Shown here in pieces: positions 1-64,000 of a stretch of DNA of 64,000 nucleotides. The notes beneath the pieces were generated by a model. The model was not told the DNA's origin. It searched no databases and saw only the letters and a list, made by a program, of their open reading frames with translations. Where the stretch lies: positions 186,001-250,000 of the forward strand of contig NZ_ATSX01000002.1 in the NCBI RefSeq assembly GCF_000527695.1. Reading direction: 5' to 3'. Positions within the stretch are counted from its first letter, which is position 1. Each line of letters begins with the position of its first letter. The translations under genes were made by a program, and so were the position numbers. This DNA is from Commensalibacter papalotli (ex Servin-Garciduenas et al. 2014) (GTDB lineage Bacteria > Pseudomonadota > Alphaproteobacteria > Acetobacterales > Acetobacteraceae).

Positions 1-768
1 TTCATTTTGGTGGGTAGACGCTGCCAACCAAAATGATTTATTATGAAAATGCACTTTGAGTTGTTCAAGCTCTGTTCGATCAAAAGCTAACTCTGGAGCA
101 ATTTGTTTAATGTCCCCTAAAAAATCTGCTTCTACACCTAATTTTTCAAAATTTAATTGATCTTGCCGCGAGCGTGCAGCAATCCACTTAAATTTTGAAA
201 GTAATGCATAAGCCGTCTTGCCAAAACGATACCATAGTTTGAAAGAACGATCTGACAAACGTGCATTTAATAAGACCACAGGTATATGATGTTTATACAA
301 AGCATCAATAAAATTAGGCCATAACTCGCTTTCCACAATCACACTCAAAGATGGTCGCCAATAAATAACAAAACGTTCTGTCCAATAAGGAACATCCAAA
401 GGAACAAATTGATGTTGAATATAGGCTCCAAGCTCTGGATGTTCTTCGCAATATTTTTGGACAATACGATAAGAGGTTAATGTGCCTGTAGTAATCAAAA
501 AATTCTGATGATGATCAATATGATAAATTGCTGTGATAATCGGAAATAAAGAAATAATTTCCCCTACGCTGGCCGCATGAAAATGGATTATATTTTCAGG
601 CTTGCGCGGCAAAGAAGCAATCCCCATACGCTCTGACAAGCGCTCTTTAATTTCTTTTCCTTTTTTACAACGGTGGCGTAAATATAAAGGTAGTAACGGA
701 GATAATAAGGTTGTAGTTATTTTCCAAAAAAATAAAAGAAGAGATCGTTTTTTAAAATATAATGACAT
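1..768 (-). CDS. waaA: 3-deoxy-D-manno-octulosonic acid (Kdo) transferase, 3' part outside window
   Basis: Transfers Kdo from CMP-Kdo to lipid A precursor at the inner membrane during LPS core assembly. The reading frame is open from the ATG at 768 to the window edge (256 codons). It starts with a short basic/hydrophobic N-terminus, then shows FHAASVGE, TTGTLTSYRIV and the family signature VESELWPN, and near the edge AASTHQNE, which matches the ASTHxGE motif of KdtA/WaaA. The C-terminal nucleotide-binding half lies outside the window. The start overlaps the stop of the acyltransferase gene in a TAATG arrangement, so the two are translationally coupled. The N-terminal Rossmann-like half is complete and shows no disruption. 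Confidence 0.93.
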   Translation of the reverse strand, partial: MSLYFKKRSLLLFFWKITTTLLSPLLPLYLRHRCKKGKEIKERLSERMGIASLPRKPENIIHFHAASVGEIISLFPIITAIYHIDHHQNFLITTGTLTSYRIVQKYCEEHPELGAYIQHQFVPLDVPYWTERFVIYWRPSLSVIVESELWPNFIDALYKHHIPVVLLNARLSDRSFKLWYRFGKTAYALLSKFKWIAARSRQDQLNFEKLGVEADFLGDIKQIAPELAFDRTELEQLKVHFHNKSFWLAASTHQNE

Positions 769-1448
769 TATTCTTGCGCTTTACGAGTAACATCATCGAT
801 CATAGACACTATTTTTTTTCCAAAATCATCATAATTATCTTTAGTTACAGCAATAGGTTCCCCACAAACTATTTTACCCTTACCAAAAGGCAACGGAATA
901 ACCAGTTTATCCCATGTATTTAATCGAATAGAATGACAGTATGCACCCATAGGAACAATTTTTCTTTTTGATAGTAAAGCCAGTTTTAAAACACCTTCAT
1001 GGCATTGATGCCTAGGGCCTCTTGGACCATCGGGAGTGATAGCTATAACATGGCCTGCTCTAGTATGTTTTAATAACTCTCTAAACGCAGCTGCACCCCC
1101 TTTATCTTGACCGCGCTTATTAGATGATCCTTGCACTGTTTGAATACGCCAAGGATTAATCAGTTGTGATATTAAACGCCCTTCACGATTACGACTGATT
1201 AAGACATAAAATTGTAAATCGGGATTTTGGGATAATCCCCACCACCATAAACGAGAACCCAATGTTAAATATTCATGCCATAATACCACCAAAGCAGGCT
1301 CACCTTGTTGACAAGTTAATAAAGGATAAGCCTCTGATGCTATATCAAATTGCCATCGTGTCGTTTTCAAAGCAAATTTTAAATAAGCACGTAAAATACT
1401 AACTAAACTATTTTGAATAAAATTCTGTTTAAAAAAAAAGGCGATCAT
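768..1448 (-). CDS. DUF374 lysophospholipid-acyltransferase-like protein
   Basis: A 226-residue protein of the DUF374 family, related to LpxL/PlsC acyltransferases and usually encoded beside waaA. The N-terminal segment is mildly hydrophobic. It carries WHEYL in place of the usual catalytic HxxxxD region and the strongly diagnostic ITPDGPRGPRH motif around residues 138-148. It probably acts on an LPS or phospholipid acyl chain at the inner membrane, but the substrate is not established for the family. It is encoded just before waaA with a 1-nt overlap. No strong Shine-Dalgarno sequence precedes the ATG. The family assignment is firm; the function is inferred from context. Confidence 0.85.
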   Translation of the reverse strand: MIAFFFKQNFIQNSLVSILRAYLKFALKTTRWQFDIASEAYPLLTCQQGEPALVVLWHEYLTLGSRLWWWGLSQNPDLQFYVLISRNREGRLISQLINPWRIQTVQGSSNKRGQDKGGAAAFRELLKHTRAGHVIAITPDGPRGPRHQCHEGVLKLALLSKRKIVPMGAYCHSIRLNTWDKLVIPLPFGKGKIVCGEPIAVTKDNYDDFGKKIVSMIDDVTRKAQE

Positions 1449-1579
1449 AAATTTGCATCGTTATAATAAAAATTAAATTAACTATAAATAATTATTATAA
1501 TTAATAAAAGAATGAATTTATATTCTGAAGATTTCAAAAGATATATAGTCATTTAATATTGTTTCATAAACAGCTTTAT

Positions 1580-2353
1580 TCAGCTAATATAAAGAGGTTT
1601 AATTGTATCGGATAAAGCAGTATTATCGCTTTCATCTTTTAAACGAACGCCACTTATTTGCTTGATAAAACTTTGCTCTAATAACCATGCAAGTTTAAAT
1701 GCAGCAAGATCATGTTTCAACCCCTCTGGGCGAACATTTGAAATGCAATTACGGTCTGCGTCATTGCGTGTATTGTCTGGCTGCCACGTCATATAAATAC
1801 CAAGACTGTCCGCCGAGGATAATCCAGGGCGTTCACCAATAAGCATAGCAATTGATTTTGCATGTAAGATACTACCTATTTGATCGCCAAGAGCCACTCT
1901 AGCCTGATGGGCAAGAATAATTGGCCCTAACTGGATATTTAATTTCTCTAAATAAGGTAGTAATGCACGAATAACGCCCACAGCCTGACGGTCAACGGCA
2001 TAGGAAGATAAACCATCTCCGATGATAATGATTAAATCAAATGGTTTTTGATACGCCTCTTGTAGATTTTTAATACTTTCTTGGTTTAATTTTCGTCCTA
2101 AATCGGGACGTCGTAAATATTCCTCTTGATCTTTTACACAACTATGAACCGTAAGTGTGGATAAACCCATTGCATGTAATTCGCCTTGGATCTTATCGCT
2201 ATTAAAAGGCTGATGAACAGCATCTCTTGCCTGTGCATGAGAGAGAGAAAAATTTAAAATTTCCTTGGTTGGTAAACTGACCCCATGACGTCCCAATGCA
2301 ATTCGAGCTTTGGTAAATTGTTTTAAAAATAACCAATTATCAGGAAGTGTCAT
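1580..2353 (-). CDS. eutC: Ethanolamine ammonia-lyase small subunit
   Basis: Small subunit of adenosylcobalamin-dependent ethanolamine ammonia-lyase, which splits ethanolamine into acetaldehyde and ammonia. At 257 residues it has the normal family length. It shows the EutC core: an early FTKARIALGRHG, LIIIIGDGLSSYAVDRQA, IILAHQARVALGD, and GERPGLSSADSLGIYMTW with the RNCISNVRPEGL segment near the C-terminus. It starts 2 bp after the eutB stop behind a good AGGAGA ribosome-binding site, so it is co-translated with the large subunit. No shell protein or reactivase gene (eutA) lies next to it in the window. Confidence 0.96.
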   Translation of the reverse strand: MTLPDNWLFLKQFTKARIALGRHGVSLPTKEILNFSLSHAQARDAVHQPFNSDKIQGELHAMGLSTLTVHSCVKDQEEYLRRPDLGRKLNQESIKNLQEAYQKPFDLIIIIGDGLSSYAVDRQAVGVIRALLPYLEKLNIQLGPIILAHQARVALGDQIGSILHAKSIAMLIGERPGLSSADSLGIYMTWQPDNTRNDADRNCISNVRPEGLKHDLAAFKLAWLLEQSFIKQISGVRLKDESDNTALSDTIKPLYIS

Positions 2354-2355
2354 GT

Positions 2356-3741
2356 TTATTCTCCTGTAGGTAAAGCTGCTAGTAAAGGGTGATTAGAGTT
2401 AGTCGCTTGTAATTGCCCCATTTTATCGGTGATATGCATTTTTTCTAACCATTTGCCGAATTCAGGCGCATGTTTAAGGTTTAGTAAACGACGAAGATAT
2501 AAGGCATCATGAAAAGAGGTACTTTGATAATTTAACATAATATCGTCGGCGCCAGGAACACTGATAATGAAGGGGATACTGGCAGCCCCTAATAAAGTGA
2601 GCAATGTATCCATATCATCTTGATCTGTTTGAGCATGATTTGTATAGCAAATATCACATCCCAAAGGTAAACCTAACAATTTTCCACAGAAATGATCCTC
2701 TAAACCTGCTCTGATAATCTGTTTACCATCATATAAATATTCCGGACCAATAAATCCAACAACTGTATTCACTAATAAAGGGTGATAATGTCTTGCTACA
2801 GCATAAGCTCTGACTTCACATGTTTGTTGGTCAACCCCATGATGTGCATCAGCGGATAAACAGCTTCCTTGTCCTGTTTCGAAATACATTACATTGTTTC
2901 CAACTGTGCCTCTATTTAAAGAAAGAGCAGCTTCGTAAGATTCTTGCAAGATATTAAGATTAATTCCAAAGCTGGTATTGGCTTTTTCTGTTCCTGCAAT
3001 TGATTGGAAAACGAGATCGACAGGAATATTTTTTTCTATAAGTTGTATTGTATTTGTAACATGAGTTAGTACGCATGTTTGTGTAGGAATTTCAAAGCGT
3101 TGAATGACCTCATCCAACATTTGATTAATTTTTCCTAATATCGGTAAGCTATCACTTGCAGGATTAATTCCAATGACAGCATCACCACTGCCATAAAGTA
3201 ATCCATCTAACATGCCAGCAGCAATTTCTTGTAAATTATCAGTCGGACTATTGGGTTGTAATCGAGTGCTCAGATGTCCTGGCAACCCTATAGTATTACG
3301 AAATTTTGTTACCACATGGCATTTTTTTGCTGCAATAATAAGATCTTGATTGCGCATTAATTTACTGACCGCTGCTGCCATTTCAGGTGTAATCGCAAGA
3401 CTTGCAGAAGTAATCATTTCTGGTGTGGTTGTATCATCTAAGATCCAATCACGAAAATCACCAACCGTTAAATGACTTATAGGCTGAAATTTATCTTTGT
3501 CATGACTATCCACGATAAGACGTGTGACTTCATCTTGTTCATAAGGGATTAACTGATCCTCTAGAAAAGTTTTTAACGGAATATCAGCCAGCGCCATTTT
3601 TGCAGCAGCACGCTCTTCATCGCAACTTGCAGCAACACCAGCCAACACATCACCTGATCGTAGGGGAGAGGCTTTTGCCATGACTGTTTTTAAATCTTCA
3701 AAAACCCAAGTTTGATTGGCTAAAATTGTTTTATACATCAT
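2356..3741 (-). CDS. eutB: Ethanolamine ammonia-lyase large subunit
   Basis: Catalytic TIM-barrel subunit of ethanolamine ammonia-lyase. It binds ethanolamine and works with adenosylcobalamin carried at the EutB/EutC interface. The 461-residue length is typical. Recognisable blocks are SGDVLAGVAASCDEERAAAK near residues 28-48, the RNTIGLPGHLSTRLQPN region, DGLLYGSGDAVIGINPA, YFETGQGSCLSADAHHG and SVPGADDIMLNYQSTSFHD. Two adjacent ATG codons are present; an AGGT-type site favours either. It follows the permease gene in the opposite end order (permease downstream, at 3779), all on the minus strand... the transcript order is permease, eutB, eutC. Acetaldehyde produced here would have to be handled by dehydrogenases encoded elsewhere. 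Confidence 0.97.
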   Translation of the reverse strand: MMYKTILANQTWVFEDLKTVMAKASPLRSGDVLAGVAASCDEERAAAKMALADIPLKTFLEDQLIPYEQDEVTRLIVDSHDKDKFQPISHLTVGDFRDWILDDTTTPEMITSASLAITPEMAAAVSKLMRNQDLIIAAKKCHVVTKFRNTIGLPGHLSTRLQPNSPTDNLQEIAAGMLDGLLYGSGDAVIGINPASDSLPILGKINQMLDEVIQRFEIPTQTCVLTHVTNTIQLIEKNIPVDLVFQSIAGTEKANTSFGINLNILQESYEAALSLNRGTVGNNVMYFETGQGSCLSADAHHGVDQQTCEVRAYAVARHYHPLLVNTVVGFIGPEYLYDGKQIIRAGLEDHFCGKLLGLPLGCDICYTNHAQTDQDDMDTLLTLLGAASIPFIISVPGADDIMLNYQSTSFHDALYLRRLLNLKHAPEFGKWLEKMHITDKMGQLQATNSNHPLLAALPTGE

Positions 3742-3778
3742 CTTTACCTGCTGAATGTTGCTAAGTATGTGTTGGATT

Positions 3779-5137
3779 TTATTGATTTAGTTTATTTCTG
3801 GATGATTGAGTAGCTAAAAAATAAAGATATCCTATGCCCATAAATCCAATAAAACATCCTGCCAGCTCAAGATTATAGAGCGCCATTGTAATCAAGCATA
3901 ACATAGACATTACCATCGCAAAGAGTGGTGCAAAAGGGTATAAGAGTGCTTTAAAAGGTCGATGGAGGTTTGGTTCACTGCGGCGTAATTTAAATAAAGA
4001 TGCCATTGAAATAATATACATCAACAAAGCACCAAATGCAGCTACGGTCATAATACTTGCTGTTAAGGGTTGATTGGCAATGATAATAAGCGAGTCTGAG
4101 AAAATTGCGCCAATACCAACAAATCCTCCTGCAAGAATAGCAAGATAAGGCGTATGGGTGTATTTATTTACTTTTGCTAAACATGAAGGTAAATAACCCT
4201 CTCTTGCCAAAGAAAAGATTTGTCGAGAATAACCCATAATAATCCCGTGCAAAGAGGCAATCAATCCAAAAAGCCCCAACCAAACCAACATAGTTAACCA
4301 TATACTTTTCCCACCAACAACAGCTTTCATTGCTTGTGGCAGGGGATCATTAATATTAGCCAATAAACGCCAGTCGCCTTTTGCACCGCCTGCAAACAAC
4401 ATAATGAATAAAGCAAGTACAGTGACTGTAATAATGCCAGCGCCTAGTGCTTTTGGAATTGTGCGTTGTGGGTCTTTGGCTTCTTCTGCTGCCATAGATG
4501 CCCCCTCAATGGCAAGGAAAAACCAAATTGCAAAAGGGGTTGCAGCCAGCATTCCTTCAATCGTAGAGAAATGAAATTGATTTTGTCCACCCCATCCGTT
4601 ATTGGCAAAATGTTCCCACGAAAAAGTGGGTGCAACGATTACCATAAAAAGAATCAGCGCGAAAATAGCGAGTAATGTCACAACTAATTCAAAGGTTGCT
4701 GCAATATGCACACCAATAATATTCAACCCCATAAAGAGCAAAAATGCCGTACAAGCAATTAATTTTGTATTAATAAAAGGAAATTGAACATTGATATAAG
4801 CCCCAATTGCCATAGCAATCGCAGGGGGCGCAAAGACAAATTCAATTAATGTGGCAAATCCCGCAAAAAAACCAATTGTGGGTCCAAAAGCCCTTAAAGC
4901 ATAAGCAAAAGGACCACCAGCATGTGGAATAGCTGTACTAAGTTCTGTTAAGCTGAAAATAAAGCAGCAATACATTAATGCAATTAAAAGGACAACTATT
5001 AAAAAACCTAATGTCCCAGCAGAGGCCCAACCATAGCTCCATCCAAAAAAAGACCCTGAAATTACTAATCCAACAGCAATTCCCCACAGATGAAAACCAC
5101 TTAATGTTTGTTTAAGAGACGAATTTGAGGACAACAT
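3779..5137 (-). CDS. eat: Ethanolamine permease, APC superfamily
   Basis: Inner-membrane amino acid/polyamine/organocation transporter with about 12 hydrophobic segments, placed first in the eut transcript and therefore most likely the ethanolamine importer. Family features are GSFFGWSYGWASAGTLG near the N-terminus, the AIPHAGGPFAYALRAFGPTIGFFAGF block and AIEGASMAAEEAKDPQRTIPKAL, typical of the Eat/EutP-permease group. I chose the ATG at 5137 because AAAGGA lies 6 nt upstream; a longer frame opens at 5161. It ends 37 bp before eutB. Substrate assignment relies on context plus family resemblance. Confidence 0.88.
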   Translation of the reverse strand: MLSSNSSLKQTLSGFHLWGIAVGLVISGSFFGWSYGWASAGTLGFLIVVLLIALMYCCFIFSLTELSTAIPHAGGPFAYALRAFGPTIGFFAGFATLIEFVFAPPAIAMAIGAYINVQFPFINTKLIACTAFLLFMGLNIIGVHIAATFELVVTLLAIFALILFMVIVAPTFSWEHFANNGWGGQNQFHFSTIEGMLAATPFAIWFFLAIEGASMAAEEAKDPQRTIPKALGAGIITVTVLALFIMLFAGGAKGDWRLLANINDPLPQAMKAVVGGKSIWLTMLVWLGLFGLIASLHGIIMGYSRQIFSLAREGYLPSCLAKVNKYTHTPYLAILAGGFVGIGAIFSDSLIIIANQPLTASIMTVAAFGALLMYIISMASLFKLRRSEPNLHRPFKALLYPFAPLFAMVMSMLCLITMALYNLELAGCFIGFMGIGYLYFLATQSSRNKLNQ

Positions 5138-5294
5138 TAGCAATCCTTTATATAGTTTCAAAATCTTCTTAAAATGCTAATTAAATTATAAAAATAATGC
5201 AATTTAAAAAATATTTTAAATGATTTTTTATTAATAAAGGAAAGAAATTTCTAAAAAGCTTCTTAGATGTGTATCTCAGAAAGATCACTCTCAT

Positions 5295-5330
5295 ATAAAA
5301 AAAGCGATATAGCTTTTACTATATCGCTTG
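5295..5330 (-). terminator. Intrinsic terminator of the sulfite reductase operon
   Basis: A perfect 10-bp inverted repeat (AAGCGATATA at 5302-5311 and its complement at 5320-5329) is followed on the minus strand by a run of seven T. It lies directly after the DUF934 stop codon at 5340, so it ends the leftward sulfite reductase transcript. Confidence 0.92.
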
Positions 5331-5339
5331 TAATCGTAA

Positions 5340-5828
5340 TTAAACTTTCCAACGTAATCCAGAAAGTCGTTTCTCTTTTAAAACAGAGGGCTGATACGCC
5401 TCTTTAAAATCATGCATTGCCTTTTGCCAGCTTTGCACATTTGCTGTTTCAGGCAAAGCAACTGTGGTAAATCCTGTACGGATTAAAAACTGATACTGAT
5501 CAGAAATTATTTTACCTGTTGCTCTGATCTCTCCCATAAATTTTAATTGCTCACGGATTTTTCTGGCTTGAGAAAAAGCTCTGCCATCCTTGAAAGCAGG
5601 AAAGTTCAAAACGATAACTTCCAATCGATCAATATAGGGTTTTAACGTATCCACATCCTGATCACAGGGGAAAATAACCCCTAATGGTTGGCTGATAGTG
5701 TTGACGTCAATTTCAGTTAAATATGCGAAAGGCACAATAATTGATCCTTGAGGCAAAGGAGAAGGAATATCCCCCTCTAGCATCTTCCAAGAATCAGGCA
5801 TAATTTCTCCATTTCTAAGCAGTGGCAT
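5340..5828 (-). CDS. DUF934 protein of the sulfite reductase operon
   Basis: A 162-residue DUF934 protein, a family found almost only beside assimilatory sulfite/nitrite reductase genes (often called CysX-like or an electron-transfer accessory, not proven). Visible features are VIVLNFPAFKDGRAFSQARKIRE and LKFMGEIRATGKIISDQYQFLIRTGFTTV, which are the family core. The open frame extends to 5906, but the ATG at 5828 has AGGAGA 6 nt upstream and gives the expected N-terminus MPLLRNGEIMPDSW. It overlaps the reductase gene by 14 bp. PAPS/APS reductase (cysH), often the next gene, is not present here. Confidence 0.88.
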   Translation of the reverse strand: MPLLRNGEIMPDSWKMLEGDIPSPLPQGSIIVPFAYLTEIDVNTISQPLGVIFPCDQDVDTLKPYIDRLEVIVLNFPAFKDGRAFSQARKIREQLKFMGEIRATGKIISDQYQFLIRTGFTTVALPETANVQSWQKAMHDFKEAYQPSVLKEKRLSGLRWKV

Positions 5829-7518
5829 AAACAATCTCCTTAAATGGTGCTGTGCCCAGACGGCGATACGTATCAATAAAATGCTCATTAGATTGACGTT
5901 GCTCAAGGTAAAAATAAATCAGCTTTTCGACAGCTTTTACAGCTTCTTCTGCTTTTACCGCAGCCCCAAGAATAGAGCCAATCGCAGCCCCTTCTTTATA
6001 AGAAGATCCACCAAGTTTAATTTGATAAAATTCTTCACCTTTTTTATCAACGCCCAAAACACCAATATTCATAATATGATGATGCGCACAAGAGTTAATA
6101 CATCCATCAACCCCAATATTCACAGGACCAATTTTTTCTTGCAGTTCTATATCTTCAAACAAAGCTGCAATTTGCTTAGCCACAGGAATAGAGCGTGCAT
6201 TCGCAAGCGCACAATAATCCATGCCTGGACAACACACAATATCGGTAATCAACCCTAAATTCGCTGTCGCAAGTTGCTGTTTTTTCAACCCTTGCCATAG
6301 CTCATAAAGCTTGTCTTTTTGCACATGTCCCAATACTACGTTTTGTAAATGGGTTACGCGAACTTCACCAAAAGCATATTGATCTGCTAAGTCAGCCAAA
6401 GCATGCATTTGTTCAGTTGATGCATCCCCAGGGGTTTTTCCCACTTCTTTCAAAGAAATTACCGCAGCAATATAATCATTATGAAAATGAGGATGTGTAT
6501 TATTTTTTACCCAACGATCAAATTCTTTATCTTGAGCACGATGCGCTTCTAAAACTTCAGAAGCTTGTGGATGGTTTTCCAGATTAGGACGACCAAAACG
6601 CTCTTGGATTTGAACAACTAAATCATCGGATAAGCGATATTGATCCAAATCCATCGTAGCAAATTCTTTTTCAACTTGCTCTCGATAAGCATCAATCCCT
6701 AGGTTTTCAACCAGGATTTTAATCCGAGATTTATAAAGGTTATTACGAGAACCATGAAGGTTATATACTCGAATAATCGCCTCTATATAAGCAATTAAAT
6801 GTTCAGGAGGCAAATCATCACGAATGATTTTCCCTTTATAAGGAATACGACCCAAACCACCCCCGACCCAAACCTCGAAAACAGGTTTTTGATCATCATT
6901 TAACCGTGTTAAAATACCGATATCATAAAAACATGCTGCAACACGATCGTTCGACGAGCCACTAATTGCTATTTTAAACTTGCGCGGTAAGAAGGTAAAT
7001 TCTGGGTGCAACGTTGACCATTGACGCATAATTTCTGCGTAAACTCGAGGATCAATGATTTCATCCTCTGCCAAACCTGCGAACTCATCACTGGTAATAT
7101 TACGAATACAGTTCCCACTGGTTTGCAACGCATGCATTTCGACAGAGGCCAGATGCGTTAAAATATCTGGCATTTCTTCGAGTTTAACCCAGTGAAATTG
7201 TATATTTTGTCGGGTTGTAAAATGTCCATAACCACGATCATAATATTGAGAAATGTAAGCCAGCCCTCGTAACATTGTCGAAGATAAAATTCCATAAGGG
7301 ATCGCAACACGTAACATATAAGAATGAAGCTGCAAATAAACACCATTCATTAACCGTAATGGTTTAAATTCATCTTCTGATAACTCGCCACTTAACCTGC
7401 GTTCAATTTGCGAACGAAACTGGTTAATACGTTCTTTTAAAAAATCATGGTCAACTTGATCGTAATTATACCGACCAACCGCCAAAGACGGATTAGAAGA
7501 AATAGGATTATTATTCAT
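5815..7518 (-). CDS. cysI: Sulfite/nitrite reductase hemoprotein subunit
   Basis: Siroheme and 4Fe-4S reductase that reduces sulfite to sulfide in cysteine synthesis. The protein is 567 residues from the ATG at 7518. It shows the N-terminal RLMNGVYLQLHSYMLRVAIPYG, the RQNIQFHWVKLEEM block, and the siroheme/cluster cysteines in CCPGMDYCALANARS and DGCINSCAHHHIMNIGVLG. The open frame reaches 7575, but MNNNPISSNP fits the family start; no strong ribosome-binding site is seen, and the 8-bp overlap with DUF2849 suggests coupled translation. Nitrite rather than sulfite as substrate cannot be excluded by sequence, but DUF2849 and DUF934 neighbours point to sulfur. Confidence 0.92.
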   Translation of the reverse strand: MNNNPISSNPSLAVGRYNYDQVDHDFLKERINQFRSQIERRLSGELSEDEFKPLRLMNGVYLQLHSYMLRVAIPYGILSSTMLRGLAYISQYYDRGYGHFTTRQNIQFHWVKLEEMPDILTHLASVEMHALQTSGNCIRNITSDEFAGLAEDEIIDPRVYAEIMRQWSTLHPEFTFLPRKFKIAISGSSNDRVAACFYDIGILTRLNDDQKPVFEVWVGGGLGRIPYKGKIIRDDLPPEHLIAYIEAIIRVYNLHGSRNNLYKSRIKILVENLGIDAYREQVEKEFATMDLDQYRLSDDLVVQIQERFGRPNLENHPQASEVLEAHRAQDKEFDRWVKNNTHPHFHNDYIAAVISLKEVGKTPGDASTEQMHALADLADQYAFGEVRVTHLQNVVLGHVQKDKLYELWQGLKKQQLATANLGLITDIVCCPGMDYCALANARSIPVAKQIAALFEDIELQEKIGPVNIGVDGCINSCAHHHIMNIGVLGVDKKGEEFYQIKLGGSSYKEGAAIGSILGAAVKAEEAVKAVEKLIYFYLEQRQSNEHFIDTYRRLGTAPFKEIVYATA

Positions 7519-7846
7519 TTGGTATTGTTTCTTGTATTGAACGAGGATTAAATTCTGGATGAGTGCTGGGCCCAAAGGCTCTAACTTGTTCTCGTGTTGT
7601 AAGTGGAATATTATTGGAATTTAACTCTACAGAATAAGGATCAATAATATATTGTGCTGCCACATCTTTCTTGGCTTGTTCTTGTGCGAACTCAAGGTCA
7701 GATTGTGAAGAAATTACTTGTGCTTCTTCAAGTTTAACGCTCCAATACCCTTGATCAGTCAACCACACAACACGCCCATCAGCAAAACGATTTGCTGTGA
7801 TTACCGACTTTAATTCTTCTTTTGCATTTTTATTTATAGTAACCAC
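7511..7846 (-). CDS. DUF2849 protein, sulfur-assimilation operon
   Basis: A 111-residue soluble protein of the DUF2849 family, which in alphaproteobacteria precedes the sulfite reductase gene. It reads TVVWLTDQG-like text (GRVVWLTDQGYWSVKLEEAQVISS) followed by VAAQYIIDPYSVEL and REQVRAFGPSTHPEF, the family hallmarks. No catalytic motif is visible and the function is unknown; a role in sulfite reduction is inferred from its constant neighbourhood. It is the first gene of the three-gene operon and overlaps cysI by 8 bp. Confidence 0.86.
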   Translation of the reverse strand: MVTINKNAKEELKSVITANRFADGRVVWLTDQGYWSVKLEEAQVISSQSDLEFAQEQAKKDVAAQYIIDPYSVELNSNNIPLTTREQVRAFGPSTHPEFNPRSIQETIPNE

Positions 7847-7945
7847 AATTTGATGTCCTTATCAGTAGATAGTAATAATCGTTTCTTATACTATATACTC
7901 TTATTCTTATAATATACAAATAATTTTACGAGTATTTTTATACTA

Positions 7946-7984
7946 CAAAAAAATATAGTGAAAGATTATTAAAATCCTTCACTA
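7946..7984 (-). terminator. Probable terminator of the universal stress gene
   Basis: TAGTGAA at 7956-7962 pairs with TTCACTA at 7978-7984, extended inward by a further four pairs after one mismatch. On the minus strand it runs into TATTTTTTTG. It sits 35 bp past the stop of the universal stress gene. A 15-bp direct repeat overlaps its flanks (see findings). Confidence 0.7.
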
Positions 7985-8018
7985 CAAAAAAATATTAATC
8001 TGTATGCTGTTCTATAAT

Positions 8019-8894
8019 TTAGCGATTCATTAATACGGCCAAATTTGCATTTTCTAACATATAGCTTGTAACCCCACCCAAAATCATTTGTTTCCAACGT
8101 GGATGAGAATAAGCACCCATACAAAGCATATCAGCACCAAATTCATGACATTTTGAAATCATACTTTCACCAGTGCTTCTTTCCCCTTTAATCACACAAA
8201 GCTCGACATTAACGTCATAAAATTTAAGATAATCAGCAACATCTTGAATATCCAGACCACGCTTTGGATAATCATCACTATATAAAATAGCAACTTTTTC
8301 CGCAGAATTCATCCATCTTAAGGCTGTATGTAACGCTGCTGCTGCTTCGACACTGCCATTCCATGCAATACAGATACGCTTACCAACACTTGCTGGTCTT
8401 TCTTTTGGCGCAATAAGAATAGGACGACCACTTTCAAATAAAAGCGCATGTAACATTTCAGAAGAAGAAATATGCTCATTTGAACTTGGATGCGCAACAA
8501 CTGTAATATCAGATAACCGAGACCAATAAGTCGCGACTTCGGTTTCTCTGCCTGCTAATGCTCTAAAACTAGCTGTCTTCCCTTTTTCTGCAACTTGGCT
8601 TGCTTCTGCATCAACCACTTTGATATTATTTTGATCCACGAAATCATCAAACATTTTACGCGCAAATCTTAAACGTTTTGTACCTTCATGTTCTGCTATC
8701 GCCATCACTTCTTCAATCATGGTTCCAGATAGTCCCTCACCCGTCAAAGGAATAATATCTTTTTTATCTGGACGAATATGCATTACTGCCAAATGCGCGT
8801 CATATCCTTCACATAGTAAATTTGCCGTAGCCAAAGTCGCATCAGTTAAAGGCGTTCCTTGAATAGGAACAAGAACTTTTTTAACTTTAATCAT
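8019..8894 (-). CDS. Universal stress protein, tandem UspA domains
   Basis: A 291-residue cytoplasmic protein with two UspA folds. The first (about 1-145) begins VKKVLVPIQGTPLTDATLATA; the second (about 160-290) begins RICIAWNGSVEAAAALHTAL and ends in GADMLCMGAYSHPRWKQMILGGVTSYML, a G-2x-G-9x-G type nucleotide-binding signature. This architecture is common for alphaproteobacterial stress proteins that bind ATP; the physiological trigger is unknown. An AAGGAA ribosome-binding site precedes the ATG. It is monocistronic and faces fabI across 351 bp. Confidence 0.92.
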   Translation of the reverse strand: MIKVKKVLVPIQGTPLTDATLATANLLCEGYDAHLAVMHIRPDKKDIIPLTGEGLSGTMIEEVMAIAEHEGTKRLRFARKMFDDFVDQNNIKVVDAEASQVAEKGKTASFRALAGRETEVATYWSRLSDITVVAHPSSNEHISSSEMLHALLFESGRPILIAPKERPASVGKRICIAWNGSVEAAAALHTALRWMNSAEKVAILYSDDYPKRGLDIQDVADYLKFYDVNVELCVIKGERSTGESMISKCHEFGADMLCMGAYSHPRWKQMILGGVTSYMLENANLAVLMNR

Positions 8895-9245
8895 ATTAAA
8901 TATTCCTTAATAAAGAATTAGATGATGAAGGATAGATATTCAAAAAAGACAGGGTCTATTGCTCCGTTAGTAGCTCAAGCTCAATAAGATATACTTATTT
9001 TTATAAATTAAAATTATGACAGAAATCAAAAAATCTAGCAAAGAGTATTTATATTCACGGTTATTATACGCTTTAACGTTTTTGTGATTTGTCTAAAAAC
9101 AACAAAACTTTAGAAATAATCCACCTCTTTTCTTTCTATTATAAATCAGGTATTAAAAATATAATTGCGGTTTTTTCTCTTTATTAATTACAATAACTGC
9201 TAATACATAGAAATTTATAAATTGGCTTAAAGCTAGGAAATTGTC
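8895..9245. other. Gene-free divergent promoter region between usp and fabI
   Basis: 351 bp of AT-rich DNA separate the divergent usp and fabI starts, so both promoters must lie here. I see no RNA gene, convincing operator or plausible protein gene. A 23-codon frame from 9016 lacks a ribosome-binding site. TAGGAAA immediately upstream of 9246 is the fabI Shine-Dalgarno. Confidence 0.6.
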
Positions 9246-10088
9246 ATGTCAAATGAAAACGCTGTACTTCCATTAGAAGGGAAGTTAATGCAGGGCAAAC
9301 GTGGATTGATTATGGGAATGGCTAATAATCACTCTATCGCTTGGGGAATTGCAAGGGCTTGTGCTTTACAAGGAGCAGAGTTAGCATTTGCATATCAAGG
9401 TGAAGCCCTAGAAAAAAGAGTTAGACCTTTGGCTGCAAGCCTAGGTTCTGATTATTTAATCCAATGTGATGTTGGTGATGATAAAGATATTGAAAAAACA
9501 TTTAAAAATATAGAAGAAAAATGGGGGAAACTTGACTTTGTCGTGCATGCAATTGGTTGGGCAGATAAACAATATCTACGTGGACGTTATGTTGATACAC
9601 CTAGAGAAGCTTTCTTAACCGCATTGGATATTTCTTGTTTTTCATTTACAGCTGTTGCCAAAGAGGCCTCTAAACTTATGAAACACGGCGGTTCGTTATT
9701 AACGCTGACCTATTTAGGTGCAGAACGTGTCATGCCTCATTATAACGTGATGGGTATTGCCAAAGCTGCACTAGAATCATCTGTGCAATATATGGCCGCA
9801 GATTTAGGTATAGATAATATTCGCGTAAATGCAATTTCCGCAGGCCCGATCAAAACCTTGGCTGCTAGTGGAATTGGGGATTTCCGTTATATTTTAAAAT
9901 GGAATCAATTAAACTCTCCACTGCAACGCAATGTTACCATTGACGAAGTTGGCGGCGCAGGGGTTTATTTCCTTTCTGACCTTTCTCGTGGTGTCACAGG
10001 AGAAATCCATCACGTCGATTGTGGATATCATATGGTTGGAATGAAAAATCCAACAGCACCTGATATCGCTTTGGCTTCTGAAGACTAA
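9246..10088 (+). CDS. fabI: Enoyl-[acyl-carrier-protein] reductase (NADH)
   Basis: Catalyses the last reduction of each fatty acid elongation cycle in the cytoplasm. The 280-residue protein is a FabI-type SDR: the altered cofactor motif GMANNHSIAWGIA (24-36), DVGDD after strand 3, VVHAIGWADK, and the catalytic pair Tyr156 and Tyr166-x6-Lys173 in YNVMGIAKAALE. The ISAGPIKTLAASGI substrate loop is intact. ATG at 9246 has a good AGGAAA site 6-7 nt upstream. aroC follows after 34 bp on the same strand, suggesting one transcript that ends at the terminator at 11231. The family is the target of triclosan/isoniazid-type inhibitors. Confidence 0.97.
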   Translation: MSNENAVLPLEGKLMQGKRGLIMGMANNHSIAWGIARACALQGAELAFAYQGEALEKRVRPLAASLGSDYLIQCDVGDDKDIEKTFKNIEEKWGKLDFVVHAIGWADKQYLRGRYVDTPREAFLTALDISCFSFTAVAKEASKLMKHGGSLLTLTYLGAERVMPHYNVMGIAKAALESSVQYMAADLGIDNIRVNAISAGPIKTLAASGIGDFRYILKWNQLNSPLQRNVTIDEVGGAGVYFLSDLSRGVTGEIHHVDCGYHMVGMKNPTAPDIALASED

Positions 10089-10122
10089 TTTTAACTTTAA
10101 TATACAAGTGAGCATATAAACC

Positions 10123-11217
10123 ATGTCGTGTAATAGTTTTGGAACTTTGTTTCGTGTAACGACATGGGGGGAAAGTCACGGACCTGCAATCGGGTGTGTT
10201 GTGGATGGATGCCCCCCACAAATTCCTTTGACCGAAGAAATGATTCAACCTTGGCTTGATTTGCGTAGACCTGGGCAATCTAAATTTACAACGTCTCGGA
10301 ATGAGCCTGACCGTGTTAAGATCTTGTCTGGAGTATTTGAAGGCAAAACAACAGGCACTCCAATTTCTTTGTTAATTGAAAATACCAATCAACGCTCCAA
10401 AGATTATTCCAATATTGCCCAATCTTATCGCCCAGGACATGCAGACATTGCTTATGATTTAAAGTATGGCATTCGTGATTATCGGGGTGGTGGGCGATCT
10501 TCAGCCAGAGAAACGGCAATGCGGGTTGCTGCTGGTGCTATTGCTCGATTAATTCTGGGTGATCAAATAACCATCCGCGGTGCTTTGGTACAAATTGGGG
10601 ATCGCAAAATTAATCGTGATCGTTGGTCTTGGGATGAAGTAAAGAAGAATGAATTCTTTTGCCCTGATGGTGAAATGGTGCCTCAATGGCAAGATTATTT
10701 AAATTGTATTCGCAAGCAAGGCTCTTCGATTGGTGCTGTCATTGAAATTGTTGCTGAGGGAGTTCCTGCGGGATTGGGGGCGCCTATTTATGGCAAACTG
10801 GATTCAGATATTGCGCAGGCAATGATGAGTATTAATGCTGTTAAGGGTGTTGAAATTGGTGAAGGCTTTAATGCCGCCACGTTACGTGGAGAAGAAAATG
10901 CAGATCCAATTTACCTTCATGATGGCAAGCTTTCTTTTTCCTCCAATCATGCGGGGGGAATATTAGGTGGAATTTCAACAGGACAGCCAATTAATGTACG
11001 CTTTGCGGTAAAACCCACCAGCTCTATTTTAATTCCTCAGCCTTCGATTGATTCCGAAGGAAACGCCACAGACGTGATTACCAAAGGAAGGCATGACCCT
11101 TGCGTTGGTATTCGTGCGGTGCCTGTGGGTGAAGCGATGATGGCATGTATCCTCGCTGATCATTGGTTAAGGCATCGCGGGCAAATTGGTCAATTTCGAT
11201 CTAGTATTTTAGATTAA
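10123..11217 (+). CDS. aroC: Chorismate synthase
   Basis: Converts 5-enolpyruvylshikimate 3-phosphate to chorismate using reduced FMN, the last common step of aromatic amino acid synthesis. The 364-residue sequence carries [22 protein letters not shown] at the N-terminus (signature 1), [28 protein letters not shown], the [16 protein letters not shown] region and [17 protein letters not shown] (signature 3). It lies 34 bp downstream of fabI, a common alphaproteobacterial pairing in acetic acid bacteria. The terminator at 11231 closes the unit. Confidence 0.98.
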
Positions 11218-11230
11218 GAATTACAAATAC

Positions 11231-11268
11231 AAAAAGCCTCTGAGTTGTTATTGACCCAGAGCTTTTTG
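11231..11268. terminator. Intrinsic terminator after aroC
   Basis: AAAAAGC-CTCTG pairs with CAGAG-CTTTTT around a loop of about 14 nt. The T-run on the plus strand ends the fabI-aroC transcript, and the A-run on the left gives a T-run on the minus strand, so it can also stop the convergent gene ending at 11274. Confidence 0.85.
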
Positions 11269-11273
11269 TATTC

Positions 11274-12056
11274 TTATAATGAATCATTATTATTTTTATA
11301 TGTATTCATATATTTTTCTAACTCTTTCCATTGAGACTTAACGATATACGTATTCCTTAAATAAAAAAGAGACCATTTATGCATTTTTTTTCCAAAAGAA
11401 TCTAAATTACTATTTTTTGCTTTGTATTGTTGAATGTCTTCCCATAATTCATCTCTATCAAATCCCATCCATATAGGCGGGATAGGTGAACAAAGATTAG
11501 GGTAACAAACAGGTGCTACCCATTCAAAATAAACCTTTTTAACATGCTCAATGGGGAAACGATTTGAAACAGGCGCAATGTAAATAAAATCAGTTTCGCT
11601 ATCTGTAAATATGTCTGACAAGGATTCACATAAATCAATATCTGTATAAACCTTACCCTCCATATTTTTTGCTTTTCTATAATATTTTAATGCTTCAAGT
11701 TGTTTTTTTAACTCCATCCATTGGCGTTGATATTTTTTTCTTAAATAGTAAACTAAATATTTATGCCGTATTTTATAAAAAGAAAATTTTTTATTACATT
11801 TTTCTTCATATTCTCGAATGTTTTTCCACAATATTTCTCTATCCAAATCTACCCAAGCTGATGATAATATATTACGAAAGTAAGAATAATATACTGGTGC
11901 AACCTCTTCAAACAACATTTCCTCTACATATGTAGTAGAAGTATATTGTGCAGCAGAAACAATATATGAATAGTTAATTTTTTGATCTATAAAGAAACCT
12001 AATAACACCTTATACAAATCTTTTTTTAAATCAATATGGATTAAGGATTTATCCAT
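11274..12056 (-). CDS. Two-copy domain protein, putative immunity protein (DUF7079-like pattern)
   Basis: A 260-residue soluble, lysine/tyrosine-rich protein made of two related halves. Copy 1 (about 10-125) contains FEEVAPVYYSYF, WVDLDREILWKNIREYEEKC and YLRKKYQRQWMELKKQLE. Copy 2 (about 140-255) contains YFEWVAPVCYPNL, WMGFDRDELWEDIQQYKAK and YLRNTYIVKSQWKELEKYMN. The pattern S-DIF-D(T/S), EVAP, W-GFD, L--I resembles DUF7079-type proteins as I remember them; this needs a profile search. No signal peptide or membrane segment. It overlaps the upstream glycine-zipper gene by 16 bp and is last in the cassette, the usual place of an immunity gene. Function is inferred only. Confidence 0.5.
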   Translation of the reverse strand: MDKSLIHIDLKKDLYKVLLGFFIDQKINYSYIVSAAQYTSTTYVEEMLFEEVAPVYYSYFRNILSSAWVDLDREILWKNIREYEEKCNKKFSFYKIRHKYLVYYLRKKYQRQWMELKKQLEALKYYRKAKNMEGKVYTDIDLCESLSDIFTDSETDFIYIAPVSNRFPIEHVKKVYFEWVAPVCYPNLCSPIPPIWMGFDRDELWEDIQQYKAKNSNLDSFGKKMHKWSLFYLRNTYIVKSQWKELEKYMNTYKNNNDSL

Positions 12057-12919
12057 TTTGTTAATTCCTCTAGTTCATCATCCAACATCTCGGCCGCAAA
12101 GTAACCATAAATTCCTCCAACAAAAGCACCAGTACTAACTGTAACCAAGGCACATGCTGGGGCTGCAGGTCCACATAATGGATCTACCATTGCCCCTGCG
12201 GCTGCTCCACCAGCAATACCCGCACCGATTCCTATTCCTTGCCTCATCGCTTCTTTCAACTTATTCTCTGCAGTCGCAATATCATATGCCGCCAGAGCTA
12301 CCGATGCAACAAGTGTTACTTTTCCTAATAATTGCAAACGTTTTACTCGAAGCGTAGTCGCTTTATCAGGTCGAGCCGAGGCTTTTCTGACCTCCTCAAA
12401 AACATCATTTTGTTGGATCTCTGACAAATTAATAAAATCTTTCTCAAATTTTTTCTGTGAATACTTTTGAAAAAAGTAATCAAGTGACCTTCCCTTCGAT
12501 TTAGTTCGTGTTGCTTTTGCCAAACCATATTTAGAAGTGTAGTCTCTATGCAATTCCATAGTTTCATTTCTCATATAGCTACACCAAGCAGCACCCTCTT
12601 CTGAAGAAATTATACCGTCATCAACCATTTTGGTAACCTCTGCAAGCACTCTCTCTACATTTCGCTGATAAGATAACCTTACTCTATCATCATTCATTGT
12701 ATCTTTTGAAAATTGTAATGCCGCCCCTAAAAACCCAGCTTTTGCTTGGTTAAAATAAGAAGACTCTTCCACCAATCTTTTCAACCTATCATGAACTGAA
12801 GGTTTTTTAAATAACTCTTGAAACGGCGGTTTTGTAAATTTTTTATCCCATGGTTCTACATTATCTTGAGGCAAAGACTTTTGAAATTTTCTTTGCCATT
12901 CAGGTATAGCGTTCATCAT
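12041..12919 (-). CDS. Putative pore-forming effector with C-terminal glycine zipper
   Basis: A 292-residue protein with no signal peptide. The first 190 residues are charged and helical (NVERVLAEVTKMVDDGIISSEEGAAW, then the basic stretch KATRTKSKGRS). The C-terminal third has LGKVTLVASVALAAYDIATAENKL (hydrophobic helix), then a Gly/Ala zipper GIGIGAGIAGGAAAGAM, a CGPAAPAC turn and a second helix VSTGAFVGGIYGYFAAEMLDDE. This helix-zipper-CGPxxPxC-helix layout resembles the C-terminal domain of contact-dependent/T6SS-type pore-forming toxins. A stop 16 bp inside the next gene couples it to the putative immunity gene. It could instead be a phage membrane protein. No PAAR, RHS or VgrG domain is visible. 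Confidence 0.5.
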   Translation of the reverse strand: MMNAIPEWQRKFQKSLPQDNVEPWDKKFTKPPFQELFKKPSVHDRLKRLVEESSYFNQAKAGFLGAALQFSKDTMNDDRVRLSYQRNVERVLAEVTKMVDDGIISSEEGAAWCSYMRNETMELHRDYTSKYGLAKATRTKSKGRSLDYFFQKYSQKKFEKDFINLSEIQQNDVFEEVRKASARPDKATTLRVKRLQLLGKVTLVASVALAAYDIATAENKLKEAMRQGIGIGAGIAGGAAAGAMVDPLCGPAAPACALVTVSTGAFVGGIYGYFAAEMLDDELEELTKWINP

Positions 12920-12936
12920 TGAATCCTTTTCTACAA

Positions 12937-13536
12937 TTAATTTTCTGTATTGCTATCCGCATTAATGACATCCATCACGATTTCTTTGGCGCTGTCTGCA
13001 CAAACACCAAATTCTGGGTGATATTCGAAATAGCTCACCACAAAGCAAGAATCATCATATTGATCTTCGGCATTAATCGAGAATTTTTCGATTTTCACAT
13101 CGTCACAATAAAGGGGAAATAAAATATCACTATATTGTTCAAATTGTTCCGTTGCCCAGGCGTCATTAAACCTGACGGTAAAGGCTTTGGCCATTTGCAA
13201 AGCAGCAATATTTCCTGTACCTACAAAAGTCACATTCATTGTAATTTCAGATCTGGCCCATAAAATCTTATGTTTATCAGTATAACGTGTTTCTGTAGTC
13301 GACAATTGATTTTCATCAATCACTTGCAACACAACATAAGGTGGTTTAGGCGGAGAAACCCTGTTCACCAATCCTTTGATGATTTTTAATTTAGCTCCCT
13401 TAATCGGAATGGCTTTTTGTAAAAATTTACCCACTAAATTATACATTTCTTTGTAAGATAATGTTTTTAATTCTGAAAATTCTTGATCTTTAGGAGCTTT
13501 GGCTGTTACTTTGGCTGGTGTTTTCTTGGTTGTCAT
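12937..13536 (-). CDS. Phage neck/tail-completion-like protein (LIC_12616-like)
   Basis: A 199-residue protein with a Lys/Ala/Pro-rich N-terminus (TTKKTPAKVTAKAPKDQ) and a globular body. The body includes PPYVVLQVIDENQLSTTETRY, SEITMNVTFVGTGNIAALQMA, FNDAWATEQF, LFPLYCDDVKIEKFSINAEDQYDD and YFEYHPEFGV. This spacing of a Y-VLQVI, F-G-N-AA-A and NAEDQYDD-type motif recalls the LIC_12616 phage neck terminator family; I cannot run the profile. The frame extends to 13632, but the upstream part translates a terminator hairpin, so ATG 13536 with AAGAAAG upstream is preferred. It is 17 bp before the putative effector. No other tail gene is present. Confidence 0.5.
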   Translation of the reverse strand: MTTKKTPAKVTAKAPKDQEFSELKTLSYKEMYNLVGKFLQKAIPIKGAKLKIIKGLVNRVSPPKPPYVVLQVIDENQLSTTETRYTDKHKILWARSEITMNVTFVGTGNIAALQMAKAFTVRFNDAWATEQFEQYSDILFPLYCDDVKIEKFSINAEDQYDDSCFVVSYFEYHPEFGVCADSAKEIVMDVINADSNTEN

Positions 13537-13569
13537 TTGATTGATCTTTCTTATAATAATAATGAAGAC

Positions 13570-13597
13570 ATAAAAAAAGACGCAGCTATGGCGTCTT
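13570..13597 (-). terminator. Leftward terminator hairpin 1 before the accessory cassette
   Basis: AAGACGC (13577-13583) and GCGTCTT (13591-13597) form a 7-bp stem with a 7-nt loop, followed on the minus strand by seven T. It sits only 34-61 bp upstream of the start at 13536, inside any leader of the cassette. Confidence 0.8.
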
Positions 13598-13632
13598 GAT
13601 TGAAGTATTTTCTTGATTTGGAAAATTGGCAT

Positions 13633-13659
13633 AAAAACGACCTTTAAATTAGGTCGTTT
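13633..13659 (-). terminator. Leftward terminator hairpin 2 before the accessory cassette
   Basis: AAACGACCT (13635-13643) and AGGTCGTTT (13651-13659) make a 9-bp stem with a 7-nt loop. On the minus strand the stem ends in TTTTT. It precedes hairpin 1 in the direction of transcription and could end the leftward transcript of the dehydratase gene. Confidence 0.75.
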
Positions 13660-13819
13660 CTAATATAAAATACGAGTATATTACTCTATTTATATAATCT
13701 CATATTTGTTCAATAGTTTCAATAAATAAAGAAAAAGTATCTATTAACTATTTAATAAAGAACCTTTTATAAAATTTTTGTTATCTTTGTATCTTATTCG
13801 AAGTCTTAATGTTTGTTAA

Positions 13820-14779
13820 TTATTTAACCCACAATGCAAATTGTTTTAAATCAACATTACCACCACTAAGAACAATACCTATTTTCTTACCTTCAATTGG
13901 TATCGTTTTTTTCATTACAGCAGCAGCAGCCAAACATCCTGTCGGCTCCACAATCATTTTCATACGTTCTGCAAAAAAGTGCATCATAGAGATTAATTCT
14001 GGATCAGAAACAGTAATAATATCATCCACTAATTTTTGAATAATAGGAAAATTATACTGTCCTAAATGCGTTGTTACCGCACCATCAGCTATGGATTTTG
14101 GTGCGGGAATAGTCACTATCTCGCCTTTACGTAAAGATTGTTGTCCATCATTTCCAGCCTCAGGCTCAACCCCAATGACTTTGATATTAGGTAGTAAATG
14201 CTTGGCTGATAATAAAGATCCCGCTAATAATCCCCCACCACCCAAAGGCACAAATAAATAGTCTAAGGATCCAACATCTTCTATTAGTTCCTTAACAGCT
14301 GTTCCCTGACCTGCAATAACGTCAGGATGATCATAAGGGGGGATAAGTGTTAAACCTTGTTCATGGGATAATTGCTGAGCTATAGCTTCTCTATCCTCTG
14401 TATAGCGATCATATAAATATATTTTTGCGCCATATCCTTTGGTTGCTGCCATTTTAATTTGCGGCGCATCCTTGGGCATAACAATTAATGCCCTTGTTTG
14501 ATGTAATTGGCTGGCATAAGCGATCGCTTGAGCATGATTACCAGAAGAATAAGTAATTACACCCGCCTTACGTTGCTCATCTGTTAAACAAGCAATAGCA
14601 TTAAAAGCCCCTCTAAATTTAAAAGCACCAACATGTTGATAATTTTCACATTTAAAATATAGATGTGCTTTACTTAACTGATCCGCAGTTCTTGATGTAA
14701 AAACGGGCGTTCGAAATGCTTTATTTTCAAGTCTTAAAGCAGCAGCTTCTACATCTTGATACGTCACAGATAATTTCAT
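13820..14779 (-). CDS. PLP-dependent threonine/serine (3-hydroxyaspartate) dehydratase
   Basis: Fold-type II pyridoxal-phosphate lyase of 319 residues. It shows FKCENYQHVGAFKFRGA with the Schiff-base lysine Lys54, SSGNHAQAIAYAS, the PLP phosphate loop PLGGGGLLAGSLL and a C-terminal VLSGGNVD. The short form without ACT regulatory domains fits catabolic threonine dehydratase, threo-3-hydroxyaspartate ammonia-lyase or serine racemase; these cannot be separated by eye. The cytoplasmic product would be a keto acid plus ammonia. It lies 9 bp downstream of hemJ, at the end of the hemE-HAD-hemJ transcript. Confidence 0.88.
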   Translation of the reverse strand: MKLSVTYQDVEAAALRLENKAFRTPVFTSRTADQLSKAHLYFKCENYQHVGAFKFRGAFNAIACLTDEQRKAGVITYSSGNHAQAIAYASQLHQTRALIVMPKDAPQIKMAATKGYGAKIYLYDRYTEDREAIAQQLSHEQGLTLIPPYDHPDVIAGQGTAVKELIEDVGSLDYLFVPLGGGGLLAGSLLSAKHLLPNIKVIGVEPEAGNDGQQSLRKGEIVTIPAPKSIADGAVTTHLGQYNFPIIQKLVDDIITVSDPELISMMHFFAERMKMIVEPTGCLAAAAVMKKTIPIEGKKIGIVLSGGNVDLKQFALWVK

Positions 14780-14788
14780 TCTATTCTC

Positions 14789-15238
14789 TTAAAAAGGTTT
14801 AATCACAACCATGATCACAATAATAATCATTAAAATTGTTGGAATTTCATTCATATAACGATAAAATTTTTCAGAATGCTTGTTTTTATCATTTAAAAAC
14901 TGCTTGCGCCACCGAGAACAAGCTCCATGAAATGCAAATAAAAGCAATACAGCAATAATTTTTGTGATCCACCATCCAGAATGCATATCAACTATGCCTG
15001 GAATTGATGCCAATAATGCACCCAAAATAAATGAACAAATCATTGCTGGATTAATTATAATCCGTTGAAGTTTACGTTCCATAATTTTGAAACGTTCACT
15101 TTCTTCAGATCCAACCTTGGTTTGGCAATGATAAACAAATAATCTAGGCAAATAAAATTGTCCCGCCATCCATGCAATAATTGCTATGATATGAAATGCT
15201 TTTATCCATAAATAATAAGGTGCAAGTGCGATCAGCAT
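14789..15238 (-). CDS. hemJ: Protoporphyrinogen IX oxidase HemJ
   Basis: Membrane enzyme that oxidises protoporphyrinogen IX to protoporphyrin IX in heme synthesis. The 149-residue protein has four hydrophobic segments. The first carries the conserved histidine in YLWIKAFHIIAIIAWMAGQFYLPRLFVYH, followed by RKLQRIIINPAMICSF, also typical of HemJ. It is encoded 9 bp after the HAD gene and with hemE in the same transcript, which supports the heme role. HemJ replaces HemG/HemY in many alphaproteobacteria. Confidence 0.93.
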   Translation of the reverse strand: MLIALAPYYLWIKAFHIIAIIAWMAGQFYLPRLFVYHCQTKVGSEESERFKIMERKLQRIIINPAMICSFILGALLASIPGIVDMHSGWWITKIIAVLLLFAFHGACSRWRKQFLNDKNKHSEKFYRYMNEIPTILMIIIVIMVVIKPF

Positions 15239-15247
15239 AATAAACCT

Positions 15248-15973
15248 TTATTTCTTTTGACTTTGAACAACTTCTTTAATGAAGTCTGTGGCTTCATTTA
15301 AAGACGCTACACGAATTAATCCACGATAATCAGGAGCTGGTTTATCCAGATCTCTTAATAAAATACAAACAGATCCTGCATCATAAGCTGCTTTTAATCC
15401 TGTATCAGAATCCTCGACAACAATACAATCTTCTGGGTTAACGCCTTCCTGTTCAGCTGCATGTAAATATAAATCAGGAAAAGGTTTTGGACGTTCCATA
15501 TCACATCCTGAATGAGTACGATCTTTTTCAAACCAATGTGTAAGTTTTGATGTATTGAATTTGATTTTCATTTCTTCATGAGAAGAATTTGATCCTATAC
15601 GATAAGGAATATTTAAGTCTTTTAATGTTTGTAAAATAGTTTCTACACCCTCAATAGGGTGAATATCATGATGCATGGCTTCTACAATAAGATCATGTGC
15701 ATGTTCTCGCCAATGTATTGGTAAAGGCATTGTCACATGTTTTTTCATTTCTTTTTCAATATCAACTAATTGAACGCCTGTGAATAATGCTCTGGCTTCT
15801 GGACCTGTAATATTCCAACCGTGTTTTCTGGCCTCTTTACCTAACACATCACCAACAAGATGCTCGCTCTCGACAAGTACTCCATCACAATCAAAAATAA
15901 CAAGTTTCAATTGTCCATCGGCATGTACTCCTTTGGGAGCTTGTGCAATAGCTTTTTTAATATCTTCTCTCAT
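15248..15973 (-). CDS. HAD-superfamily phosphatase (CbbY/6-phosphogluconate phosphatase type)
   Basis: A 241-residue haloacid-dehalogenase hydrolase with a helical cap. Motif I is VIFDCDGVLVESE (Asp28 nucleophile, Asp30), motif II is IGSNSSHEEMK, motif III includes the Lys near ERPKPFP and motif IV is VVEDSDTGLKAA. The C1-cap and length fit CbbY/YieH-like sugar phosphate phosphatases. The true substrate is unknown. It lies between hemE (12 bp upstream) and hemJ (9 bp downstream), so it is transcribed with heme genes without an obvious functional link. Confidence 0.88.
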   Translation of the reverse strand: MREDIKKAIAQAPKGVHADGQLKLVIFDCDGVLVESEHLVGDVLGKEARKHGWNITGPEARALFTGVQLVDIEKEMKKHVTMPLPIHWREHAHDLIVEAMHHDIHPIEGVETILQTLKDLNIPYRIGSNSSHEEMKIKFNTSKLTHWFEKDRTHSGCDMERPKPFPDLYLHAAEQEGVNPEDCIVVEDSDTGLKAAYDAGSVCILLRDLDKPAPDYRGLIRVASLNEATDFIKEVVQSQKK

Positions 15974-15985
15974 TTTTAAATCCCT

Positions 15986-17050
15986 TTATTTTAAATTACG
16001 AACAGTATTTACCAGTTCATAAACATGTTCAACAGGCGTTGTTGGAAGAACACCATGTCCTAAATTAAGGATATGCCGTCTATTTTTTAATTCAAGACAT
16101 ATATTGTGAACTTCTTGTTGCAAAACGTTTGGATTATGCAATAAACATAAAGGATCAATATTTCCTTGAAAAGCTATTTCTGGATTAATTGTTTTATTGA
16201 GTAAGGTAATATCAGCAGTTTGATCAATCCCAACTGTTTTTAATCCTGTTCCATCAATATAAGATTGCAATTTCGTTCCTGCTAAACGAGGAAAACCAAT
16301 AATAGGAATATGAGGGTATTTTTGTTGAATTGCTTCAACAATTTGGCGTGTTGGTTGAATAACATATTCATTAAATAAAGAGACAGGTAATAATCCACCC
16401 CAACTATCAAATAACTTAACAGCTTCAGCACCAGCTTCAATTTGACGACAAAGATAATCGGTCGTTGTTTGAACAAGTAAATTTATAATTTTCTTAAATA
16501 AAGTGGGATTTTCATACATCATCTTAAAGACATTACCAAAATCCTTAGAACTTCCTCCTTCAACCATATAACAAGCAACGGTAAAAGGTGATCCTGTAAA
16601 CCCAATTAAAGTTACCGTCTTCGCTGCTGCTGTTCCAATTGAGTCTTGACCATTTATAATTTTATTTAATCGTCTTATTGCTTCTAAAACAGGCTCTGTT
16701 TTTTCTTCTATTTGATTTGGATTAAGTTTCTGTAAATCTTGTTCTGATTGAATGGGAGGTAATACAGGTCCTTTTCCTTCAATAAATTGTAAATCTTGTC
16801 CCAAAGCCCAAGGTAAAATTAAAATATCTGAAAATAGAATTGCTGCATCAAAAGCAAATCGTCGAATAGGTTGTAATGTAATTTCCACAGCGATATCAGG
16901 TGTTAAACAACGTGTTAAAAAATCAGCTTGTTGCCTTAAGAGCCTAAATTCTGGTAAATATCTTCCTGCTTGTCTCATTAACCAGACAGGAGGTGGCCAC
17001 ACAGATTGACCATTAAGAACGGTTAAAAGTTTTTTGTTTGTTGAGGACAT
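15986..17050 (-). CDS. hemE: Uroporphyrinogen decarboxylase
   Basis: Decarboxylates uroporphyrinogen III to coproporphyrinogen III in the cytoplasm. The 354-residue protein has the signature PPPVWLMRQAGRYLPEFR near the N-terminus, the catalytic Asp in ILFSDILILPWALG, GFTGSPFTVACYMVEGG, LFDSWGGLLPVSLF and LNLGHGVLPTTPVEHV near the end. It is first in a leftward hemE-HAD-hemJ-dehydratase unit. In Caulobacter and Rickettsia the replication origin lies just upstream of hemE, which makes the unusual region at 17051-17542 of interest. Confidence 0.97.
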   Translation of the reverse strand: MSSTNKKLLTVLNGQSVWPPPVWLMRQAGRYLPEFRLLRQQADFLTRCLTPDIAVEITLQPIRRFAFDAAILFSDILILPWALGQDLQFIEGKGPVLPPIQSEQDLQKLNPNQIEEKTEPVLEAIRRLNKIINGQDSIGTAAAKTVTLIGFTGSPFTVACYMVEGGSSKDFGNVFKMMYENPTLFKKIINLLVQTTTDYLCRQIEAGAEAVKLFDSWGGLLPVSLFNEYVIQPTRQIVEAIQQKYPHIPIIGFPRLAGTKLQSYIDGTGLKTVGIDQTADITLLNKTINPEIAFQGNIDPLCLLHNPNVLQQEVHNICLELKNRRHILNLGHGVLPTTPVEHVYELVNTVRNLK

Positions 17051-17542
17051 TAAGGAAACTTTCTGTTTATTTTTTTCATTTGTTTTTTCTCTTTTACAAG
17101 TTTAGCAAAAGTTTTCCTTTTTTACATTCCCTTAAAAAATAAAAAGAAAATTTAACTTTATAGTGTTTGTTTATTGTTGCCTGTTAGTACTGTGGTACCC
17201 AGCTTTCAAAAAATGTACCCCATTTTTATCACAGAGTGTACAGTTTTTAACAGATTGATTTTATTTAACAAAACTGAGTTATCCAGATATTATCATCCTA
17301 CCCCTGTGTACAACTCACTGAATTCAAAAAAGAGAGTACAATCCCCAGTACTCGGTACCCCTATCTTTTTACTGTCGTACAATCCCCATGTACCTCAATG
17401 TACCACAGACACAAATACAAGTTATACTTACTTAAAAATTATTATAGAATCGGTTTTAAAATATGAATTAGGTTTGATTTAAAGAATTCTTTTTTGCTAC
17501 AAGATAAAGATCATAGTGAAAATAAATAAAAGGATATTCGAT
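17051..17542. other. Gene-free region upstream of hemE with dense GTAC motifs
   Basis: 492 bp between the divergent hemE and AhpD-like starts. A 102-codon frame (17174-17482) is present but has no convincing ribosome-binding site or domain, and its length is explained by the unusual repeats. The stretch holds the GTAC cluster at 17187-17403 and one DnaA-box-like TTATCCAGA (17279-17287). It may be a control region for hemE, a replication origin or something else; the sequence alone does not decide. Confidence 0.6.
17187..17408. repeat. Cluster of eleven GTAC tetramers with longer repeats
   Basis: GTAC occurs at 17187, 17195, 17215, 17238, 17308, 17336, 17348, 17355, 17377, 17390 and 17400. 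Fewer than one would be expected by base composition. The 12-mer GTACAATCCCCA occurs twice in direct orientation (17336-17347 and 17377-17388, 41 bp apart). CTGTGGTAC (17190-17198) and GTACCACAG (17400-17408) form a perfect 9-bp inverted repeat that brackets the cluster. Confidence 0.85.
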
Positions 17543-17983
17543 ATGAGTATAAAGCGCATCAATCAATATAAAACAGCGCCTGTGATGATGAAGGCTATGA
17601 TGGATCTTGAAAAAACAACTCATGAATCTATTTTACCTCTTTCTCTAAGAGAATTAGTAAAAATCCGCGCTTCTCAATTAAATAACTGTGCGTTTTGCTT
17701 GAATATGCATACTAAAGACGCTTTAAAAGCTGGTGAAGAAATTAATAGATTAATGGCAATTAGTGTATGGAAAGAAAGCTCTTTTTTTACAGATCGTGAA
17801 CGTGCTGCATTATTATGGACTGAAACATTAACTTTATTGTCGGAAAAAGAAGCTTCAGATGAGATATATCAAAAAGTTTCGGATCAATTTAATGATCAAG
17901 AGCTAGCAGAATTAACTGTTATGATTGCAGTTATTAATGCATGGAATCGTTTTGGTGTTGGTTTAGCTATAAAAGCAGAATAG
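17543..17983 (+). CDS. AhpD-like / carboxymuconolactone decarboxylase family protein
   Basis: A 146-residue alkylhydroperoxidase-like (CMD family) protein. The redox motif NNCAFCLNMH supplies Cys49 and Cys52 with a following His56, and LRELVKIRAS and ERAALLWTETLTLL are family blocks. It probably acts as a cytoplasmic thiol peroxidase or disulfide reductant; the true substrate is unknown. ATG 17543 has AAAGGA 8 nt upstream and fits MSIKRINQYK; an upstream ATG at 17516 adds nine poorly conserved residues. It is transcribed alone, away from hemE. Confidence 0.88.
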   Translation: MSIKRINQYKTAPVMMKAMMDLEKTTHESILPLSLRELVKIRASQLNNCAFCLNMHTKDALKAGEEINRLMAISVWKESSFFTDRERAALLWTETLTLLSEKEASDEIYQKVSDQFNDQELAELTVMIAVINAWNRFGVGLAIKAE

Positions 17984-18134
17984 TCAGATTTTATAATAAT
18001 CTTCTTTACGTTGAAATAATATAATTACGACAATAGTTTGAAGTTGTTTATAAAATCGATGGAAATTTAAAGATTATAATTTTATATTTAATCGTTGATT
18101 TTTTATTATTTACTGTTTATATGTTTTTGACAAT

Positions 18135-18210
18135 GGGGTCATAGCTCAGTTGGGAGAGCGTCTGGATGGCATTCAGAAGGCCAGGGGTTCGATTCCCCTT
18201 GACTCCACCA
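18135..18210 (+). tRNA. tRNA-Ala (anticodon GGC)
   Basis: A 76-nt cloverleaf. GGGGTCA pairs with TGACTCC (one G-T pair), followed by an encoded ACCA with CCA end. The D-arm is GCTC-AGTTGGGA-GAGC. The anticodon stem TCTGG/TCAGA encloses ATGGCAT with anticodon GGC. The T-arm is CAGGGG-TTCGATT-CCCCTTG. It decodes GCC/GCU alanine codons. It stands alone with no flanking integrase. Confidence 0.97.
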
Positions 18211-18700
18211 TTTTAAAATATATTAATTTTATTAAATATTTAAAAATTCATGTAGATTCTCATAAAACTGAGTGTATAATTTTTTAAATTAAGTATGCCG
18301 TTATTCATCAACACCTTTTAGTTTTTGTTGGTTTAAAGCTAGCAGTAATAACTTGTAAAAATTTAATTTTACAATTCATTCTGTATTTGTTGTACAATTT
18401 AGAATTACATTTTAATCTGTTAAGAATATAGTTTATAATTAAGATATTTTTGTTTATGAACGGACAATGCTTGTTTAATAAATAAAAAAGTTTATTTTAA
18501 AGTCTAAGGGTGATTTGTACAATATCTAACTATAATTTCAATGTGTAAATATCAATAAAATTTATATTAATTTTAATATAGAATTCTCAAATTTTTATAA
18601 TTGATGTATGATTAAACCTAAACCAAGCAACAAGCAATTCGATTGAATAAAATATGTTGTCAAACATATTATAATCATTTTATTAAACTTAAAAGAACAT
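18211..18700. other. AT-rich gene-free spacer before the SorC-type regulator
   Basis: 490 bp of very AT-rich DNA between the tRNA and the regulator. Nothing codes convincingly. Two perfect 8-bp palindromes TTGTACAA lie at 18390-18397 and 18515-18522, 125 bp apart. An inverted repeat close to the regulator start is listed separately. No attachment-site duplication of the tRNA 3' end was seen. Confidence 0.55.
18651..18670. promoter_or_regulatory. Inverted repeat upstream of the SorC-type regulator
   Basis: AATATGTT (18651-18658) and AACATATT (18663-18670) form a perfect 8-bp inverted repeat with a 4-nt spacer, 30 bp before the ATG at 18701. A TATAAT hexamer (18670-18675) abuts it. Position suggests an autoregulatory operator overlapping the -10 region; binding is not shown. 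Confidence 0.5.
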
Positions 18701-19681
18701 ATGACAACACCAAATGAATTGAGATTTATCGCTAGAGTAGCCCGAATGTACTACCTCGATAATATGAAACAGCCTGATATTGCAAAACATTTATATATTT
18801 CACAAGCAACAGTATCGCGTTTATTAAAAAAAGCAGTGGCAAAAAATATTGTACAAATTTCAATTAATGAACCAGAAAATACATTTCTAGAGCTAGAAGA
18901 ACAAATTAAAAATTATTTTGGATTGTCAGAAGTTGTTATTGCTGCTTGTGAGCAAGATCAAGAAGAACAAATTTTTTTACATATTGGACAGGCTGCAGCA
19001 CAATTTTTTTCTGCTACCATGCAACAAGATGAGGTTATTGGTATTTCATCTTGGAGTGAATCCTTGCTTAGTATGGTTAATCATTTAAACCATAATTTTA
19101 AAATATCAGCAAAAAAAATCATCCAAATTCAAGGTGGAATTGGCAGTCTAACAGTAAAAAAACATGCTGCTATACTCAGTTCAAAACTTGCAAAAATTAC
19201 TCATGCAGAAACAGTTTTATTACCTGCACAAGGAATTTTTGGCTCAACAAAGGCTAAAACTATTTTAATGGATGACCCTTATGTCAAAGCGACATTGTCT
19301 CAATTCAACGAGATTACCATGGCATTGGTTGGTATTGGCCCTATTTCTCTAGCTAAACTTCTGGCGGATAGTGGCAACATCTTAACCAAAGCTGAAATGA
19401 ACACAATTACACAGAAAAAAGCTGTTGGTGACATTTGTTTACATTTTTATAATAATAAAGGTAAGCCTTTAGAAACAGCTATCGATCAACGTATTATCGG
19501 GATTACCTTGGATCAATTAAAAAAAATCCCTCGTGTTATTGGTGTTGCTGGAGGGAAAAATAAGACCGATGCTATTCTTGGTGCATTATCTGGACGTTTA
19601 ATTAATATTTTAATTACAGACCAATATACAGCAATGCGTATTCTTCAAAGTATTGCACCTAAATTACAAATAAAAAAATAA
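18701..19681 (+). CDS. SorC/DeoR-type sugar-binding transcriptional regulator
   Basis: A 326-residue regulator. An N-terminal helix-turn-helix (about 18-47: MKQPDIAKHLYISQATVSRLL) is followed by a SorC-type sugar-binding domain with QGGIGSLTVKK, VLLPAQGIFGS, MALVGIGPIS, AVGDICLHFYNNKGKP and VAGGKNKTDAILGAL. These regulators bind phosphorylated sugars. It is encoded convergently to the polyol operon (19955-26337) and is its likely regulator. Proposed sites are the inverted repeats at 18651 (own promoter) and 26366 (transketolase promoter). Which sugar phosphate it senses cannot be read from the sequence. Confidence 0.88.
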   Translation: MTTPNELRFIARVARMYYLDNMKQPDIAKHLYISQATVSRLLKKAVAKNIVQISINEPENTFLELEEQIKNYFGLSEVVIAACEQDQEEQIFLHIGQAAAQFFSATMQQDEVIGISSWSESLLSMVNHLNHNFKISAKKIIQIQGGIGSLTVKKHAAILSSKLAKITHAETVLLPAQGIFGSTKAKTILMDDPYVKATLSQFNEITMALVGIGPISLAKLLADSGNILTKAEMNTITQKKAVGDICLHFYNNKGKPLETAIDQRIIGITLDQLKKIPRVIGVAGGKNKTDAILGALSGRLINILITDQYTAMRILQSIAPKLQIKK

Positions 19682-19684
19682 AAT

Positions 19685-19903
19685 ATGGTATGGAATAAAG
19701 GGCAAAAAACAAAAAAAAGCTATTTATGGATGTCCAAGTAAGATATTCTAGCATTAGGTAATTTATTACATACAGATATGTCTGAACTTATAACTGGCAC
19801 AAAAAGTTTATCACACAATTACCGTGCTGGAAAACATATGTATGAACTGGTTAAAGAAAATAATTGGTGTATTCAACAAGAGAAATTTTACAATGTTGAA
19901 TAA
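19685..19903 (+). pseudogene. Possible short gene remnant with in-frame stop
   Basis: Directly after the regulator a 73-codon frame runs from ATG 19685 to TAA 19903, broken by TAA at 19739-19741. The downstream 53 codons read as a normal-looking protein tail (DILALGNLLHTDMSELITG, then GKHMYELVKENNWC). The unbroken coding look of the second part, with few rare-composition stretches, suggests decay of a former gene or its 3' end. I do not recognise the family. It may equally be chance open frame. Confidence 0.3.
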
Positions 19904-19907
19904 GCAT

Positions 19908-19949
19908 TGTCATACACTGTTATCATTATTATAATAGCAGTGTATGACA
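19908..19949. terminator. Long hairpin between convergent genes
   Basis: TGTCATACACTG (19908-19919) and CAGTGTATGACA (19938-19949) form a perfect 12-bp stem with an 18-nt AT-rich loop. It lies between the plus-strand regulator and the minus-strand SDR gene ending at 19955. There is no strong T-run, so it may act as a weak bidirectional terminator or an mRNA 3'-end stabiliser. Confidence 0.6.
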
Positions 19950-19954
19950 GGCGA

Positions 19955-20734
19955 TTAAGACATAAACATACCACCATCAATATTGATGGTTTGACCCGTT
20001 ACATAAGCTGATTGCGGTCCTGCCAAGAATGAGATAACATTTGCGACATCTTCGCCTGTACCTGCACGACCCATAGGAATTTTTGATACCCATTCAGCCA
20101 TTAATTCGCCTGGTTTATAATTCCCTAACATTTTTCCCCAATGCTCATCATTATATGCCCACATATCAGTTTCGATTATTCCTGGGCAAAAAGCATTTAC
20201 AGTAATACCTTCTTTGGCAACTTCGTGTGCCAAGCTTTGCGTGATCCCCATGACTCCGAATTTACTGGCTGCATAATGAGGGGTATAAATAAATCCTTGG
20301 CGTGCTTGACCAGAGGCAGTATTAATTAAACGTCCACCTTGACCATGTTTACGAATTCTAGCAATAGCTTCCTGGCAACATAAAAAGACACCTGTCGTGT
20401 TCACATCTAGGACTTTTTTCCATTCTTGCTCGGTCAGATTTTCAATCTTAGCAATAGTAATCACCCCTGCATTTTGAACTGAGATATCGACACGACCAAA
20501 TTGTTCTTCGGCAAAATCGTATAAACGAATAACGTCCTCTTTGTTCGTTACGTCCATTTCAAAAGCAACAGCTTGGCCGCCATTTTTATTAATACGCTCG
20601 GCAACTTCATTTACTTTGGCTTCATTGGATGCAACTACAACTTTGGCACCATCTTTTGATAAACGTTCTGCAATCGCTGCACCAATACCACGACTTGCGC
20701 CTGTAATAACAGCAACTTTATTTTGTAAACTCAT
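19955..20734 (-). CDS. SDR dehydrogenase, polyol/ketose type
   Basis: A 259-residue short-chain dehydrogenase. Cofactor motif TGASRGIG (11-18), NAG at 88-90, catalytic Ser141, Tyr154 and Lys158 (YAASK), PGIIETDMW after the active site and a C-terminal INIDGGMFMS. After the second strand it has VVVASNE, without the acidic residue expected for strict NAD use, so NADP use is possible. It closely resembles sorbitol/galactitol/2,3-butanediol-type SDRs. It is the last gene of the polyol island, 49 bp after the transporter gene. It probably oxidises a polyol or reduces its ketose. Confidence 0.85.
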   Translation of the reverse strand: MSLQNKVAVITGASRGIGAAIAERLSKDGAKVVVASNEAKVNEVAERINKNGGQAVAFEMDVTNKEDVIRLYDFAEEQFGRVDISVQNAGVITIAKIENLTEQEWKKVLDVNTTGVFLCCQEAIARIRKHGQGGRLINTASGQARQGFIYTPHYAASKFGVMGITQSLAHEVAKEGITVNAFCPGIIETDMWAYNDEHWGKMLGNYKPGELMAEWVSKIPMGRAGTGEDVANVISFLAGPQSAYVTGQTINIDGGMFMS

Positions 20735-20783
20735 GGGATCTCTCCTCTAAACTATGTAAAAATATTAATAAACTAAAAATTAA

Positions 20784-22067
20784 CTAACTCTTTGCCACTA
20801 TTGGGGGCGAAGCAGGATTATTCTCATCCTTTTTTTTGATAAAACTACGGTGGTCAATGTTCACAAAAGCCATCACAATAGCTGCTGAGAAATAAAGAGC
20901 TGCATAAATCCAAATAACACCAACAGCACCAATAGAATGAATAAATATGCCAACAATACCTGGGCCAAAGAATGTACTGAGACCAGCCGCAAGGGTTAGT
21001 ACAGACATCGCAGCACCTTTATTTTCTGGTGCCAACATTGGCATAATCGCATTGATTGGAGTATAAGCAGCCAGACAGGCCCCATATGCACATGCTGCAA
21101 GCCAAGTTACAAAATATCCACCGCCCCATGTAGGAATATAGAAGAATAAAAGTGTTGTTAATCCACAACCAACACATCCTCCCCATGCAACAGTATTTTT
21201 CCAACCCCATTTATCACCCAACATTCCCCAAAAATAATTGGTAATCATATTGGTAATCCATAATGAAGCAAGCATTTGTAGCCATTGACTAATCGTAAAC
21301 CCTAAATTTTGTAAAACTAGGGGTAAGAAAATCGGAAAACCATAACTTGCAAGCGTATTGACTATTCTGACATAACCACACAGCCCAAGTTTAGGAACTT
21401 CGAAAATAATCGTAATTCCTTTAAGCAAATATAAAATAGATGTTTTTTCTTCAGAATTTGCTCTTTTCTTAGATTTAATAGCATCTTTATCGACTAATAG
21501 TGCAATAGCTCCGCCTAAACAAACAAAGACTAAGGCACTCCACAACACGTGGATTTCGGTCATAAATTTAAGTGTAACGCTGGAATACATCACCCCAAGC
21601 ACACTTAAACCACAAGCATAACATGACCAGAAAATACCACCTGCTGTTGAAAGTCTATCTACTGGTGCTTCATAAGTCACATATACTAGGAATCCATAAA
21701 CAAACAAAGGATAACTTAGTCCTCTTAACGCATAAGATGGCAACATCACTGCAAAATTATGACTTGGAATACCAAACGTCAAAAAGAAAAAGGAGCCAAT
21801 ACAGAACATAATCAATCCTGCAAACATAACGCGTCTGACACCAAACATTTCTGTTAAAACACCAGAAAGAAATGCTGAAAAAGAAGCTGTTAATCCATAC
21901 ACACTAAATAATAAGGATGATTGTTCAATCGATAATCCATTTTTAATGAGATAAGGAGATAACCATCCTTGTTCTAGCCCTTCACCAGCCATAAAAATCA
22001 TCACACCTATGTATCCCAACATTAATTTTGGCGTGATAAATACCTTTTCTACAAAACTACTCCACAT
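20784..22067 (-). CDS. MFS polyol transporter, RbtT/DalT/CsbX type
   Basis: A 427-residue inner-membrane symporter with 12 hydrophobic segments. The N-terminal IGVMIFMAGEGLEQGWLSPYL and the GVRRVMFAGLIMFCIGSFFFLTFG block are typical of the RbtT/DalT/CsbX group, which contains ribitol and D-arabitol transporters. It lies between the two SDR genes and is most likely the polyol importer of the island. The charged C-terminal tail (KKKDENNPA) is cytoplasmic. A spacer of 189 bp with a hairpin separates it from the upstream SDR gene, so it may have its own promoter. Confidence 0.85.
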   Translation of the reverse strand: MWSSFVEKVFITPKLMLGYIGVMIFMAGEGLEQGWLSPYLIKNGLSIEQSSLLFSVYGLTASFSAFLSGVLTEMFGVRRVMFAGLIMFCIGSFFFLTFGIPSHNFAVMLPSYALRGLSYPLFVYGFLVYVTYEAPVDRLSTAGGIFWSCYACGLSVLGVMYSSVTLKFMTEIHVLWSALVFVCLGGAIALLVDKDAIKSKKRANSEEKTSILYLLKGITIIFEVPKLGLCGYVRIVNTLASYGFPIFLPLVLQNLGFTISQWLQMLASLWITNMITNYFWGMLGDKWGWKNTVAWGGCVGCGLTTLLFFYIPTWGGGYFVTWLAACAYGACLAAYTPINAIMPMLAPENKGAAMSVLTLAAGLSTFFGPGIVGIFIHSIGAVGVIWIYAALYFSAAIVMAFVNIDHRSFIKKKDENNPASPPIVAKS

Positions 22068-22192
22068 AATTATCTCCTGTTTCTTTACAAGATAATGTAG
22101 AGTTTATAGCCGTTTTTCTAAAAAGAAGACGCAACTTCCCCTTCAAGAATAATTTGGTTTTAAAACACATATTCTTGTCCCTTTTAAGGTAA

Positions 22193-22226
22193 AGCTGTTT
22201 ATATTTTATTTAAAAAACAGCTTTAT
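22193..22226. terminator. Hairpin inside the polyol operon
   Basis: AAAGCTGTTT (22193-22202) pairs perfectly with AAACAGCTTT (22217-22226). It lies 31 bp past the SDR stop at 22257 in a 189-bp gap before the transporter start. No T-run follows on the minus strand, so it may tune expression or stabilise mRNA rather than end it. Confidence 0.5.
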
Positions 22227-22256
22227 GTATTATTATGATTTTGATCTACAAAAGGC

Positions 22257-23021
22257 TTACCAACAGCAGAATCCACCATCGACCAGTAAATTAACGCCTG
22301 TGCAAAAAGATGCTGCTTCGGATAATAAGAATATTGCTGGCCCAGCCATTTCATCAGGATCGGCAATACGTTGCATCGGTGTTTCTGATGCAAATTGCTT
22401 CATTTGGTTAACCATTTCAGGACGTGTATTCATTGGCGTTGCGGTATATCCTGGGCTGATTGTATTAACACGTACACCTTTTTCTGCCCATTCCATTGCC
22501 ATACTTTTACTCATATGAATAACAGCTGCTTTGGCAGAATTATAATGTGCTTGCATCAATCCACGATTAACAATCACACCAGACATAGAAGCAATATTAA
22601 CAATAGCCCCTTTACCATGTTTTAGCATTATCCGTGCTTCTGCTTGGCAAGATAAAAAAACACCTTTAACATTGATGTCATACAAACGTTGCCATTGTTC
22701 CAGCTCCATTTCCTCGACCGGATTAGCATTCGCAATTCCAGCGGCATTTACCGCTAAGGATAAGTTCCCTAATTTTTCATCAACAGCTTTTACTGCTTCA
22801 GCCAAATCATTAGGATTGGTAACGTCCCCTGTTAATGCAATAGCTTTACGGCCTAGTTTTTCGATTTGTGCAATCGTATCTGATAAGCCAGCACTGTTAG
22901 GTAAATCAAAACATCCTACATTAGCCCCAGCTTTAGCAAGATTAACGGCAATTCTTTGTCCAATTCCGCTTCCTGATCCTGTTACAAAAGCGTTTTGACC
23001 TGCAAGAGAAAAAAGTTCCAT
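22257..23021 (-). CDS. NAD-dependent SDR polyol dehydrogenase
   Basis: A 254-residue short-chain dehydrogenase. Cofactor motif TGSGSGIG (14-21), Asp39 after the second strand (FDL) favouring NAD, NAAG at 92-95, Ser145, Tyr160 and Lys164 (YNSAK), PGYTATPMN and a C-terminal DGGFCCW. The GFCCW tail is typical of D-arabitol/xylitol/threitol-type SDRs. It lies between the kinase and transporter genes and is the best candidate for the first oxidation of the imported polyol to a ketose. The exact polyol is not determined. Confidence 0.86.
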   Translation of the reverse strand: MELFSLAGQNAFVTGSGSGIGQRIAVNLAKAGANVGCFDLPNSAGLSDTIAQIEKLGRKAIALTGDVTNPNDLAEAVKAVDEKLGNLSLAVNAAGIANANPVEEMELEQWQRLYDINVKGVFLSCQAEARIMLKHGKGAIVNIASMSGVIVNRGLMQAHYNSAKAAVIHMSKSMAMEWAEKGVRVNTISPGYTATPMNTRPEMVNQMKQFASETPMQRIADPDEMAGPAIFLLSEAASFCTGVNLLVDGGFCCW

Positions 23022-23061
23022 AATTGTATTCCTTTATAATAAATATTCTCTTTAACAAATA

Positions 23062-24543
23062 TTAGATAGAATATAGCTGACGGGATTGGTTAACGGCTTT
23101 ATGCCACTTTTCTAAATCAATGTTCTGTTCATCTTGCTGTGATTTTGGTTCAAACAAATCATAAGCTCGATTGAGTTTATCTAAACCTGCTTGAGTCCAA
23201 ATTTCTTCGGTTAACCCTGCCATATAAGCAACCCCCAAAGCTGATAATTCTGGTCTTTCTGCTCTAAATACAGAACAATTCAGTATCTGTGCTTGTAACT
23301 GCATCAAACCGTCATGACTGGTTGGTCCACCATCTACAAAAAGTTGATGAATTTCACCCACATTACGACGAATAGCATTTACTACGTCCGCAACTTGATA
23401 AACCACACTGTCTATAGTAGCTCTGGCCAAAGTCTGCCTGCTGGTTCCGAGGGTCAAATTGGTAATTAAACCAACTGCTTTTTCATCCCACCAAGGGGCA
23501 CCCAGCCCTCCAAAACCAGGAACTAACACAACAGAGTCACTTTGACTTTTCATACCCAATTCAACGAGTTCAGTCACAGAAATATCCAATATTCCTGCCA
23601 TCCAACGTAAGGTAGCTCCTAAAGAGCGAATGTTTCCTTCAGCAGCATAAGCAATCTTATCACCAGTTTTCCAACCAATGGTTAAACATAAACCAGAATG
23701 CAGCTCGTCTTCTTTACGAATAAGCCCCATAATTGAAGAGCCTGTGCCATAAGTTGCTTTGACTTGCCCAATATTAAATGCTTGATGTCCAAATAAAGCA
23801 GAATGACTATCTCCCATTACTGCACCAACAGGAATTTTTAATGGACCCAAAGATTGTTTGATCTCTTTTGGAAAAGGACCATTAGAAGAAATAACTTTAG
23901 GTAAACATGCTCTCGGCACATCAAATAAGGCCAGTAAGTCATCGTCCCAATCACATTCATGAACATTGATTAATTGAGTACGTGATGCATTGCCTGCTTC
24001 GATTAAATGCTCGCCATAAATGTTGAATAGCAACCATGAATCAATTGTACCAAGGCAGAGCTCACCCTTCAAAGAGCGATTACGGTCTTTATCATAATGA
24101 TCTAATAACCATTTACCTTTAGATGCAGAAAACATGGGGTCCAAAGGAAGGCCTGTAAGAAACTTTACCTTGTTCTGCACAGCTTCATCTGAACATTTTG
24201 ATGATAAATCGACTTGGCGTTGATCTTGCCAAGAAATTAGCGGATGCAATGGTTTCCCTGTCTGGCGATCCCATAATAGAAAAGATTCTCGTTGTGTGCT
24301 GATCCCGGCAACAATAACATCAGCAGCTATATAACCATTAGGCAAGTTTTCAAGTGTTTTAGAAACAACCTTTCCTACACTTTGCCAGATTTCCTCTCCG
24401 TCTTGTTCAACGTGACCGGGAAAAGGATGGGTTTCCCCAATTTCAATCTTACCACACGCAATAATTTTACCTTTGTAATCAACAATAACGCACTTTGTAG
24501 AGCTGCTACCTTGATCAATGGCCAGAACTAATGGATCGCCCAT
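23062..24543 (-). CDS. FGGY-family carbohydrate kinase
   Basis: A 493-residue ATP-dependent sugar kinase. The N-terminal LAIDQGSSSTKCVIVD (Asp10) is the phosphate-1 motif; ISTQRESFLLWDRQTGKPLHPLISWQDQR resembles glycerol kinase. GAVMGDSHSALFGHQ, YGTGSSIMG and VDGGPTSHDGLMQLQAQIL are the C-terminal ATP and sugar motifs. Glycerol kinase similarity is strong, but the neighbouring dehydrogenases and transketolase point to a ketose such as xylulose or erythrulose. It is 4 bp downstream of the transketolase C gene, so co-translated. Confidence 0.88.
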   Translation of the reverse strand: MGDPLVLAIDQGSSSTKCVIVDYKGKIIACGKIEIGETHPFPGHVEQDGEEIWQSVGKVVSKTLENLPNGYIAADVIVAGISTQRESFLLWDRQTGKPLHPLISWQDQRQVDLSSKCSDEAVQNKVKFLTGLPLDPMFSASKGKWLLDHYDKDRNRSLKGELCLGTIDSWLLFNIYGEHLIEAGNASRTQLINVHECDWDDDLLALFDVPRACLPKVISSNGPFPKEIKQSLGPLKIPVGAVMGDSHSALFGHQAFNIGQVKATYGTGSSIMGLIRKEDELHSGLCLTIGWKTGDKIAYAAEGNIRSLGATLRWMAGILDISVTELVELGMKSQSDSVVLVPGFGGLGAPWWDEKAVGLITNLTLGTSRQTLARATIDSVVYQVADVVNAIRRNVGEIHQLFVDGGPTSHDGLMQLQAQILNCSVFRAERPELSALGVAYMAGLTEEIWTQAGLDKLNRAYDLFEPKSQQDEQNIDLEKWHKAVNQSRQLYSI

Positions 24544-24547
24544 GATG

Positions 24548-25492
24548 CTACCTCGCTAATTCACAAGCAGACTTAACAATATTTTCTACACTTAGCCCAA
24601 AATGGTCTAATAAAAATGATGCAGAACCTGTTGGCGCAAAATGTGAAACGCCTAAAATTCGCATCTTGGTTGGATGATGCTCAACAACTACCTCGGCAAC
24701 TGCTGCGCCCAAACCACCCGTTGTGATGGCTTCTTCCATAGTTACGATACCACGCGTTTGACTGGCCGCAGCAAGAATGGCTTTTTTATCCAATGGATTA
24801 ATCGTGTGCATATTTAAAACTCTGGCTGAAATGCCTTGTTGTTCCAATAAAACTGCGGCCTCTAAAGCACGAGGAACGAGGATACCTGTTGTAATCAACG
24901 TAACATCTTTTCCCTCTTTTAAAACCAATGCTTTACCCACTTCAAAAGGGGCATTATTTGGTGTGGTCTGAGGAATTTTAAAGCGATTAATACGCATATA
25001 AACAGGTTTATTTGCTCTAACCGCCCAAAGAATTGCATCCTTAGTTTGCTTAGGGTCAGCAGGGCTTAGCAATGTAATATCTGTTAATGCTCGGATCCAA
25101 GAGAAATCTTCGATAGAGTGATGGGTTGGCCCCAATTCTCCATAAGACATTCCAGGGCTTTGCGCACATAAAATAATTGGATACATATTATATGCAACGT
25201 CAGCCTTAACCTGTTCCAAAGCACGACCACTTAAAAAAGGTCCAGCACAGCTTACAAATGGAATAAAACCACTATTGGCCAGCCCTGCGGCAACTCCAAT
25301 CATATTTTGTTCAGCGATACCGACATTAATTAAACGATCTGGGAATTCTTTTTTAAAATCATTTAAATTAGATGAACCAACAGAGTCATTACAAACAGCG
25401 ACAATACGCTCATCTTGACGAGCCAACTCTATTAAGGTTTCAGCAAATATTTTGCGACAATCAAATGTTTCTTGTTGAGATAAAGACGTCAT
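24548..25492 (-). CDS. Transketolase, C-terminal subunit (split)
   Basis: Carries the pyrimidine-binding and C-terminal domains of a two-gene transketolase, 314 residues. Recognised features are DRLINVGIAEQNMIGVAAGLA with the catalytic Glu of the PYR domain, GPTHHSIEDFSWIRAL and the C-terminal domain blocks ALVLKEGKDVTLITTG and VTMEEAITTGGLGAAVAEVV. It overlaps the N subunit by 4 bp (ATGA), so both are made in equal amounts. Split forms occur in sugar operons and in some archaea and Firmicutes. It works on a ketose phosphate made by the kinase. Confidence 0.93.
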   Translation of the reverse strand: MTSLSQQETFDCRKIFAETLIELARQDERIVAVCNDSVGSSNLNDFKKEFPDRLINVGIAEQNMIGVAAGLANSGFIPFVSCAGPFLSGRALEQVKADVAYNMYPIILCAQSPGMSYGELGPTHHSIEDFSWIRALTDITLLSPADPKQTKDAILWAVRANKPVYMRINRFKIPQTTPNNAPFEVGKALVLKEGKDVTLITTGILVPRALEAAVLLEQQGISARVLNMHTINPLDKKAILAAASQTRGIVTMEEAITTGGLGAAVAEVVVEHHPTKMRILGVSHFAPTGSASFLLDHFGLSVENIVKSACELAR

Positions 25493-26337
25493 GAGTGTGT
25501 TAACTCCTTAATAGCTTGGATATTTTGTTCGGCAGAAGGAACTTTGTGATGCCATTCCACTCTATTTTCAATAAAGGAGACCCCTTTTCCTTTGATTGTG
25601 TTCGCGATAATAACTTTGGGTTTACCTGTAGAAGGAGCTTCCATAACTTTTAATAATTCTTCAAAACAATGCCCGTTCAGCTCATACGTATCCCAACCAA
25701 AAGCACGCCATTTATCTGCTAAGGGATCAAGTGAATTGGTATCTTCGGTGCCTGCACCTTGTTGTAAGCGGTTACGATCAACAATGGCCATTAAATTGCC
25801 AAGCTTACGATGGCCTGCATACATTGCGGCTTCCCAATTAGAGCCCTCTTGTAACTCACCATCTCCTAATATAACAAAAGTTCTATATGATTTTTTTGCT
25901 AACTTTGCTCCAATTGCACATCCGACCCCGATAGGTAATCCATGACCTAATGGGCCTGTATTCGCTTCAATACCTGAAAGTTTACGGCGATTAGGATGCC
26001 CTCCTAAAAAAGATAAAGGCTTCATAAAATCACCCAGCTGTTCATGTTTGAAATAGCCAGCTTTGGCCATCACAGAATATAAAGCTGCTGCACAATGCCC
26101 TTTTGATAGAATGAATCTATCTCTGTCTGCCCAATTTGGATCTTGTGATTTATAGTTCATCACGCCAAAAAATAAGGAAACTAAAATATCAGTGACAGAA
26201 AAGTCACCCCCAATATGCCCCATCTTTGCCGCGGCAATGGTATTCACGATATCAACACGAATTTCAGAAGCAATTTGACTTAACTTTAGCAGGCGATCCT
26301 TGTCATTATTATTCAAAACCTCTTGAACTTTAGCCAT
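25489..26337 (-). CDS. Transketolase, N-terminal subunit (split)
   Basis: Supplies the thiamine-diphosphate PP domain of the split transketolase, 282 residues. Motifs are KMGHIGGDFSVTDIL, DRFILSKGHCAAALY (His81), NTGPLGHGLPIGVGCA and the TPP/Mg motif GDGELQEGSNWEA (158-170) with VDRNRLQQ. The ATG follows a strong GAGGTGG site. It is the first gene of the leftward polyol transcript and has an operator-like inverted repeat 29-73 bp upstream. With the C subunit it would connect ketopentose phosphate to glycolysis/pentose phosphate intermediates. Confidence 0.94.
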   Translation of the reverse strand: MAKVQEVLNNNDKDRLLKLSQIASEIRVDIVNTIAAAKMGHIGGDFSVTDILVSLFFGVMNYKSQDPNWADRDRFILSKGHCAAALYSVMAKAGYFKHEQLGDFMKPLSFLGGHPNRRKLSGIEANTGPLGHGLPIGVGCAIGAKLAKKSYRTFVILGDGELQEGSNWEAAMYAGHRKLGNLMAIVDRNRLQQGAGTEDTNSLDPLADKWRAFGWDTYELNGHCFEELLKVMEAPSTGKPKVIIANTIKGKGVSFIENRVEWHHKVPSAEQNIQAIKELTHS

Positions 26338-26365
26338 TTAACCACCTCAAATAACAAATCAATTT

Positions 26366-26410
26366 TATATATGAATATTTATTCACATAGTGATAATTTA
26401 TTCATATATA
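26366..26410. promoter_or_regulatory. Operator-like inverted repeat before the polyol operon
   Basis: TATATATGAATA (26366-26377) and TATTCATATATA (26399-26410) form a perfect 12-bp inverted repeat with a 21-nt spacer. Inside it TGAATA-TT-TATTCA (26372-26385) gives a compact second palindrome. On the minus strand TGAATAAAT occurs twice, 21 bp apart. It lies 29-73 bp before the transketolase start and downstream of a possible -35 TTGACC (about 26430-26435). A SorC-type repressor site is the simplest reading. Confidence 0.6.
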
Positions 26411-26672
26411 GATATGACCTTTTAAAATGAAATTGGTCAAGAAAATATCTAATAAATAACGATGTTGTGAATATATGGTATACATCATACTATATAAAAA
26501 GAATTAGAATCCTTTATTAAGCGATTATACTTTTTGTGGAGTTTTTCAAACTAATGCACAGTTTGTCGAAGAGAGGTGATTGTGTAATATCCATTCAGTT
26601 AATGTGCTATAATCGATTTTACATCACGATATAGAAATAAATTCGCTGTATTTCTGTAACTCTAACAATAAC

Positions 26673-26690
26673 GTAAATATCAATATTTAC
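26673..26690. promoter_or_regulatory. Palindrome, possible operator
   Basis: GTAAATAT and ATATTTAC are separated by CA, a perfect 8+8 palindrome 76 bp past the pbpC stop. It could bind a dimeric regulator or be a weak hairpin. No T-run supports terminator function. Confidence 0.35.
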
Positions 26691-26765
26691 AGTATTCATA
26701 ACCGTTCATTTAATAAAATATTGTCTTTTATTCAAAAATTATATTTCAATGGATTTTATTTAAAT

Positions 26766-29114
26766 TTACTGAATCGAATCAATAGTGATATTTACACTAT
26801 CACTTTGCCCTTGATCATCGGTAACAGATATATGATAGTTTCCAATCAGTTCAGGCTGCCAAAACAGAGCACTATTGGGTGGGGTTTCTCCAAGAAAATT
26901 GTTATTTGCAAACCAATATAAGCGCGAAATATTTCCATCTGCGTTGGCGGTTAAAGCAATAGAAGTTTGATCATGATCTTTCAATTTTGAACGTAACAGA
27001 TAAGTTTGATAAGCATGAGGAGAGCGAATATGCGGTGGGTGTGTATTTTTAAATGTTTTTTTACAAGATTTATCAGAGGGTGGGGAACGATAAGATAAGC
27101 CTGCTCTTTTAAAAATAGATTGTATTTCTGATGGCCAAAACTCAAAGATTTCTGTATGAATTTGCTTTCCTTCAAAAGGAGGGCATGCCACTTTTCCAGT
27201 GTTTTTATCAATGATTACTGGTTGATGCAAAGTGCTGACTTTTATAGGAGATACGCCTGGAATAAACCATGTATATCCTGTTTGCGGGCACCAATGATTG
27301 GGTAAATCGCCACTGGCAAGGCAAATTTGCACTTTTTTAAGTGTTTGAGGTGCTTGCCAAGCTGTAAGGTCTTTTGAAGTAACTTTAGGCTGTAAAGCAT
27401 CTATAATATTAAAAAATAAAGGGGCTGCTGTTTTAACACCTGTTGAATTGCTATTGCTGGAATTATCAAAATTACCGACCCAAACGATTAAAACATAATG
27501 ACTGAATAGTCCAGCAGTCCATGCATCACGAAATCCAGAAGACGTACCTGTTTTCCAAGCAATTGGGAACGGAGAATGTATGGCTGAGGTCGTTTCATCA
27601 GGCCGTTTATTTTGTGATAAAATATCGATTACCATAAATCGGGCTTCATTAGTTAGTAATGATTTTCCATCTTTTATAGGATCGGTTAAAAGAAAACGTA
27701 ATGGCTGTAATTTTCCTTGATTGGCCAATAAAGCATACAAGTTGGCTTCTTGTTGCATTGAAATTTCTTCTCCACCAAGAGCCAAGGATAACCCATAATA
27801 TTGTTGGCTTTTAAGATGATGAATAGTTGCATTCGCAAGGAACTGATAAAAATTAGGGTTTGATAATTTTGATTCAACCCAAACAGCAGGGATATTTCGG
27901 CTTAGATTTAAGGCTTTAGTTGCGGTTAAAGGCCCTTCAAAATGTCTATCAAAATTTTCAGGTGCATATCCAGAAAAAGTCATGGGAATATCATATAAAA
28001 TACTTTGCGGATGTAATATCCCTTGATCAAATCCAAGCCCATAAATAAAGGGTTTTAACGATGATCCTGGGGATCTTTTGATTGATGTTCCGTTAATTTG
28101 TCCAGATATGGTTTGGTTAAAATAATTTGCTGAGCCTATCATAGCTTTGATGCTCATGTCATTTGTATCAACTAATAATGCTGCCGCATTATGAATTCCT
28201 AATTGACCATTCGAACTCACATAATTAGTAATTTGTTGTTCAAGAATATGTTGCAGGCTTAAATCAAGCGTTGTCATTAGGTTAGATTTTGTGGGGTATT
28301 GATTAAGAGCTTGCTCAGAGAAATGTGGTGCTTCAAAAGGAAGCTTTGAAACGGGGCGTAACGGTAATGGCAATTTTATAAACGCAGCTACGTTGTTATC
28401 TGTTGGATAAGTTTTAATCCATTGATTGTATAAAAGTGATCTTGCCTTAAGAATATTTTTGTTGGTAATCAGACAAGTATCCTTATTTTTACAACGTAGT
28501 CTTAGATTAGGTTCTTGGGGGATAACAGCTAATAAAAGAGTTTCAGGAATATTTAACTCAGAAGCATTTTTATTAAAATAGATAAGGCTTGCTGTTTGTA
28601 TACCTTCAACGTTCCCTCCATAAGGGGCGATATTTAAATAAGCTTCTAAAATCTCTTTTTTGGAATAAAGTAACTCAAGCTTGGTAGCATAATAGATTTG
28701 TTTTACTTTACCCCAAGGTGTTTTGGTATTGAGCTGATATAAAAGGCGTGCAAGTTGCATAGTAATGGTTGAGCCACCCTGTCTGTGCCCATGCAAAATA
28801 TAGGTAACCAAAGCGCCTCTGGCTATGCCATAAGGGTTCGTGCCTAAATGATAATAAAACCACTGATCTTCGTGAAGCAGAACGGCATTAATTAAGGTTG
28901 GGGATATCTTGTTTAAAGGCACCCATAATCGATAACGATCATCTTTTGCCAAGGTTAATCGCAGCAGTTTTCCAGACTGATCATAAACCGTACGAGAAAT
29001 AGGAAGGGAATCTTTTAGTGCAGGATGTGGATATAGCCGACAGCCGATAATGATAATAATAATCAAGCTGCCAGCACAAATCCAGTTTTGCCATTTTTTT
29101 AAAAAATGGATCAT
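26766..29114 (-). CDS. pbpC: Penicillin-binding protein 1C
   Basis: Class A-type peptidoglycan enzyme anchored in the inner membrane, 782 residues. An N-terminal anchor (NWICAGSLIIIIIIGC) is followed by a GT51 glycosyltransferase domain with HEDQWFYYHLG (Glu82) and RQGGSTITMQLARLL. The transpeptidase domain has SPGSSLKP (Ser351, Lys354), SRN at about 406 and KTGTSSG (Lys521). A C-terminal BiPBP_C beta-domain starts at about residue 690. It overlaps the alpha-2-macroglobulin gene by 4 bp, the classical pbpC-yfhM pair, in which wall repair is coupled with trapping of attacking proteases. Confidence 0.96.
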   Translation of the reverse strand: MIHFLKKWQNWICAGSLIIIIIIGCRLYPHPALKDSLPISRTVYDQSGKLLRLTLAKDDRYRLWVPLNKISPTLINAVLLHEDQWFYYHLGTNPYGIARGALVTYILHGHRQGGSTITMQLARLLYQLNTKTPWGKVKQIYYATKLELLYSKKEILEAYLNIAPYGGNVEGIQTASLIYFNKNASELNIPETLLLAVIPQEPNLRLRCKNKDTCLITNKNILKARSLLYNQWIKTYPTDNNVAAFIKLPLPLRPVSKLPFEAPHFSEQALNQYPTKSNLMTTLDLSLQHILEQQITNYVSSNGQLGIHNAAALLVDTNDMSIKAMIGSANYFNQTISGQINGTSIKRSPGSSLKPFIYGLGFDQGILHPQSILYDIPMTFSGYAPENFDRHFEGPLTATKALNLSRNIPAVWVESKLSNPNFYQFLANATIHHLKSQQYYGLSLALGGEEISMQQEANLYALLANQGKLQPLRFLLTDPIKDGKSLLTNEARFMVIDILSQNKRPDETTSAIHSPFPIAWKTGTSSGFRDAWTAGLFSHYVLIVWVGNFDNSSNSNSTGVKTAAPLFFNIIDALQPKVTSKDLTAWQAPQTLKKVQICLASGDLPNHWCPQTGYTWFIPGVSPIKVSTLHQPVIIDKNTGKVACPPFEGKQIHTEIFEFWPSEIQSIFKRAGLSYRSPPSDKSCKKTFKNTHPPHIRSPHAYQTYLLRSKLKDHDQTSIALTANADGNISRLYWFANNNFLGETPPNSALFWQPELIGNYHISVTDDQGQSDSVNITIDSIQ

Positions 29115-32100
29115 TTAGCCGAAGTAACAGCAAGATATCCACCTGAAAGGGATCTTGCCTGAATGGTTGGATTATACATTCCTTCACCATAAGCTGGCGG
29201 AATGATGTATTTTCCTGCATTGGTTGCTTTAATCCGATAGACATATTCCTGAATATTTTTAGTAACCGAAGTATAAATCATAACTTTATCTTCTTGTTTA
29301 TTAATAAAATCAGGATAGAAACTATTATTTTCTGTGGTTGAATCAACAGCTTCTGTCTTGTCAGCAACAAGGTCAAATCCACCAGGTAATAAATCAGTAA
29401 TAGCGATATTATTGTGTGTTTTATTGTCTGTTGAACGGAATTTAACATGAACCAAGATTTCTTGACCCACTTTGACATCAGAGACTGGATTATTCTTTTG
29501 ATCGGTATAATCTCTAATAATCTCCATTTTTTGTTGGAGTGCTGTTTTAGGAGGGTTTTGGTCAAAACCTCTTTGAATAACACTATACCAAGCTTTGATA
29601 CTGGATTGATTGTTGAAGCTCAAAGAAGTAGTAGGTCCTTGCTGCCAGTTTAATATCTGTATGCCATTTTTAAGTTGACTGGTTTTCAAAATGGTTGATT
29701 GTTTTTGACTATCTGTTCCCATTGCTTGGATTAACAAGTTTTTCGTATCATCTTTAATATTTGCAGAATAAGCATCAAATGCCATTACGGTTAATGATGA
29801 TGACAAAGTATTATAATAGCCTTGTTCAATCGTGCTTAAAATGTTGGTAAAAGCATTTTCAGACAAGTTTGGTAATAGACTTGGGAAATGCTGTGACACA
29901 AGATATAAAATGGTAGCATCTTGGGCTAAATCCCCACCATCATAACCTTCGTAATTCCAACCTATATTAGAAGCCTTAGGATCTCGTTGCAGTCTTTTTA
30001 AGGATTCCGCCATCATCTGTCCTGCAGCTTCATCTTGCTTCATAAGCTTCATAGAGGCGGCTAACCATGCAGCGGTGGAATCTTGTTTCCAAGATTCTTT
30101 GTATTTTGTATTTAGATCTTTCACAAGGCTAGAGATGGCACTGGTGGTAACATTGCCTTGTTTTGTAAGGATATAAATAGCAAACGCTTTATTACGCATA
30201 TCAGTCAAATTGTCATTGCTGCCATTTACAGCATAATCTTTTAAATAAGCATAGGCTTTATTTAAAGCACTTTGAGAAACATTTTTTCCTTGATCTGCTG
30301 CATTTTGTAAGAAGAAAGTAACATAGCTGGTAACAAAGTTATCGGCATTGGGTGTGGATCTCCATAAGCCAAACGCACCTGCACTATTTTGCCTCTCTTG
30401 TAAAGTCGTAATAATTTGATCAAGTGATGCGTTAAGATTTTTGACTTGGTTCGGATCTGTCTGAGCAAAAATATTTTTTAACTCAGGTTTATTTTGAATA
30501 GTTAGCAAAGCAAAAGCACGGCTAACAATTTGTTCTGAGCATAAATGTTCATAGTCCATAAGATAAGTGCCTAGCCCTTGGATAATCACCATCGGTAGGT
30601 TGGAAAAAGAAGCATAATGCAAAGCGTTATTCGGATAAACACTACGTAAATCCGTAAAAGTTTTTGTTGCTCCAGCGTCAAGTTTATTCATATTTACTTG
30701 AGTGCGATAGGTTGAGGCTGGTCGTAATAAAACATGCGTTGTGTTACGAGTTATGGATTGATTGTAGTTCACCGAGAATATTAAATCCCCTGAACCAAGA
30801 TTACGATTAAGCGCTTTGATACGGAATTGAACAACACTATCTTGTTTTTCACCCAAAGAGAGCGTTTGGATATTATTCCCTATGACTTGGAATTGAGAGG
30901 TTGTTTTTAGGCTAACACTTACGGGAACTTTTTGTCCATTGAGTTTGTCCAGATTATTGGCAACAAGAACGCTGACTTCACTTTCATCTCCTGGGGTAAG
31001 CGTTGTTGGTGCGTTGGGTTTTAAAACAAAATCATCTCTGACAATGCTTTCTTTGCTAGTTACACCAATTTGCTCATCTGAAACGGATAAAGCCATGACT
31101 TGTAATGTGCCATTAAAATAATCTGGCGCATCATAGGTAAAGTCTCTGCTGCCATTGATGTCAACAATTCCAGACCAAAAGACAACAGGTTTATCTTGTT
31201 TGCGTTTGAATGGATTAACACGTTGTGTAAACGGGGAATCTTCATCTCCGCCGGCGGCGGCAGCTACTTTTAATAATTGACTAAATTCAGGAAGAATTTG
31301 GTCGAGAATTTGCAAAGTTTGCACATCAAGCATTTTCTTACTGAAAAAATATCCTAAAGGATTAGGTAGTTTATATTTGGAAACTTGTAAAATCCCTTTA
31401 TCTACCGCCCATAAGATTACACGTGTTGGGCGTTCAGAGGTTACTGTAAAAGTAATTTTACGGTCTTTGGTAATTTCAGGTGCTGTGATTGTCAAAGCGT
31501 TTTGATGTTGTTCAAGATTAATAGAAAAAGGGACAACCCCATAGCTTAGAGGACTCATAAAGATTTCATCAGAAGAGGGGTCACGAACGAACTGGACATT
31601 AATATATCCGTTTCCATCCAACTCTGGTGGAACAGTAATATGTTGAATGGAGCTGGTGGTATCTGTATGGAACCAAGTATGCGCATAGACTTTGTCTTTT
31701 TCAATGGTAATTAATCCACTGCCTATATAAGGAGCTCGAATAGCAACTTCGATTTCTTCACCTGGTTTATAAGTTTTTTTATTAAGGCTAATATTAAGCT
31801 CGGCATTTCTTTCTAAGGAGCGTGATAAATTACCTGCACCAATAATAGAGAAATTGATAGTATTGAGCTCGTTATTGTCTTTATCCAAAACAACCGCTTT
31901 ATAGTCTCCAGCTTTATTTGTGTTAATTGAATAGTCACTACCATTTTTATCAATAGAAAAAGGCGTTTCACTTAAAATTGTTTCTCTGGGTTTTGATTCA
32001 TATTTGTAAAGCCCAGAAGATTGTTTTACTAAAACTGAAACATAGCGTTTTTCAATTAATCTGATTTTAAGGTCAGGTAATGGTATTAATTTAACCTGTT

Positions 32101-35100
32101 GGTTAATCGCAATTAAATGTACAGCTTTGACAGCACTGTTGATCTTAATATTGCTGATATCGTCTGTTGAATGATATCCCACCATATAATTATTGGAGGA
32201 GACAATTGTTTGAGCTGTTGCCGCCACACTGCGCCCAGAATCAGGTTCATAGACTTGTCCTAGGAAAGATAGGCTATAGCTGGAGTTTGTATATTTTTTA
32301 AGATTTAGATCAAAGGTTGCTTTTCCTTGATCATTGGTTTTTTCTTCTTGTAATGTATCTTCAAAGCTTTCTTTTAGTCGATCAGCAATACTGAATTGAT
32401 AATCTTTCCATTGCTCAAACTGAGGAACAAAAGGACTGACTTTGATACTAGCTTCAACACGTCTGTTTCCAGCTGGAGTTCCAAATAGGTTTTTGGCTTG
32501 AACAATAGCTTTTAATTGTTCAGGTTTAACCCATCCTTTAGGGTTATTTGCAGAAAATTCAGCTGAAACCCGCGTTTGCTCAGGAAGAAAATCTTTGACT
32601 TTGATCGTTGTTGATCCAATTTCTTGTGACCAATCTTTATCTTTGGGATCTATGGTTAATAAACTGATTTGCCATGTACCGTTGGGGTCATTTTCACCAA
32701 TAGTGTTGGTGTATTCATTAAATCCATCTTGACCAACCGTCACTGCAGATTCATAACTTTTCCCAGTAGGATCCGTAATAATCATTTTTAATGGAAGATT
32801 TTTTATAGAATTTTGCCAATCAGCTGTTTTGATTACCATACCAATGTGGAAGTCTTCGCCAGTACGATAAATACCTCTATCCGAGAATAGATAAGCAGAA
32901 ATCTCCTTTTTGTGGATGGTATTGATATCTCCACCGACATTAAAACGTGAAAAATCTAGACTTCTATTAGTTGTATTAATGGGTAAAAAGGATAGGTCAT
33001 CATCTTTATTAACAATGTAAAGAGTAGGAAGTTTATCTTTTGTAAACCCTTGCAAATTAGGAAAATGAACAATGCCAGAATCGTCTGTTGTTTTTGTAAT
33101 GAGTTTATCCCCGTTTAATCCCATCACAGAAACCTCTGCATTGGCCACTGGGCTGCCACTGTTGATGGATTGGATAAATACATCTTGGCTGCCATCAAGG
33201 GATTTCTTAACAATCATACCCAGATCAGTAATAACAATAAGACGACTATCGCTTAAAGAAGATTCTTCTTCATCAGAGTCATTATCATCTATATTTGATG
33301 GGGTATTACCGATAGCAAAGGTTCTTTGACTATTAATTCGATCACGTTGGCGTTTGGCTTGTTTTTCTTTTCTTTCTGCTTTTTGATCATATTCTGATAA
33401 GTGCAAGATAAAGACACCATGTAATCCTTTGTGCAAGTATGATGAAAGATCAAACCCATCATATCGAATGTCATGCGAGGGCTTGTTGCCAAAGCTGATT
33501 TTTTGTTGATAGCGATTAATAATATGGTCTTTTGTAAAAGGAGATTTAAAGTTTACTTTATTATAATTTTCATCACTATCTCGGAAGCTGACAAGATGTT
33601 GTATTTGGTTCGGACGTAATTGCCCGATAACCATTTTTACACCAGTTAAATTTTGTGAAGCAACAGAGACTTTATTGCTGCCATGCAGGGACAACAAAGC
33701 ACCATCAGACATAAAATTTAAACGCTTTGGATAATCTGGCGTATTAAGGATTTTTATATGAGGGTTATTAAGAATATATCCGCCTGTTGATTGTATGCCG
33801 ACATTAATTTTAACTAGAATTTGCTGATTAGGATCTGTTTTATATTTAAAACTTTGAATTGCTTGAGCGTTATTTTCAGCGGGAATTAAAGTTAGTTTAA
33901 GAGGTGTGAAATGACTAATGGTTTGAGGGGTTAGGGTTTTCGTATTCCATGGTTCATCACGATCGCTAAGAGCAGGTAAAATCCAAGCAGAAATATTCTT
34001 AGCCACTTGCTCATCATTGACGGGAGAGTTGAATTTCACTTCTAAAATTTGATCAGAGGTATTTTTCTCATCTGTTACAATATGCGTACTAAGATCATTA
34101 ATAGTTAATGTGTATTTACTGGGAACATTAACAGAAGCAGTGATCTTATTGGTAAGATTACCATGACCTAGTTGAGAAGTTGTTCCTGGATCAATTGTTA
34201 ATTCAAGTTTGCTGTTATCATTCGGGATTGGCAGATTTTCAGAAGCAATAGTCGCGGTCAGTTTTTGTTTATCATAAATAACGTTAAAAGGTATTTTTTG
34301 TTCAGTTTTTTCTATAATTTCTTTGTCTTTATCACCACTAAATAAAGAAGTGTTTTTCTTTTTAGTGTAGGTAACTAAGGATAAATGTATATTTTTCTCA
34401 AAACTAATCGGGTCAACAAGCATATTAAAGCTGAGTGTAAAGATTCCTTTTTTAATCATAGGATGCTGATCATCCTGTTGAAAAGCTTTATCATTTAATT
34501 TTGCATCAAAAGCAACTGTGGTAAACTTAACCGTAGGGTTTGTATTATTGATATCTTGTGCGCTGCGAATAATGACATTTGGATTAAACTCGTTTGGTTT
34601 AGTAAAATTGATGCTGTAAGTTTGCCCAGCGTTCCAATCTGTTTGAGGTTGAAAACTTAATGCATGGTCACTGGTCCATTGCCAAACGCCTTTGATTTCT
34701 GGAGTAATCGGAAAAAGATTAGGAAATTTCTTTCCCATTTTATTTAATGGAGCAGCCGATCCAGAGAAATTAATCCTTAATGGATAAATAGTTGGAGGTG
34801 TTTTTTTATAATCTGTAATAGAGGGTGCAATAGCGTATATTTTTACCAAATTGGGAATTGGTGGAATAGGACGATGTTGGTACCAATAGATTCCAGAATA
34901 ACCAAGTGCAATCATTACAAGAAAAGAAGGAATCCCATATGCAAAAAGTTTTTTATTTTTGCGGCAAGGTGCCATCCATGTTGGGGCTGACCATGTAAAA
35001 TTAACCTGACCTATGATAGGTCTGAGAATAAAAAGAATAGATTTCCATAAAAATCGGAGAATTTTAATTGGCAATAAGCATAGAAACTGTAAAAACTGCA

Positions 35101-35101
35101 T
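29111..35101 (-). CDS. Bacterial alpha-2-macroglobulin with thioester
   Basis: Giant periplasmic protease trap of 1996 residues, YfhM/ECAM type. It contains repeated MG beta domains, a bait-like middle region and the thioester motif CSEQ at Cys1521, in EHLCSEQIVSRAF, inside an alpha-helical TED domain with WNYEGYDGGDLAQDATILYLV. The C-terminal receptor-like domain ends near AYGEGMYNPTIQARS. The N-terminus has two hydrophobic stretches (about 1-30 and 52-73) instead of a lipobox, so it is probably tethered to the inner membrane. It is first in the leftward pair with pbpC (4-bp overlap). The thioester residues are intact, unlike YfaS-type proteins. Confidence 0.93.
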   Translation of the reverse strand: MQFLQFLCLLPIKILRFLWKSILFILRPIIGQVNFTWSAPTWMAPCRKNKKLFAYGIPSFLVMIALGYSGIYWYQHRPIPPIPNLVKIYAIAPSITDYKKTPPTIYPLRINFSGSAAPLNKMGKKFPNLFPITPEIKGVWQWTSDHALSFQPQTDWNAGQTYSINFTKPNEFNPNVIIRSAQDINNTNPTVKFTTVAFDAKLNDKAFQQDDQHPMIKKGIFTLSFNMLVDPISFEKNIHLSLVTYTKKKNTSLFSGDKDKEIIEKTEQKIPFNVIYDKQKLTATIASENLPIPNDNSKLELTIDPGTTSQLGHGNLTNKITASVNVPSKYTLTINDLSTHIVTDEKNTSDQILEVKFNSPVNDEQVAKNISAWILPALSDRDEPWNTKTLTPQTISHFTPLKLTLIPAENNAQAIQSFKYKTDPNQQILVKINVGIQSTGGYILNNPHIKILNTPDYPKRLNFMSDGALLSLHGSNKVSVASQNLTGVKMVIGQLRPNQIQHLVSFRDSDENYNKVNFKSPFTKDHIINRYQQKISFGNKPSHDIRYDGFDLSSYLHKGLHGVFILHLSEYDQKAERKEKQAKRQRDRINSQRTFAIGNTPSNIDDNDSDEEESSLSDSRLIVITDLGMIVKKSLDGSQDVFIQSINSGSPVANAEVSVMGLNGDKLITKTTDDSGIVHFPNLQGFTKDKLPTLYIVNKDDDLSFLPINTTNRSLDFSRFNVGGDINTIHKKEISAYLFSDRGIYRTGEDFHIGMVIKTADWQNSIKNLPLKMIITDPTGKSYESAVTVGQDGFNEYTNTIGENDPNGTWQISLLTIDPKDKDWSQEIGSTTIKVKDFLPEQTRVSAEFSANNPKGWVKPEQLKAIVQAKNLFGTPAGNRRVEASIKVSPFVPQFEQWKDYQFSIADRLKESFEDTLQEEKTNDQGKATFDLNLKKYTNSSYSLSFLGQVYEPDSGRSVAATAQTIVSSNNYMVGYHSTDDISNIKINSAVKAVHLIAINQQVKLIPLPDLKIRLIEKRYVSVLVKQSSGLYKYESKPRETILSETPFSIDKNGSDYSINTNKAGDYKAVVLDKDNNELNTINFSIIGAGNLSRSLERNAELNISLNKKTYKPGEEIEVAIRAPYIGSGLITIEKDKVYAHTWFHTDTTSSIQHITVPPELDGNGYINVQFVRDPSSDEIFMSPLSYGVVPFSINLEQHQNALTITAPEITKDRKITFTVTSERPTRVILWAVDKGILQVSKYKLPNPLGYFFSKKMLDVQTLQILDQILPEFSQLLKVAAAAGGDEDSPFTQRVNPFKRKQDKPVVFWSGIVDINGSRDFTYDAPDYFNGTLQVMALSVSDEQIGVTSKESIVRDDFVLKPNAPTTLTPGDESEVSVLVANNLDKLNGQKVPVSVSLKTTSQFQVIGNNIQTLSLGEKQDSVVQFRIKALNRNLGSGDLIFSVNYNQSITRNTTHVLLRPASTYRTQVNMNKLDAGATKTFTDLRSVYPNNALHYASFSNLPMVIIQGLGTYLMDYEHLCSEQIVSRAFALLTIQNKPELKNIFAQTDPNQVKNLNASLDQIITTLQERQNSAGAFGLWRSTPNADNFVTSYVTFFLQNAADQGKNVSQSALNKAYAYLKDYAVNGSNDNLTDMRNKAFAIYILTKQGNVTTSAISSLVKDLNTKYKESWKQDSTAAWLAASMKLMKQDEAAGQMMAESLKRLQRDPKASNIGWNYEGYDGGDLAQDATILYLVSQHFPSLLPNLSENAFTNILSTIEQGYYNTLSSSLTVMAFDAYSANIKDDTKNLLIQAMGTDSQKQSTILKTSQLKNGIQILNWQQGPTTSLSFNNQSSIKAWYSVIQRGFDQNPPKTALQQKMEIIRDYTDQKNNPVSDVKVGQEILVHVKFRSTDNKTHNNIAITDLLPGGFDLVADKTEAVDSTTENNSFYPDFINKQEDKVMIYTSVTKNIQEYVYRIKATNAGKYIIPPAYGEGMYNPTIQARSLSGGYLAVTSAK

Positions 35102-35551
35102 AAAAAATTCATCCTTAATTTTGTGGTTTTAAATATATATATTAATATCTTTTATTCACTAAATTTAGGGTGTTTGCAATATGATATTACTGGCATAATA
35201 TTTATAAATTATTCTATGTATTATTTTAATATAGATTTTAAATACAAAAATTTATTTCTGATAATTTTTTTATTTTTTTATTTTTAAATATTAGACAAAT
35301 ACTAATAATTTGTTGGTAAAGAGTTTAAATCGTTTAAGCCTTTGACACTTCAGAAGAATAGAAATAACATTACATTAAGTTTATAATATATTGCTTGCTA
35401 TATGTTTAACTTTATATACTAAATTATTATTTGTAATTATCGTTTATAAATAAAGTGTTACGAAATCAAGTAACTGTTTTTATTTATTTTATAGTCCCTT
35501 TCTCACTGTAAAAAATTAAACCAAGTAATTATAAATCAGAAAGGAAATATA
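35102..35551. other. AT-rich gene-free divergent promoter region
   Basis: 450 bp between the divergent alpha-2-macroglobulin and glucoamylase starts, strongly AT-rich with several long T runs. Apart from the promoter listed at 35342 I see no operator, RNA gene or coding frame. Confidence 0.55.
35342..35370 (+). promoter_or_regulatory. Candidate sigma-70 promoter for the glucoamylase gene
   Basis: TTGACA (35342-35347) followed by a 17-nt spacer and TAACAT (35365-35370). A perfect -35 and a 4-of-6 -10 at ideal spacing give a 5' untranslated region of about 175 nt before the AAAGGAA site and ATG at 35552. Confidence 0.5.
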
Positions 35552-37855
35552 ATGTCTAAAATAGCTCCTGGAGGACCTGGAATATCCCCTACTTGGACAA
35601 GTAGCGCAAAAGATATTATTGGAACGTCTTTATTAAAAAGTCGTGTTTGGTTTACTGTTGGATATGGTATACTTAACGAAATTTATTGGCCATCTTGTAG
35701 CAAACCTCAAATCCGAGATTTAGGCTTTATTGTTGCTGTTAATGGTGAGTGGTTCGAAGTAAAACGCTTGCATAATTATACATTAAGCACCCCTTCTGCA
35801 GAATTATTACTTCCTAAAATTACACATAAACATCAACTTTTTACCTTAGAGCTTGAAATTATTGTTGATCCCCTCAGAGATGTCTTATTAATTCAGTATA
35901 AGTTAGAAGGAAATGGTGCAAAACTTTACTCTTTATTATCCCCTCACTTAAGTGGAAATAGTGAAAGTAATATAGGATTTATTACATCCAAAGGAATGAT
36001 TGCTGAAAAAGATGATTACGCCATTATGCTTGCAGCAGATAGTGGGTTTAATCGTTCCAGTGTTGGGTATGTAGGTAACTCTGATGGTTGGCAAGATTTT
36101 CATCAAAATGGTCAAATGACATGGGAATATGAACAAGCAGGCCCTGGAAATATTGCAATGATGGGCGAGCTTACTGAAAATAATGGGGTTTTAGCTCTTT
36201 CTTTTGCCAATACTAAAGAAGGCGCTCAAACGTTGGCTTATAGCTCGTTAGCGACGGGTTATCCTAATGTTCGAGAACAATATGTTATTTGTTGGACAGA
36301 ATGGTTCAAGTTTTTTAACTTTCCCAAAAGTGATAAACTTCCTGACGTTTTATTAGATGCTATTAAAAGGTCTATGGCGGTTATAAAAAGTCATGCTGGA
36401 GGAACTTTTCCAGGCGCTTTGGTTGCAAGTTTAAGTATTCCTTGGGGGTATGCTCATAAAGATACAGGGGGATATCATCTAGTCTGGCCAAGAGATTTAG
36501 TCGAAGTTGGCTTTTCCATGTTAACTTGTGGAATGCTATTAGAGGCTAAGCAAATCCTTTCCTATTTAATTTCTATTCAATTGCCTGATGGCCATTGGAT
36601 GCAAAATAATTTTACTGATGGTCGCCCTTATTGGCAAGGATTACAACTTGATGAGGTGGCCTTTCCTGTATTATTTGCGGTAAAATTGCAAGAGGAAAAT
36701 CTAATTGATGGTATGGAGGCAGCCGTTGAGAATATGATTCAAAAAGCGATTGCTTTTATAGTTCATAATGGCCCTACTAGCCCTCAAGATCGTTGGGAAG
36801 AGAATTCAGGAATTAATGCTTTTACGTTATCTTTAATGATAGCAGCTTTGGTTACAGGTGCGCATTCTAAATTTCTTGATAAAAACGATGCGGAGTATGC
36901 GTTAAAGCTGGCAGATGACTGGAATAATCGTCTAGAAGAGTGGGTTTATGTAGAAAATACAGATTTAGATCAAGAGCATCAAATTGATGGTCACTATGTT
37001 CGCATTAATCCGAATAATTGTCCTGCAAAATATGGATATGTTGATCTTAAAAATAGAAATGGGCAATCTATTGAAACATATAAACTTCTTGGACTAGAAT
37101 ATCTTTATTTAGCTAGGCTAGGATTACGTCATCCTACGGATAAGCGTATTGTTGATACAACAAAGTTGATTGATAAAGCTTTATGCGTCAATTTACCCCA
37201 TGGTCCTTATTATTATCGGTATAACGAAGACGGTTATGGCGAGCATGAAGATGGTAGTGCGTTTGATGGTAGTGGTATTGGGCGGTTATGGCCATTATTA
37301 AGTGGTGAACGAGGCCACCAAGCTGTTTTATGTAAAGAAGACGCAACAGATTATATCAAAGCTATTCTTGCCTCTGCCAGTAAAGGGGGAATGCTTCCAG
37401 AACAAATTTGGGATCAAGAAGATATTCGAAGATATGGATTATATAAAGGACGTCCTTCAGGCAGTGCTATGCCATTAATTTGGGCACATGCAGAATTTAT
37501 TAAACTTATTTATATCCATATATCTCAAAAACCTATAGAGCAGTTTGCTTGCGTTACAGATCGCTATTTAAAAAACAATCAAAAATCTGATGCTATTTAT
37601 TGGTATGATACGATTGCTTGTGGCTCTGTTTCTTCAAAATATAAATTGTGGATACAGGCTAGCAGCCCTTTTAATTTACATTATGGATTTGATGGATGGA
37701 ATGATATCCAAGATCAGTCAAGTCAGCCTTTAGGGTTTGGAATGTATGGTGTTTGTTTAAATCTTAAAAATCTTGCTGGGAAAAGAATTAATTTTACACG
37801 TCATTTTGAAAATAATGGGTGGGAAGGAAGAAATTGGGAAGTCCCCGTAACCTAA
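35552..37855 (+). CDS. GH15 glucoamylase (glucan 1,4-alpha-glucosidase)
   Basis: Releases glucose from non-reducing ends of alpha-glucans. The 767-residue protein has an N-terminal beta domain (about 1-270, GISPTWTSSAKDIIGTSL) and a GH15 (alpha/alpha)6 barrel. WPRDLVEVGFSML and PYWQGLQLDEVAFPV line the active site; PQDRWEENSG gives Glu416/Glu417 and LPEQIWD gives Glu617, the expected acid/base pair. The C-terminus has a further beta-rich tail. No signal peptide is visible, so it probably acts on intracellular glycogen. It converges on glgA 9 bp away. A clear AAAGGAA site precedes ATG. Confidence 0.93.
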   Translation: MSKIAPGGPGISPTWTSSAKDIIGTSLLKSRVWFTVGYGILNEIYWPSCSKPQIRDLGFIVAVNGEWFEVKRLHNYTLSTPSAELLLPKITHKHQLFTLELEIIVDPLRDVLLIQYKLEGNGAKLYSLLSPHLSGNSESNIGFITSKGMIAEKDDYAIMLAADSGFNRSSVGYVGNSDGWQDFHQNGQMTWEYEQAGPGNIAMMGELTENNGVLALSFANTKEGAQTLAYSSLATGYPNVREQYVICWTEWFKFFNFPKSDKLPDVLLDAIKRSMAVIKSHAGGTFPGALVASLSIPWGYAHKDTGGYHLVWPRDLVEVGFSMLTCGMLLEAKQILSYLISIQLPDGHWMQNNFTDGRPYWQGLQLDEVAFPVLFAVKLQEENLIDGMEAAVENMIQKAIAFIVHNGPTSPQDRWEENSGINAFTLSLMIAALVTGAHSKFLDKNDAEYALKLADDWNNRLEEWVYVENTDLDQEHQIDGHYVRINPNNCPAKYGYVDLKNRNGQSIETYKLLGLEYLYLARLGLRHPTDKRIVDTTKLIDKALCVNLPHGPYYYRYNEDGYGEHEDGSAFDGSGIGRLWPLLSGERGHQAVLCKEDATDYIKAILASASKGGMLPEQIWDQEDIRRYGLYKGRPSGSAMPLIWAHAEFIKLIYIHISQKPIEQFACVTDRYLKNNQKSDAIYWYDTIACGSVSSKYKLWIQASSPFNLHYGFDGWNDIQDQSSQPLGFGMYGVCLNLKNLAGKRINFTRHFENNGWEGRNWEVPVT

Positions 37856-37864
37856 AGTTTTACT

Positions 37865-39307
37865 TTATCCCTTATGTAATATTTCATTATATAGGGAGAT
37901 GTAACTTTGAGCGGTGGTATTCCAGCTAAAATCTTTGGTCATGGCGCTTTTTTGTAATTGGCGCCATTTCCTTTGGGTTTTCCATAAGATCAAAGAGCGA
38001 TGAATTGCGTTACCAAGATCGTGGATGGTGCTTTCATTGAAGACAAAACCTGTGGCTTGATTAGTAGCCATCGCTTCTAAAGAACAATCAGTTACAGTGT
38101 CTGCTAATCCTCCTGTTCGTCTGACTAACGGTAACGTCCCATATTTTTGTGCATAGAGTTGGGTTAATCCACAAGGTTCAAAACGACTGGGAACCATTAA
38201 AATATCAGCTCCGGCAATAAAACGGTGAGATTCTGGTTCTGTATACCCAATGATTGCTCTCATATTATTGGGATATTTATAAGCAAGTTGACTGAAAGCA
38301 TGCTCTAGATGAGGATCTCCTTGCCCTAAGATAACGAATTGTAGGCCAGCATCCATCATTTTAGGTAGGATTTCCAAGACCATATCCAGACCTTTTTGAT
38401 AACTCATTCTGCTGACGATGGTAAAGAGTGGAGACCCTTGTAGTAATGGGAGCCCAAGTTCTTGTTGAAGAGCTTGTTTGTTTTTGATTTTATCTCTTAA
38501 GTTACGTACGGAATAAGGTTGTGTTATTAAAGGATCTTTGTCAGGTGCCCATATATTTTCGTCAACCTGATTTAAAATACCGCTAAAACGATGCTCATGA
38601 TATCGTTGTTGTAATAAACCGTCAAATCCATGAGAGTAACGAGGATTAAGTATCTCTTGAGCATAGGTAGGGCTTACGGTGGTAGAATGATTAGCATAAT
38701 ATAAGGCGGCTTTTAAAAATGAAATTTGCCCATAAAACTCTAAACCATCAATATTATAAAAGCTGTCTGGTAGCCATAGCTCACGCAAGTGATGAGGAGA
38801 AAACATGCCAGGAAAGGCGATATTATGGATGGTAAAAACACATTTAGCAGGATAGTTATTCGCAGCGAGATAAGCACAAGATAATCCCGCGTGCCAATCA
38901 TGAGCATGAACAATATCTGGTTTCCAAAAAGAATCACAACCTTTGGCCAGCTCACAAGCAACAAAACCTAATAAAGCAAAACGAATATGATTATCATTAT
39001 ATGCAATTTTATTTTGATCGTGATAAGGGCTGCCTGGTCGATCGTATAAATTAGGGGCATCAATGATATATAAAGGGATTGTATCATAGACAGCGTAATA
39101 TAAAGTTATATTTCCAGCGAAACTATGAAGATCTGTTACTTTTTGTTTGCTTGGAACATGGTTAATAATATTTGGGAACCCAGGTAGTAAAATCCGTGCA
39201 TCAACAGTTAAACGGCGTTGTGCCGCAGGTAAAGCAGCCATGACGTCGGCTAGGCCACCTGTTTTTAATAACGGAAAAAATTCAGAACAAACATGTAATA
39301 TATTCAT
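37865..39307 (-). CDS. glgA: Glycogen synthase
   Basis: GT5 enzyme that extends alpha-1,4-glucan with ADP-glucose in the cytoplasm, 480 residues. It begins MNILHVCSEFFPLLKTGGLADV with the ADP-glucose lysine motif KTGGLADV, then VHAHDWHAGLSCAYL, HNIAFPGMF, TVSPTYAQEI and the C-terminal RFEPCGLTQLYAQKYGTLPLVRRTGGLADTV. Start choice: ATG at 39307; a GTG three codons upstream (39316) is possible, and neither has a strong ribosome-binding site. It follows glgB after 85 bp and converges with glucoamylase. glgC (ADP-glucose pyrophosphorylase) is not in the window. Confidence 0.95.
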   Translation of the reverse strand: MNILHVCSEFFPLLKTGGLADVMAALPAAQRRLTVDARILLPGFPNIINHVPSKQKVTDLHSFAGNITLYYAVYDTIPLYIIDAPNLYDRPGSPYHDQNKIAYNDNHIRFALLGFVACELAKGCDSFWKPDIVHAHDWHAGLSCAYLAANNYPAKCVFTIHNIAFPGMFSPHHLRELWLPDSFYNIDGLEFYGQISFLKAALYYANHSTTVSPTYAQEILNPRYSHGFDGLLQQRYHEHRFSGILNQVDENIWAPDKDPLITQPYSVRNLRDKIKNKQALQQELGLPLLQGSPLFTIVSRMSYQKGLDMVLEILPKMMDAGLQFVILGQGDPHLEHAFSQLAYKYPNNMRAIIGYTEPESHRFIAGADILMVPSRFEPCGLTQLYAQKYGTLPLVRRTGGLADTVTDCSLEAMATNQATGFVFNESTIHDLGNAIHRSLILWKTQRKWRQLQKSAMTKDFSWNTTAQSYISLYNEILHKG

Positions 39308-39392
39308 CAAGAACACTTTATATATAATATATTAATAAATATATTCTAAACCATGATTAATCATTACATTAAATTAATAATATAATATAGAT

Positions 39393-41582
39393 TTAAAATA
39401 TATTTTTAAGCTTAATATAAAACGTACAAAAAGGTGGTAGTGATATTGATAAAGACCATTCAAAATTGTGTGACTTTATAGGTTCACTGATTATTTTACG
39501 TTTATCAAATGTATTTTTTCCATAATACATCGCATGATCTGTATTTAAAATAATTTCATAAACCCCATGATGGGGGACTCCAACTCGGTAGTTTTCACAG
39601 ATGGTAGGAGTAAAGTGGCTAATAATCAAAATAAAATTATCATTTTGATCTTTTCTAATAAATGCAAAAACAGAGTTGTCACTGTCATCAGTAATGATCC
39701 ATTCAAAACTTTTTATATTATGATCATATTCATATAAGGGGGGCGTGTTTTTATAAAGATGATTAAGGTCCTTGATTAAAGATTGCACACCTTTATGTAA
39801 ATTGTGTGTCGGGTTATCTAATAGATGCCAGTCTAATTGAGTATTATGATTCCATTCATTATATTGTGCAAATTCACAACCCATAAAGAGTAGTTTTTTC
39901 CCTGGATATGCCCACATAAAGGCGTAATAAGCACGAAGATTTGCAAATTTTTCGTCACCTAAACCAGACATTTTTTCTACTAAAGATTTCTTTCCATGCA
40001 CGACTTCATCATGAGATAAAGGCAGGATAAAATTTTCACTCCAAGCATATAAAATGCCAAAAGTCATTTTATTATGATTGAATTTACGGTAAATGGGATC
40101 CTGTTGCATATAATCCAGTGTGTCATGCATCCAGCCCATATTCCATTTATAATTAAAACCCAGACCATCTTGTTCAGGAGGGAGGGTTACGCCATAAAAA
40201 TTAGTAGATTCTTCTGCAATCATAGCAATTTCAGGCGTATGTTTGTGCAGTAAGTTATTTGTATAACGTAGGAAGTCGACAGCTTCAAGATTAATATTGC
40301 CACCAAATTTATTGGCAATCCATTCTCCATCTTTGCGGCTATAGTCGCGATAAATCATTGAGGCAACCGCATCAACTCGAAGACCATCAAACCCAAATCT
40401 TTCTATCCAATATAGGGCATTACTGGATAAAAAATTACAGATAAAGGGGCTGTTGTAATTGTAAATAAGTGTATTCCAGTCAGGATGATATCCCTCTTTG
40501 GGATCAGGATATTCGTAAAGATTAGTACCATCAAAGAATTCTAAACCATATGGGTCTTTGGGAAAATGCCCAGAAACCCAATCAAGAATAATATTAATAT
40601 TATTTCTATGTGCTGTTTCAATAAAGTAAATAAGGTCTTCTGGAGGTCCAAAGCGACAAGTGGGGGCATAAATATTAACAGGTTGATATCCCCAAGACCC
40701 ATCAAAAGGATGTTCTTGTATAGGGAGAATTTCAATATGCGTAAAACCCATTTCTTTGACATAAGGAATGAGTTGCTCAGCAAGCTCCCTATAAGTTAAC
40801 CATTTATTTGTTTTTGCATTAAGTTTCCATGATCCTAAATGCACTTCATAAATAGAAATAGGTTGATTTAATTGATTGGCTTGATTTTGTTCTGGTTGAC
40901 GTCGTTTTACAGGGGGAGGGTTATGGATAATGGAAGCTGTTTCAGGGCGTAATTGATTAAAAAAGGAATAAGGGTCAGATTTAAAAAGGATTTCGTTTGC
41001 TTGCGTTAAAATTTCGTATTTATAGAGTTGTCCTTGTACAAGATCAGGCATGAAAATTTCCCAAAAACCACTTTCTGGGCGCAATCTCATTGGATGCCTG
41101 CGTCCATCCCAAGCATTGAAATCTCCGATAACAGAAACACGCTGGGCATTAGGAGCCCATACAATAAAACTGACCCCTGAAATACCATCAATTGTTGTTT
41201 TATGAGCACCAAGTTTTTCATAGGAATAGATATCCTTGCCACTGTTAAGTAACCAGGTATCATATTCTGTCAAGATTTTACCAAAACGATAAGGGTCTTC
41301 TATAATTTGTTCACTATTTTCCCAATTGATTTTAACTAAATATGGGAAATAGATATCTTGTTTAATTTTACCTTCAAAGAAACCTTCATGATGTGTTTGT
41401 TTTAATGGCAAGATTTCTTTGTGAGTTGCTTTTTCAAGAATGCTAACTTGTTTTGCGCCAGGTAAAAAAACACGAAACTCCAAATAACCTTTTATAAAAT
41501 GAGGCCCTAAAAGAGAAAAAGGGTCATTACATTTTCCTTCTAATAATTGAGTTCGTGTTTTTTCGGTTTTTTTTTCTGTCAT
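39393..41582 (-). CDS. glgB: 1,4-alpha-glucan branching enzyme
   Basis: GH13_9 enzyme that cuts and transfers glucan chains to make alpha-1,6 branches, 729 residues. N-terminal carbohydrate-binding module 48 (about 120-215, FIVWAPNAQRVSVIGDFNAWDGR), then the TIM-barrel with HIEILPIQEHPFDGSWGYQ, DGLRVDAVASMIYRDY (nucleophile Asp404), MIAEES (acid/base Glu457) and LSHDEVVHGK (Asp region), and a C-terminal all-beta domain. Length is normal for the two-N-terminal-domain type. It is first in the glgB-glgA pair. Confidence 0.96.
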   Translation of the reverse strand: MTEKKTEKTRTQLLEGKCNDPFSLLGPHFIKGYLEFRVFLPGAKQVSILEKATHKEILPLKQTHHEGFFEGKIKQDIYFPYLVKINWENSEQIIEDPYRFGKILTEYDTWLLNSGKDIYSYEKLGAHKTTIDGISGVSFIVWAPNAQRVSVIGDFNAWDGRRHPMRLRPESGFWEIFMPDLVQGQLYKYEILTQANEILFKSDPYSFFNQLRPETASIIHNPPPVKRRQPEQNQANQLNQPISIYEVHLGSWKLNAKTNKWLTYRELAEQLIPYVKEMGFTHIEILPIQEHPFDGSWGYQPVNIYAPTCRFGPPEDLIYFIETAHRNNINIILDWVSGHFPKDPYGLEFFDGTNLYEYPDPKEGYHPDWNTLIYNYNSPFICNFLSSNALYWIERFGFDGLRVDAVASMIYRDYSRKDGEWIANKFGGNINLEAVDFLRYTNNLLHKHTPEIAMIAEESTNFYGVTLPPEQDGLGFNYKWNMGWMHDTLDYMQQDPIYRKFNHNKMTFGILYAWSENFILPLSHDEVVHGKKSLVEKMSGLGDEKFANLRAYYAFMWAYPGKKLLFMGCEFAQYNEWNHNTQLDWHLLDNPTHNLHKGVQSLIKDLNHLYKNTPPLYEYDHNIKSFEWIITDDSDNSVFAFIRKDQNDNFILIISHFTPTICENYRVGVPHHGVYEIILNTDHAMYYGKNTFDKRKIISEPIKSHNFEWSLSISLPPFCTFYIKLKNIF

Positions 41583-41701
41583 GTATATAATTTTATCTAT
41601 TGGTAAAAAATAGGTTTAATTTATTCTGACATAGATTTAAGTTTTTGAAACCTAATCTTTTCGTAATAAAAACACAAACAAGTGAAGGTGATGTTATAAA
41701 A

Positions 41702-42289
41702 TTATTTAATAGAGCTGTGGTAATATTTACGAAGCTCTTCTTTCCATCCATTTTTGATACCAACATTTTTTTCATCGGTCACATCATCGATAAGCCAATG
41801 ATTTTGGCGCTTGATTAAATTAAAGTAAGTTTGTTGTTGACCAGGATGCTCGTTAGAAAAAAGTTCATCTTTTTGGAAATTATCGCTGCCATTTAGAATA
41901 AAATCAAAAGAAACCTTTACTCGTGCTGTATTTTGGGTTTGCTGTAATGTTTCTATCTTCCTTACAATAATACCATCCATTGTATCTTGACAATTGCAGA
42001 TAAAATCATAATCGATGATACTATTATCTCCTTGTGCGGACGTTAATTTTTCATCTTCCTTAATCACATTTAGGAAATCAGGTGAAAAAAAATGACTGTT
42101 TTGTAGATCAGCTGGATCAATATTACTTATTCCATTATCTGATTGAGGTTGATAAGAAGAATAAATATCTTGAATAGTTTTAATAGGGCTCTCTTGTGCA
42201 TAAGCTTTACTTTGCAATAGAAAAATTGTTCCTATAAAAATAATAGCACACCAATATATTCGAGTTCGTTGCACTTGATTAATCAGCAT
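41702..42289 (-). CDS. Secreted DUF3828-like protein
   Basis: A protein of about 195 residues with a hydrophobic signal peptide (CAIIFIGTIFLLQSKAYA, cleavage after AYA). The mature part has DIYSSYQPQ, ADLQNSHFFSPDFLNVIKEDE, SIIDYDFICNCQD and VSFDFILNGSDNF with HWLIDDVTD near the end, consistent with the DUF3828 fold of periplasmic YbjP-type proteins. Two cysteines lie in CNCQD. The ATG at 42289 is used; a TTG at 42298 is an alternative. No functional information is available. It is not obviously co-transcribed with neighbours. Confidence 0.62.
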   Translation of the reverse strand: MLINQVQRTRIYWCAIIFIGTIFLLQSKAYAQESPIKTIQDIYSSYQPQSDNGISNIDPADLQNSHFFSPDFLNVIKEDEKLTSAQGDNSIIDYDFICNCQDTMDGIIVRKIETLQQTQNTARVKVSFDFILNGSDNFQKDELFSNEHPGQQQTYFNLIKRQNHWLIDDVTDEKNVGIKNGWKEELRKYYHSSIK

Positions 42290-42498
42290 TTTAAACAATA
42301 TCCAAGATGATACTACATTATAAAAAGGAAGAGAATAGTTAATAAAATTATACCTTAATCTTTTACAATACTGAATTTATATTTTTAATCAATTAACTAT
42401 AACATTATTTAAACAATATATATTATTCAATAAATAGGAGTGTTACTAGAGGAAATATCTTGGTATTTAATATCATTAAAAGCGTTAAGAGAATATTA

Positions 42499-42543
42499 AG
42501 AGAAAAGCAGAGATACAAAAAGGTTCATTCTTTTTCTCTGCTT
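42499..42543 (-). terminator. Terminator of the aas-ndh operon
   Basis: AAGCAGAG (42505-42512) and CTCTGCTT (42536-42543) pair around a 23-nt loop and are followed on the minus strand by TTTTCTC. It lies 12 bp past the NADH dehydrogenase stop. Confidence 0.65.
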
Positions 42544-42554
42544 GGATAGTGATT

Positions 42555-43799
42555 TTATCTGGAGAGGTTGCGCAATAAGTCAGCTAAAATTGCACTTATC
42601 CCTCTGAATGTACCTAGGATATTCATTTGATGAGTGCGATATAACAAAATATGAGCTAAATGTGCTAATATGCCTTTGACTTGTCCTGTCGAACCAAAAG
42701 AGCCAAAAGAGCCATAACGACCTACACTGATTAAAGATCCGTAATCTTTATACATAAAACGTGGAATATTAGTTTCTTTATGAATAATTTTTATAAAATT
42801 TTTGCTTAGATAAATAGCTTGTTGGCGTGCAACTTGTGCTGTTGGTGCCAAAGGCTTATCTTGCATAAAAGAACAATCCCCAATTACAAAAATATCAGGA
42901 TGATTTAAAAGCTGAAATTGTGAATTGACAATAAGTTGTAAATTCTTAGAGCGCTCTCCATTGGAAATATCGCCAGAAATTTCAGTAGCTTTGATACCCG
43001 TCGTCCAAACTACCTGATTTGCAGGTAACGTTTCTCCTGAACTTAAAACAACATGATCTTTAGTAACCTCGGTTACTCTGGTTGATAATAAAGTTTTTAC
43101 CCCAATTTGATCCATTGTTTTTTGCACAGATCGACTGATTGGTTTTTTAAAACTAGGTAATACTCTGTCTCCTGATTGAATAACGGTTATATCTATATAT
43201 TTTTCTAAATTATGATTCGTATATTGCGAGGATTGCTGTAAAACATGAACGACTTCACCTGCAAGCTCAATTCCAGTGGCTCCAGCACCAACAATAATTA
43301 TATGATGTTTTTTTTGCAATAATGTTGATTGTATGGTGTATTTTTTGAGGTCATCGTAAAACTCAATCGCATATCCAACGTCATCAATTGTATAAGCAAA
43401 CTCTTTTACGCCTTTAGTGTTAAAATCATTTGCCCTGCTGCCTAACGCGACAACAAGATAGTCATAATGAACAGTTCTTTGGGGTAAGATTTCATCGTCA
43501 TGTTTATCAATATATGGGGCCAGTATAATTTCTTTTTTTTCTGTATTGACCTCTGACACTTCACCAGGTTGAAACGTAAAATTGTGACGTTTTGCTTGGA
43601 TTAAAAATGGCATTCCTTGTTCTTGAGGAGATGCTGTTCCAGCAGCAAAAGTATGTAACATAGGCTTCCAAGTATGAAATTCATTTTTATCAATTAAAGA
43701 AAGTTCATATTGAGAATGATCGATTTGTTTATTAATTCTGACCAAGAATTCAATTCCTGCAATCCCACCGCCTAGGACAACGATTTGTTTTTTTCTCAT
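42555..43799 (-). CDS. ndh: Type II NADH dehydrogenase / NAD(P)-FAD oxidoreductase
   Basis: Peripheral membrane flavoprotein of 414 residues that passes electrons from NADH to quinone without pumping protons. FAD site VVLGGGIAGIEFL (8-20), NADH site IIIVGAGATGIELAGEV (about 166-183), QVVWTTGIKAT and the third FAD motif DIFVIGDCSFM. A C-terminal part with RGISAILADLLRNLSR is amphipathic and probably membrane binding. It overlaps aas by 4 bp, an unusual partner. Many acetic acid bacteria use such enzymes, but the exact acceptor is not proven. Confidence 0.88.
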   Translation of the reverse strand: MRKKQIVVLGGGIAGIEFLVRINKQIDHSQYELSLIDKNEFHTWKPMLHTFAAGTASPQEQGMPFLIQAKRHNFTFQPGEVSEVNTEKKEIILAPYIDKHDDEILPQRTVHYDYLVVALGSRANDFNTKGVKEFAYTIDDVGYAIEFYDDLKKYTIQSTLLQKKHHIIIVGAGATGIELAGEVVHVLQQSSQYTNHNLEKYIDITVIQSGDRVLPSFKKPISRSVQKTMDQIGVKTLLSTRVTEVTKDHVVLSSGETLPANQVVWTTGIKATEISGDISNGERSKNLQLIVNSQFQLLNHPDIFVIGDCSFMQDKPLAPTAQVARQQAIYLSKNFIKIIHKETNIPRFMYKDYGSLISVGRYGSFGSFGSTGQVKGILAHLAHILLYRTHQMNILGTFRGISAILADLLRNLSR

Positions 43800-46700
43800 T
43801 TTGTCGAATTCTCCAATTTTAATAAATGTAATTGTTTTTGTAATTCTGGATAATTGATTTTCCCTGTTGCAAATAAAGGGATTTCTTTAACAATTTTAAC
43901 AGTTTTAGGAAGCATGATTTTTGCAATATCATGCTTCTTGCTATAGGATAACATTTGCTCAATTGTCGCATCTTGTTGCGTTGTAATCAACAATAATTGT
44001 TCTCCTTTTTTCTCATCCGTTAAATTTACTACAGCATTCGTTGCAGTTGGCCATATTTTTGTCGTCATGCTTTCCACAGCACTCATGGAAATCATTTCAC
44101 CGCCAATTTTTGCAAAACGTTTTACACGACCAGAAATCGTAATAAAGTTATCACTATCAATTGAAACAATATCCCCTGTATCATACCATTCATTTTCAAT
44201 AGGTTGTATAACGCCAGGGTTTGTATTTAACATATAACCCATCATGATATTATGGCCTTTTATTGACAGTTTTCCTCCTATACTAATTCCTGGAACAGGA
44301 GTGATTTTATGATCAATCCCAGGCAAGAAGTGCCCTACGGTTCCATTACGATGATTCATTGGCGTGTTTAAAGCAATGACAGGAGAGCTCTCTGTTGCAC
44401 CATACCCTTCGAAAATACGGACACCAAATTTTTCAGCATATAATTTATGTGTTTCTTCTTTGACTTTTTCTCCACCGGTAATAATGTATCGCATGGCATA
44501 AAAATCATAAGTATGTGCATATTTAGCCCATGCATTTAAAAAAGTATCGGTACCAAAGCATATGGTTGCATCTGTATCATAAATCATAGAGGGGATAGTT
44601 TTATAATGTAAAGGGTTAGGGTAATGGAAAGTACGAACTCCATTGAATAAAGGTAGTAATGTAGCTCCAGTTAATCCAAGAGAGTGGAAAAAAGGCATGG
44701 CGTTAAAGACATGATCTGCACAGCTAAAGTCAATTACTGAGGCTACTTGTTGGCAGTTGGTTAAAATATTGTGATGGCTTAATACAACAGCTTTTGGGTG
44801 GCCTTCCGAGCCAGAGGTCGACAAAATAACTGCGGGTGACTGATAAGAAGCCTTCATTCCGGGAAGGTTTTCTGGACGTAATAAATCTAATTTTGCTTTG
44901 GCTTTATCTGATAAGGTAAGATTTTTGATAATATCTTCTATGTAAATAATTTTAACTTTTTGTAAAAGTTTTGCTTCTAACTCTTGTAACCCTCCTTTGT
45001 CGATAAATAGATGGCTTGAAATAATGGTCTTGATTTGTGCAGTTTGAAATATATTCAAAATATTTTCTGCGCCAGTCGAGATGTTGATTGGGTGTGGCAC
45101 GCGACCAAAAGCAGAAAGAGCCATAAATGAGACAATAGCACCACAAGAGTTAGGAAGTAATAAGCCAATACACTCACTTAAAGTAGTTTCTTTTTCTAAT
45201 TTTCGACCGAATAAAATCGCCCCTATACATAAACGATCATAAGTAAAAGGTTCACGTTTGATATCTTCAATAATTTCTCTTTTTTTGCCATAGAGATCCT
45301 TTGCATCAATCAGTGCCTTAAAAAGTGTTTTTTCAGTGTTTTTTGCAGCAAAGGAAGTGTTAATCATAATTTGTTCTAGAATATTACCAATATAATTTCT
45401 GTTCTCTTGATGAGAAAGATTGTGGTTAAGGTGGTCGTTTAAGTCAACTGGTGGTCTAATGGTTATGGATACTCGAGGGAATAATCGGAGTGGTAACTTG
45501 CCTTTCATGCGTCCCAAAATACTGAATTGTAATCCATTTATGTAAATAGGCAATATCTTTGCGTTTGCGTTATAAGAAACGATGCCTGCACCTTCATATA
45601 ATTTCATCAAATTTCCCGTTTTAGTCAGGCGCCCTTCGGGGAAAATAACTAGTTTTTGGTTTTTATCACGAACAGCTTGAACCATTTCTTTAATGGTATA
45701 TGGGGATTGAATATCTACGGTAAATGTTTTTACAAATGCCAAGAAAGGACGAGCCCACCATTTTTGTGCTGTTTTAGTATAAATAGCAAAAGCAGGCTGT
45801 TCAGGAAGAAGACAAGATAACAAGCTGGCATCAGCAAAAGAGGTATGATTGCAAACAATGACAACCTTATCGCCTGCTTGATGAAAGTTTTCAATTCCTG
45901 TGACAGTTACTTTATGAAAAATTTTGAAATAGATTTTGAATATAAATTGAAGAATTTTGGAAGTAAAAAAACGCATGATATATACAGCCACAAATATATT
46001 AATGATTGAAAGAGATATGAATAGAGATGCAGAAGAAACTCCAAAAGAGCTTGCTTTTGCCCAGATAAAAGCGCCTATGACCATCATGATGGCATTAATA
46101 ATGTTGTTACCAGCAATAATTCTAGCTTTACTGCTTTTAGGGGATTTTTCTTGTATAATGGCATAAAGTGGAACTGAGTAAATACCACAACAGATTGCCA
46201 TCAAGGTTAAATCAACAAGAATACGTATTCCTGTAAATGAGGAGACGAAAAAGGATAAAGAAGACACTGTTTGAATAGATATGATTGCATAACCAAAATC
46301 GAAACAAAATAGAGAAATTCCAATCGCAGCGACAGGAACAAATCGTGCAGAAATATTTCCTCTAAGTAAACGAGAGCACAAGATAGACCCTCCAGCAACG
46401 CCTAAAGAGAAACAGCTGATAAACAAATTGGTTAAATAATGACCATTATGGTGAATAATTTGTGCAGAGAGATCAAAGATACCAGCGCCAACCATAGATC
46501 CGATTGTCCAAAACCAAGATATACCCAAGATACATAACCAGATACTACGATTTTTATTAGATAACAGAATTGTTCTGTAAGTTTCTTGAATAATATTAAT
46601 ATTTAATATGAGGTTTTGATCTGCTGGTGCAACTTTATTGATTTTTAAAACTGAAATTAAACTTAGGATAGATAAGATAAAAGCAGACCCACAAACCCAA

Positions 46701-47209
46701 TATAAACCACCAGGCAATAAAATTACAGATCCACCAATTAACATCCCGATTAATACGGAAACAAAAGTAGAGGTTTCGATTAAGCTATTTCCAAAAAGGA
46801 TTTTTTTCTTTTCGACAATTTCAGGGATAATACTGTACTTTAATGGGCAGTAAAAAGCTTCGGCTGTACCCAGTAAAAATATGCATCCCAATAAAAGAGG
46901 GATATGTTGATGGATAAATCCTGTAAAAGAAACTGGTATAAGGAGAATTTGTACAATTTTAACGGCGATCATTAAACGTTGTTTTGAGAATTTGTCTGCA
47001 ATTTGTCCAGCGGTTGCAGAGAAACATGCATAAGGTAGAATAAATAATCCTCCAGCGATTGCTGCTATTCCTGTATTTTCATACCCCATAACAAATAGTG
47101 CCATAACGAGCATAGCATTTTTAATCATGTTTTCATTTAGTACACCGCAAGATTGTGCCAAACATAAAAACCATAAAGAGCGTTGGGATGAATTGGATGT
47201 TTTTGGCAT
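43796..47209 (-). CDS. aas: Aas-type fusion: MFS flippase, acyltransferase, acyl-ACP synthetase
   Basis: A 1137-residue three-part lysophospholipid repair protein of the inner membrane. Residues 1-410 are an LplT-like MFS flippase with 11-12 membrane segments (NENMIKNAMLVMALFVMGYENTG). Residues about 430-620 are a PlsC acyltransferase with NHTSFAD (His455, Asp460) and FPEGRLTKTG. The rest is an AMP-forming acyl-ACP synthetase with STSGSEGHPKAVVLSH (about 796-811), GYGATESSPVIALNTP and WYDTGDIV. It flips lysophosphatidylethanolamine inward and re-acylates it. It overlaps ndh by 4 bp and follows a YiaA-like gene. Confidence 0.94.
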   Translation of the reverse strand: MPKTSNSSQRSLWFLCLAQSCGVLNENMIKNAMLVMALFVMGYENTGIAAIAGGLFILPYACFSATAGQIADKFSKQRLMIAVKIVQILLIPVSFTGFIHQHIPLLLGCIFLLGTAEAFYCPLKYSIIPEIVEKKKILFGNSLIETSTFVSVLIGMLIGGSVILLPGGLYWVCGSAFILSILSLISVLKINKVAPADQNLILNINIIQETYRTILLSNKNRSIWLCILGISWFWTIGSMVGAGIFDLSAQIIHHNGHYLTNLFISCFSLGVAGGSILCSRLLRGNISARFVPVAAIGISLFCFDFGYAIISIQTVSSLSFFVSSFTGIRILVDLTLMAICCGIYSVPLYAIIQEKSPKSSKARIIAGNNIINAIMMVIGAFIWAKASSFGVSSASLFISLSIINIFVAVYIMRFFTSKILQFIFKIYFKIFHKVTVTGIENFHQAGDKVVIVCNHTSFADASLLSCLLPEQPAFAIYTKTAQKWWARPFLAFVKTFTVDIQSPYTIKEMVQAVRDKNQKLVIFPEGRLTKTGNLMKLYEGAGIVSYNANAKILPIYINGLQFSILGRMKGKLPLRLFPRVSITIRPPVDLNDHLNHNLSHQENRNYIGNILEQIMINTSFAAKNTEKTLFKALIDAKDLYGKKREIIEDIKREPFTYDRLCIGAILFGRKLEKETTLSECIGLLLPNSCGAIVSFMALSAFGRVPHPINISTGAENILNIFQTAQIKTIISSHLFIDKGGLQELEAKLLQKVKIIYIEDIIKNLTLSDKAKAKLDLLRPENLPGMKASYQSPAVILSTSGSEGHPKAVVLSHHNILTNCQQVASVIDFSCADHVFNAMPFFHSLGLTGATLLPLFNGVRTFHYPNPLHYKTIPSMIYDTDATICFGTDTFLNAWAKYAHTYDFYAMRYIITGGEKVKEETHKLYAEKFGVRIFEGYGATESSPVIALNTPMNHRNGTVGHFLPGIDHKITPVPGISIGGKLSIKGHNIMMGYMLNTNPGVIQPIENEWYDTGDIVSIDSDNFITISGRVKRFAKIGGEMISMSAVESMTTKIWPTATNAVVNLTDEKKGEQLLLITTQQDATIEQMLSYSKKHDIAKIMLPKTVKIVKEIPLFATGKINYPELQKQLHLLKLENSTK

Positions 47210-47242
47210 AATAGGTTTGCCTTATTTGTTATATGTTTTATT

Positions 47243-47464
47243 TTAATGTTCTGATTGATATTCTGCTTGATCACGTAATGTTTTGGATAAAGAGATTGAT
47301 GATTGAATTAAGAACAAGCTTGATAGGCCCAGACAAGCTCTGAGCCAATCATTTATTGGCATATAAAAAACGGCAAAAGCGATCGCAATGATGGAGATAG
47401 TAAAGTTAACCCATGTAAATATAATCCAGCTGTTTGTTGTTGTAGTGTTTGATTGTTTTATCAT
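47243..47464 (-). CDS. YiaA/YiaB-type inner membrane protein
   Basis: A 73-residue two-helix membrane protein. NSWIIFTWVNFTISIIAIAF, then PINDWLRACLGLSSLFLIQSSISLSKTLRDQ, matches the YiaAB family, in which W-FT-V-F, G-F---P-DLW-K and SS-TLSKTLRD are conserved. ATG 47464 follows AAGGAA. The open frame runs to 47548 but its first part covers regulatory palindromes. It is the first gene of the unit leading to aas and ndh and faces the TetR gene. Function is unknown. Confidence 0.8.
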   Translation of the reverse strand: MIKQSNTTTTNSWIIFTWVNFTISIIAIAFAVFYMPINDWLRACLGLSSLFLIQSSISLSKTLRDQAEYQSEH

Positions 47465-47486
47465 TTTCGATTCCTTTTCTGTTAAT

Positions 47487-47499
47487 TGAACAATGTTCA
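47487..47499. promoter_or_regulatory. TetR-type operator candidate 1
   Basis: TGAAC-AAT-GTTCA is a perfect 5+3+5 palindrome 23 bp before the YiaA-like start. The same arms recur in site 2 at 47535, with centres 48 bp apart. Location between divergent genes with a TetR gene suggests autoregulation and control of the aas unit. Confidence 0.7.
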
Positions 47500-47534
47500 T
47501 TAAATACATTTGGAGGATAAAATCAAGAACTTTT

Positions 47535-47547
47535 TGAACGTTGTTCA
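47535..47547. promoter_or_regulatory. TetR-type operator candidate 2
   Basis: TGAAC-GTT-GTTCA, extended to TTGAAC/GTTCAA (6+3+6), is a second copy of the palindrome at 47487. It is 74 bp before the TetR start, in the shared divergent promoter region. Confidence 0.7.
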
Positions 47548-47621
47548 ATAAAATTTACTTCTTTTGTTTTTGACTTATAAAGTGCATAACTAAATAATAA
47601 TCAGTAAACACAGAGGAATTA

Positions 47622-48200
47622 ATGGGACGTAAAGGTAGAGATCCAGAAGAGCTACGTCAAAAAATCATTGATGTTGCTCAGAATATTATCGCAACAGAAG
47701 GGCTGAGAAAATGTACGGTACGTGCCATTACTAAAAAAGCGGGTTGTGCACTTGGTGCATTGGGCTATTTATTTACTGGCTTGGATGACGTGGTTCTGGC
47801 GGTAAACACGCGAACGCTAAGAGAAATGGGTGAGTATATGTTTGAACAAGCCCAAGCAGAACAAAGGGAAGAAGTGGTTGATCGTTTAACTGCTTTAGCT
47901 GTTGCTTATTTAACTTATGCTAGAGAATATTTTAATCAGTGGGAAGCTCTTTTTGCTTTTCGTTTTTCTCAAGGGGATTTACCTACTGAATATTTGGAGG
48001 TTCGTGGTAATTTATTATTAAAAATTACCACTTTATTTTCAAAAGATATGCAAGATAAAGAGAAAAATATTATGCTGGCCAGAACTATGTATGAAGCAGT
48101 TCATGGTATTGTTGTATTAGGATTAGATTCCAGATTAGGTGGGACTAATCAAGATGTGGAAAATCGTATTCGATTACTTGTTTTAACCATGATGAAATAA
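47622..48200 (+). CDS. TetR/AcrR family transcriptional regulator
   Basis: A 192-residue regulator. The N-terminal helix-turn-helix spans about residues 10-60 (LRQKIIDVAQNIIATEGLRK, VRAITKKAGCALGALGYLF) and the helical C-terminal half holds the ligand pocket and dimer surface. AGAGGA precedes the ATG. It is divergent from the YiaA-aas-ndh unit, with two identical-arm palindromes in the 157-bp gap, so it probably represses both sides. The effector could be an acyl-CoA or lipid, by analogy with lipid-gene TetR proteins; this is inference. Confidence 0.88.
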   Translation: MGRKGRDPEELRQKIIDVAQNIIATEGLRKCTVRAITKKAGCALGALGYLFTGLDDVVLAVNTRTLREMGEYMFEQAQAEQREEVVDRLTALAVAYLTYAREYFNQWEALFAFRFSQGDLPTEYLEVRGNLLLKITTLFSKDMQDKEKNIMLARTMYEAVHGIVVLGLDSRLGGTNQDVENRIRLLVLTMMK

Positions 48201-48271
48201 TTAATGTTATTAGAAAATATTAAAAATAAGCGTGCATATATTACATTGTAATTAGTCATTTGCGAAAATAG

Positions 48272-48305
48272 ATAGGTTTATCAAGAATTTTCTTAATAAA
48301 CCTAT
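48272..48305. terminator. Hairpin between convergent TetR and DUF1090 genes
   Basis: ATAGGTTTAT (48272-48281) and ATAAACCTAT (48296-48305) form a 10-bp perfect stem with a 14-nt loop between convergent stops. T-runs are weak on both strands; it is probably a bidirectional terminator. Confidence 0.6.
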
Positions 48306-48335
48306 TACATTAGTTATAATATTGAATATAATAAT

Positions 48336-48755
48336 TTAATTAGAATTTACATTCTTTTTAAAGCTTTCAAGTGCGTCTTGAGCCGCCTTTAACTCAGTTT
48401 GTGCCTCATGTAGTTTTGCTTCTTTTTCTCTAATTTTCGTTGTTTTTCCATCTTGTTGGGCTTGTTTGAGCTCTTTAGTTCTTTCTGTTACTTTTACTTG
48501 TTTGTGATTAACTTTCAACTGATACCCTTTTTGCAGCTCTGTATCCTGGCATTTTGTTTTTATATAACTTAGCTTCTTTTCTAATTGCTCAACCTTATAT
48601 TGCTTTTGCTGTTGTTTTTCGTAAGTGATTTTTTGTTCTATTTCAGTTACTTTTTCTTTACATGTTTCAAAATGATAATAGTCATCAGCAAAAGCAGGAA
48701 CAGTCGCAATGAATATTGTCGAAAGGCAGCTTATCTTTATGATGGATTTCAGCAT
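48336..48755 (-). CDS. Secreted DUF1090-like coiled-coil protein
   Basis: A 139-residue protein with a signal peptide (IIKISCLSTIFIATVPAFADD) and a highly charged coiled-coil mature part rich in Lys, Gln and Glu. FETCKEKVTEIEQKI and LSYIKTKCQD place two cysteines at helix ends, as in YqjC/DUF1090 proteins, and TKIREKEAKLHEAQTELKAAQ matches the C-terminal half. It is probably periplasmic. No enzymatic motif is visible. It converges with the TetR gene. Confidence 0.8.
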   Translation of the reverse strand: MLKSIIKISCLSTIFIATVPAFADDYYHFETCKEKVTEIEQKITYEKQQQKQYKVEQLEKKLSYIKTKCQDTELQKGYQLKVNHKQVKVTERTKELKQAQQDGKTTKIREKEAKLHEAQTELKAAQDALESFKKNVNSN

Positions 48756-48814
48756 TTTTATCCTCCTGAATATTTAGTCCTAAATAGAAGTGAAAAAGAA
48801 AATATGGCAATATT

Positions 48815-49459
48815 TTATAAGTTTTCTATTATTTTTTTTACGGATTGTGCCAATATTAAGTGTTGATCTTTATCATAATGAATCCCGTCTATATCACTGA
48901 CGGTAACGATAGAAGCAAGGTCTAAAAAGGCAGCATGATGCTTTTGAGCAACTTGCTTATAATAATGCCCCAGCATTTTAGATTTTTCTTCACCTCCAAC
49001 AAAAATATCTCCTAAACTCCCTATGACTTCTTTGATAGGAGGGGGACACAATAAAACCAGTTTAGGGCAAGTTTGATTGGGTCCAATTTTGCAGGATTTA
49101 ACCATTAAGATTAATTGATCAACAGAAAAAGCAATATCAGCAGGTGTTACTGAAAAACGTGTTTTTAAATCATTTGTCCCCAGCATTAAAACAAATATAT
49201 TAATTGGGGAATGACTTTCTAAACAGGGTTGTAGATAGGTCAATCCATTTTTGTGGATACCTTCAATAGGATCATTATGAACAGTTGTTCGTGCAGGTAA
49301 ACCTTCTTCGATAAGAAAATAATTATCTTTTAATTGTTCGCGTAGTATTCCTATCCATCGTTCATTTTGGTTAAAACGTTCACTTTTACCAAAACTAGAC
49401 ATAGGTTTTGTACCATAAGTATTGCTGTCTCCATAAAACAAAATAGTTTTTTTATTCAT
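48815..49459 (-). CDS. SGNH/GDSL-type lipolytic hydrolase
   Basis: A 214-residue esterase of the SGNH fold. Block I is LFYGDSNTYG (Ser12 nucleophile), block III is MLGTNDLK and block V is DIDGIHYDKDQH, which provides the Asp/His pair. KLVLLCPPPI is also typical. The start at 49459 gives MNKKTILFYGDSN; a frame extension to 49519 adds no conserved residues. Without a signal peptide it is probably cytoplasmic and may act on acetyl or aryl esters. It overlaps nothing and is transcribed alone. Confidence 0.86.
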   Translation of the reverse strand: MNKKTILFYGDSNTYGTKPMSSFGKSERFNQNERWIGILREQLKDNYFLIEEGLPARTTVHNDPIEGIHKNGLTYLQPCLESHSPINIFVLMLGTNDLKTRFSVTPADIAFSVDQLILMVKSCKIGPNQTCPKLVLLCPPPIKEVIGSLGDIFVGGEEKSKMLGHYYKQVAQKHHAAFLDLASIVTVSDIDGIHYDKDQHLILAQSVKKIIENL

Positions 49460-49661
49460 TTTGATCTCACTAACTTTTATGGTTTTACTAAAACTAGTAA
49501 AAAATAGAAAAATGGTCAAATAAAGGAATAAACATATTAAAGGTAAATTTCATTATTACACAAAAACGTGATATGATTGTTTCTAAGCTAAAATAGATAA
49601 AAGCTTACTTCTACTGATTTTTTATAAATTTAGATAATTTTTAAGTTTTTTAAGGTGCACT

Positions 49662-49925
49662 ATGGAAAATTCAGAGCTTCCAAAATATGTTCAGTGGATT
49701 GGATGGATCGGAACGTTTACTGCTTGTTGTATGTATGTTTTTTATATTCCTCAAATCATAGATAATTTACACGGGCACGTTACACAACCCTGGCAACCTG
49801 CGGCGGCTGTTGCAAATTGCCTACTTTGGGTTATTTATGGAACCAAAGCAAAAATCTGGCCTGTTGTTGCATCAAATGCACCAGGAATTTTGTTTGGTTT
49901 AATTGCTTTTATAACGGCATTATAA
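49662..49925 (+). CDS. SemiSWEET-type small sugar transporter
   Basis: An 87-residue membrane protein with three helices. IGWIGTFTACCMYVFYIPQIIDNL carries the PQ-loop motif, QPAAAVANCLLWVIYG is helix 2 and VASNAPGILFGLIAFITAL helix 3, as expected for a SemiSWEET that dimerises to move sugars. A purine-rich sequence precedes the ATG. It is divergent from the SGNH gene. Substrate is unknown. Confidence 0.83.
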   Translation: MENSELPKYVQWIGWIGTFTACCMYVFYIPQIIDNLHGHVTQPWQPAAAVANCLLWVIYGTKAKIWPVVASNAPGILFGLIAFITAL

Positions 49926-49979
49926 AAAACAGAGATAATGTTACTATACAAATAGTATCTCTAATAAAATCAATATTGC

Positions 49980-50552
49980 TTAGGCAAAATCGCCAGGAAG
50001 TCCTTCAAGGTTTGTATGCTTATTTTTCATTTTTTCGAGTGAAATATTACATTCTTTCATCAACATTAAGGTGATAATATCGGTAAATAAAAATAAGGAC
50101 TGTTCCAGTAAAGTAGACATGGGTTGAATAGAGTGAATTTCGGTATTTGTTCCAAAAATTTGTCCGGGCACTCTTACGCATAGATCAGCATATTGCCCAT
50201 GTTTATTTTCTGGATGTGCTGTTAATAAAACAATTTTTGCCCCTGCATTTTTGGCCAGTTGAATAACATTAAGCTCAGCATTGGTAACGGCACAATGCAC
50301 GATCAACAAGTCTCCTTTGCCAATGCAGGGTGTGGTCGTATCATAAACAACGTAACTGTCAAATCCCATATGTTTTAAACGCATCGCAAATCCACGCACC
50401 GATAATTGCATCCTGCCCATTCCGTAAAGTTGGATAGTTTTTGCTTGTTTGATTTCGCTGATAAGATTTTGAATTTGTTTTGGATCGACAGCAAGTAATG
50501 TTTCAAGATTTTCTTGAATAACTGTATTAACTAGATTTTTATAAATTGTCAT
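49980..50552 (-). CDS. SIS-domain protein, 6-phospho-3-hexuloisomerase-like
   Basis: A 190-residue SIS isomerase. TIQLYGMGRMQLSVRGFAMRLKHMG is the phosphosugar-binding start, GKGDLLIVHCAVTNAEL the second SIS motif and GAKIVLLTAHPE the third. IFGTNTEIHSIQPMSTLLEQSLFLFTDI matches the HxlB/PHI tail, giving interconversion of 3-hexulose 6-phosphate and fructose 6-phosphate as the family reaction. ATG 50552 has GGAG 7 nt upstream. Its usual partner hexulose-phosphate synthase is not nearby. It is divergent from a GntP permease across a 92-bp gap. Confidence 0.82.
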   Translation of the reverse strand: MTIYKNLVNTVIQENLETLLAVDPKQIQNLISEIKQAKTIQLYGMGRMQLSVRGFAMRLKHMGFDSYVVYDTTTPCIGKGDLLIVHCAVTNAELNVIQLAKNAGAKIVLLTAHPENKHGQYADLCVRVPGQIFGTNTEIHSIQPMSTLLEQSLFLFTDIITLMLMKECNISLEKMKNKHTNLEGLPGDFA

Positions 50553-50644
50553 TTGTTGCTCCATTCTTGTTATTATTTAAATGTTTCAATTTTAACATAT
50601 TTGATTGTATGCTTTTTAAAACTATAAAACATATCGAGAATAAT

Positions 50645-51961
50645 ATGCCATTATTAATCGTATTCTTTGGGATTATTCTGTTACTGATTTTAGTAACTCA
50701 GTTAAAGTTAAACGGCTTTCTTTCTTTGATTATTGTTTCTTTGTTTGTGGGTGTCTTAGAGGGCATGCCTGTTATGCAGGTAATTTCATCTATTAAAACA
50801 GGGGTTGGTAATACGCTTGGGGAACTGGCACTGATTATCGGTTTTGGTGCGATATTAGGAAAACTATTGGCTGATTGTGGAGGTGCTCAACGTATCGCAA
50901 CAACTTTGATTACTATTTTTGGATATAAATATATTCAATGGGCAGTAGTTTTAACAGGATTTATATTAGGGTTTGCGCTGTTTTATGAGGTTGGGTTTGT
51001 ATTATTGTTGCCTCTGGTTTGTACTATTGCGGTATCTGCACGCATTCCGATTTTATATGTAGGTGCCCCTATGGCAGCAGCGTTATCGGTAACGCATGGA
51101 TTTTTACCGCCTCACCCCGCCCCCACAGCAATTGCGGCAATTTTTCACGCAGATATGGGTAAAACACTTTTATATGGTATATGCATTGCTATCCCAACAG
51201 TCATTTTGGCGGGGCCTGTTTATGCACATTTTTTAAAGAATATTGATAAACCTGTTCCACCAGGATTGTATTCTCATAAGGAATTTGCTGAAGAAGAAAT
51301 GCCAGGATTTGCAATTAGTATTTTAACAGCCTTGGTTCCTGTTTTTTTGATGGCTTTACGTGCAGTAGCAGAGATGGTTTTACCTCATAATCATTTTTTG
51401 CTTGCTTATGCAGATTTTTTGGGAAATCCAATTATTGCGACGTTAATGGCGGTGTTGATTGCTATTTTTACCTTCGGTCTTCATCGCGGTAGAACGATGA
51501 GTGAAATTTCAGACACGATGACCGTCGCAATCAAAGTAATAGCCATGATTTTGCTAATTATTGGGGGTGGTGGAGCGTTTAAGCAAATCTTGGTAGATAG
51601 TCATATTGATCACTATATTACCAATATGATGCATAATAGTCATTTATCTCCTTTATTAATGGCATGGCTTATTGCTGCTTTGTTAAGGATTGCGTTAGGT
51701 TCAGCAACGGTTGCCGCAATGACAGCTGGCGGGATTGTTGCTCCATTAATTTTAACAGCAGGTGTAAGTCCAGAATTAATGGTGATCGCTATAGGATCTG
51801 GCAGTGTTATTTTTTCTCATGTCAATGACCCAGGTTTTTGGTTATTCAAAGAGTATTTTAATTTAACTATTGGAGAAACCATTCGTTCTTGGTCAGTACT
51901 GGAAACCATTATTTCTGTTTGTGGACTGATTGGATGCTTGATTTTCTCCCAGTTAATTTAA
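50645..51961 (+). CDS. GntP-family gluconate/proton permease
   Basis: A 438-residue inner-membrane carrier with about 12-14 hydrophobic segments. IIGFGAILGKLLADCGGAQRIA, FYEVGFVLLLPL, THGFLPPHPAPTAIAA and VNDPGFWLFKEYF with EIIRSW-like ETIRSWSVLETI are the hallmarks of GntP/GntT permeases. The start ATG 50645 (MPLLIVFFGIIL) is chosen over a frame opening at 50546. It faces the hexuloisomerase-like gene. Substrate is probably gluconate or a related sugar acid; this is not proven. Confidence 0.9.
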   Translation: MPLLIVFFGIILLLILVTQLKLNGFLSLIIVSLFVGVLEGMPVMQVISSIKTGVGNTLGELALIIGFGAILGKLLADCGGAQRIATTLITIFGYKYIQWAVVLTGFILGFALFYEVGFVLLLPLVCTIAVSARIPILYVGAPMAAALSVTHGFLPPHPAPTAIAAIFHADMGKTLLYGICIAIPTVILAGPVYAHFLKNIDKPVPPGLYSHKEFAEEEMPGFAISILTALVPVFLMALRAVAEMVLPHNHFLLAYADFLGNPIIATLMAVLIAIFTFGLHRGRTMSEISDTMTVAIKVIAMILLIIGGGGAFKQILVDSHIDHYITNMMHNSHLSPLLMAWLIAALLRIALGSATVAAMTAGGIVAPLILTAGVSPELMVIAIGSGSVIFSHVNDPGFWLFKEYFNLTIGETIRSWSVLETIISVCGLIGCLIFSQLI

Positions 51962-51976
51962 ACAAACTGGAAAAAC

Positions 51977-52900
51977 CTATTTTTTACTAAGTTCCAAAGC
52001 ACGTTGATAAACAATTTTTTTAGGTAAATGAACAGCAGTAGCAACCAATGCAGCAGCATCCTTGACGGACATTGTCTTTAAAGCACCTTGAAGCTGTTGG
52101 TCTAAATCATCTTCGCTAACTTCTTCCTCTTCAAGAGCAGGGCCGAGCAAAACCGTAATTTCTCCTCTAGGAGGGGTATGGGTAAAATGCTCAATTAGTC
52201 CTTGGATAGAGTTGCGTTGAAGTTCTTCAAATTTTTTAGTGAGCTCTCTGGCAACAGCTGCAGGGCGATTATCACCAAAAATAAATTTTAAATCGATTAA
52301 CATATCAAGCAAGCGGTGGGGTGCCTCGTGCCAAATAAAGGTTGCTTTAAGCCCCGCACGCTCAGAGGCCTTTAGAATGGCAAAGTTATTTTGTCTGGCT
52401 TGAGATTTTGGTGGGGGAAATCCAATAAACATATAAGGATGAGGGGGTAATCCAGAAAGTGTTAACGCGGTTAAAGCTGCATTGGGGCCAGGAATAGCTG
52501 TAATTGGCAGATCAGCCTCGATAATAGCTCGGGTTACACGATATCCAGGATCAGAAAGTAATGGCGTACCTGCATCAGAAACAAGTGCTATTTTTTTTCC
52601 TTGTTGCATCCAGGAAATAATTTGTTGGATACGTTTGCCCTCGTTATGTTCATGAACACTTTCCATATGCACAGAAATTCCATAGGCTGCAAGCAGCTTG
52701 GCTGTAACACGTGTATCTTCGCAGAGTAAAATATCGACTTCTTGAAGAGTTTGCTTTGCTCTGAGGCTGAAATCATTTAAATTACCAATAGGGGTAGAAA
52801 CAAGAATAAATTCACCTATATTTATCATTGAATTTCTAGAATTTTGTTGATCTGGAAAGGGTAAGGAAGTATTTGATGACATAGGTTTTTCTTGTTTCAT
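51977..52900 (-). CDS. rsmI: 16S rRNA 2'-O-ribose C1402 methyltransferase
   Basis: SAM-dependent methyltransferase that modifies cytidine 1402 of 16S rRNA, 307 residues. Tetrapyrrole-methylase fold with LVSTPIGNLNDFSLRA, VDILLCEDTRVTAKLL, ALVSDAGTPLLSDPG, AIPGPNAALTALTLSGLP and the RELTKKFEE motif. Starts at 52900 or, with an internal AAGAAA, at 52882 are both possible; the domain begins near residue 26. It faces the LpoA-like gene, the common rsmI/lppC arrangement. Confidence 0.94.
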   Translation of the reverse strand: MKQEKPMSSNTSLPFPDQQNSRNSMINIGEFILVSTPIGNLNDFSLRAKQTLQEVDILLCEDTRVTAKLLAAYGISVHMESVHEHNEGKRIQQIISWMQQGKKIALVSDAGTPLLSDPGYRVTRAIIEADLPITAIPGPNAALTALTLSGLPPHPYMFIGFPPPKSQARQNNFAILKASERAGLKATFIWHEAPHRLLDMLIDLKFIFGDNRPAAVARELTKKFEELQRNSIQGLIEHFTHTPPRGEITVLLGPALEEEEVSEDDLDQQLQGALKTMSVKDAAALVATAVHLPKKIVYQRALELSKK

Positions 52901-52953
52901 AATAATAGCAATCTAAATTTATATGAGTTCGGTTACATCAAGGAGCAAAAGTA

Positions 52954-54297
52954 TTGAATAAGAGCCTTAATCCTGTAAAGCAAGGGATTTTTAATCAAAT
53001 GGATATCGTGTCAAAATTATTAAAATTAAGTGCTTGTGTTCCGATATTGATCATAGCAGCTTGTTCCTCTGATGGAAATGGTGGTAATAAACCGGTAATT
53101 TCAAACAGTGAAAATACAAATAAACAAATTGGATTATTATTACCGCTTAGTGGCCGTAATGGACCTTTGGGTACAAATATGATGCAAGCGGCTAAGCTAG
53201 CACTCAGTGATCCCACTGCACCCAAACTTGATGTATTTGATACCGAACAAGCAGGTGGTGCTGCGGAAGCTGCACGCAAAGCAATTGCTGCTGGGGATGG
53301 TATTATCCTAGGCCCATTAACAGCAACAAATACTACTGAAGTTGCATCTGTAACCGCATCTCAAAATGTGCCTGTGATTGCTTATACCAGTGATGTTTCT
53401 GTGGCGGGCCCGAATGTTTGGGCTTTTGGAGTGACCCCTGAACAACAAGTATTAACGATGGTGCGTGCTGCAAAAAATGAAGGAAGAACAAAATTTGCAG
53501 CTTTATTGCCTGAAAATCCAATGGGAAAAGCAATGGGGGCTGCATTAACCAAAGCTTGTGCTGATTTAGGGTTAATGGTACCTACGATTACGTATCATAC
53601 GGCTTCTAAGGATGATATTACTCAACAATTGAAAAATTTATCAAATTATGATGCCCGTGTACAAGCCGCGAAAAGTAACCCTGCATCACAAAATATATCA
53701 AAAACACCAACTGATACTGCTAGTAATGATAGTAATTTGTTAGATGAATTAGCACCCTCTGAAGCAAAACCTACTGATGGTGCAAAGGCTGTTGAAAAAA
53801 TAAATTTGGGTGCCCCTCCATTTGATGCATTATTATTATCTGATACAGGTTTACAGTTACAATCAGTAATTGATGCGTTAGGGGAAACACAAGTTTCCTC
53901 TGATAAAGTCAGAATTATGGGTCCTGGATTATGGGGGGCTTTCGCATCTAAATTGGGTAAATTGCAGGGCGCGTGGTATGCTTCGCCAGATCCTCAAAAA
54001 AGAAAATTCTTTGCACAACAATATCGAGTAAAATACGGGGTTACACCCAAGCCTTTGGCTGATTTAACCTATGATACTGCGGCCTTGGCTAATTCTCTTA
54101 GTAAAATTGGCGGATACACGACGAAGAATTTAACTCGTGCTGATGGATTTGATGGGGTTGATGGTTTATTTGTTTTACAGCCTGATGGACATGTAAAACG
54201 TGATTTACAAATTTTTCAAATTCAACCTTCTGGTGGTGGAAAAATAATTTCTACACCTTCTGTTATTAAGCCTGCAGCAGGTTCTACAAATAGCTAG
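52954..54297 (+). CDS. LpoA/LppC-type penicillin-binding protein activator
   Basis: A 447-residue lipoprotein with a TTG start behind a good AGGAG site. The signal peptide ends in the lipobox IIAAC (Cys37). The mature part is a periplasmic-binding fold with IGLLLPLSGRNGPLGTNMMQAA, GPLTATNTTEVA and VPVIAYTSD, followed by an acidic insertion (about 235-270) and FDALLLSDTGLQ. It probably sits in the outer membrane and activates class A PBPs. yraN and gshB, often downstream, are missing here. Confidence 0.88.
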   Translation: MNKSLNPVKQGIFNQMDIVSKLLKLSACVPILIIAACSSDGNGGNKPVISNSENTNKQIGLLLPLSGRNGPLGTNMMQAAKLALSDPTAPKLDVFDTEQAGGAAEAARKAIAAGDGIILGPLTATNTTEVASVTASQNVPVIAYTSDVSVAGPNVWAFGVTPEQQVLTMVRAAKNEGRTKFAALLPENPMGKAMGAALTKACADLGLMVPTITYHTASKDDITQQLKNLSNYDARVQAAKSNPASQNISKTPTDTASNDSNLLDELAPSEAKPTDGAKAVEKINLGAPPFDALLLSDTGLQLQSVIDALGETQVSSDKVRIMGPGLWGAFASKLGKLQGAWYASPDPQKRKFFAQQYRVKYGVTPKPLADLTYDTAALANSLSKIGGYTTKNLTRADGFDGVDGLFVLQPDGHVKRDLQIFQIQPSGGGKIISTPSVIKPAAGSTNS

Positions 54298-54335
54298 TTT
54301 TAATTATTATTAGATAACATATTGTAATTAATTAT

Positions 54336-54364
54336 AAAAGAGGGAAGAGATTCCCTCTTTTTTT
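54336..54364 (+). terminator. Intrinsic terminator after the LpoA-like gene
   Basis: AGAGGGAA (54339-54346) and TTCCCTCT (54351-54358) form a tetraloop hairpin followed by T6 on the plus strand; it closes the lipoprotein transcript. Confidence 0.92.
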
Positions 54365-54506
54365 GTTTAGTTCTAAAATAATATTATTGGTAAATATCGA
54401 TTTTTAATTATAAATACTAATCATAATTATGAATATTTTTCATCTCTAATTGAATACAAGATGTGTTATATTCATTGTAAATAATTTACATTAAACGAGG
54501 TATATG

Positions 54507-55670
54507 ATGTCAGTTCAAAATTTTGACTTTTGTAATCCAACGCGTATTATTTTTGGTAAAGAAACAATTCAAAGATTAAATGATTTAATTCCTCAAGACG
54601 CTAAGGTTTTAATTATTATTGGTGGTGGTAGTGTTCGAAAAAATGGAACATTATCAGAAGTGGAAACAGCATTAGGTAAACGCCATTTTGATGTTTTTGA
54701 AGGTATCGAAGCCAATCCAACATTTGAAACTTCTATGCAAGCAGTTGAAAAAATTCGCCATGACAATTTCAATTTTGTTCTTGGTGTTGGTGGTGGATCT
54801 GTAATGGATGCCACTAAATTTATTGCAGGTGCTGTGAAATATTCTGGGGATACATGGGAAATTATTACGAGCAAGGGTAAAAAGGTCAATCAAGTTATAC
54901 CTTTTGGATTTGTTCCAACATTACCTGCAACAGGTTCAGAAATGAATACAAACGCAGTGATTTCTCGCAAAACGACTTTTGATAAAATTGGGATTGCTAA
55001 CCCACTTTTTTCTCCTTTATTCTCTGTTATCGACCCAACCAAGACATACAGTTTACCAGAACGGCAAGTTGCCAATGGGGTTGCTGATGCATTTGTACAT
55101 GTGATGGAACAATATCTTACTTACTCTGTTCATGCTGCGGTGCAAGATCGCTTTGCTGAAGGGTTATTACTAACCCTTATTGAAGAAGGCCCTAAAACTT
55201 TAAAAAATCCACAAGATTATGAATCTCGTGCTAATTTTATCTGGGCTGCGACGATGGCGTTAAATGGCTTAATTGGAGCCGGTGTTCCACAGGATTGGGC
55301 AACCCATATGATTGGTCATGAATTGACTATTTTATATGGAATTGACCATGGTCGTACATTATCAATTTTATTACCTTCTTTGTTGAATGAAATGCGCAAA
55401 GAAAAACGTGAGAAATTGATACAATATGGTCGCAGAGTATGGGGGTTACAGGGTAGTGATGAAGAAAAGATCATTGATGAAGCCATTGCTAAAACCCGAA
55501 CATTCTTTGAAAGTATCGGTATCAAAACTCATTTAAAAGAATATGATGTTGATAGCTCTGCTGTTGAGAAAGTTGTTGAGCAATTAAAGCGTCATAACTT
55601 AACAGCTCTAGGAGAAAACGGGGATATTACTTTAGAAGTTAGTCGTCGCATTGTTGAGGCTAGTCTTTAA
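54507..55670 (+). CDS. Iron-containing alcohol dehydrogenase, YqhD-like
   Basis: A 387-residue group III alcohol/aldehyde reductase. N-terminal NFDFCNPTRIIFGKETI, dinucleotide site GVGGGSVMDATKFIA, GFVPTLPATGSEMN and the metal residues HVMEQYL and MIGHELTILYGIDHGRTLS. These match YqhD/BDH proteins that reduce aldehydes with NADPH. CGAGG upstream favours the second of two in-frame ATGs (54507; the first is at 54504). It might detoxify aldehydes, including those from ethanolamine breakdown, but no genetic link exists here. Confidence 0.92.
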   Translation: MSVQNFDFCNPTRIIFGKETIQRLNDLIPQDAKVLIIIGGGSVRKNGTLSEVETALGKRHFDVFEGIEANPTFETSMQAVEKIRHDNFNFVLGVGGGSVMDATKFIAGAVKYSGDTWEIITSKGKKVNQVIPFGFVPTLPATGSEMNTNAVISRKTTFDKIGIANPLFSPLFSVIDPTKTYSLPERQVANGVADAFVHVMEQYLTYSVHAAVQDRFAEGLLLTLIEEGPKTLKNPQDYESRANFIWAATMALNGLIGAGVPQDWATHMIGHELTILYGIDHGRTLSILLPSLLNEMRKEKREKLIQYGRRVWGLQGSDEEKIIDEAIAKTRTFFESIGIKTHLKEYDVDSSAVEKVVEQLKRHNLTALGENGDITLEVSRRIVEASL

Positions 55671-55679
55671 TATAAAAAA

Positions 55680-55707
55680 CCTCTATAAAGAAAAGTCATT
55701 ATAGAGG
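55680..55707. other. Hairpin directly upstream of the lolA ribosome-binding site
   Basis: CCTCTATA (55680-55687) pairs with TATAGAGG (55700-55707). On the minus strand it is followed by six T, so it reads as an intrinsic terminator in the antisense direction. In the plus-strand mRNA it ends 1-2 nt before the AAGGA site of lolA and could affect its translation. Confidence 0.6.
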
Positions 55708-55722
55708 AAAAGGAACCTGTTT

Positions 55723-56397
55723 ATGAAGTCTATACGTCTTATTTATGGCTGTATTAGTTTATTAGGAATGGCTTGTCTTGGAATAACAGGTTCCAGTAAT
55801 CAAGCGTTGGCAGATGTTGTTGTATCTACCAGTGCCCCTGGTAATGGGGCATTGCAGATTTCTGCACAAGATCAAGTATTATCTGATCAAGCGCAAACTT
55901 GGATAAATCAATTAACGACCCTTCAGGCCAAATTTCAACAAATTGCCCCTGATGGACAACGCAGCACAGGCGTCGTATGGATTAAAAAACCAGGCCGTAT
56001 TCGTTTTGAATATAATAAACCCAGCGAATTATTGTTGGTGGCCAATGATGGTAAAATGGTTTTTCATGATGCTGAGGTAGGACAAACAACGACTATTCCT
56101 CTTGATCAAAGTCCTTTAGGGTTATTATTAAAGCCACAGCTCAGCTTTTCTGGAGATGTGACAGTTACTAATTTTACACCTCCTAATAATGGATTGTTTC
56201 AGATTACGGTTGTGCGTACAGCCTCGCCTTCTGATGGCAGTTTAACCTTGATCTTCAATCAAAATCCAATCATGTTAAAAGCTTGGCGTGTTCTGGATGC
56301 TCAAGGGCGCACGACGATGGTTGATTTATATGATTTACAGCCAGGTGTTTCTGTTAAAAATAAATTATTTAAGATGGATTTCGGTGATAACGAATAG
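55723..56397 (+). CDS. lolA: Outer-membrane lipoprotein carrier protein LolA
   Basis: Periplasmic chaperone of 224 residues that carries lipoproteins from LolCDE to the outer membrane. Signal peptide about 1-30 (GMACLGITGSSNQALA), then WINQLTTLQAKFQQIAPDGQRSTGVVWIKKPGRIRFEYNKPSELLLVANDGK, the LolA core, and LLLKPQLSFSGDVTVTN. AAGGA precedes the ATG; it follows the dehydrogenase after 52 bp and may share its transcript. Confidence 0.9.
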   Translation: MKSIRLIYGCISLLGMACLGITGSSNQALADVVVSTSAPGNGALQISAQDQVLSDQAQTWINQLTTLQAKFQQIAPDGQRSTGVVWIKKPGRIRFEYNKPSELLLVANDGKMVFHDAEVGQTTTIPLDQSPLGLLLKPQLSFSGDVTVTNFTPPNNGLFQITVVRTASPSDGSLTLIFNQNPIMLKAWRVLDAQGRTTMVDLYDLQPGVSVKNKLFKMDFGDNE

Positions 56398-56481
56398 ATC
56401 TTTGTTAGAAACTAAAGATATTCAAATCATCAGAGTATGATAAGCTAACAGGTATATATTTTAATATAGGCCTGTTTTTTA

Positions 56482-57075
56482 ATGAAAAATACTCAAATGC
56501 GATATGACCCTGATAATTTACAAATTGGGGATGTTGTTTTTATCCGTATTGATAATTTTATTTTTAATAATGTTGCTACGGCAACTTCCTCTTGGGTTAA
56601 TCATGTTGGAGTGATTGTTGGTTTTAAAAATAATCAATATTGGGTCGCAGAGAGCACGATTCCTTTTTCAAAAATAACATCATTATCTAAATTTATCAGT
56701 AGATCCAAAGAGAAGTCTCTTGTGATTGCACGCTTAAAGCAGCCTTTAAGTAACGAGCAAAAAAAGGCTCTTGTGCGTGCTAGTAAAACACGTATGAATA
56801 TTATTTATGATACAGGATTTAATTTTAATTCACGGGGTCAGTTTTGCTCTCGGTTTGTATATGAAGTAATAAAAGAGGCCGCAAATATTGAAGTAGGAGC
56901 AGTGGAAAGTTTTCAAAAATTACTGTCTAAAAACCCTGAATATGGTCTGCGCTTTTGGAAAATATGGTTCTTTGGTTTTATTCCTTGGAAACGTCTCACA
57001 GTAACCCCTGCCAGCCAATTTAAAAGCAAGCAACTTGATCTTATTTATGATTATCGTTATCAAGAGGTATTATAG
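56482..57075 (+). CDS. YiiX/YebB-like NlpC/P60-type cysteine hydrolase
   Basis: A 197-residue cytoplasmic or periplasmic protein with no clear signal peptide. LQIGDVVFIRID, SSWVNHVGVIVG (His41) and RGQFCSRFVYEVIKEA (Cys122) fit the permuted papain-like YiiX family. In this family the Cys and His reverse their usual order. Natural substrate is unknown; cell-wall peptide or lipid acyl bonds have been proposed for relatives. It lies between lolA and the queuosine genes. Confidence 0.82.
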   Translation: MKNTQMRYDPDNLQIGDVVFIRIDNFIFNNVATATSSWVNHVGVIVGFKNNQYWVAESTIPFSKITSLSKFISRSKEKSLVIARLKQPLSNEQKKALVRASKTRMNIIYDTGFNFNSRGQFCSRFVYEVIKEAANIEVGAVESFQKLLSKNPEYGLRFWKIWFFGFIPWKRLTVTPASQFKSKQLDLIYDYRYQEVL

Positions 57076-57213
57076 ATTGAGTGTTTAAAATATAGATCAA
57101 TTTACTATTCGATGATATTGAAAAGATATTGGATAAGCTTAATATTAAAGACATTCATCATAAGTGATTTTAAATAAGCTTATGCTTTATAGGATTTTCT
57201 GGATATCAATTTC

Positions 57214-57852
57214 ATGAGTTACGCAGTCAAAGAAATATTTTTAACGCTTCAAGGTGAAGGTGGGCAAATAGGACGTACGTCCGTATTTTGTCGTTTTACA
57301 GGGTGTAATTTATGGTCTGGTCAAGAGGCTGATCGCAAGGACGCAGTTTGCCAATTTTGTGATACGAATTTCGTTGGAATGGACGGTGAAAATGGTGGCC
57401 GTTTTCCTGATGCTCAATCCTTGGCAAATGCAATAGAAGCTTGTTGGGGGACAATACGTGACCCTAAACAACGTTTTGTTGTCTTTACAGGGGGGGAACC
57501 CTTATTACAGCTAGATAAGGTTTTGATCGAAGCTATAAAGCAAAAAGGGTTTTACATAGCTGTTGAGACTAATGGCACTCTGCCTGTTCCTCAAGGTGTG
57601 GACTGGATTTGTGTCAGTCCCAAAGCAGGCGCGGAATTAATACAAATTTCTGGAGATGAGCTTAAATTAATATATCCTCAGGAAGGTCTAGATCCTCATC
57701 GTTTTACATCATTAGATTTTACTACTTTTCGTTTGCAACCCAAAGATGATATGAACAAGACAGAGCATATAAAAAAAGCAATTAAATATTGTCAGGAACA
57801 CCCTTTGTGGCATCTTTCTCTTCAAACCCATAAGCTTATAGGAATTCCATAA
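57214..57852 (+). CDS. queE: 7-carboxy-7-deazaguanine synthase
   Basis: Radical-SAM enzyme converting carboxytetrahydropterin to 7-carboxy-7-deazaguanine in preQ0/queuosine synthesis, 212 residues. It carries the proteobacterial cluster motif C-x14-C-x2-C (Cys31, Cys46, Cys49), plus [10 protein letters not shown] and [21 protein letters not shown]. It begins a queE-queC-queD unit; the stop overlaps the queC ATG by 1 nt (TAATG). Confidence 0.96.
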
Positions 57853-58580
57853 TGACAGAAATAGTAAATCCCTTATTTTCCAATAGTGCTTTGGTTTTAT
57901 TTTCTGGCGGGCAAGATTCAACGACTTGTCTTGCATGGGCATTGCAGAGATTTCAAAAGGTTGAGACTTTAGGTTTTAATTATGGACAACGCCACAGTAT
58001 TGAGATGGAATGTCGGCATGAGATTCGTAAAAAAATCCAACGAATCAATCCTTTATGGCAAAGACGTTTGGGTGAAGACCATGTTATGAATCTTTCTGAC
58101 CTTGGGGCGATTTCTGATACAGCTTTAACACGTGAAACAGCAATAGAGTGGGATAAACAAGGGCTGCCTTCTACCTTTGTTCCTGGGCGTAATTTACTCT
58201 TTTTAACTTATGCTGCCATTATTGCTGATCGTCGCCACTTGAAACATATTGTAGGGGGGATGTGCGAGACAGATTATTCAGGCTATCCTGATTGCAGGGA
58301 TGATACAATCAAGGCTTTACAAGTGGCGATCAATCTTGGGATGAGTAATCGTTTTGTATTGCAAACACCTTTGATGTGGTTAGATAAAGCCCAAGAATGG
58401 CAAATGGCTGAACAACTAGGCGGTATGTCTTTGATAGAGCTTATCAATAAAGATACACATAGCTGCTATTTGGGGGATCGCTCTCATTATCATGAATGGG
58501 GCTATGGTTGTGGTGAATGTCCTGCTTGTGAATTGCGTCGTGCAGGATGGAACAATTATGTGCAGCAAAAGGAGCAATAA
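57852..58580 (+). CDS. queC: 7-cyano-7-deazaguanine (preQ0) synthase
   Basis: ATP-dependent ligase that turns carboxydeazaguanine into preQ0, 242 residues. PP-loop [13 protein letters not shown] (18-28), [28 protein letters not shown] and the zinc site [12 protein letters not shown] near the C-terminus. It overlaps queE by 1 nt and is directly followed by queD, so the three are coupled. Confidence 0.97.
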
Positions 58581-59111
58581 GTGTTAGAGCTTGTTTTTAC
58601 ACGTCGTTTTGCAATGGCACATCGATTAATTCATGGGTCTAGCGAGATTTGTGCCACCCCGCATGGCCATAATGAAGAGGTTAAAGTTTATCTGAAATCT
58701 CAAAATTTCAAAGCCCTCGATGGCAAAATGAATGTGGTTGTACCTTTTCAACAAGCCAAAACAACGTGGCATCGCTTTATTGATCAGTCTGTCGATCACG
58801 CCTTTCAATTGGCCGAAAATGACCCTTTAGTTGAGTGGTTCAAGCAACATGAGCCAAAGCGTTTACCCAGATTATTAATTACGCCAGGTGACCCTACAAC
58901 AGAGCTTTTGGCATGTTTATTTATGAGTAAGCTTAATTGTTTCTTATCTGCTGAACAATCAGGGTTATATTGTCACCAAATTGAAATCATGGAAACACCG
59001 ACAAATACGGTGCGCTTTATGGGTAATCCGTCTGAGTTCATACCTAATTGTCGCCCATCAGACCAGTGTTGGTGGAATCGTGCCGATATGAGTATTTCGG
59101 AGTTCAGTTAA
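58581..59111 (+). CDS. queD: 6-carboxy-5,6,7,8-tetrahydropterin synthase
   Basis: First dedicated queuosine step from 7,8-dihydroneopterin triphosphate, 176 residues. Zinc/catalytic elements are FAMAHRLIHGSSEICATPHGHNEEVKVYL, in which HGHN carries the metal histidines and the cysteine is in SEIC, and DHAFQLAEND. Start is GTG, immediately after the queC TAA. Slightly longer than classical QueD; the family used here has a C-terminal extension. Confidence 0.92.
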   Translation: MLELVFTRRFAMAHRLIHGSSEICATPHGHNEEVKVYLKSQNFKALDGKMNVVVPFQQAKTTWHRFIDQSVDHAFQLAENDPLVEWFKQHEPKRLPRLLITPGDPTTELLACLFMSKLNCFLSAEQSGLYCHQIEIMETPTNTVRFMGNPSEFIPNCRPSDQCWWNRADMSISEFS

Positions 59112-59138
59112 GGTTGTTAATTTATTTATGTATTATGG

Positions 59139-59606
59139 TTATATCGGACGAGTAACCATTAACCAAAAAATAATAAGAAAACAAAAAAAAGTTGGCCACC
59201 CTAAAACAACCCACCATTTAAAATAAGTCCATCCGACTTTTGGAAAAGGTGTTTTTTGATACCACGAGATTTGGGCAAGTTCGGCAATATGGATTTGTAA
59301 TTGTACGACAATAACCCATAAAATGATGGAAAAACTATATAAAATAATTGTCCAGACAACCCACAAGGTTGAAAAGGGAATGTTCATGAGATGGACTAAA
59401 ATTATCCCAGTAGCGGCTTGAGTTATTGCACTTGGTAAGGTCATATACCAATCTGCCCTAACGACACGTTGTGAAGATAAAGCCATATCTTTGGGATGTT
59501 TTCTGATAAATGCTTCAATCATCACTATTGCAGTGATAATGCCTGAGGCAAATAAAATGGTTGCACTGAGCACATGGATAAACACAATAATAGGAAAATA
59601 GCTCAT
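59139..59606 (-). CDS. DUF2269 membrane protein, copy 2
   Basis: A 155-residue membrane protein with four hydrophobic segments. It begins FPIIVFIHVLSATILFASGIITAIVM and shows RVVRADWYMTLPSAITQAATGIILV and QIHIAELAQ, typical of the DUF2269 family. The function is unknown; it belongs with the neighbouring DUF2269 and epimerase-DoxX genes in one leftward unit. The gap from the upstream copy is 4 bp. Confidence 0.75.
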   Translation of the reverse strand: MSYFPIIVFIHVLSATILFASGIITAIVMIEAFIRKHPKDMALSSQRVVRADWYMTLPSAITQAATGIILVHLMNIPFSTLWVVWTIILYSFSIILWVIVVQLQIHIAELAQISWYQKTPFPKVGWTYFKWWVVLGWPTFFCFLIIFWLMVTRPI

Positions 59607-59610
59607 GTAA

Positions 59611-60042
59611 TTATCCTATTAAAGGTTGTTTTAAAATCATTGCAGCCATTGCAAAAGTAAACCCTATCCAGCCAATACAACTAAAAACACTGGCTATTTT
59701 TAAAAAAAAAGACTTTTTTTGAAACGGTAATGCAAGACAGAAATAAGCAATGGACAAGCATAGTGTGCCAAAGATTATACCGATGATGATAGCAAGAATA
59801 ATCCAAGGCTCTGTTATCAAAAATTGGCTAAGATAGCTTAGGTAAAAGCCTGAAAGAATTAACGCAATTAAGGCAGGGAAAAATAAAATAAAGCTGGAGC
59901 ATAAAGCAACGATTTGCAGTTGTAAGCTTTGTCTTTTTTGTCCTTGTTTTATCAATAAGATAGTATGTATAAATACTCCAAATCCCATGCCTGTTACCAT
60001 CACGGCACATAGAACATGTAAGGTTTTTAACAAACCAATCAT
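59611..60042 (-). CDS. DUF2269-like membrane protein, copy 1
   Basis: A 143-residue protein with four hydrophobic segments. LKTLHVLCAVMVTGMGFGVFIHTILLIK resembles the first helix of DUF2269 proteins, and the rest is equally hydrophobic. Start ATG 60042 directly follows the stop of the epimerase-DoxX gene (TAA at 60043-60045). It is probably a partner of copy 2 in the inner membrane. Confidence 0.65.
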   Translation of the reverse strand: MIGLLKTLHVLCAVMVTGMGFGVFIHTILLIKQGQKRQSLQLQIVALCSSFILFFPALIALILSGFYLSYLSQFLITEPWIILAIIIGIIFGTLCLSIAYFCLALPFQKKSFFLKIASVFSCIGWIGFTFAMAAMILKQPLIG

Positions 60043-61332
60043 TTATCGATCATCCGCTATAAACAACATAGTTGTAATTAGCCCAATAACGGCAAAGTTC
60101 TTCAAAAGCGAACCTAATAAATCCAACCATAAAACAGGAGCAAATATCGTTAATCCAATTGTGTAAACGACAACGAGTGCAATTTGGGAAAGCCATAATT
60201 TATTGGACCATTTACCAAGTAAAATCATGCCGGCAAAATACAGATCTATTACAGAGCATAAATATACCAGAAAAGGTGATATTGAACTTGTTGCCAAAAA
60301 AGATGGCAAAATGGTTTTTAAAGTTTCTGTTGAGGTAAAAAATCCTGCAATGCCAGAGCCTAGCCAAATAATTGCTAAAAATAATGCGAGTATAGGTCTG
60401 GCTAGGAATAGTTTACTATGCCACCGATCTTGTACAAAAGATGGATGTGTATGGTAAACTTGATCCATTGAACGCATCGTAATGCCCAGCGTATTCACTT
60501 TATCCTCTGGAACAATAAAATCAGTATTCAGTTGGCTGACTACTCCTGCAGAAAATCCCCATAAAGGAAAATAATCCCCAATCCTTCCCATTAACTTTAC
60601 TGCAAACATAGGCATCTCAAAAATCTTGCAGGATTTCATTCCTAACCAACGACGAGTTTTTTGCATAATTTCACCAAAACCCAACGTTTCAGGTCCAACA
60701 ACATGCGCAATTTGATAATTTTTGTCAGCTGGAAGAGGCGAGCGACAAGCTTGTAATACAACTTTTGCAAGATCATATGCCCAAAGAGGTTGGAATTTTT
60801 GTTTGCCTCCATTGGGTAAAAAAGCAATGAAAGGCATTGCGCACAATCCTCGTAGAGCACTACTGCCACCGTAACTTCCTGTTGAATATACAAAAGAAGC
60901 CCGTAAAATAATAGTTTCAATGCTTGAATTACATAAAATTTGCTCGCCCTTTAACTTTGTATCTGCATATTCACTGGTTAGGTTTTCCTCTAGAGACAAA
61001 GCAGAAATATGGATAATACGCTTTGTATTGGTTTGTTGGCATGCTTTTATTAACTCTTGCACTAATCCGATATGCGCATCATTGGCAATCGAAGTTCCAG
61101 GTTTTCCCAAGACACCAATGGTATTAATGACAACGTCACATTCTTGCAAAGCATTAATAAGATTTTGGTCAGATGCCCCAGCAATAATTTTAATTGCTTG
61201 TATATTAGGAAAAATACTTTTAGCTCTTTCAGTATCTCGACAACCAATAATGACTTGATGATTATTCTTTATTAACGCACTGACGATATGAGATCCTATA
61301 AAGCCAGCTCCACCCAATACACAAATTTTCAT
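60043..61332 (-). CDS. NAD(P)-binding epimerase fused to DoxX-like membrane domain
   Basis: A 429-residue fusion. The N-terminal half is an NAD(P)-dependent sugar-epimerase/NmrA-type Rossmann domain (KICVLGGAGFIGSHIVSAL, then VVINTIGVLGKPG and IIHISALSLEENLTSEYADTK). The C-terminal third (about 315-429) has four hydrophobic segments typical of DoxX-like proteins. ATG 61332 follows AAGGAAA, which decides against a frame extending to 61371. It heads a unit with two DUF2269 genes, an arrangement seen elsewhere. It probably works at the membrane; the substrate is unknown. Confidence 0.82.
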   Translation of the reverse strand: MKICVLGGAGFIGSHIVSALIKNNHQVIIGCRDTERAKSIFPNIQAIKIIAGASDQNLINALQECDVVINTIGVLGKPGTSIANDAHIGLVQELIKACQQTNTKRIIHISALSLEENLTSEYADTKLKGEQILCNSSIETIILRASFVYSTGSYGGSSALRGLCAMPFIAFLPNGGKQKFQPLWAYDLAKVVLQACRSPLPADKNYQIAHVVGPETLGFGEIMQKTRRWLGMKSCKIFEMPMFAVKLMGRIGDYFPLWGFSAGVVSQLNTDFIVPEDKVNTLGITMRSMDQVYHTHPSFVQDRWHSKLFLARPILALFLAIIWLGSGIAGFFTSTETLKTILPSFLATSSISPFLVYLCSVIDLYFAGMILLGKWSNKLWLSQIALVVVYTIGLTIFAPVLWLDLLGSLLKNFAVIGLITTMLFIADDR

Positions 61333-61817
61333 TATTTTTTCCTTTGGGGCATAAATCATTGCATTATACATATATTAAAAGGAATGATGGTTTTTGTATA
61401 ATCAAGATTTATAGCTTAATTTATAGCTTTTAATACTCTGTATATAGCATATACAGTTGAATGACCTTTTGCCAAGGTGATATTGAGTGTTTTTTGGAAA
61501 AAACGTTTTGGGATGCGTTAATTTATCTTGACCTGACTATATATAGCATGGCCAAGGAAATTTTAATTGAACCAGTATGAAAATTTGTGTGGTTAATCTC
61601 TGTTTGGTGTCTTATTAAACGGTTTTTCTTGAGGGGCCTTTAATGGTATATAATGTTACACAATATTTGCTCGTCTAAAACCAATATATTCATTAATCTA
61701 CGATAAGTTTCGATAAGAATGTAATTGATCTGTGAAAATAATTGTTAAATTATATGATGATATAATCTTTATATAATGCTGATATTTTAATAATTTATAT
61801 AAACTAAGGCTTTTTTA
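61333..61817. other. AT-rich gene-free divergent region
   Basis: 485 bp between the divergent epimerase-DoxX and DUF2130 starts. Apart from the palindrome at 61438-61456, nothing convincing is seen. No RNA gene or coding frame is supported. Confidence 0.5.
61438..61456. promoter_or_regulatory. Palindrome, possible operator
   Basis: CTGTATAT-AGC-ATATACAG is a perfect 8+3+8 palindrome, 106 bp before the epimerase start on one side and 362 bp before DUF2130 on the other. It resembles enterobacterial LexA boxes in its ends, but its CTGT-N11-ACAG spacing is wrong for LexA. Confidence 0.4.
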
Positions 61818-63089
61818 ATGACTGAACCCGTAATTACTTGCCCACATTGTCATACAGATATTTTGTTAACGGAATCTCTTGCTGCACCTTTGGTGACTGA
61901 AGTAAAGAAAGAATATGAGCAGAAAAAATCTCAATTGATCAAGAGCATGTCAGAGCGTGAACAGTTCTTATTGTCTAAAGAAAATGAACTGCAACAAAAT
62001 CAACAAAAGATGGCTGAAGAAATAAGAGATAAAGTTGCAGCTTCGTTGGAGGGTGAGAGATTAAAGCTTATTGAAGAAGCTAAACAAAAATTACAAAAAG
62101 AAAATGCGGATGAACTGCATCGCAAGTCCGTTGAAATCAAAGAGTTGCAAGCGGTCTTAGAAACAAATGATAAAAAATTGCAAGAGGCACAACAAACTCA
62201 AGCAGATTTTATGAAAAAGCAACGGGAATTAGAGGATCAAAAACGAGAATTAGAATTAACCGTTGAAAAACGTGTTCAAGAGAATGTGCAAGCTATTCAT
62301 GAGAAAGCCCGCAAGGAAATAGAAGAAAGTTTTCAATATAAAATTTCTGAAAATGAATTAAAAATGCAATCAATGCAGCGTAAAATTGAAGAGTTGAAAC
62401 AAAAGGCAGAACAAGGTTCTCAGCAATCACAAGGTGAGGTGCAAGAGCTGTTGTTGGAACAAACTTTGCAATCTCAATTTTACATGGACCAAATTTCCCC
62501 TGTGCCCAAAGGTGAGTTTGGTGGGGATATATTGCAACGAGTTTTTAATCCCCAAGGTGTGAATTGTGGGTTGCTAATTTGGGAGGCTAAACGAACTAAA
62601 CATTGGAATAATGAGTGGTTAAGCAAACTGAAAGATGATCAACGTACAGCTAAGGCAGATATTGCCATTATGGTCAGTCATGCTTTGCCCCAGAATGTTG
62701 AATCTTTTGAGTGCATTGATGGGGTATGGGTTATTCATCCCAAAGTGATTCTTCCTGTTGCGTCGTTACTCAGAGAGTCTTTGATCCAGATTTACTTTGC
62801 ACGCCAAACCGCCAAAGGCCAAGAAACCAAAGCTGGTATGATCTATGATTATCTGACAGGAACTCGTTTTCGCCAACGTGTAGAGGCAATTGTTGAAGCG
62901 TTTAACTCAATGCAAGATGATTTAAATAAAGAGAAAAAAGTGATTACCAAGCAATGGTCCAAGCGCGAAGAGCAAATTAACCGAGTGATGGAGTCTACTA
63001 TTGGTATGTATGGTGATTTACAAGGCATAGTTGGACAATCTTTACAAGAGATTGAAGGGTTGGAGTTGGATTCTTTGTTATTGGAATAG
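61818..63089 (+). CDS. DUF2130 coiled-coil protein
   Basis: A 423-residue protein. A short zinc-ribbon-like start (CPHCHTDI) is followed by a long heptad-rich coiled coil (about 25-205, rich in Gln, Lys, Glu) and then the DUF2130 domain (about 215-390) with SPVPKGEFGGDILQRVFNPQG, LIWEAKRTKHWNNEWLSKLKDDQRTAKADIAIMVS and GQETKAGMIYDYLTGTRFRQRV. The domain has a nuclease-like restriction-fold flavour (GxIxWExK and D), but catalysis is unproven. It stands alone in the window. Confidence 0.85.
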   Translation: MTEPVITCPHCHTDILLTESLAAPLVTEVKKEYEQKKSQLIKSMSEREQFLLSKENELQQNQQKMAEEIRDKVAASLEGERLKLIEEAKQKLQKENADELHRKSVEIKELQAVLETNDKKLQEAQQTQADFMKKQRELEDQKRELELTVEKRVQENVQAIHEKARKEIEESFQYKISENELKMQSMQRKIEELKQKAEQGSQQSQGEVQELLLEQTLQSQFYMDQISPVPKGEFGGDILQRVFNPQGVNCGLLIWEAKRTKHWNNEWLSKLKDDQRTAKADIAIMVSHALPQNVESFECIDGVWVIHPKVILPVASLLRESLIQIYFARQTAKGQETKAGMIYDYLTGTRFRQRVEAIVEAFNSMQDDLNKEKKVITKQWSKREEQINRVMESTIGMYGDLQGIVGQSLQEIEGLELDSLLLE

Positions 63090-63169
63090 TATTTCTCTTA
63101 TAGCAGATTTAATTATTTAGCTTTTTATAAAAATCACAAGAATTTTGATGTTGTTTTAAACAGTCTTGT

Positions 63170-63757
63170 TTAAAAAAACTCTTTAATAATTGGTATATTT
63201 TGTGATTTCTTAAAATCTGCAGATGATATTAAGTTAACAATCCTATAATAAGAGTTTCTGGGAATAGCATAAGAAGCTATATTGTTTTTATTCAATATAA
63301 TTTTTTGGTTAGCGGCTTTTGTATACCATTCGATTGCTTTGGTATAATCTTGAGGCATATTTTGATATTTTTTTTCATATAGTTGCCCAAGGCTATATTG
63401 TGCATCAACTAGCCCTTGATTGGCTGCTTTTGTATACAATTCAACTGCTTTAGCATAATCTTGGGGGACACCTTGACTTTTTTCATATAGTTTTCCAAGA
63501 CTATATTGAGCTTTAGCTAGTCCTTGATTAGCTGCTTTTGTATACCATTCGATTGCTTTGAAATAATCTTGAGTTATACCTTGGTTATTTGTCTTTTCAT
63601 ATAATTGGCCAAGATTATATTGATCTTCTGCCGAGTCTTGGTTTGCTCTATGCTCTAACTTGGTAATGTTTACTTTAGTAACTTCAACAGCAAAAGTCTG
63701 TGGAAAAAAATAAGCGGTGCAAGTAGTAATTAATAAAAAATATTTTAATATATGCAT
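63170..63757 (-). CDS. Secreted Sel1-repeat protein
   Basis: A 195-residue protein with signal peptide (LKYFLLITTCTAYFFPQTFA) and three Sel1/TPR-like repeats of about 36-38 residues, each with QY-LGQLYEK and W/L-YTKAANQ. Repeats are AEDQYNLGQLYEK, AKAQYSLGKLYEK and VDAQYSLGQLYEK. It probably forms a periplasmic protein-binding scaffold. A GGAGAG site precedes the ATG. It converges with DUF2130. Confidence 0.86.
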   Translation of the reverse strand: MHILKYFLLITTCTAYFFPQTFAVEVTKVNITKLEHRANQDSAEDQYNLGQLYEKTNNQGITQDYFKAIEWYTKAANQGLAKAQYSLGKLYEKSQGVPQDYAKAVELYTKAANQGLVDAQYSLGQLYEKKYQNMPQDYTKAIEWYTKAANQKIILNKNNIASYAIPRNSYYRIVNLISSADFKKSQNIPIIKEFF

Positions 63758-63798
63758 CTCTTACACTCTCCACTTTATTAATTTTTGTGAAGAATAAA

Positions 63799-64000
63799 CT
63801 ATATTTTAGCTTCGTCTAATATATGTTTTACGTTGCCTTGCCAAACGGTGGCATAACGTTGTAACCAGTATTCTGCTTGGCAAGGACCGCCATGAACGAT
63901 TTCTTCTAATGGTGCCAAGAAAATACGCTCATCTTGTCCCTGAAGGTTCTGAAGGTGACGAGCTTTTAACCCATCCATTGCCAAAGCTAAGATACGCTTA
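63799..64000 (-). CDS. gshA: Glutamate-cysteine ligase, C-terminal end
   Basis: The last 66-67 codons of a gene that begins beyond the window. KRILALAMDGLKARHLQN, DERIFLAPLEEIVHGG and AEYWLQRYATVWQGN match the end of the alphaproteobacterial/plant-type GshA family, which makes gamma-glutamylcysteine for glutathione. Only the C-terminus is visible, so the call is tentative. Confidence 0.72.
   Translation of the reverse strand, partial: KRILALAMDGLKARHLQNLQGQDERIFLAPLEEIVHGGPCQAEYWLQRYATVWQGNVKHILDEAKI

Follow-up and report, generated by a model that had tools for sequence, protein, structure and literature searches.

A fixed-spacing GTAC array beside hemE at the very probable chromosomal origin of acetic-acid bacteria, and its candidate RsaI-type methyltransferase

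Methylation-timed origins of replication are known from Dam in the gammaproteobacteria, and in Caulobacter CcrM methylation is tied to the cell cycle. Both enzymes modify adenine at the N6 position. The E. coli oriC contains 11 GATC sites in about 245 bp. A different tetramer, GTAC, is the recognition site of RsaI. The cognate methyltransferase, M.RsaI, makes N4-methylcytosine (m4C) at GTAC, as reported from SMRT sequencing (PMC6256690). The origins of Caulobacter and Rickettsia share a hemE-COG1806 arrangement (PMC1914354). For the origin of the acetic-acid bacteria, the papers found in the open literature offer dnaA- or skew-based predictions only, and one published prediction for A. pasteurianus puts oriC close to dnaA (PMC3751514). 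Neither the array reported here nor GTAC methylation in acetic-acid bacteria was described in the open literature searched.

Here we describe in silico an array of GTAC sites next to hemE in a Commensalibacter genome (Acetobacteraceae; 2.33 Mb), its conservation and spacing, its position on the GC-skew curve, its co-occurrence with an orphan methyltransferase, its absence from lineages nested among the carriers and the unchanged recognition helix of DnaA. The window is the whole stretch of DNA that was analysed, 64 kb in length. The features of the region are as follows.

15986-17050, minus strand: hemE (uroporphyrinogen decarboxylase), flanking gene; Pfam PF01208.
17051-17542, no strand: intergenic region between hemE and the carboxymuconolactone-decarboxylase gene, putative oriC; conserved in 8 other genomes of the genus and at the skew minimum in closed relatives.
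17111-17186, no strand: A+T-rich stretch (78% AT), by composition and conservation a candidate unwinding element; it holds an A-rich AAAATAAAAAGAAAATTTAA-like block that is conserved.
17187-17403, no strand: array of 11 GTAC, proposed methylation sites; spacing conserved in genus and family.
17195-17311, plus strand: family-wide fixed-spacing core of the GTAC at 17195, 17215, 17238 and 17308 (20, 23 and 70 bp); in 106 of 397 family genomes, once each.
17279-17287, plus strand: TTATCCAGA, DnaA-box-like, one mismatch to TTATCCACA; conserved in 9 of 9 genus genomes.
17336-17347, plus strand: GTACAATCCCCA copy 1, GTAC with a weak DnaA-box-like ATCCCCA; from the sequence and genus alignment.
17377-17388, plus strand: GTACAATCCCCA copy 2; ATCCCCATGTACC is conserved family-wide.
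17447-17451, no strand: GAATC, the only GANTC (CcrM-type) site, bordering the array and kept throughout the genus.
17543-17983, plus strand: gene of the carboxymuconolactone decarboxylase family, flanking in this genome; Pfam PF02627.

The open reading frame listed for the last gene begins with a GTG at 17516; the ATG at 17543 is preceded by an AAGGA motif. Plasmid-borne copies of the region were looked for and none were found. Elsewhere in the window, positions 11274-13632 of the minus strand hold a phage-tail-terminator-like gene, a gene for a protein whose C-terminal stretch is glycine-rich and hydrophobic, and a third gene containing two DUF7079-type segments. This set may be read as a prophage remnant or as an effector/immunity-like set.

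The first-pass annotation had counted 11 GTAC within 217 bp where less than one would be expected. All 11 are present (17187, 17195, 17215, 17238, 17308, 17336, 17348, 17355, 17377, 17390 and 17400), and the density of the window itself predicts approximately 0.24 in such a span. GTAC is under-represented in the window as a whole (71 observed against approximately 107 expected from shuffles), so the array is more striking than first estimated. Among all tetramers in the 64 kb, none forms a more extreme cluster (Poisson 3e-15). When 64 kb were simulated 200 times under a second-order Markov model, no cluster held more than five sites, and a chance cluster was rejected. Overlapping triplets (three nearby GTAC) were sought throughout the genome and occur at no second place. 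The duplicated 12-mer noted earlier lies at 17336-17347 and 17377-17388; its second copy (ATCCCCATGTACC) is kept across the family and the first copy is conserved more loosely. The 9-bp inverted repeat said to bracket the array has its arms in this genome (CTGTGGTAC and GTACCACAG). It is not a family feature, as the arms of relatives differ (GGGGTACCC on the left, GTACCCCA on the right), and it was rejected as a functional feature for lack of conservation beyond the genus.

As in the Dam/SeqA system of E. coli, the putative origin is packed with a palindromic tetramer that is interleaved with weak DnaA-like boxes, and a candidate orphan methyltransferase is inherited with the chromosome. The tetramer is likewise enriched in the origins: across 17 origins of the clade, located through hemE, the enrichment is 6.9-fold for GTAC and 1.9-fold for the next palindrome. 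The differences are that the tetramer is GTAC rather than GATC, that the spacing is nearly fixed and that the candidate enzyme is a beta-class PF01555 protein of the SPPY type, predicted to modify cytosine at N4 rather than adenine at N6.

The comparison with Caulobacter Cori rests on the orthologous hemE flank and on CcrM, which is also encoded in this genome. Here, in contrast, there is a single GANTC, a GTAC array is added and the other neighbour is the carboxymuconolactone-decarboxylase gene. In family members that lack the array, the neighbour of hemE is a gene whose N-terminal sequence resembles COG1806, as in the Cori arrangement. The CtrA site TTAA-N7-TTAA was searched for in 17050-17535 and none was found, so a CtrA-controlled origin was rejected.

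Conservation in relatives was the first ground on which the array could have failed. Within the genus the region adjoins hemE in 8 of 8 other genomes, with 75-88% identity and 10-12 GTAC at matching spacings. For the family, the scan pattern consisted of four GTAC and their spacing alone (20/23/68-74 bp). It matched 106 of 397 genomes in 24 genera, with one match per genome. In a class-wide alphaproteobacterial sample of 385 genomes, matches fell only in the family and none outside Acetobacteraceae. A named collection gave at least 119 matches with a GC content of 28-63%, in genera including Acetobacter, Gluconobacter, Komagataeibacter, Gluconacetobacter, Asaia, Bombella, Novacetimonas, Neokomagataea, Saccharibacter, Acidomonas and Commensalibacter. 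In the GC-rich genera the GTAC positions are kept and the remaining sequence has diverged. By sequence comparison, the array is an ancient element of fixed spacing. Three basal family genomes with the methyltransferase (L221 of G131, L218 of G187 and L047 of G025) have 5-6 GTAC near hemE that do not follow the fixed spacing and may represent an incipient array.

The intergenic region next to hemE is very probably the chromosomal origin of the acetic-acid bacteria and their insect-gut relatives, as judged in silico. The replication role suggested by the first-pass annotation is supported: the region is conserved, adjoins hemE and falls where the GC skew of closed relatives reaches its minimum; in these relatives skew does not place the origin elsewhere. 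The cumulative minimum lies at or next to the array in the closed relatives G008, G033 and G021, the curves being drawn from spaced stretches rather than entire genomes. The array of G008 is at 24 kb and the minimum between 20 and 98 kb. In G033 the array is at 1.874 Mb and the sampled minimum between 1.76 and 1.865 Mb. In G021 the skew changes sign at 611-612 kb, within approximately 1 kb of the array at 610.9 kb. The draft window itself has a local sign change at 17 kb and is mostly positive afterwards. A strongly negative block at 20000-26500 interrupts the positive side, and its genes are on the minus strand where open reading frames are listed (20-23 kb). This block is possibly an insertion or inversion near oriC. 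By composition, the 78% AT flank qualifies as the A+T-rich element of an oriC.

The dnaA gene lies at 995 kb in G008, 602 kb in G033 and 1965 kb in G021, about 1.0-1.4 Mb from the array. It is distant from the hemE origin in these three genomes and also in G101 and G131; in the last, the positions are 1.6 kb for hemE and 189 kb for dnaA. The origins predicted near dnaA in acetic-acid bacteria may be misplaced.

The genome encodes two PF01555 methyltransferases, CcrM and an orphan of 290 residues (G000:C3:1060040-1060909). Like CcrM, the orphan is a beta-class PF01555 enzyme of the same genome. It is a distinct protein (290 against about 375 residues) with an SPPY motif and another predicted site. 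CcrM was rejected as the enzyme of the array: it occurs throughout the family, in carriers and non-carriers alike, and the region has one GANTC. The orphan occurs in 170 of 397 family genomes and, at the threshold used, in none outside Acetobacteraceae in the class-wide sample. Both array and enzyme are found in 106 genomes, the enzyme alone in 64, neither in 227 and the array alone in none. The enzyme is thus present in 106 of 106 array carriers, which are not 106 independent observations because both are inherited by descent. Basal family members have the enzyme without the array, which suggests that it first had another role. In 27 of 30 loci the orphan is next to mltA, and no RsaI-like nuclease was found nearby. 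In this genome (L130 1450-3543, contig C3) it is directly downstream of mltA.

The TSPPY motif is present in all but one aligned homologue of the orphan. This form is associated with N4-cytosine enzymes, and the best PDB matches of the orphan are N4-cytosine methyltransferases. Homologues occur in two diverged cyanophages, Syn19 (44.7%) and ACG-2014j (46.2%), directly 3' of genes annotated 'R.RsaI endonuclease'. On the 'R.RsaI' annotation, comparison of the phage nuclease with PDB, Pfam, PHROGs and plasmid homologues gave just a generic PADLOC type II nuclease match. We infer from this homology and from the annotations of the phage neighbours that the orphan methylates GTAC, and the methylated base is probably N4-methylcytosine. 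The enzyme would resemble the RsaI restriction-modification and cyanophage enzymes, to which it is homologous at the 45-46% level, in predicted site and base. Unlike RsaI, it has no endonuclease partner, is chromosomally fixed next to mltA and is associated with an origin.

A tree of DnaA and HemE places the array carriers, two genomes with a degenerate array (6-8 GTAC) and three enzyme-less genomes in one clade, with 100/99 support. Within it, G097 and G061/G147, which lack the enzyme, sit on long branches next to array carriers, and a tree that joins them to the remaining enzyme-less genomes of the family was rejected (p-AU 4e-6). They have 0-1 GTAC upstream of hemE. This scarcity is expected if GTAC has importance only in the presence of the methyltransferase. 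The skew minimum of G097 is still near hemE, and its 500 bp upstream of hemE (L207) contain 14 perfect TTATCCACA boxes and no GTAC. In G147 there are nine DnaA boxes within one mismatch upstream of hemE. The neighbouring mltA is missing from these lineages too, so the loss may be that of an operon in shrinking genomes; mltA and the methyltransferase are both absent from G097, G061, G147 and G012. The enzyme-less lineages amount to one or two loss events, too few for a test. Two independent pairs separate array and enzyme on supported branches (sign test, p 0.5).

We consider it probable that the region is an oriC whose GTAC sites are methylated by an inherited RsaI-type orphan enzyme and that the mark delays re-initiation. 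The vertically inherited methyltransferase would target the GTAC of oriC, with GTA-m4C as the predicted product. Firing of the origin would leave the sites hemimethylated, and re-initiation would be delayed until they are remethylated. The delay could arise from a direct effect on the binding of DnaA to the weak DnaA-like boxes that alternate with GTAC, or a putative SeqA-like reader could mediate it. In either case the methylation mark would control initiation. For the broader proposal the balance is even: that N4-cytosine methylation of the array times replication through a domesticated restriction-type enzyme, as an independent invention of the Dam/SeqA kind that differs in enzyme, base and reader, and reversibly, the enzyme-losing lineages having rebuilt the origin with consensus DnaA boxes.

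The bases around GTAC are conserved beyond the need of a pure methylation site (GGTACCC, TGTACCCC, TGTGTACAAC), and an alternative of low probability is a protein that recognises GTAC within its sequence context. These flanks and the near-fixed spacing would suit a multi-site complex, in which the region is an oriC, GTAC are the binding sites of a dedicated origin-binding protein (an initiator helper or repressor) and the methyltransferase plays no part. That the RsaI-type enzyme is in every carrier, that the nested enzyme-less lineages lack the array and that GTAC is the element common to sites with differing flanks make this reading unlikely. Cooperative binding by a protein, as suggested earlier, is a less probable reading. 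Methylation sites are favoured over one unknown binder because of the tetramer itself, the enzyme in every carrier and the absence of the array where the enzyme was lost.

The intergenic region (17051-17542) contains one TTATCCAGA, the DnaA-box-like site named by the first-pass annotation, and weaker ATCCCCA-type sites. Nearly all array origins have no perfect DnaA box and 0-3 with one mismatch. This poverty in consensus boxes, set beside the 14 of the array-less G097, and the resemblance of ATCCCCA and TTGTACACA (one change from TTATACACA) to DnaA boxes could mean that GTAC sites are lineage-specific DnaA boxes. We regard this as distinctly improbable. The DnaA recognition helix (RDHTTVMHA) is identical in carriers and non-carriers, and a changed DnaA specificity was rejected on that account. 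Most GTAC sites (GGTACCC, AGTACTCGGTAC) misfit the box, and a palindromic tetramer is unlike an asymmetric 9-mer.

The other role offered by the first-pass annotation, a heme- or iron-responsive region controlling hemE, draws on the position upstream of hemE and on palindromes that suit dimeric regulators. It is very improbable and finds no support, because the array coincides in position with the switch in skew, has no second copy in the genome and none at another gene, and persists though the gene on the side opposite hemE varies between genera. Chance, or plain common descent with no function, is scarcely credible for GTAC positions that are kept from 28% to 63% GC in 16 named genera while the intervening sequence has diverged.

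The GTAC array offers a diagnostic by which oriC may be located in Acetobacter, Gluconobacter and Komagataeibacter. If the reading of GTAC as methylation sites is true, a GTAC/N4-cytosine counterpart in this large family of industrial use would add an independent case of a methylation-timed origin, with natural loss mutants at hand for comparison.
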